DNA of 22,301 nt. Source: a virus. Position 1 is the stretch's first letter. Each line of letters begins with the position of its first letter. The translations under genes and the position numbers were made by a program. The notes under the pieces are model-generated. The model searched no databases, was not told the origin of the DNA, and saw nothing but the letters and a program-made list of their open reading frames with translations. This document shows positions 1 to 22,301 of the stretch, one piece after another. The stretch is from IMG/VR virus record IMGVR_UViG_3300006847_000028, positions 1 to 22,301 of that record; one strand, given 5' to 3'.

Positions 1-2
1 TG

Positions 3-476
3 CCGCTAGCTGATCGCCACTACAACCGTCGGAAGATCGGCTCCCCGCAGTTCGTTCCACCGGGACGCTGCGTCGTTCTGCTCACAGAATGCGAGCGAGC
101 CCTGTGGGTCACTTCGTGGCCCTTCGCACAGTTCGTGAAGCATGAATGGGCCGGAGCGTGGGTCAACAGCTTGTTTCGCAACGAAGGCGCGGGACTCTCA
201 AGCGAACTAATCCGCGAGGCGGTTGCTGCGACGCTTTGGGAGTGGCCGACGCCTCCGGAACTCGGACTCGTGACCTTCGTCAGCGCCGACAAGGTTCGGA
301 GGAAGCGCGACCCGGGACGGTGCTATCGGAAGGCCGGATTTCGGCGCGTCGGAGAGACGAAAGGGGGGCTGCTGGCTTTCCAGATCCTACCAGCCGAGAT
401 GCCAGCCGCAGAGCGAGCGTTGTCGCCAACGATAACCGGCCCGTTGTACGAACGCGCCCTGGGGGAGATGAAGTAA
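3..476 (+). CDS. 5'-truncated phage hypothetical protein, possibly acyltransferase (GNAT/Mom)-like
   Basis: The frame is open from the window edge (position 3) to a TAA at 474-476, so the true start lies to the left. A GTG at 135 exists but would discard conserved-looking upstream sequence. The upstream part contains LADRHYNRRKIGSPQFVPPG, and later come WAGAWVNSLFRNEGAGLSS and RRKRDPGRCYRKAGF. From memory these match a family of about 150 residues that recurs in phage genomes and is usually annotated hypothetical. The HY..R..GSPQF..PG start and the compact alpha/beta size recall GNAT-like proteins such as the Mu Mom DNA-modification enzyme, but that is only a weak analogy. It shares TAATG with the next gene. 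Confidence 0.75.
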   Translation, partial: PLADRHYNRRKIGSPQFVPPGRCVVLLTECERALWVTSWPFAQFVKHEWAGAWVNSLFRNEGAGLSSELIREAVAATLWEWPTPPELGLVTFVSADKVRRKRDPGRCYRKAGFRRVGETKGGLLAFQILPAEMPAAERALSPTITGPLYERALGEMK

Positions 477-649
477 TGGCTGACCGCCGCGACTGGCGCA
501 AACGAAAGTGCCACTGCTCGAAGCCGGTCAAGTTTCGGCATCAGATCGACTATGCCTATTGTGGCGACATGAAGTGCTACGACACGGTGATCGCACAGAT
601 GGGCTGGCGGCGGCTGCCCAAGAAGCGCAAGGAGGCTGCTCGTGGCTGA
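476..649 (+). CDS. Small basic Cys-rich hypothetical protein
   Basis: This gene encodes 57 residues from an ATG at 476 that overlaps the preceding TAA (TAATG), which implies translational coupling. A much longer reading of the same frame starts at 146, but that part only shadows the upstream gene. The protein is very basic at both ends. It has four cysteines at positions 12, 14, 29 and 34 (CHC, then C-x4-C), which could bind one metal ion as a small zinc ribbon. No family is recognised. It belongs to a run of tiny, overlapping genes of unknown function. Confidence 0.6.
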   Translation: MADRRDWRKRKCHCSKPVKFRHQIDYAYCGDMKCYDTVIAQMGWRRLPKKRKEAARG

Positions 650-833
650 TGCGAAGGACGACCCGAAAGAGGTGGCCGAGTGCGTTGTCGATGCCTGGGA
701 ACAAGCTGAGGGTGAATCAATGCGAGAGGGTCACCGAGAAACGCTGGTGCGATTGATCGCTGCGGCTTTGACGTCCCGCGAGAAGCGGTTCCGCTCTAAG
801 TTCCCGCGCTCAGTCTTTCCGGGTTGCCGGTGA
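642..833 (+). CDS. Small hypothetical protein
   Basis: 63 residues start at GTG 642. A GGAGG Shine-Dalgarno lies at 631-635, inside the end of the preceding gene, and the two genes overlap by 8 nt. The N-terminal half is acidic and helical-looking (DDPKEVAECVVDAWEQAEGE) and the C-terminus is basic. I see no signal peptide, membrane segment or recognisable motif. The product is unknown. The strong ribosome site and tight packing support it as a real gene. Confidence 0.6.
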   Translation: MADAKDDPKEVAECVVDAWEQAEGESMREGHRETLVRLIAAALTSREKRFRSKFPRSVFPGCR

Positions 834-1129
834 GCGCTGACGCGAAGGACCGGGCGCAGGAGATCGCGGAGCAAATCAACCGGAGCATAGAGGAGTGTGG
901 CTACTCAATCGCTGGAGGCGGAGAGGACATCGACGTGGCCTTGAAAATCATCGCCGCCGAGATCCGCGCGGCCATGGAGGAGGCGCGGAGGGATGCCTTC
1001 AGCGAGGCCGCTGAGATCGCTGGTGAGATCGAGTGCATGGAAGCGGAGCAGCGGCATTGTCCGTGTGGAGCCAAGGCCGAGGACGCCATCCGTGCGCGTG
1101 CCCGTGGAGGGACCGATGCCGCAGAGTGA
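830..1129 (+). CDS. Small helical hypothetical protein
   Basis: I chose GTG 830 as start because it overlaps the previous stop as GTGA; a TTG at 824 is the alternative. The 99-residue product is dominated by predicted helix rich in Ala, Glu and Ile (for example IAAEIRAAMEEARRDAFSEA). Near the C-terminus is a C-x-C pair, HCPCGAKAEDA, after an earlier Cys, giving a possible small metal site. No family is recognised. It overlaps the next gene by 14 nt in another frame. Confidence 0.6.
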   Translation: MSADAKDRAQEIAEQINRSIEECGYSIAGGGEDIDVALKIIAAEIRAAMEEARRDAFSEAAEIAGEIECMEAEQRHCPCGAKAEDAIRARARGGTDAAE

Positions 1130-1298
1130 GCGCAAGAAGCCCAGCGACACCGAGCGCCTGACGTGGCTGCTGAATAGTCTGCGCCGCGATCTGGCGGAAT
1201 TGCCTGATGAGTTGCTCCCTCCTGGGCTGGACTGGAAACCTGTAGTCAACCGTCGTCAGATTGACAAGGCCATGCGTGCCGAGCGAGGGAACCGATGA
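1116..1298 (+). CDS. Small hypothetical protein
   Basis: 60 residues start at ATG 1116, which follows a Shine-Dalgarno-like TGGAGGGA at 1105-1112. The frame extends further upstream (to 993), but that part only shadows the preceding gene. The protein reads as two helices, TERLTWLLNSLRRDLAEL and a basic C-terminal segment NRRQIDKAMRAERGNR, joined by a Pro-rich turn. No recognised domain. The next gene starts inside its stop codon (ATGA). Confidence 0.6.
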   Translation: MPQSERKKPSDTERLTWLLNSLRRDLAELPDELLPPGLDWKPVVNRRQIDKAMRAERGNR

Positions 1299-1960
1299 GC
1301 GCCCCGCTGCCGCTGGGGCATCCATACACCCGAGCGTTAGGCTCGGGGTATGCCGATCCTTCGAGTAAGTACCGTAGCGACTACTGCATTGCCATGGTCG
1401 GCAAGCGTGAGTGCGGCCAGCCTCGCGCTGCCCACGAGCCCGCTAAGCCACAAGACTGGCAGGATGGCGAAGGCAACTGGGTCCACGAGCCCGCCGAGCC
1501 GCTGATCCCCGCCGAGAAGATTCCGGGATGGGAAAAGACGCGGCATGTGCCCGAGCCCGAGCCAAGCGTCGATGCGCTGGCTCTTATCGATCAGCTCTGC
1601 CCGCGTGGGCTGCTGCCAGAAGCCTCGCGAGTCTGGGCCGCCCGCCTGATCGAAGCCTGGAGGGTGAGGCAGGTAGAAGCGGTGCTGAGCGGCATTCGCT
1701 GCCTGCGCTGCGAGAAGGCCGAGGCCGACCTCGCCGCCGCCCGCGAGAGGCTGGTGAATTGCGGACAAGAGAACTGCATGGGCTGGCGGCTGCCCGAGAA
1801 TGAGAACTGGGTCAAGGAGTCGCTGCTGATCGCAGTCCGCGAGCGCATCCGAGTGCTGGAGGAGGCGCTACGCGGAATGTTGGATCAGCCCGAAACCACA
1901 GAAGCCTACGACGCCATGATGGAACGCGCCCGCGCCGCCCTAGCCCCGGAGAAGCCATGA
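1295..1960 (+). CDS. Hypothetical protein with C-terminal coiled coil
   Basis: 221 residues start at ATG 1295, overlapping the previous TGA by 4 nt. The N-terminal third is Pro/Glu-rich with a short repeat-like feature, AAHEPAKPQDW and VHEPAEPLIP. The C-terminal half is helical with a CLRCEKAEADLAAARERL stretch and then a second helix ending in MMERARAALAPEKP, so a coiled-coil or helical hairpin is likely. Four cysteines (CLRC, then NCGQENC) could form a metal site or disulfides. I do not recognise the family. The start fits the overlap pattern of its neighbours. Confidence 0.65.
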   Translation: MSAPLPLGHPYTRALGSGYADPSSKYRSDYCIAMVGKRECGQPRAAHEPAKPQDWQDGEGNWVHEPAEPLIPAEKIPGWEKTRHVPEPEPSVDALALIDQLCPRGLLPEASRVWAARLIEAWRVRQVEAVLSGIRCLRCEKAEADLAAARERLVNCGQENCMGWRLPENENWVKESLLIAVRERIRVLEEALRGMLDQPETTEAYDAMMERARAALAPEKP

Positions 1961-2211
1961 CCGCCGAAGAGATGGCAGGACAGATCGCAGGACTACTGAG
2001 CACATGCCCAGAGATCAGCGACCGCAGCACGCCAGCGTTTGGAGCGCAGGCGATACCGCTGCTGCTCCCCTACGCTGCCGCGTTCCTCGCGATGCGAAAT
2101 GCCTTAGACGGGATGCCGCATGATTGTTGGCTGCGGCCATCATGCCCAGGATGTAAGGGAAACGAAGCGCTGGCCCAAGCCGACAAGCTACTGGTGATTG
2201 ACAAGCCCTAG
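1957..2211 (+). CDS. Small hypothetical protein
   Basis: 84 residues start at ATG 1957 within the ATGA overlap of the previous gene. The N-terminal MTAEEMAGQIAGLL helix is followed by a hydrophobic Pro/Ala stretch (IPLLLPYAAAFLAMRNAL) and then a Cys-containing loop, CWLRPSCPGCKGNEAL, whose three cysteines might bind zinc. It is the last gene of the small-gene cluster. Its final codons contain the -35 box of the promoter that precedes the lysis block. Confidence 0.6.
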   Translation: MTAEEMAGQIAGLLSTCPEISDRSTPAFGAQAIPLLLPYAAAFLAMRNALDGMPHDCWLRPSCPGCKGNEALAQADKLLVIDKP

Positions 2212-2226
2212 TCGTCTCCTTACAAT
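2198..2226 (+). promoter_or_regulatory. Strong sigma70-type promoter ahead of the lysis block
   Basis: A perfect -35 box TTGACA (2198-2203) is separated by exactly 17 nt from a TACAAT -10 box (2221-2226, five of six consensus bases). Transcription would start near 2233, giving a leader of about 33 nt before the endolysin GTG. The -35 box lies inside the end of the preceding gene and the rest in one of the two longest intergenic gaps of the window. In a GC-rich genome this match is unlikely to be chance. That it is active in the host is inference. Confidence 0.7.
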
Positions 2227-2265
2227 CCTCACGCAAGATATAGCAGCGGAGGATGCCTGCCCGTC

Positions 2266-2694
2266 GTGGCCCAGACGGAAAGACCCGGCACAAGCTCACG
2301 TGATCCACTGCTTTTGTGTCCGTGCGTGCGTTTGCTCTACGTCCAGTTGAGAGAAAGAGCCGGCGCGGCGGGAAACGAAATCGCACTCATCGAAACCCTC
2401 CGCGACGCCACCCGGCAATCCTACTACCTCGCCATGGGCGTCTCGTGGACGCTCCGTTCGAAACATCTCCCCCAGCCTCCCCACGGCCTCGCCCTCGCGT
2501 TCGACGTCTGCCCCAAGGAGTACTTGGCCGAGAAGAACTGGAATCCCGGCGGGTCGCTCTGGTATGACCTCGGCCGAGAAGCTGAAGAGCTCGGGCTGGA
2601 ATGGGGCGGGAGTTGGATGCAGCGCGACTACCCGCACTTCGCCCTGAGCGAATGTGCGTGCTCCGCGCCGGTCGCCGGCTCCTTGGAGGCATAG
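2266..2694 (+). CDS. Endolysin, M15-family L,D-/D,D-peptidase
   Basis: The product is likely a zinc peptidase that cuts peptide cross-links in peptidoglycan at the end of infection. Visible are the M15 hallmarks: SKHL at residues 65-68, followed by HGLALAFD at 73-80, and DYPHF at 121-125. H67 (or H73), D80 and H124 are the probable zinc ligands, and D121 is a candidate catalytic base. Total length of 142 residues suits a single-domain phage endolysin. I see no signal peptide, so it would need a holin. The start is uncertain: GTG 2266 lies 13 nt after GGAGG (2248-2252), which is long. An ATG at 2253 is in another frame and stops after 16 codons. It sits just after the promoter at 2198-2226. 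Confidence 0.85.
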   Translation: MAQTERPGTSSRDPLLLCPCVRLLYVQLRERAGAAGNEIALIETLRDATRQSYYLAMGVSWTLRSKHLPQPPHGLALAFDVCPKEYLAEKNWNPGGSLWYDLGREAEELGLEWGGSWMQRDYPHFALSECACSAPVAGSLEA

Positions 2695-3147
2695 ATGCGC
2701 TGGTTCATTATTCTCGCTGCCCTGTTCCTGTTCGTGTCCTGCGGCGAAGAGACTCCACTCGCGCCCACGCCTGATCCGACCCCTACACCAATTCCCACGG
2801 CGGAACTGTGCGAGATCCGCGGCACGCGCATCACGTTCGAAAGGGTAGACAAGGGGCACTCGGGCGACATCGTGGTCGCTTGGCCTTTGGGTGTCGTCCC
2901 GCTCGCCCACGCGACTCCGATCTATGCAGGAGCATCGGAGCCCGAATTTGATGTTGACGACTGTCGCTCGTTTGATAGGGTCCGTTGGTGGTGCGTGGGA
3001 GGTATCGGGTGCGAATTCCTCGGAGATCAAAGCAGCTCCTCAGTTTTCCTCAAGATTACGACTCCCGGATTCGCCTGCGTGCGCGCGCAGCCGTTGGATC
3101 TAACGGAATTCGGAGAGGCTTGCATAACCGTACAAGGCCCGGAGTAG
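2695..3147 (+). CDS. Putative lipoprotein, spanin candidate
   Basis: 150 residues start with a short basic and hydrophobic leader (MRWFIILAALFLFVSC). It ends in a lipobox-like FVSC, with Cys16 the probable lipid-anchored residue, although Phe at -3 is unusual. Immediately after comes a Pro/Thr-rich spacer (TPLAPTPDPTPTPIPTAE) typical of proteins tethered to the outer membrane. The rest is a beta-looking domain with several cysteines (DDC, WWC, IGC, FAC, EAC). Position directly behind the endolysin and the Pro-rich linker suggest an Rz1-like or unimolecular spanin, but it is larger than Rz1 and has no C-terminal membrane anchor. An exported surface protein is the alternative. Confidence 0.65.
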   Translation: MRWFIILAALFLFVSCGEETPLAPTPDPTPTPIPTAELCEIRGTRITFERVDKGHSGDIVVAWPLGVVPLAHATPIYAGASEPEFDVDDCRSFDRVRWWCVGGIGCEFLGDQSSSSVFLKITTPGFACVRAQPLDLTEFGEACITVQGPE

Positions 3148-3161
3148 AGGAGGATCAAGGC

Positions 3162-3212
3162 GTGATCTTCCTTCTCGTCATGCTGTTCGGCCTGTTCATC
3201 ATCTTCCGGTGA
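3162..3212 (+). CDS. 16-residue hydrophobic membrane micropeptide
   Basis: GTG 3162 to TGA 3212 encodes MIFLLVMLFGLFIIFR, almost entirely hydrophobic and ending in a single Arg. It is preceded by AGGAGG at 3148-3153 with an ideal 8-nt spacing. Its stop overlaps the GTG of the next gene (GTGA), so it may at least couple translation of that gene. It could be a minimal membrane peptide that assists lysis, or simply a leader ORF. Its length is short for a full bilayer span. The Shine-Dalgarno and the uninterrupted hydrophobicity are the only evidence. Confidence 0.5.
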   Translation: MIFLLVMLFGLFIIFR

Positions 3213-3472
3213 GCGTTAAAGAGACGGTCGCGCTTTGGCTCGCGAAGCGGAAGCTGAAGCAGCTTGAGAAAGAGGGGCGTATGGGATGGCTCGGCAAGAA
3301 TCGTTCATCGGTCGGAGGGTTTCTGGTGGCACTCGGGACCGCGCTCCGCGCCGTCCCGGAGGCGCCGCACGTCGTGATCGAACTCTTGACCTTCGCGGGG
3401 ACGTTCCTCGTCGGTGGAGGTATGACTCCTTCCGACGCCGCGAAGCGTGAGTTCGGGGATCAGGCCAGGTAG
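3209..3472 (+). CDS. Holin-like small membrane protein
   Basis: 87 residues start at GTG 3209, overlapping the micropeptide stop. The N-terminal third is basic and amphipathic (LAKRKLKQLEKEGRMGWLGKNR). Two hydrophobic segments follow, VGGFLVALGTALRAV and VVIELLTFAGTFLVGGGM, separated by PEAPH, then a polar tail. This two-segment hairpin of under 100 residues, next to an endolysin, fits a class II-type holin that makes membrane lesions to release the endolysin. No sequence family is recognised, so holin is inferred from topology and context. Confidence 0.6.
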   Translation: MSVKETVALWLAKRKLKQLEKEGRMGWLGKNRSSVGGFLVALGTALRAVPEAPHVVIELLTFAGTFLVGGGMTPSDAAKREFGDQAR

Positions 3473-3486
3473 GAGGCAACGGCTAC

Positions 3487-3861
3487 TTGTGGAGCCTCTT
3501 CGGGCGCACATCGGGACTTTCGCCAGATGACGAGCGACGAGTCCGCGCGATCGAGGTCGGGCACCACAACCTCGAGGACAAGGTCCGGGACAACCGCCTC
3601 GTCATGGAGAGCGAAGTCAGCACGCTCTCCGCGATGGTCCACGCTCTCCGCGAGGAACTGCACGCCGATCGCAACGCCCGTTTGGAGCTCGGGACGTTGA
3701 ACACCGAAGCCATTCTTCAGGGGTTCAAGGAAGCGAGCGAAGGGATCGTGACGCGTGTGCTTGACTCCGTTTGGTCCAAGTTGGCGCTGGCTCAAGCTGA
3801 TGTGCTTGCGCTCAAGACGCGGGTTAGGTCGCTGGAACTGAGGGGCGAGGATGGCAAGTGA
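3487..3861 (+). CDS. Coiled-coil hypothetical protein
   Basis: 124 residues start at TTG 3487, which has AGGAGG at 3471-3476 ten nt upstream; no better start is in frame. After MWSLFGRTSGLSPDDE the protein is nearly all charged heptad-like helix (VSTLSAMVHALREELHAD; ALKTRVRSLELRGEDGK), so a coiled-coil oligomer is likely. There is no signal peptide or clear membrane segment. It lies between two membrane-type proteins in the lysis block. It could be a soluble lysis regulator or a minor virion protein; function is not known. Confidence 0.6.
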   Translation: MWSLFGRTSGLSPDDERRVRAIEVGHHNLEDKVRDNRLVMESEVSTLSAMVHALREELHADRNARLELGTLNTEAILQGFKEASEGIVTRVLDSVWSKLALAQADVLALKTRVRSLELRGEDGK

Positions 3862-4088
3862 TCGAACTGGTCAAGCGCCTGCTCTTGCGTACCAACTGGC
3901 GGCTAACGGTGGCTACGCTTGGGTGGCTCCTGTCGGAGTACGATCTCGGCCTAGCTTCTCCTGTGCAACGGAAGGCCCTTTCCGGTGCATCGTTTGCTAC
4001 GATCGTCGCCTCGATAGCCTCTTGGCAGAATCGGATCGGGAAGCGTGTTCCACGCGAGCCTCGTGAGGAGCCGAATGACAAACCGTAA
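3858..4088 (+). CDS. Small membrane-associated protein
   Basis: 76 residues start at GTG 3858 inside the previous stop (GTGA). Two weakly hydrophobic stretches are visible, LTVATLGWLLSEY and ASFATIVASIASW, followed by a basic, Pro-rich tail (GKRVPREPREEPNDKP). This gives a second holin-like or accessory lysis candidate. No family is recognised. The 3' end overlaps the next gene by 14 nt, and that gene's Shine-Dalgarno lies inside this coding sequence. Confidence 0.55.
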   Translation: MIELVKRLLLRTNWRLTVATLGWLLSEYDLGLASPVQRKALSGASFATIVASIASWQNRIGKRVPREPREEPNDKP

Positions 4089-4905
4089 GCGTGCGTTGCT
4101 TCTGACGGCCGGCGTAGCAGCTTGGCTGCTCACGTTGGGGATGTGGGTCTCTGCGCAGACCAGCGTGATTTCTGGAGGTGGAGGCGCAGCGACCAGCGTA
4201 AGCGCGGCGGCGTTCCCGCTGAGAGGGCCGGACGGAACGGCAGGAGCGCCGACGTATAGCGCTGCCAGCGACACGGATACGGGAATGTTCTTTGGGGGCG
4301 TGGGCACTGGGATATTGAACTTTACCGTTGACGGCACTACCAGATTTCAGGTTCTCAATTCCGGCGGTTCGGCGGCGATAAGCATTGGCGCTTCTGCGGA
4401 CGCAGGCCTTACCAGGCAGGGCGCAGGTATCCTTCGTGCGGGCAACCCAACCGGTGATGGCTGGATACAGAACGCCGCCGGCGACCAATTCCTCACGGCG
4501 AACCACACGAACGCGACGATCACCCCGACGAACATTACGGATCTGACGACCTCGCTCACGACGACGCGTAAGTATGCGTTTCGGTTCGTGGCGCAGGTTG
4601 ACAACTCCACAGACGCCGATGGGCTAAGGTTTGACTTCGACGGCGGCACGGTCACGGCAACAGACTTCCGCGTGACGTGCAAGACGTTCGCGAACAACGC
4701 CGTGGGGCAAACTCAGCAAACCACCGCGCTCGCTACGGACATCACGCTCGCCACGATAACAGGTACGGGTGAGTTTGAGTGCGATGGCTCGATCGAAACG
4801 AGCAACACGGGCACGCTAATTCCTCGAGCGGCGGGAAACACGGCCGCCAGCGGTACGCTGACGGTGTTCCGCGGATCGCACCTGCTCACACGCGACATGC
4901 CCTAG
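4075..4905 (+). CDS. Secreted protein with tail-fibre-type domains
   Basis: 276 residues start at ATG 4075, behind GAGGAG at 4065-4070. The first 27 residues form a classic signal peptide: basic NRKR, a hydrophobic core, then VSA before Gln28. The mature part starts with a fibre-type repeat (GAPTYSAASDTDTGMFFGG...FTVDGTTRFQV) of the kind seen in many phage fibre proteins. A C-terminal beta domain with DGLRFDFDGGTVTATDFR and TLTVFRGSHLLTRDMP follows. I recall similar C-terminal domains in phage structural proteins. A signal peptide on such a protein is unusual: it may be a surface-displayed or periplasmic protein rather than a virion fibre. The next gene also has a signal peptide. Confidence 0.7.
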   Translation: MTNRKRALLLTAGVAAWLLTLGMWVSAQTSVISGGGGAATSVSAAAFPLRGPDGTAGAPTYSAASDTDTGMFFGGVGTGILNFTVDGTTRFQVLNSGGSAAISIGASADAGLTRQGAGILRAGNPTGDGWIQNAAGDQFLTANHTNATITPTNITDLTTSLTTTRKYAFRFVAQVDNSTDADGLRFDFDGGTVTATDFRVTCKTFANNAVGQTQQTTALATDITLATITGTGEFECDGSIETSNTGTLIPRAAGNTAASGTLTVFRGSHLLTRDMP

Positions 4906-4915
4906 GGAGGATTGA

Positions 4916-5278
4916 ATGCGCAAGCTGCTTTTCCTCGTCGCCGCCGTTTTCACGCTCCCCGCATGGGCGGATTGCAGCGTGGGTCAGACCTCCACGCCGC
5001 AAACGTTCGACTCAGAGAAGATCACCGTTGGAGCTACGGCTGTCGGCTTCACGGGTTCCAAGGTGAACGGGAGCAGCACCGGCCCCTCGGCGCAGCGTGT
5101 CTATTGCTCCGTGGAGACAGACCAGATTCGCTTCTTGGTCCAGGCGATCCCGACGGCTGCGACCGGCGTACTTGTGGCTGCTGGATCGTATTTCGAGGTC
5201 TGCAATACGGACATCCCGCGGTTCTTCGCGATCCGAGTCACGGCGGACGCCACGCTGAATTGCTTGTACCAGCGATAG
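4916..5278 (+). CDS. Small secreted hypothetical protein
   Basis: 120 residues start at ATG 4916 with GGGAGG at 4906-4911. The N-terminus MRKLLFLVAAVFTLPAWA is a clean signal peptide, with likely cleavage after AWA18. The mature domain is about 100 residues, apparently all-beta, with four cysteines (DCS, VYCSV, VCN, LNCLY) that could make two disulfides in the periplasm or outside. No family is recognised. It follows the other signal-peptide protein by only 10 nt, suggesting that the two act in the same compartment. Confidence 0.7.
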   Translation: MRKLLFLVAAVFTLPAWADCSVGQTSTPQTFDSEKITVGATAVGFTGSKVNGSSTGPSAQRVYCSVETDQIRFLVQAIPTAATGVLVAAGSYFEVCNTDIPRFFAIRVTADATLNCLYQR

Positions 5279-5282
5279 GGCC

Positions 5283-5624
5283 ATGAGAACGCTGGGACTG
5301 AAAGTGATCGCTGAGAAAGCCGCGATTGCTTTGCAGAAGGCGTGTGGTGAGTGCGAACTCTTGGTGGAGCGAGGCGATCCCCAGGGATGGCATCAACGTA
5401 GGGTGGACTTCCTTCCGGAGGAAGTAGAGTTTGCGATTAATGCCCTTGTGGATGATGTCAAGCGCCTCGGGCTGACCAGGTTCGTACGTCCGTTGGCGCC
5501 GCAGGGGGTTACCAGCGTCGCGGTTGCCGTCAAGGGAGGCATCGCGGTCCGGGCAGCCTCGCAGTATCTCGTTGGGCGTGATGAGGTAGTGATGTGCCTA
5601 GATGTGATCGGGAAGGCTGCCTAA
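5283..5624 (+). CDS. Hypothetical protein
   Basis: 113 residues start at ATG 5283, four nt after the previous stop, with only a weak AGGG ribosome site. The protein is soluble-looking, with mixed helices (VIAEKAAIALQKACGECELL; PEEVEFAINALVDDVKRLGL) and a C-terminal strand-rich part (SVAVAVKGGIAVRAASQYLV). No motif is recognised. It ends in a TAATG overlap with the next gene. Confidence 0.6.
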   Translation: MRTLGLKVIAEKAAIALQKACGECELLVERGDPQGWHQRRVDFLPEEVEFAINALVDDVKRLGLTRFVRPLAPQGVTSVAVAVKGGIAVRAASQYLVGRDEVVMCLDVIGKAA

Positions 5625-5818
5625 TGCCTTGGTCCCCAGCCACGCAGCGAGTCGCACGGGCCGTCGCTCATGGCTGGCAGCCAACAGGCTCGGCTAAGGG
5701 TTTTTCGCGTGGCTTTGCATCGCAGGTGCTGCGCGAGTCTGAAGGAAAGCGTAAACTCCGCAAGCACAGGGGCATGACGTTGGGCGATTTAGGGAGGGGC
5801 AATGCCGATTCCCGGTAG
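5624..5818 (+). CDS. Small basic hypothetical protein
   Basis: 64 residues start at ATG 5624, overlapping the previous TAA as TAATG. The frame stays open upstream to 5594 but only inside the previous gene. The protein is strongly basic (SPATQRVARAVAHGWQPTGS; SEGKRKLRKHRGMT). It resembles the small lysine/arginine-rich proteins that phages often encode near head genes, whose first residues read like an S-x-x-Q-x-x-x-x-A-V-A-x-G motif. Nucleic-acid contact is plausible but inferred. It overlaps the next gene by 17 nt. Confidence 0.55.
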   Translation: MPWSPATQRVARAVAHGWQPTGSAKGFSRGFASQVLRESEGKRKLRKHRGMTLGDLGRGNADSR

Positions 5819-6119
5819 TCTCGGAGACTTGGGGATGCGTCAGGGTGGTAGCGGGATGTTCGGCCCGCGGCCGCGCAGGCAGGCACCGATGCAAGGTCAG
5901 ATGCAGGCTCCTCCGATGTTCGATCCCCGGCGAATCCCCTATGACATGCCGCCGCCACAACGTCTACCCCAGATGCCGGGTGGCGGCTACACCGGCGGCC
6001 AGCCATGGCAGGTTGCTCCTCAGCCGTCGGGCGCTACGCCCTGGGCAAAGGGGCCGCAGAGCATCCGAGGAGCGTTCGGCTATGGGATGGCTCCGTGGCT
6101 TCAGGGAGGATTCCGCTAA
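5802..6119 (+). CDS. Low-complexity Pro/Gly/Met/Gln-rich protein
   Basis: 105 residues start at ATG 5802 behind AGGGAGGGG at about 5790-5798. Composition is extreme: Pro, Gly, Met, Gln and Arg dominate, with segments such as RRQAPMQGQMQAPPMFDPRR and PPPQRLPQMPGGGYTGGQP. No folded domain is apparent, so the protein is probably disordered. It is joined by TAATG to a second low-complexity protein, and both precede the terminase. It might be a minor virion or assembly component. No known family is recognised. Confidence 0.6.
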   Translation: MPIPGSLGDLGMRQGGSGMFGPRPRRQAPMQGQMQAPPMFDPRRIPYDMPPPQRLPQMPGGGYTGGQPWQVAPQPSGATPWAKGPQSIRGAFGYGMAPWLQGGFR

Positions 6120-6934
6120 TGCCCGAGAGGGTTCAGAGGTATTCCGAAGCGGAGCGAGCAGGACAGGCAGCGAACCGCCGCGCCGCGACAGGCAAGGCTA
6201 AGTATGGAGGTTCCTTCGAACAGCAAGGCTACCGCCCCGCGAAAGAGCAGGGGATGGCCTTCCTCAACCGGGAAGCCCTCAAGGCCAAGTACGGAGCCTT
6301 CGCGAACCCCACATGGAGCTACGAGGACAGGGGAGGCCAGCTTTACCGCAAGCCGCTCGCGAACCAGAGCGGCCGCATTGCAGAGCAGGGAGGCACAGCC
6401 CAGTGGGAGGCCGTCCCTGACTACGTGCAGCGCTCCTACGCCAACCCCGCGCGCCGGCAGTTCTTCGCGAACAACCCAGACCTAGCGAACCGTCCCGGAG
6501 GTGGACAGGACGCCTGGCTTCATCAGAAGTACCTGAACGGCCTCCAGACCGACCCCGCGACGGGCATGAAGATGAACCGCCAAGGGGAGCTCTACGATGC
6601 CAACGCCCTAAACATGTACCGCCCCGGCTACACAGGAGGCGCGATCGGCCAAGCAGGAATGACCCTCGGCTCCATGGGAGGCGCACCAGGCTACGGGATG
6701 CCCGGCGGCAACATGATGCAGCCGAACCTCGGCGGCCTCGGAAGCTTCCGCCCGATCCCCGGCTACTCCGTCCCAGGCCAGCAAGCTGGAGGCTACCAAA
6801 CCCCGAACATCAACAGCATGAGCTATGCAACCCAGCAGGGAGGCGGGAGCACCTTTGGAAGCTATCCGATGTCGCAGCCCTACTCGAACCCCTTCGCTGC
6901 GTACCAGCCGGGCTACCTGAGCGGGAATTACTAG
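6119..6934 (+). CDS. Protein with prion-like Gly/Gln/Tyr/Met-rich C-terminal half
   Basis: 271 residues start at ATG 6119 in a TAATG overlap; the open frame upstream of it shadows the previous gene. Residues 1-170 contain charged and aromatic segments, with two similar pieces (GKAKYGGSF and LKAKYGAFANPTWSYED) and YANPARRQFFANNPDLANRP. From about residue 170 the sequence is low complexity (GSMGGAPGYGMPGGNMMQPN; QQAGGYQTPNINSMSYATQQ), ending NPFAAYQPGYLSGNY. Such G/Q/Y/S/M-rich tails are disordered and can self-associate. Its role is unknown; virion interior or assembly is a guess from the position before the terminase. Confidence 0.65.
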   Translation: MPERVQRYSEAERAGQAANRRAATGKAKYGGSFEQQGYRPAKEQGMAFLNREALKAKYGAFANPTWSYEDRGGQLYRKPLANQSGRIAEQGGTAQWEAVPDYVQRSYANPARRQFFANNPDLANRPGGGQDAWLHQKYLNGLQTDPATGMKMNRQGELYDANALNMYRPGYTGGAIGQAGMTLGSMGGAPGYGMPGGNMMQPNLGGLGSFRPIPGYSVPGQQAGGYQTPNINSMSYATQQGGGSTFGSYPMSQPYSNPFAAYQPGYLSGNY

Positions 6935-6935
6935 G

Positions 6936-7121
6936 ATGCAGCGATCCGAAGAGGCCCTAGGGGAAGTTCTAGACGTAAAGTGGGCCACAGAGTTTAGCGA
7001 TAAATTTGAGGCCACTCATCTGGTGGTTGTTCTCTGTAAGAGGTGCTGGGTATTGGTTCCGGAAGCCGCAATGGCCCATCATGCCGAATGGCATTCGCGC
7101 CTGACCATGTTCGGGTTCTGA
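6936..7121 (+). CDS. Small C2H2 zinc-finger-like protein
   Basis: 61 residues start at ATG 6936, one nt after the previous stop. A CKRC pair at residues 34-37 is followed by LVPEAAMAHHAEWH, giving C-x2-C-x10/11-H-x3/4-H. This spacing matches a C2H2-type zinc knuckle. Small phage proteins with a C..C..LV...HAEWH pattern are common in my recollection, usually with no assigned function. It could bind DNA or a partner protein. Confidence 0.65.
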   Translation: MQRSEEALGEVLDVKWATEFSDKFEATHLVVVLCKRCWVLVPEAAMAHHAEWHSRLTMFGF

Positions 7122-7143
7122 CAGTTTTCGAGTTTAGAAACTG
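7122..7143 (+). promoter_or_regulatory. AT-rich inverted repeat abutting the small terminase start
   Basis: CAGTTT (7122-7127) and AAACTG (7138-7143) form a perfect 6-bp dyad with a 10-nt spacer, filling the whole gap between the previous stop and ATG 7144. There is no Shine-Dalgarno before that ATG, and no T-run follows, so it is not an intrinsic terminator. It could act as a translational control hairpin or as a protein-binding operator. The stem is short, so the confidence is modest. Confidence 0.35.
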
Positions 7144-7572
7144 ATGCGGGATGGGAAAAAGAAGCACCCCGGCGGCAGGCCGAAGGGAAGCAAGAGCAAG
7201 AAAACCCTTGAGAAGCTTGCCCATGAGGCGCTCGTCCGAGAGATGGTTGGAAAGGCTCTCGGCCCCATGACCGAGGCCCAGATCCGCAGCGCTGAAGGCA
7301 TCAAGCATCTCATGTTCCGCGACCCCAAGACGGGCAAGTTCGAGCGGGTGACCGACGAGGCCCAGATGGATGCAGCCCTCGCCAGCGATGGAGAGGCCCA
7401 CTGGATCTACACGAAGGACCCCAGCACGCAGGCGTACACGCAGCTCCTCGATCGCTCCTACGGGCGCCCCACGGAACGGGTACAGGCCGACGTGATGCAC
7501 GAGGCTGGCCCGAAGATGGAGATCCTTCTCCGGAACTTGAAGCGGATCGGCAATGGCAACGGCAGCGCTTGA
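7144..7572 (+). CDS. Probable small terminase subunit
   Basis: 142 residues start at ATG 7144. The assignment rests mainly on position: it directly precedes and overlaps the large terminase by 20 nt, and its size is close to that of small terminases of P22-type phages. The N-terminus is basic with an AT-hook-like GGRPKGSKSKKT, suited to DNA recognition. The remainder is helical with TQAYTQLLDRSYGRPTERVQ, a phrase I associate with phage DNA-packaging or terminase-adjacent proteins. It would recognise packaging DNA and regulate the ATPase. Start selection is odd because there is no Shine-Dalgarno and a hairpin lies right before the ATG. Confidence 0.65.
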   Translation: MRDGKKKHPGGRPKGSKSKKTLEKLAHEALVREMVGKALGPMTEAQIRSAEGIKHLMFRDPKTGKFERVTDEAQMDAALASDGEAHWIYTKDPSTQAYTQLLDRSYGRPTERVQADVMHEAGPKMEILLRNLKRIGNGNGSA

Positions 7573-9037
7573 CCTCGACACCGAGCTAAGCGAGGCGTGC
7601 GCTCGCTTCAGGAACGATCCCTTGGGATTCGTCAAGGTCATGTTCCCTTGGGGGCTGCCGGGCGAACTGCAGGGTAGCGCCGGCCCGGACAAATGGCAGG
7701 AGGCATTCCTCAAGTCCATCGGCAAGGAGTGTGCCGCCAACAAGTTCGACGGCGTGGTTCCGGTCGCCCCGGTCCGCCGGGCTGTCTCGAGCGGCCATGG
7801 TATCGGGAAGTCAGTCATGGCGGCCTGGATCGTCGTGTGGATCATGTCCACGCGCCCGCACTGCCGCGGCACGATCACAGCGAACACCTTCAGCCAGCTT
7901 GAGACCAAGACCTGGGCAGCGATCAAGAAGTGGACGCGGCTCAGCCTGACGGGGCACTGGTTCACCGTGACGAGCACGCGGATGTACCAGACGCAGCACA
8001 AGGACACCTGGTTTTGCGCGCCAGAGACCAGCAAGGAAGAGAATAGCGAAGCGTTCGCCGGCCAGCACGCGGCGGACTCGACCAGCTTCTACATCTTTGA
8101 CGAGGACTCATCCATACCCGAGGCGGTTCACGAGGTAGCGGAAGGTGGGTTGACCGACGGCGAGCCGATGATCTTCCGCTTCGGCAACCCCACGCGGTCG
8201 AACGGCAGCTTCTACCACGCCTGCTTCGGCGGGATGAAGCACCGCTGGAACCCCTTGGTCGTGGACTCTCGGGACTCTCGTTTCACCAACCAGGCCCACA
8301 TCAAGGAGTGGGAGCAGGACTATGGAGAAGACTCCGACTTCTTCCGCGTGCGAGTGCGTGGACTGCCACCGAGTGCGAGCGACGCTCAGTTCATCGACAT
8401 GGCCCGCATCAATGCCGCCCAGCATCGAAGTGTCGTGGTACTGCCCGACGAGCCGCTCGTGGCAGGTTGTGATCTCGCTTGGGGCGGGTCAGACGACAAC
8501 GTTATCCGCTTTCGCCGAGGATGCGATGCGCGAACGATACCACCTATCCGAATCAAGGGCGAATTCACCCGCGACCCTGGAGTCCTTACCTCCCGACTCG
8601 CCGAAGTCCTGAGCCGGGACTACGACGGGCATCACGTTGCGGTGCTGTTCATGGACTCGGCTGGTATCGCTGGCCCCATCGCGCAGCGGCTCAACACCCT
8701 CGGGCATCGCAACGTGGTCTCCGTGAACTTCGGCGCGGACTCCCCCGGGGAGCGGTGCAGGTTTATGCGGGACTACATCTGGGCTGAGATGCGGGACTGG
8801 CTGCTGACGGGCTCAATCGACAAGTCCTCGGACCTCGAGGCGGACCTTTCAGCACCGGGGATGCGTCCGGACAACCGCCAGCGGATCTGGCTGGAGTCGA
8901 AAGAGGACATGAAGAAGCGCGGCTTGGATTCTCCGGATGATGGCGATGCTTTGGCGCTGACGTTCTCGGCGACGGTGAGGCCGCAGAGTTCGCACAAGCG
9001 CGGCGCTCCTCCTCCGACCGAGTGGGCTTGGGCATGA
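7553..9037 (+). CDS. Terminase large subunit (packaging ATPase/nuclease)
   Basis: This is the motor that cuts concatemeric DNA and pumps it through the portal. In the 494 residues, SGHGIGKS at 80-87 is the Walker A, FYIFDEDSSIP at 179-189 the Walker B with catalytic Glu/Asp, and FGNPTRSNGSFY at 210-221 the coupling region. The nuclease domain shows AGCDLAWGGSDDN (Asp307), FMDSAGIAG (Asp368) and DSPDDGDALALTF (Asp462/463/465), the expected RNase H-like acidic triad. Length nearly equals P22 gp2. All key residues are intact. It overlaps the small terminase by 20 nt and the following small gene by 4 nt. Confidence 0.95.
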   Translation: MATAALDLDTELSEACARFRNDPLGFVKVMFPWGLPGELQGSAGPDKWQEAFLKSIGKECAANKFDGVVPVAPVRRAVSSGHGIGKSVMAAWIVVWIMSTRPHCRGTITANTFSQLETKTWAAIKKWTRLSLTGHWFTVTSTRMYQTQHKDTWFCAPETSKEENSEAFAGQHAADSTSFYIFDEDSSIPEAVHEVAEGGLTDGEPMIFRFGNPTRSNGSFYHACFGGMKHRWNPLVVDSRDSRFTNQAHIKEWEQDYGEDSDFFRVRVRGLPPSASDAQFIDMARINAAQHRSVVVLPDEPLVAGCDLAWGGSDDNVIRFRRGCDARTIPPIRIKGEFTRDPGVLTSRLAEVLSRDYDGHHVAVLFMDSAGIAGPIAQRLNTLGHRNVVSVNFGADSPGERCRFMRDYIWAEMRDWLLTGSIDKSSDLEADLSAPGMRPDNRQRIWLESKEDMKKRGLDSPDDGDALALTFSATVRPQSSHKRGAPPPTEWAWA

Positions 9038-9243
9038 GCAAGCTGGTCGCGTTCGTTCAGAAGATGGAGCGCGCAGCGGGAGCACCGAAGCGCGGCGTCA
9101 CTCGCTTCGCGGAGTGGTGGCTTGGCCCGCCCAAGAAGCCCTCGATTGCCGTGTGCCTGACCTGCCGCCAGGCCGTGTCATCGTGGCGTACCCACGCGAA
9201 CGGGCGCATCGAGTGCCACAAGTGCGCTAGCAGCCCTGGATAG
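9034..9243 (+). CDS. Small zinc-ribbon-like protein
   Basis: 69 residues start at ATG 9034, within the terminase stop (ATGA). After a basic helical N-terminus there are two knuckles, CLTC at 41-44 and CHKC at 61-64, a C-x2-C-x16-C-x2-C arrangement typical of zinc ribbons. Coupling to the large terminase suggests a role in packaging or late transcription, but that is inference. No specific family is recognised. Confidence 0.65.
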   Translation: MSKLVAFVQKMERAAGAPKRGVTRFAEWWLGPPKKPSIAVCLTCRQAVSSWRTHANGRIECHKCASSPG

Positions 9244-9253
9244 GAGCGCCTAG

Positions 9254-9637
9254 ATGCATCTCGTCCGATCAGTCACCGAGGGGGCTCCACAGCAAGGGGC
9301 GAGCACTCCAGTCCAGACGACCATTGGAGCGGCGGCCGCTCAGGTGGTCGCGCTCAACCGCAAGCGCAAGGGCCTGATCATCCAAAACACCGGGCTCACC
9401 ACGCTCAAGTTCTGCTACGGCAGCACGTCCCCGACGCAGACTGTCTACCACTTCGCGCTGAAGGCATGTTCCTTGGCCGATGATGGTTCAGGCGGCGTGA
9501 TGCTGGAGGAGAACTGGATCGGTCCGGTTCAAGGCATCTCAAGCGGCGCGGGCGGGACGTTCGTCCTGACGGAGATAACCGCGGCGGGTGCTTCGCCCAC
9601 GTGGGACGCCAATGCGGATTGGGGATCGAGTGGGTAG
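9254..9637 (+). CDS. Probable virion protein, beta-structured
   Basis: 127 residues start at ATG 9254, 10 nt after the previous stop, with TAGGAGCG upstream. The sequence NRKRKGLIIQNTGLTTLKF, followed by a strand-rich Gly/Thr/Ser region, resembles small phage structural proteins that carry a beta-sandwich (recalled pattern: KGLIIQNTG...L.FG). A decoration or fibre-base protein is likely. It overlaps the larger fibre-type gene by 26 nt, which points to a shared particle role. Confidence 0.6.
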   Translation: MHLVRSVTEGAPQQGASTPVQTTIGAAAAQVVALNRKRKGLIIQNTGLTTLKFCYGSTSPTQTVYHFALKACSLADDGSGGVMLEENWIGPVQGISSGAGGTFVLTEITAAGASPTWDANADWGSSG

Positions 9638-11348
9638 GACGATCATCGTCCCGGGTGGCGCTGCGGGTGGCGCCGGGATCACGAATATCAACGTGTCCGC
9701 CGGGACGACGAGTAACAACCTCTCGAACCTGACATTCGCAGACTCTCCGACTGTCAGCTTCGGGCTCGACGGCTCGACCATCACGGCTTCGGCTGCAGGT
9801 GGCGGAGCGCCGGCGACGTTGGCTCACCCGGTTGCAAGCGCGAACAGCGTAGGAACGGCGCCAAGGGTTGCGCTCGAGGACCACCGGCATGCCGGCGTCT
9901 TCAGCATGGGCGCGTCGAACGTGGGGAACACAGCGGGCGATACGCGGGTGGATGTCGGGCGGTTCGTGCTGGCCGGCGGGAATAACGTGACCTTGTCCCA
10001 GGCGACGGCCGCGAACGCCTTGAACACGATCTCTATCGTTGGGGCGACGCTGACCAATTCAAGCTGGACGGTGAGCGACAACGCCACGTCGGGGACTGTG
10101 GCTCGGCTGGCGTTCACGAACCTCAACGGGGTGACGCTGTCCTTGAGCTCGGGCGCTGCGGGGCAACACACCATCGTCGGCAGCCACAACGCCTTGACGT
10201 CCCAGAGCAACCAGGCTTTCAGCGCGGCGGGAGGGTCGAGCGCGTTCCAGACGCTCAGCTTCAGCGACAACGCCTACCTGTCGTGGACGAACAACGCCGG
10301 CCAAGTAGCGGTCACCGAGATCCGCGGCTCGTTCTTCGCGACCGGGAACACGACCCAGTCATCGAGCAACACGATCAACCTTGATACCGTGATCTTCCGG
10401 GGGTCGGGCGCCGCGTCGGTCGGAGTGAGCAACGGCTCGATCATTGTGGACGTGCAGGCAGGTGCAGCCGCGATCACGCAGAGCATCGGGATGAGCACGC
10501 AGACTGCTGGGGGTGCCACCGCTGGAACCACAGGTTACGCTACCGGCGACGACATCCTTTACCACTTTGTCCCCGGCTCGAACATCACCATGAGCCAGAG
10601 TATCGACGGGGCGAGCGGAACGCTGTCGGTTTACGGTCCGGCCGGCAACACGCTGTCCGCGCCAAGTCTCGGCATCTTCAACAACCTCAACGCCGCGGGC
10701 GACTCAGTGGGTGAGCCGAGGCGCAGCTTCGTCTTCGCCGGCTCGCACCGCTCTCTCGCCATCTATCCTTTGGTCGCGGCGCCGTGGGGTGGTCCTTTCC
10801 CTGGCGACCTGACGTGCAACACGTTCTACTATCGCATGTCGCTGTCGGGCTCGACTGCCACGATGAGCCAGGCGTTCACGTCCACGTTCCGCATCGGGAT
10901 TTACACCCAGAACGCGTCGTCTCTCAGCCTGCTCAACTCGGTGGAGGTGACGTTCGGATCGGGCGCAGCGAACGCGAACCTTTCGACGCTCTTCGTGGGC
11001 AATCGCTACCTGACCATCGATGCCACCGCTTGGTCCTCGAGCCCAGTGTTCCGGTTCGGCTCGATCTACTATATCGCCACGAACCACGATACTGCGGGCG
11101 TCTCGAATCAGACGGGCCAGTTCTCCGGTGGCTACATCTGGGCCTCCAACTCTCTGTCTCACTCCGGGACCATCGGAGTGGCGACGGCGAACAACACCAC
11201 GATGGGCCTTCATCCTTGGATCGGGATGTGGTCAGCGACGACCAACGCCTTCCCGGTCAGCATCGCGTCGAACGCGGTGAACAAGCAGAGTCCTATCGTT
11301 GTGGTCCCGCCGTTGATCCTTAATCAGAACAACCCAGCGAGCTTCTAG
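9612..11348 (+). CDS. Tail-fibre-like protein (candidate receptor-binding)
   Basis: 578 residues from ATG 9612; GTG 9630 is an alternative start just before the previous stop. Composition is Ser/Thr/Asn/Gly/Ala-rich and almost free of charge, as in extended beta fibres. HPVASANSVGTAPRVALEDH followed by RHAG matches the fibre motif A-x-x-x-G-x-x-x-x-x-(R)-E-D-H-x-H that recurs in phage fibres. Repetitive strands follow (NNVTLSQ, NGVTLSLS, NITMSQS), and the C-terminal 230 residues look like a separate globular domain (SHRSLAIYPLVAAPWGGPFP onward). It probably binds host surface structures. The neighbouring glycosyltransferase and methyltransferase support a glycan-linked role. Confidence 0.75.
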   Translation: MRIGDRVGRTIIVPGGAAGGAGITNINVSAGTTSNNLSNLTFADSPTVSFGLDGSTITASAAGGGAPATLAHPVASANSVGTAPRVALEDHRHAGVFSMGASNVGNTAGDTRVDVGRFVLAGGNNVTLSQATAANALNTISIVGATLTNSSWTVSDNATSGTVARLAFTNLNGVTLSLSSGAAGQHTIVGSHNALTSQSNQAFSAAGGSSAFQTLSFSDNAYLSWTNNAGQVAVTEIRGSFFATGNTTQSSSNTINLDTVIFRGSGAASVGVSNGSIIVDVQAGAAAITQSIGMSTQTAGGATAGTTGYATGDDILYHFVPGSNITMSQSIDGASGTLSVYGPAGNTLSAPSLGIFNNLNAAGDSVGEPRRSFVFAGSHRSLAIYPLVAAPWGGPFPGDLTCNTFYYRMSLSGSTATMSQAFTSTFRIGIYTQNASSLSLLNSVEVTFGSGAANANLSTLFVGNRYLTIDATAWSSSPVFRFGSIYYIATNHDTAGVSNQTGQFSGGYIWASNSLSHSGTIGVATANNTTMGLHPWIGMWSATTNAFPVSIASNAVNKQSPIVVVPPLILNQNNPASF

Positions 11349-11632
11349 TGGCAAACATCCTTTTCGTGACCGTGAACGACTTGGACATCTCGGCGGCTGA
11401 CGAGCTCACCGTGAGCGCGGCCGTTTGGATTCAGGTCGGGAGCACGCCGCACAATCTCGGCTCCATGAATCGTGCGGTGAGCATGAAGACGCTGGGCGTC
11501 TACAACACCGCGATTCAGTTCAACCAGTTAATCGCCGACGAGGCGGTAGACTTCGCGGACCAGAACGGCTACAGCAACGCCTGGAACTTTCGCTACGTCG
11601 CCGGCGGGTTTGGGTCTCTCACGGTTCTATGA
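11348..11632 (+). CDS. Small hypothetical protein, likely fibre-associated
   Basis: 94 residues start at GTG 11348, which shares its first base with the fibre stop codon. It appears mixed alpha/beta (ILFVTVNDLDISAADELTV; NLGSMNRAVSMKTLGVYN), with no signal peptide or membrane segment. Tight coupling to the fibre gene suggests a fibre partner, chaperone or virion protein. It ends in ATGA with the glycosyltransferase-like gene. No family is recognised. Confidence 0.55.
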   Translation: MANILFVTVNDLDISAADELTVSAAVWIQVGSTPHNLGSMNRAVSMKTLGVYNTAIQFNQLIADEAVDFADQNGYSNAWNFRYVAGGFGSLTVL

Positions 11633-12336
11633 GCCTCGTTGTTCAAGACTTCGGCGGCAAGCACAACGCGAACCTGAGCGCCGGGCGCGCGCGGCTGATC
11701 CAGGGCGGCACGTGGAAGAAGCAGCGGATCATCGTCGTACTGCCGGCGGGCGATTCGATCCCCTCGAAGGTCGCGCTCGCGCACTGGAACCTGATGTTTC
11801 CGCCGAACAACGGCGTGGTCCGGATTCTGGCGCAGGGGCTGGAGGTAGGAGAGGCTTACTCAACCGCCATCCAGCAGATTCTTGACCATCCGGACCTGAA
11901 GGGTTGGGAGTACGTCTTGACTCTTGAGCACGACAACGCGCCGCCGGCGGATGGCGTGCTGGCGCTCGTCAAGCGTATGGAGGAGCACCCGGAGTTCGCC
12001 TGCATCGGCGGGCTCTACTGGACCAAGGGCGAGGGTGGCGTCCCTCAGATCTGGGGCGACCCAAAGGACCCAGTGCTCAACTTTAGGCCGCAGCCGCCGG
12101 ACCCAAGCGGCGGCCTAGTCGAGTGCTGCGGGACTGGGATGGGGTTCAATCTCTGGCGCTTGAAGACCTTTCGTGATGAAAGATTACGGCGCCCTTGGTT
12201 CAAGACCGTAGCTGGGAAGGAAGGTATCGGCACGCAAGATTTGTACGCGTGGGCCGACCTGCGGAAGTACGGCTACCGCTGTGCCATAGACTGCTCGGTC
12301 AAGGTCGGGCACTTCGATGGAGAAACGATGTGGTGA
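11629..12336 (+). CDS. GT-A fold glycosyltransferase-like protein
   Basis: 235 residues start at ATG 11629 (ATGA overlap). The frame is open further upstream, but that part shadows the preceding gene. RIIVVLPAGDSIPSKVAL opens the nucleotide-sugar half. GWEYVLTLEHDNAPP contains EHD (100-102) at the place of the metal-binding DxD. CCGTGMGFNLWRLKTF and TQDLYAWADLRKYGYRCAID followed by VKVGHFD (224-230) match the acceptor-side and C-terminal signatures of family-2-like GT-A enzymes. It would transfer a sugar, perhaps to virion protein, DNA or host glycan. The donor and acceptor cannot be read from sequence. Replacement of DxD by EHD is tolerated in related phage proteins as I recall them. Confidence 0.7.
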   Translation: MSLVVQDFGGKHNANLSAGRARLIQGGTWKKQRIIVVLPAGDSIPSKVALAHWNLMFPPNNGVVRILAQGLEVGEAYSTAIQQILDHPDLKGWEYVLTLEHDNAPPADGVLALVKRMEEHPEFACIGGLYWTKGEGGVPQIWGDPKDPVLNFRPQPPDPSGGLVECCGTGMGFNLWRLKTFRDERLRRPWFKTVAGKEGIGTQDLYAWADLRKYGYRCAIDCSVKVGHFDGETMW

Positions 12337-12587
12337 TGTGGCTTGTTGTGGTAGCGGCGGCAATAGTTGGTAACGGATTGGGGGCTTGGAACATTCGAAC
12401 GATTTCCACTGACCGCTATACTGCCACGGCCATTCTGACCCTGAGCGCTTCGTTGGTTCAAGGGACAGTGGCCCGCTTTAACGCCAACCACGAGTGGGCT
12501 TATGTTGCTGCATGGAGCATCGGTTCGGTGATTGGAATCCTTGGAGCGATGCATCTAGACCGAAATGGACAGAAGGCCCGTGGGTAA
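12336..12587 (+). CDS. Small integral membrane protein
   Basis: 83 residues start at ATG 12336, overlapping the previous TGA; GTG 12333 is an alternative. Three hydrophobic segments are visible: MWLVVVAAAIVGNGLGAW, ATAILTLSASLVQGTVARF and AWSIGSVIGILGAMHL, joined by short polar loops. Three-helix topology and size would suit a class I holin. However, the gene is far from the endolysin and sits among glycan and methyl transfer genes, so another membrane function is equally possible. No family is confirmed. Confidence 0.65.
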   Translation: MWLVVVAAAIVGNGLGAWNIRTISTDRYTATAILTLSASLVQGTVARFNANHEWAYVAAWSIGSVIGILGAMHLDRNGQKARG

Positions 12588-12620
12588 AGCCGCCAGGCCT
12601 TCCGAAATAGCGAGAATGAT

Positions 12621-12797
12621 GTGGTGATCGTCAGGGTTGATCCGAAGTTCGACAAGCGCCCGCACTTTGCTGCGATCTTCGTGAATCCAGACGCCGATAG
12701 CTGTTCGATCTCTTGCGGCCTGATCGTCTGGGGGTACGCGCTATTGTTCGGACGTCCATCGCGGTTGTGGTTCGGATCAACAAGGCAAGTCCACTAA
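12621..12797 (+). CDS. Small hypothetical protein filling the gap before the methyltransferase
   Basis: From GTG 12621 (or GTG 12624) to TAA 12795-12797 the frame encodes 58 residues. It begins VIVRVDPKFDKRPHFAAIFV and ends RPSRLWFGSTRQVH, with a central hydrophobic SCGLIVWGYALLFG. The stop overlaps the methyltransferase ATG (TAATG), the same coupling seen across this region, and most codons end in G or C. No clear Shine-Dalgarno precedes it. Without it, 12588-12796 would be the largest gap in the window. Confidence 0.5.
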   Translation: MVIVRVDPKFDKRPHFAAIFVNPDADSCSISCGLIVWGYALLFGRPSRLWFGSTRQVH

Positions 12798-13351
12798 TGG
12801 GTAAAGCTGCGCGCCTCCGCGCCGTGAAGAAAGCCGCCGAGCTCAAGCTAGACCTCGGCTGCGGGAAGAATCCGGCAGAAGGTTTCACGGGAGTGGACGT
12901 ACGCGACTTCGGGCAGCCGATCAAGGCCGACCTCGCGGACCTGCGCTGGCCATGGAAGGACAGCACGGTCACCGAGGCTCGTGCTTCGCACTTCGTGGAG
13001 CACTTGACCGCAGACCAGCGCATCCACTTCGTCAACGAACTCTACCGCGTGCTGATTCCTGGCGGGAAGTGCCTGGTTGTGACGCCGCACTGGGCCAGCA
13101 CGAGGGCATATGGGGACCTGACGCACCAATGGCCGCCGGTCTCGGAATTCTGGTGGTACTACCTCTCGAAGGACTGGCGGAAGGATAACGCCCCGCACAA
13201 CGACGCCTATACGTGCGACTTCGAGGCGACGTGGGGGTATAGTCTCAATCCAGCGCTTCATTCGAGGAATCAGGAGTACCAGAGCTTCGCGCTCCAGAAC
13301 TACAAGGAGGCCGCGTCAGACATGGTGTGCACCTTGGCGGCTCGCAAGTGA
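12797..13351 (+). CDS. SAM-dependent methyltransferase (class I)
   Basis: 184 residues start at ATG 12797 (TAATG overlap). Motif I, LDLGCGKNP at 18-26, is the SAM-binding glycine loop. GVDVRD at 32-37 supplies the acidic strand-2 end, ASHFVEHL at 63-70 the motif after strand 4, and ELYRVLIPGGKCLVVTPHW at 81-99 the strand-5 region typical of methyltransferases of the predicted SAM-dependent (UbiE-like) type. The target is unknown. Its neighbours, a glycosyltransferase-like protein and a fibre, favour sugar or small-molecule methylation over DNA methylation: there is no DPPY or similar motif in the sequence. Confidence 0.85.
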   Translation: MGKAARLRAVKKAAELKLDLGCGKNPAEGFTGVDVRDFGQPIKADLADLRWPWKDSTVTEARASHFVEHLTADQRIHFVNELYRVLIPGGKCLVVTPHWASTRAYGDLTHQWPPVSEFWWYYLSKDWRKDNAPHNDAYTCDFEATWGYSLNPALHSRNQEYQSFALQNYKEAASDMVCTLAARK

Positions 13352-13452
13352 TTCTCTCCTTTCTGGTCGGAGCGTCACTGCTGGTCATCGGTGCTGTGCT
13401 GGGCGCTGGTGCGGCGCTGTGGTTCGTGCTGCGTTACGAGTCGGAAGAATGA
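13348..13452 (+). CDS. 34-residue single-pass membrane protein
   Basis: GTG 13348 lies in the methyltransferase stop (GTGA), and the TGA at 13450-13452 overlaps the next ATG (ATGA). It encodes a hydrophobic segment, ILSFLVGASLLVIGAVLGAG followed by AALWFVL, then RYESEE. One transmembrane helix with a short charged tail is predicted. Double overlap with both neighbours and the clean hydrophobic character make it a credible gene. It may anchor or escort the secreted protein that follows. Confidence 0.6.
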   Translation: MILSFLVGASLLVIGAVLGAGAALWFVLRYESEE

Positions 13453-14294
13453 GAGGTTCCTGGTTGAGAAAGCTCCTGTTGGTCCTGCTGTTTGCCCTGC
13501 CTGCTGAAGCGGCTGCGCCGGGGTGGATTGTGTCGTGTGCTTACTCGCACAGCCTTTCGGACGATCCCATCGTGTTTCCGAATCAGCCCGGCGCGAGCCA
13601 TCTTCACGACTTCGCCGGCAGCTTGGGCACTCGAGCGAACTCCACCGTCGATCAGATGAGAGCAGCGGGGACCACGTGCGCGATCGGGGGCGACACCTCG
13701 GGGTACTGGGTTCCGGCGCTCTACATCCACGGATCGCAGAGGCTGCGAGTGCTGCCCAAGGCGCAGGGAACGAAGAACGCGCTCTTCTACTACCGCCGCA
13801 AGGGTGCTCCGTCCGGGACGACGGTCAGAGCCTTCCCCGCGGGGCTCAAAATGGTGATCGGCAACGGCCACGCCCAGACGCCAGCCGAGAATCCGCTGCT
13901 TGGGACTCAGATCACGTGGAAGTGCGGGCCGGGGTCCGGAACGGACACGCCGAGGCCTCCCGCGCAGTGCGGATCGGGCACGATGGTCCTGAGCATGACG
14001 TTTCCGAACTGCTGGAACGGTCGGGATCTGGACTCGCCGGACCACATCAGCCACATGCGCTATCCGAGCGGATCGAGGTGCCCGACGTCTCATCCCATCG
14101 TCCTTCCGAGGATCGAGTCATTCTGGCGCTACAACGTGGGGACTCAACCGATTGGGGAGGTGAACCTCGCGAGCGGGCCGGATTTCACCGCGCACGGGGA
14201 TTTCATGGACGCGTGGATTCCGACGGCGTTGCAGTCGCTCCTGAATCGCTGCATCAACGCCAACACGGATTGCGGCACGAATCCTCAGCCATGA
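13449..14294 (+). CDS. Secreted DUF1996-like protein
   Basis: 281 residues start at ATG 13449 (ATGA overlap); the open frame reaches upstream to 13419, but this start gives a proper signal peptide, MRGSWLRKLLLVLLFALPAE followed by AAA. Signatures of the DUF1996 family are visible in order: DDPIVFP (39-44), GASHLHDF (48-55), SGYWVPALY (84-92), FPNCWNGRDLDSPDHISHM (185-203), CPTSHPIVLP (211-220) and HGDFMDAW (249-256). Eight cysteines fit disulfides outside the cytoplasm. The family is known from fungi and bacteria as secreted proteins, sometimes beside carbohydrate-binding modules; its activity is unassigned. Conserved His and Asp suggest a metal or glycan site. Possible roles are host surface degradation or superinfection exclusion. 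Confidence 0.8.
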   Translation: MRGSWLRKLLLVLLFALPAEAAAPGWIVSCAYSHSLSDDPIVFPNQPGASHLHDFAGSLGTRANSTVDQMRAAGTTCAIGGDTSGYWVPALYIHGSQRLRVLPKAQGTKNALFYYRRKGAPSGTTVRAFPAGLKMVIGNGHAQTPAENPLLGTQITWKCGPGSGTDTPRPPAQCGSGTMVLSMTFPNCWNGRDLDSPDHISHMRYPSGSRCPTSHPIVLPRIESFWRYNVGTQPIGEVNLASGPDFTAHGDFMDAWIPTALQSLLNRCINANTDCGTNPQP

Positions 14295-14482
14295 CTGCGA
14301 GTCTCAGTTTCCCGGTAAGGCCAGACATCGAGCGCAAGCAGCACCTTCTTGCTCTCCACGCGACGATGGTCGAGTACCTTCAAGCGAAGTCACGGGACGG
14401 AGACTGGCATGGCGTTTCTGATGCGGCTTGCGACCTCCGGGAGATCGAGGCGGAACTCAGAGGGCTAAGGGCAGGGGACTGA
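14291..14482 (+). CDS. Small helical protein before the portal
   Basis: 63 residues start at ATG 14291 (ATGA). A much longer frame opens upstream at 13523 but only shadows the secreted-protein gene. The protein is a helical pair (QHLLALHATMVEYLQAKSRD; SDAACDLREIEAELRGLRAG) with a conserved-looking DWHGVSDAA turn. I recall similar small proteins next to portal genes in P22-type phages. It overlaps the portal start by one base (TGATG). Confidence 0.65.
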   Translation: MTASLSFPVRPDIERKQHLLALHATMVEYLQAKSRDGDWHGVSDAACDLREIEAELRGLRAGD

Positions 14483-16728
14483 TGGCGAAGCGCGAAAAGG
14501 ACATCGCCGAACTAGCACTCAAGCGCTACAAGTACGTCTCGGACGCCTGGTCGAATCAAGGCCGCCGGGAACGGGATGACCTGCGCTTTCAGGACCCTGA
14601 GCAACAGTGGGACGACGCATCGAGGGCTGAGCGGAGAGGTGGAGTCGCGTCTGGGACGATCAGCAACGCGCGTCCCATGCTGTCGATCAGCAAGCTCAAC
14701 CAGCCGTTTCAGCTGATCCGCAACCAGCAGAGGCAAGCGAGACTCGGAATCAACCTCCATCCGAAGAGCCCGGATGCGAGCCCGGAAACCGCGGAAATGA
14801 TTCAGGGGTTGTATCGCTCGATCGAGCAGGAGAGCCGGGCGGATCAGGCGCGGGGATGGGCGTTCGCTCGTGCTGCTTGGGCTGGAAGGGGCTGGTACCG
14901 CATCAACACCGACTACGACGACGAGGGCGGCCACCCGTTCGACCAAGTCATCAGGATCGAGCGGATTCTCTATCAGGATTCGGTCTACATCGACCCCTCC
15001 GCCAAGCAGACGGACTACTCGGATGCCGGTTACGCCTTCGTGGCGTCGTGGCTGCCCATCGAGCGGTTCAAGGCGCTCTACCCTGATGCCGAAGTGCCCG
15101 AGGACGAGGGGGATTTCGAGGCGATCAACGCGATAGCCCCGGATTGGATCAAGCAGGACGGCGATACATGGGCCGTGCGCGTCGCGGAGTACTGGTACAA
15201 GGAGTACGAGAAGCAGACCTTCGTTGAGATGCCGGAAGCCTACGTGCAGGCCGGGGGCGAAGCGGTTGAGATCGAGGAGGAGCTCCCGGAGGACCTTCCG
15301 CCGGAATTCAAGCCCACTAAGGACGCGCGACGCAGAAAACACCTTGTTCCGAAGGTCTGGCAGTGCCTTCTAGCGCCCGGTGGTGATCCGTTGCAGCACC
15401 TTGAGGGGCCGTCCGAGTGGATGGGGCAGTACATCCCGCTCGTTCCGGTGTTCGGTGAGGAACTTCAGCCGTTCGACTCCCAGCGCCGCTACGTGGGGAT
15501 GGTGTATGCGAACAAGGACGCTCAGAGGGCCTACAACTACGCCGCGAGCACGCTGGTTGAGCGGATGGCGATGGAGCCCAAGGCTCCCTACATGCTCGAC
15601 GCGAAGCAGGTTGAAGGTTACGAGAAGTGGTGGGACCAGGCGAACCGCCGGAACTTCCCGTACATCCTCTACAACCGCTTCATCAACGGGCAGGACTACG
15701 GCCAGCCGCAGCGCAGCGAAATCGACATGTCCGGCTCTTCGCTCGCCATCCTCGGCCTCCAGCAGTTCAACGAATTCCTCCAGTCCGGGACGTTTGCTTA
15801 CGATCCGAGTCTAGGGAGACAGCAGCCCCAGCGGAGCGGAAAGGCCATCCAGGCCGAGCAACAGCAATTCGAGATCAGTTCTTCGGGCTACCTCTACAAC
15901 CTCGCTGACGTGAGCATGAACCTCGAGGCGCGGATCGTCCTGGACCTGATGCCCAAGGTTTACGACCGCGCGGAGCGTGTGGTGTCGATCCTTGACGAAG
16001 AGGATCAGTCCCAGATGGTCATGCTCAACGCTCCCTTCGTTGAGGGCGAGGACGGAATGCCGGTCCCGATGAACGGCGGCGCCCCGCAGCAGGACGCGAA
16101 GCTCTTCGATCTGAGCAAGGGCGTCTACTCGGTCTCGATCACCGTTGGGAAGTCCTTCCAGACGCTCAGGCAGGAGGGCTCGGAGGTTATCGGGGAAATC
16201 ATCACCGCGCGGCCGGAACTGCTTCCGATCATCGGACCGCTGTACTTCGGGATGCAGGACTTCCCGGGGGCCAAGGAGATCAAGGATCTCCTCGTGAAGA
16301 TGCGCGCGGCTCAGTATCCGATGCTGGCTGACGAAAACAAGATGAGCCCGGAGCAGATGCAGGCCCAGATGATGCAGCTTCAGCAGCAGAATCAGGAACT
16401 GCAGATGCAGCTCCAGCAAGCGGGCCAGATGATCCAGACGAAGCAGATCGAGTCGCAGGGGCAGCTCCAGAAGGCCCAGTTGGATGGCGAGACGAAGATC
16501 GCCACGGCGAAGATCGACCAGGAGACGAAGCTGTTGATCGCGGAGCTCGAGGCCAGGCAGGCGAAACTGGAGGCGATCGTCGCGAGCGCTCAGAAGCGGG
16601 AGGAGATCCAGCTTCAGACGGAAGGCAAGATCGCTGAGAAGGCGGCGGATGTCGTGTTGCAGCCTCCGGACCTGACCTATCGGAAGTCTCAGGATCAGCC
16701 GTTGCCGAAGGGTGATAAGAGGTTCTGA
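14482..16728 (+). CDS. P22-like portal protein
   Basis: The portal is the dodecameric ring at one capsid vertex through which DNA enters and leaves. The 748 residues begin at ATG 14482 (overlap TGATG); the frame also reads upstream, but that is the preceding gene's region. Signatures of the P22-type family include ISKLNQPFQLIRNQQRQARL, FARAAWAGRGWYRINTDYDD, YQDSVYIDPSAKQTDYSDAG and YPDAEVPEDEGDFEAI. Later come ASTLVERMAMEPKAPYM and the Gln-rich helix (LQQQNQELQMQLQQAGQMIQ) that ends in a coiled coil with KIDQETKLLIAELEARQAKL. Length matches P22 gp1 (725 residues). The C-terminal coiled coil could form the portal barrel. Confidence 0.95.
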   Translation: MAKREKDIAELALKRYKYVSDAWSNQGRRERDDLRFQDPEQQWDDASRAERRGGVASGTISNARPMLSISKLNQPFQLIRNQQRQARLGINLHPKSPDASPETAEMIQGLYRSIEQESRADQARGWAFARAAWAGRGWYRINTDYDDEGGHPFDQVIRIERILYQDSVYIDPSAKQTDYSDAGYAFVASWLPIERFKALYPDAEVPEDEGDFEAINAIAPDWIKQDGDTWAVRVAEYWYKEYEKQTFVEMPEAYVQAGGEAVEIEEELPEDLPPEFKPTKDARRRKHLVPKVWQCLLAPGGDPLQHLEGPSEWMGQYIPLVPVFGEELQPFDSQRRYVGMVYANKDAQRAYNYAASTLVERMAMEPKAPYMLDAKQVEGYEKWWDQANRRNFPYILYNRFINGQDYGQPQRSEIDMSGSSLAILGLQQFNEFLQSGTFAYDPSLGRQQPQRSGKAIQAEQQQFEISSSGYLYNLADVSMNLEARIVLDLMPKVYDRAERVVSILDEEDQSQMVMLNAPFVEGEDGMPVPMNGGAPQQDAKLFDLSKGVYSVSITVGKSFQTLRQEGSEVIGEIITARPELLPIIGPLYFGMQDFPGAKEIKDLLVKMRAAQYPMLADENKMSPEQMQAQMMQLQQQNQELQMQLQQAGQMIQTKQIESQGQLQKAQLDGETKIATAKIDQETKLLIAELEARQAKLEAIVASAQKREEIQLQTEGKIAEKAADVVLQPPDLTYRKSQDQPLPKGDKRF

Positions 16729-16952
16729 TGAGCCAAGTGTTCGGAACCCTCAAGAGCGAGCGGCGCCGCCGGGCCGTAAAGGAGCAGGAGGACATCAACC
16801 TCACGGCGCTGAATAACGAGTTCATCACTCGTGAGCGCGTTGGAAAGCTGGAACTGCGCGCCATGGGCCTGGAGCAGTCCCGGGACAAGGTGCTGCTCCT
16901 GCTGTCGCGTGGTTTCTTCGGTCGTCTCAAGTGGATGCTTCTAGGCCGTTGA
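16728..16952 (+). CDS. Small basic helical protein after the portal
   Basis: 74 residues start at ATG 16728, sharing one base with the portal stop. It is charged and helical (SERRRRAVKEQEDINLTALN; RVGKLELRAMGLEQSRDKVL) with a hydrophobic, basic C-terminus (LLLLSRGFFGRLKWMLLGR), which might form an amphipathic membrane- or DNA-binding helix. No family is recognised. The last codons overlap the promoter-like sequence at 16949-16976. Confidence 0.6.
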   Translation: MSQVFGTLKSERRRRAVKEQEDINLTALNNEFITRERVGKLELRAMGLEQSRDKVLLLLSRGFFGRLKWMLLGR

Positions 16953-16976
16953 CTTTTCAAGGCGTAAGCGGATAAT
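16949..16976 (+). promoter_or_regulatory. Candidate sigma70 promoter before the scaffold and coat genes
   Basis: TTGACT (16949-16954) and GATAAT (16971-16976) each match consensus at five of six bases, with a 16-nt spacer. Transcription would begin around 16983, only about 5 nt before the scaffold ATG. A transcript from here would give the scaffold an almost absent leader, without the GGGGGA ribosome site, while still carrying the coat gene and its own ribosome site. That could raise coat over scaffold, or the match may be chance; confidence is lower than for the promoter at 2198-2226. Confidence 0.45.
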
Positions 16977-16987
16977 CGGGGGACAAG

Positions 16988-18139
16988 ATGGCCGAAGGGC
17001 CTGCCACAATCGAATCAGACGGCTACACGATCACTTCCACGCACGAAACTGCGGAGGAGATGGTCAAGACGTTCGAGGAGCGGGCGAAGGAGCCGGATCG
17101 CTCTCCGCGCGTCATCAAGCCCATCCCGGACAAGCCGAAGGCGGAAGCTAAGGCGGAAAAGGAGCCCGATGTCTCGCAAGCTGCGTCGGTCCTCGGCAAG
17201 AAAGGCGGCGCGGCGGCCGCGGAGGCTCGTCATCAACGTTCCCGTGACGAATCCACCGCCGGGGATGTTCGTACCGACTCCGGAGCGGATGCTGGATCGG
17301 CGGGTGACGCTGGAGCGGCTGACGAAGGAGAGGACGCTGTTGCAGGCGCAACTCCAGAGGGCGAAAAGCCTCTAGGCAAGCCCCGCGACGACCCGCGCGC
17401 GCGGATGCTCCAAGCGACGCGCCAAGCTGCCGAGCTCAAGCGCCAGCTAGCGGAGCGCGACGCGGAACTCAACCGGCTGCGGTACGAACGTCAGGCCCGC
17501 ACGGAGCCACAACAGCAGGAGCAGGATCAGAAGGCCCAGCGGATCAAGGAAAAGCTTCCCTTCAAGCCCGAGGACTTTCCCGAGTACGAGGATTACCTCG
17601 ACGCGCGTGATGAATGGCGCGAGCAGCAATGGGAAGCCAAGAAGCAGGCTGAGCAGGAGGTCAACTCCTACGCGTCCATGCTCGACCGCACCGTGGTGAC
17701 ATTCCGGGACCGGATCGAAAAGCATTTCGGCGCGGAGTACGAGAGCAAGGTGTCCGAGGAGGTTCGGAGCCTTCGCCCGTCATTCACGCTGGTCAACGGC
17801 GAGCTACTCTCTCCAGAGAACGTGATCGCCGACGAAATCGTCTCATCCGAGCAGGCTCCGTTACTGCTCGCGCACTTTTCAGAGCATCCTGAAGACCTTC
17901 AGCGGCTCGCTACGCTGCCCTCCCCCCAAGCCGTCGGGAGAGAAATGGCGAAAATCGAAGCTCGTCTCGAGGCTGCCCCAACTGTCAAACCAGCCTCCCG
18001 GCCAGCGATCAGTCAGGCGAAGCCGCCGGTTCGGACAGTGACCGGATCGCCTCAATCCGCCGACGACGAAATCAGCGAAGACATGAGCTATGACGAGCAC
18101 GTCAGGGTCATGAACGCCAAGGAGCGTCGAAAGCGGTAA
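16988..18139 (+). CDS. Capsid scaffolding protein
   Basis: 383 residues start at ATG 16988 behind GGGGGA. Position between portal and coat, high charge and helical content identify the scaffold, which assembles the shell and then leaves. The order is a charged N-terminus (EEMVKTFEERAKEPDRSPRV), ASVLGKKGGAAAAEAR, an acidic Ala/Gly/Asp region at about 80-125, then GKPRDDPRARMLQATRQAAE and a coiled coil, PFKPEDFPEYEDYLDARDEW, and a basic C-terminus ending in NAKERRKR. The basic end could contact the coat, as in P22 gp8 (303 residues). The acidic region has unusually low GC3 and overlaps a nested ORF (17169-17375). Confidence 0.85.
   Translation: MAEGPATIESDGYTITSTHETAEEMVKTFEERAKEPDRSPRVIKPIPDKPKAEAKAEKEPDVSQAASVLGKKGGAAAAEARHQRSRDESTAGDVRTDSGADAGSAGDAGAADEGEDAVAGATPEGEKPLGKPRDDPRARMLQATRQAAELKRQLAERDAELNRLRYERQARTEPQQQEQDQKAQRIKEKLPFKPEDFPEYEDYLDARDEWREQQWEAKKQAEQEVNSYASMLDRTVVTFRDRIEKHFGAEYESKVSEEVRSLRPSFTLVNGELLSPENVIADEIVSSEQAPLLLAHFSEHPEDLQRLATLPSPQAVGREMAKIEARLEAAPTVKPASRPAISQAKPPVRTVTGSPQSADDEISEDMSYDEHVRVMNAKERRKR
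17169..17375 (+). CDS. Candidate overprinted ORF nested in the scaffold gene
   Basis: 68 codons lie in the +1 frame relative to the scaffold. ATG 17169 follows AAGGAG (17159-17164) by 4 nt. The N-terminus is basic (SRKLRRSSARKAARRPRRL), then INVPVTNPPPGMFVPTPERM, and a helical TLERLTKERTLLQAQLQRAK end. From 17226 to 17372, 41 of 49 codons end in G or C in this frame, against 21 of 50 in the scaffold frame over the same stretch and 41 of 50 in the scaffold frame just after it. This switch is the pattern expected if the nested frame is the constrained one. It could be a real protein, or a relic of two compensating frameshifts in the scaffold. Confidence 0.45.
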   Translation: MSRKLRRSSARKAARRPRRLVINVPVTNPPPGMFVPTPERMLDRRVTLERLTKERTLLQAQLQRAKSL

Positions 18140-18155
18140 ACGGGCGCAAGCCCGT
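18140..18155 (+). other. GNRA-loop hairpin directly before the coat ribosome site
   Basis: ACGGGC (18140-18145) and GCCCGT (18150-18155) form a perfect 6-bp stem with the loop GCAA, a stable GNRA tetraloop. It starts one base after the scaffold stop, and the coat Shine-Dalgarno AGGGG (18156-18160) follows at once. No T-run follows, so it is not a terminator. It may stabilise the coat message, or keep ribosomes from the scaffold from coupling to the coat start. Role is inferred. Confidence 0.5.
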
Positions 18156-18166
18156 AGGGGCAGTAA

Positions 18167-19393
18167 ATGGCGAATACGCTGTTGACCCCCTCCTGGACCT
18201 TGAAAGAGGTCGGGAGGAACTATGAGAACTCGCTGAAGTTCATCGCCAACGTGGAAAGGAAGTACTCTTCGGAGTACGTCCAGGCAGGAGCGAAGGTCGG
18301 CAACACGATCAACTATCGTCTCCCGCAGCGTTGGCAAGTGAGCGACGGCCAGGCTCTCGACGTTCAGAACATCCTCGATCAGACGGTTCCGATCAGCTTG
18401 ACGAACCAAAAGCACGTGGACATGGCGTGGTCCGCGTGGCAGGAGACGACCGAAGTCGAGGACGTGCAGGAGCGCTACATCAAGACGGCGTCCGACGCTC
18501 TGGCCTCCGTCGTGGATGGTCTCGCGTTCAACAACGTCTTCCGTGACGTCTGGAACGAGATCGGAACCCTCGGCACAACTCCGTCCACCACCCTCTTGTA
18601 CCTCCAGGGCAACCGGAAGCTGACTGACATGTCATCCCCGCGTCCTGGGCGCGTCGCGGTCCTCGATCCCGAGGCCGCGGCCGTCATCGCCAACAGCACG
18701 ACCACCCTGTTCAACCCGCAGGCCATCATCTCGGAGAACTACCGCGACGGCATGTTGGGTCGGGGACAACTCGGAATCGGCGAATGGTACGAGGATCAGA
18801 ACCGTCCGGGCTTCCTGTCCGGCGAGGCAACGACGGCGAGCACCCCGCTCGTCAACGGCGCTTCGCAGACGGGCTCGAGCCTGATCACCGATGGTTGGGG
18901 CACCGCAAACCTCAAGCGCGGCGACATCTTCACGGCGGGCGGGGTTTTCTCCGTCAACCGGCTGAGCTACATCTCGACTGCGCGTCTACAGCAGTTTGTC
19001 CTGACCGCGGACGTTTCCGCCGCGGCCGGCGCTGCGACGCTCAGCATTTCGCCGCCGATCATCACGAGCGGACCTCTTCAGACGGTGACCGCCTCCCCGG
19101 CGGACAACGCGGTTGTCACTTACTGGTCGATGGCTCCCGGCGGCACGTTCGCCGCGACCGCTTCCCCGACGGGCATGATCTTCCATCCGGAGGCTTTCGC
19201 CTTCGTGACGGCGGATCTTGCGATGCCGGGTGGCGGCGCGAAGGCGTCTCGCATCCAGAGCAAGGCTCGCGGGGTTGCACTCCGCATGGCCGAGCAGTGG
19301 GATGTGCAGAGCGACCAGAACATCACCCGCATCGACACGATCGTCGGTGCTGCCACTCTCCGTGCTGAGTGGGCCTGCCGAGTGCAGGGTTAG
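18167..19393 (+). CDS. Major capsid protein, P22 gp5-like coat protein
   Basis: 408 residues start at ATG 18167, six nt after AGGGG. The opening LTPSWTLKEVGRNYENSLKF and NVERKYSSEYVQAGAKVGNT, INYRLPQRWQVSDGQALDVQ and QTVPISLTNQKHVDMAWSAW are strongly characteristic of the P22 coat family, an HK97-fold shell protein. The middle holds the strand-rich insertion region (GSSLITDGWGTANLKRGDIF; PGGTFAATASPTGMIFHPEA), and the end (ALRMAEQWDVQSDQNITRID) is the conserved P-domain/A-domain strand. Length is close to the 430 residues of P22 gp5. Its place after the scaffold and before a decoration-like gene is canonical. Confidence 0.95.
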   Translation: MANTLLTPSWTLKEVGRNYENSLKFIANVERKYSSEYVQAGAKVGNTINYRLPQRWQVSDGQALDVQNILDQTVPISLTNQKHVDMAWSAWQETTEVEDVQERYIKTASDALASVVDGLAFNNVFRDVWNEIGTLGTTPSTTLLYLQGNRKLTDMSSPRPGRVAVLDPEAAAVIANSTTTLFNPQAIISENYRDGMLGRGQLGIGEWYEDQNRPGFLSGEATTASTPLVNGASQTGSSLITDGWGTANLKRGDIFTAGGVFSVNRLSYISTARLQQFVLTADVSAAAGAATLSISPPIITSGPLQTVTASPADNAVVTYWSMAPGGTFAATASPTGMIFHPEAFAFVTADLAMPGGGAKASRIQSKARGVALRMAEQWDVQSDQNITRIDTIVGAATLRAEWACRVQG

Positions 19394-19402
19394 GAGGCTC
19401 CC

Positions 19403-20038
19403 TTGGCGCTTACTAGAACCACTTTGGCTTCGGCCTTCGCAATCGGTGATGCCCAGATCGTTGTGGCTTCGGCCACGGGCTTCGCCGCCGGTCGCATCGT
19501 CCGTATCGACGACGAGTTCTTCGTCGTGCAGTCCAACTATTCCTCGGGTGTCACCATCCCGGTTCGTGCGGGGCAGTTGGCTACGCAGAGCACGGCTCAC
19601 GTCGCCTCGGCAGGTGTGGTCGTCGGTACGGCTGCGGACGACTGGGACAGCCCCGGCTCCAACGTGCGCTCGAACAGCCCGCTTTCGGGCCGAGCGCGGC
19701 GCACGGTGTCCATCACCACGACTCCCTCCACCTTGACGCTACCCACGGCGGGATCGGATACCACCGTGATCCTCAACGGTACCGGCGCCATCGCGTTGAC
19801 GGTTCCGGTTCCGACGACGGACATGGACGGCGACACCATCATGTTTACGAACAACGGTGCGGTCGCCCATACGCTTACGTTCACGGGCGGCCTCGGCGGT
19901 GTCGGTGCCACGGCGGATGTGGTCACTTTCAAGGCCGATCAGAAGCAAGCCGTCCTCGTCGTGGCCTGTAACGCAACTTGGAACCTCGTCGGCGTGGTCG
20001 GTGGCGCGGCGACGGTTGCGGGCGCGGGTCTGGCGTAA
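19403..20038 (+). CDS. Probable capsid decoration/structural protein
   Basis: 211 residues start at TTG 19403, five nt after AGGAGG (19392-19397). The protein is Ala/Thr/Val/Gly-rich and probably all beta. It opens LTRTTLASAFAIGDAQIVVA, with RIVRIDDEFFVVQSNYSSGV as a first domain (about 1-75) and TPSTLTLPTAGSDTTVILNG plus DGDTIMFTNNGAVAHTLTFT as a second. Such two-domain beta proteins often follow P22-type coat genes in environmental phages and are thought to be decoration or minor head proteins. The gene is followed by an intrinsic terminator, so it and the coat share a high-level transcript. Confidence 0.65.
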   Translation: MALTRTTLASAFAIGDAQIVVASATGFAAGRIVRIDDEFFVVQSNYSSGVTIPVRAGQLATQSTAHVASAGVVVGTAADDWDSPGSNVRSNSPLSGRARRTVSITTTPSTLTLPTAGSDTTVILNGTGAIALTVPVPTTDMDGDTIMFTNNGAVAHTLTFTGGLGGVGATADVVTFKADQKQAVLVVACNATWNLVGVVGGAATVAGAGLA

Positions 20039-20045
20039 GTTCCTG

Positions 20046-20076
20046 GGGCGGGGGCTTCGGCTCCCGCCCTCTTTTC
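20046..20076 (+). terminator. Rho-independent terminator after coat and decoration genes
   Basis: GGGCGGGGGC (20046-20055) pairs with GCTCCCGCCC (20060-20069), a 10-bp stem with one G-T wobble. It closes a TTCG tetraloop over a C-G pair, and TCTTTTC (20070-20076) is the T-run. It begins 8 nt after the decoration gene stop. This is a textbook intrinsic terminator and divides the abundant coat/decoration transcript from the low-copy tail genes, which would be reached only by read-through or an unrecognised promoter. Confidence 0.9.
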
Positions 20077-20087
20077 ACCGAGGCCAG

Positions 20088-21167
20088 ATGGTGATCACGG
20101 AGATTGACGAGTTCTATCAGGGCGGCGGGCTGCTGGACCTGACTCGTCCGATTCGTTTCAAAGCCCCGGTGAACATCTGCGATCGCGTTGAGTTCAACCC
20201 GAGCGTCTCGGGGGACAACGCCCAGCATTTCTTTGAGCTAGGCGGACAGTTGCCCGCGTCTCCCGATGCGGCCGTTGACGGCGTACTGATCTTGGTTACA
20301 TCAAGCGGCGCGGCTTTTTTTCCGCAGCGTGCTCTTCAGGTCGGGCTGGCTCCGGGATATACGGGCGCTGCAAGCACGATTGCGGTGTACGTGAACAACA
20401 ATGCGGCCGGGGTTCATGCTGGCGGTGTCGGCGGCGGGAACATCGGGCTCGCCTGTGAGAGTTTCGGAGTTACGGTCGGCCATAACACGGGACTATTCGC
20501 AGAGGCCGGAAGCGGAAGCACGAATTTCGGCTTGGCCGGCAGAGCGACGACCGCGAAAGCCTCAGCGACGAACATCGGCGTCTTGGGTCGGGCAAGAAAT
20601 ACTGGCGGTTCATCCAAGGAGGTCGGCGGACACTTCGATTTAGGGACAGCCGAGGTTGTCTATGAATCCGCTGGGGTAGTTTGCGACAACGGCTCTACGG
20701 CGAGCCCGGTTGTATTAGCCCGCGATAACGCTGTTCGTGTTTGGGGCATCGAGGACGGCGGCAGCATCCAGGGCAAGATGGGCACAAAGACGCTCACAGA
20801 GACGGTCGCCACGGCGTTCGTGCGCATCAGCGTTCCGCAAGGAACGTGCGTTGGGGGACATGTCATCTACACGGTTGAAGCGAACGACGGGACCGATTTC
20901 CAAATCCGGTCCGGCATCCTGCCATTCGCTGCTGTGAACAAGGCTGGCGCGGAGACGGGAGCGGTGGCCACAGTCAGCACGGCTACAGAGACGGTCGCGG
21001 TGAGCGTGGGGACGTTGACGAACAACGGCTTCACGATCCCCTCGAACGCTGCTGACACCGTGGACATCTCGGCCAACTTCACGAGCTCGCTGGCCCAGAC
21101 CACGCTCAGAATCAACTATCGTGTCGAGATGTACGGGAACGCGGTCGTCACAGTGACGCCGCTTTAG
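20088..21167 (+). CDS. Fibre-like structural protein
   Basis: 359 residues start at ATG 20088, 12 nt after the terminator T-run, with only AGG-type upstream pairing; GTG 20091 is next. The open frame continues upstream to 19857, but that part shadows the preceding gene. N-terminal TRPIRFKAPVNICDRVEFNP and a Gly-rich repeat region (NIGLACESFG, NFGLAGRATT, NIGVLGRARN) resemble virion beta-repeat proteins. The C-terminal beta domain (FVRISVPQGTCVGGHVIYTV...TLRINYRVEMYGN) looks like fibre tips. It is a likely head or tail fibre. Expression probably depends on terminator read-through. Confidence 0.65.
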   Translation: MVITEIDEFYQGGGLLDLTRPIRFKAPVNICDRVEFNPSVSGDNAQHFFELGGQLPASPDAAVDGVLILVTSSGAAFFPQRALQVGLAPGYTGAASTIAVYVNNNAAGVHAGGVGGGNIGLACESFGVTVGHNTGLFAEAGSGSTNFGLAGRATTAKASATNIGVLGRARNTGGSSKEVGGHFDLGTAEVVYESAGVVCDNGSTASPVVLARDNAVRVWGIEDGGSIQGKMGTKTLTETVATAFVRISVPQGTCVGGHVIYTVEANDGTDFQIRSGILPFAAVNKAGAETGAVATVSTATETVAVSVGTLTNNGFTIPSNAADTVDISANFTSSLAQTTLRINYRVEMYGNAVVTVTPL

Positions 21168-21175
21168 GAGGCCGA

Positions 21176-21703
21176 ATGGCAAACGAGCAGTCCGAGGAAT
21201 CCGAGATCGCCCAAAAACGCAACGACGGCGCGCAGTGGCGGGCGTATGAGAAGGAAATGCGCAAGTGGAACAAGCCCTACGTGTTCCAGCGCTGGCCCGC
21301 GATGGTGTACCAGGCGAAGAAGGTCAACGGCAAGAACATCGCGCACATGCCAGAGCCTCAGCCCGAGCATTTCAAGACGGACAGCGAATGGCGCCGGGCG
21401 CAGGAGCACGCAGCGCGGTTCACCCAGTCCTGCCAGCGCATCGTAGGAAACGAGGAAGAGTACCGCCGTGCGGTTGACGAGGGCTGGCGTGATTCACCGA
21501 ACGACGCCGTGGCGCACCTCAACTCCTTGGACGACGCCATCGCGAAGGCGGCAGCCCATCGTCACCACGAGGACAAGAAGCTCAGCCCTGCGGCGAAGGC
21601 CGAGGCGGACGCGGTGGACGCAGCATCATACGAGCACGTTCCTGAGATCCCGGCTCAGCCCGTGAAGCGGCGCGGCCGGCCGAAGAAGAACGCGGCGGCA
21701 TAG
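21176..21703 (+). CDS. Hypothetical protein with C-terminal AT-hook
   Basis: 175 residues start at ATG 21176 with AGGAGG upstream (21166-21171). The body contains YEKEMRKWNKPYVFQRWPAM, PEPQPEHFKTDSEWRRAQEH and EEEYRRAVDEGWRDSPNDAV, mostly charged helix. The last residues VKRRGRPKKNAAA contain the AT-hook core RGRP flanked by Lys/Arg, so DNA binding in the minor groove is plausible. I recall such proteins between coat and gp4-like genes in P22-type phages, function unknown. It may contact packaged DNA near the portal. Confidence 0.65.
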   Translation: MANEQSEESEIAQKRNDGAQWRAYEKEMRKWNKPYVFQRWPAMVYQAKKVNGKNIAHMPEPQPEHFKTDSEWRRAQEHAARFTQSCQRIVGNEEEYRRAVDEGWRDSPNDAVAHLNSLDDAIAKAAAHRHHEDKKLSPAAKAEADAVDAASYEHVPEIPAQPVKRRGRPKKNAAA

Positions 21704-21712
21704 GAGGAATCC

Positions 21713-21844
21713 ATGACCGGACGATGGTTTCAGGTAATCTTCTGGGCGTTTCTCGTGGGCTTGGGGTTCACTGCGGGCAGCGCGATCATGAAGTGGGTCG
21801 CGGCGATCTGTGCGAGCTTCTTTCAGCGTCTCTCGGCCGGCTAG
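21713..21844 (+). CDS. 43-residue membrane protein
   Basis: ATG 21713 follows AGGAGG (21702-21707) by 5 nt, and the TAG at 21842-21844 is immediately followed by the next ATG. The product begins MTGRWFQVIFWAFLVGLGFT, then GSAIMKWVAAICASFFQRLS, giving one long or two short membrane helices. Strong ribosome site and exact packing make it a real gene. It might act in lysis, in DNA ejection, or as a minor virion membrane peptide; no family is recognised. Confidence 0.65.
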   Translation: MTGRWFQVIFWAFLVGLGFTAGSAIMKWVAAICASFFQRLSAG

Positions 21845-22301
21845 ATGGCGTTCACCACAGCGAGCGACATCGTCCAAGCGGCACTCAAGGAGATCGGTGT
21901 GCTCGCGGCCGGCGAGACGATGGCGGCCGAGGATGGAGAGGACGGGCTGAATGCGCTGAATCTGCTCGTGGACGAGTGGCGGACACAGCGCCTCCAGTTG
22001 TTCACCGTGCTCCGCTCAACGTGGACGATCGTCTCGGGCACAGCAACCTACACCGTGGGGACGGGCGGGACGGTGAACATCGCCCGTCCGGTCTACATCC
22101 AAGAGGTTCGGTTCCAGGACACCGCGCCCACACCTGATCTTGAGTACCCGCTCTACGAAATGACAGACCTCGACTTCGCGAACATCCCGCAGAAGGCGTT
22201 GACGAACACGCTTCCGACGTCGTGGTACTACAACCCGACGTTTCCGCTCGGCACCTTGACCTTTTGGCCCGTGCCGACGAGCGCGACTTTGATGGGGGTG
22301 A
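21845..22301 (+). CDS. P22 gp4-like tail accessory (head-completion) protein, 3' truncated
   Basis: 152 codons run from ATG 21845 to the window edge without a stop. The sequence ASDIVQAALKEIGVLAAGET, GLNALNLLVDEWRTQRLQLF, SGTATYTVGTGGTVNIARPV and LGTLTFWPVPTSATLMGV is characteristic of the P22 gp4 family, which binds beneath the portal, stabilises packaged DNA and links head to tail. Helices fill the first 50 residues and strands the rest. P22 gp4 is 166 residues, so most of the expected protein is present if the length is similar. It starts one base after the membrane peptide stop. Confidence 0.9.
   Translation, partial: MAFTTASDIVQAALKEIGVLAAGETMAAEDGEDGLNALNLLVDEWRTQRLQLFTVLRSTWTIVSGTATYTVGTGGTVNIARPVYIQEVRFQDTAPTPDLEYPLYEMTDLDFANIPQKALTNTLPTSWYYNPTFPLGTLTFWPVPTSATLMGV

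Follow-up and report, generated by a model that had tools for sequence, protein, structure and literature searches.

The export of virion proteins is a classical feature of filamentous phages, whose coat proteins pVIII and pIII are virion proteins with cleavable Sec signal peptides. For tailed phages, the current view places both synthesis and assembly of virion proteins in the cytoplasm, and we found no report of exported fiber- or decoration-type proteins in tailed phages in the literature searched (preprints and most subscription journals excluded). Lysis proteins of tailed phages, e.g., T4 RI, are known to have cleavable signal peptides (PMC8385771).

We looked into two adjacent genes, 4075-4905 and 4916-5278 (hereafter 4075 and 4916), of a tailed phage represented by a 22,301-base IMG/VR virus record (the window, i.e., the whole stretch of DNA analyzed). 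The phage shares with filamentous phages virion-type proteins with cleavable Sec signal peptides, which are predicted here, but filamentous phages assemble in the membrane and are extruded, whereas the window carries lysis genes and, instead of the filamentous-phage gene set, a terminase at 7553, a P22-type portal at 14482 (Pfam, E = 3e-121), and a coat gene at 18167. The pair resembles the Q-rule genes of Porphyromonas gingivalis phage in having a signal peptide with Gln at +1 (in 4075), but those genes are of unknown function, whereas the pair consists of fiber- and decoration-type modules (PMC10367356). A lipobox at the cleavage site, as in superinfection-exclusion lipoproteins of the T5 Llp type, was found in neither gene, the residues being VSA/QT in 4075 and WAD-C in 4916 (a slash marks the predicted cleavage site).

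Two genes with predicted signal peptides behind the lysis region

Both genes lie on the late strand, right 3' of the lysis region, and identical copies of the proteins occur in IMG/VR contigs 3300050501_000094 (35,967 bases) and 3300050510_000106. The relevant features of the window are the following.

2332..4088, + strand: lysis region, immediately 5' of the pair (endolysin match and gene calls)
2332-2694, + strand: endolysin (phrog_465, E = 3.5e-14)
2695-3147, + strand: predicted lipoprotein (gene call)
3209-3472, 3487-3861, and 3858-4088, + strand: small membrane/coiled genes (gene calls)
4075..4155, + strand: predicted signal peptide of the fiber-type protein, MTNRKRALLLTAGVAAWLLTLGMWVSA followed by QT, 27 aa, Gln at +1
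4156..4905, + strand: mature fiber-type protein, 249 aa plus stop (gene call, codon model)
4231..4299, + strand: fiber module DGTAGAPTYSAASDTDTGMFF and neighbors, residues 53-75 (HMM of ordinary non-exported fibers, E = 1e-4)
4522..4902, + strand: C-terminal part with DGLRFDFDGGT (from the sequence)
4916..4969, + strand: predicted signal peptide of the small protein, MRKLLFLVAAVFTLPAWA followed by DC, 18 aa, cleavage AWA/DC
4970..5278, + strand: mature small jelly-roll-like protein, 102 aa with 4 Cys, plus stop (AlphaFold2 pLDDT 79, pTM 0.69)
18167..19393, + strand: major coat protein (phrog_283), a landmark
19403..20038, + strand: post-coat protein lacking a signal peptide (one is present, in the same place, in the homologues of 12 related phages)

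We infer a lysis role for the genes beside the endolysin in 2332..4088. The 150-aa product of 2695-3147, directly 3' of the endolysin, is a predicted lipoprotein with lipobox FVSC and without a family match.

Gene 4075 encodes 276 aa behind the Shine-Dalgarno sequence GAGGAG and shares 14 nt with the gene before it (3858-4088); 4916 starts 10 nt after it and encodes 120 aa behind GGGAGG. The codon model retained both as genes, with the signal peptides at preferred start codons. Signal peptides were called with one heuristic rule for all genes (n, h, and c regions plus the -3/-1 rule), and both proteins have the three regions and obey the -3/-1 rule. The signal peptide and VSA-Gln cleavage that the original prediction gave the 276-residue protein were thereby recovered, as was the second small secreted protein 10 nt downstream. 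The rule scored positive in 9/3,938 random internal segments (0.2%). Shuffling of the first 30 residues gave a matching score in 1/2,000 cases for 4916 and 129/2,000 for 4075; the latter has a long hydrophobic core (∼19 residues), so that 4075 by itself is less clear-cut. Gln occupied +1 in 21 of 69 phage cleavage sites (30%), compared to 6 to 9% at later positions and 2/31 in bacterial contigs; this enrichment is specific to +1 and thus supports real cleavage. A high frequency of Gln at +1 is the Q-rule of Bacteroidetes (PMC5837995), so the hosts may follow something similar.

We also considered that phage signal peptides might be gene-calling artifacts and rejected this: six of the seven matches in the control start at base 2 of a cut contig. 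Without these artifacts, signal peptides occur in ∼1/330 control genes versus 35/762 genes in TerL relatives; with them kept, the raw Fisher p is 0.06.

We then analyzed the fiber-like part of 4075. An HMM built solely from three ordinary, non-exported fibers matched the module in 4075 and, with E = 5e-7, in its homologue in the related phage L012. The module is that of tail fibers with DGTAGAPTY/DTDTGMF, which differ from 4075 in having N-terminal adaptors. Used to gather 80 viral loci, 66 of them with an intact N terminus, it retrieved no fiber with a signal peptide (0/66) by the test applied to 4075, which shows that export is unusual for this module and that the test does not over-call. 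Judged by its sequence, the fiber-like part of 4075 is genuine and small (the PHROG tail-fiber match is weak, E = 0.008 over residues 54-98), whereas the fiber-like repeats also proposed for it did not appear in a self-comparison. An N-terminal virion-anchoring domain is absent: the N terminus consists of the signal peptide and a short Gly-rich linker, with only ∼25 residues before the module. The signal peptide thus occupies the position of the virion anchor of ordinary fibers, leaving no known attachment domain. Mature 4075 contains just two Cys (codons 4678-4680 and 4780-4782), both in the C-terminal part; the first is aligned with a Cys in the L012 homologue. The DGLRFDFDGGT part had no database match, and AlphaFold2 gave no usable model of 4075 (pLDDT 31). 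For both 4075 and 4916, Pfam and NCBIfam, tblastn against 50,697 phage records, and a sequence search of the PDB yielded no match, or none that was significant in the PDB.

The mature 4916 protein has as its fold neighbors in BFVD small uncharacterized proteins of tailed phages. It resembles such jelly-roll-like proteins, including one of MW202577, in predicted fold, but unlike them it carries a signal peptide, and its mature form contains four Cys. The best PDB matches by fold were the disulfide-linked Ena pilus of Bacillus (TM 0.37) and cupins, all with E > 1e-3, and we therefore limit the claim to a jelly-roll-like topology.

Signal-peptide genes in related phages

TerL relatives were taken from viral and bacterial contigs, with genes called by the codon model and signal peptides by the same rule. 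In L012, whose TerL is 66% identical to that of the window phage, lysis-type genes are followed by an exported module-bearing fiber, two further exported proteins (of 1,301 and 120 aa), and the terminase. The fiber (L012:1359-3002) is the homologue of 4075, with 33% identity over 152 aa that include the signal peptide. The 1,301-aa protein between the exported fiber and the exported small gene (L012:3005-6910) combines a signal peptide with 15 Cys and with a domain that is putatively Ig (He_PIG).

Signal peptides are also found in the 4916 family in eight more phages (L015, L193, L227, L232, L233, L234, L237, and L238), so that homologues of both genes have them; the original prediction, which would have been refuted by their absence from homologues, is supported on this point. 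The L015 protein, 34% identical to 4916 over 126 aa, keeps the signal peptide, and in L193, L233, L234, L237, and L238 the family member adjoins another signal-peptide gene, fiber-like in several. Members without a signal peptide occur in L228-L231, L235, and L236, and those in L228-L231 and L236 show that non-exported homologues can contain two Cys as well. A further non-exported relative, in MW202577, is 33% identical to the L227 member and lies 3' of a likely capsid gene, called by size and position with no database match.

Other signal-peptide genes were seen in these phages. The 981-aa fiber-like protein of L236 (6233-9178) and a laminin-G lectin (9461-10264; PF13385) both have a signal peptide and adjoin the non-exported 4916-family member. 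GenBank genome MW202554 encodes two signal-peptide proteins 3' of the portal gene, one of 846 aa and the other a laminin-G lectin. Just 3' of the portal in L016 (7480-8142) and L018 (13949-14611) is a signal-peptide protein with a PEP-CTERM motif (PF07589, E = 8e-7), which suggests that these phages encode a surface protein for sorting by the host. In L232 (586-1575), a signal peptide precedes what resembles a common phage-fiber N terminus (FDYVAGQVI...), and a scan for relatives gave four loci only.

The post-coat gene with and without a predicted signal peptide

The gene directly 3' of the coat gene (19403-20038 in the window) forms a homologous family, of which 12 phages have a version with a signal peptide and 18, the window included, a version without. 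Its domain is also present in annotated tail sheath, sheath stabilizer, and baseplate wedge proteins of cyanophages. The number of mature Cys is even in all 12 exported versions and in 11 of the 18 non-exported ones (7 odd), a count to which L042 was added as the 12th exported protein, with a gene start set by hand and a signal peptide that can be read as the lipoprotein type. For the 11 others compared with the 18, Cys parity differs with a Fisher p of 0.026. The Cys counts of exported and non-exported proteins also differ (Mann-Whitney p = 4e-4). In the alignment of these 11 with the 18, Cys is found at column 173 in 9/11 exported versus 0/18 non-exported proteins and at column 217 in 11/11 versus 1/18. 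Such pairing of Cys in exported versions is what an oxidizing compartment predicts. Given the well-supported branches of the TerL tree, the exported and non-exported labels must have changed at least three times, and the Cys association rests on three independent tree pairs only, which is not enough for a test with phylogenetic correction.

The exported gene is the sole family member in G007 (43 kb), G008 (37 kb), G009, G011 (44 kb), and G013 (38 kb), records that may be incomplete; G010 (40 kb), also of the exported type, has one additional weak domain match. As a sole copy in long records, the exported form appears to replace the non-exported one and not to supplement it. The only bacterial contig found with an exported post-coat gene was L089, a 28-kb contig of an Eisenbacteria MAG. 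None of 46 other genomes of this phylum has such a gene, and the L089 contig may therefore be a contamination.

Possible destinations of the proteins

The recurrence in relatives of signal peptides on virion-type parts, together with paired Cys, indicates that some phage particle-type proteins are apparently sent outside the cytoplasm. From the signal-peptide sequences, the virion-type modules, their recurrence, the paired Cys, and the late or structural gene positions, we infer cleavage and, with good confidence for this phage group, export and probable disulfide bonding of the proteins; our confidence is somewhat lower for 4075 alone.

As a tentative explanation, we propose that 4075 and 4916 are virion-type fiber/decoration proteins that join virions at lysis. 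The host Sec system would export both, and signal peptidase I would trim them; they would fold and form disulfides in the periplasm and would be added to finished cytoplasmic virions, as late decorations or fibers, once lysis breaches the inner membrane. We favor such late attachment because exported genes fill structural slots and because capsid decoration proteins are generally able to add to finished heads. The 1,301-aa Ig-domain protein of L012 and the PEP-CTERM protein of L016/L018, which look non-virion, speak against it, as do the loss of any known attachment domain from 4075, the signal-peptide-free fiber-type protein L239:11025-12158 of the nearest 36-kb relative, the two Cys of non-exported 4916 homologues, and the small number of independent tree pairs behind the Cys association.

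A close second, possible although we find it rather doubtful, is that the proteins are exported but do not enter virions. They would serve as adhesins or decoys, either free or bound to a surface, masking receptors on the infected cell or on debris, or would alter the cell surface. The replacement of the virion anchor of 4075 by a signal peptide, the lectin-like and PEP-CTERM signal-peptide proteins of a few relatives, and the presence in the window phage of further fiber-type proteins that are not exported would all fit, as would the signal-peptide genes of P. gingivalis phages, which have been interpreted as possibly modifying the outer membrane of the host (PMC10367356). However, neither a lipobox nor an outer-membrane sorting signal was recognized in 4075 or 4916, and in a two-membrane host Sec alone ends in the periplasm. 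Moreover, no similarity could be detected between mature 4075 and the genes at 9612 and 20088, or between it and L239:11025-12158, another non-exported fiber-type protein of the same phage. The suggestion that the pair are receptor mimics binding the ligand of the virion fiber is thus unsupported. The original prediction of virion-type domains paired behind signal peptides holds, and a display or exclusion role is possible but not favored, since in several long relatives the exported post-coat form is the sole copy in the structural slot of the non-exported form.

It is improbable that the N termini are uncleaved membrane anchors, or are used in the virion (e.g., as a membrane-inserting tip), and not export signals. 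The long hydrophobic stretch of 4075, with its score matched in 6% of shuffles, would suit an anchor, but 4916 and most relatives have typical n, h, and c regions, Gln is enriched exactly at +1, and Cys are paired in exported versions. Host-benefit (moron) genes expressed from a prophage and unrelated to virions are very unlikely: a tyrosine integrase (PF00589, E = 4.6e-20) is encoded by the L012 phage, but the called genes of the 36-kb relative nearest to the window phage include no recognized integrase, and the genes in question occupy the late strand immediately 3' of the lysis region or are situated within structural blocks.

Extending the late-attachment proposal to the group is more speculative: a large uncultivated group of tailed phages might build virions from two compartments, with cytoplasmic heads and tails and periplasmic, disulfide-bonded fibers or decorations added at lysis, the same gene having switched forms several times. 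A pattern of exported particle-type proteins is not what standard models of tailed-phage assembly would lead one to expect. The repeated addition of signal peptides and Cys pairs to virion-type genes would point to a periplasmic step of virion maturation or to a widespread class of phage-secreted adhesins, and either outcome would alter the annotation of such genes in viral metagenomes.

Finally, between the terminase and portal genes, the window encodes at 13464-14294 a DUF1996 protein (PF09362, E = 1.5e-46) that carries a signal peptide and contains eight Cys in its mature form; it is probably another exported protein of this phage.
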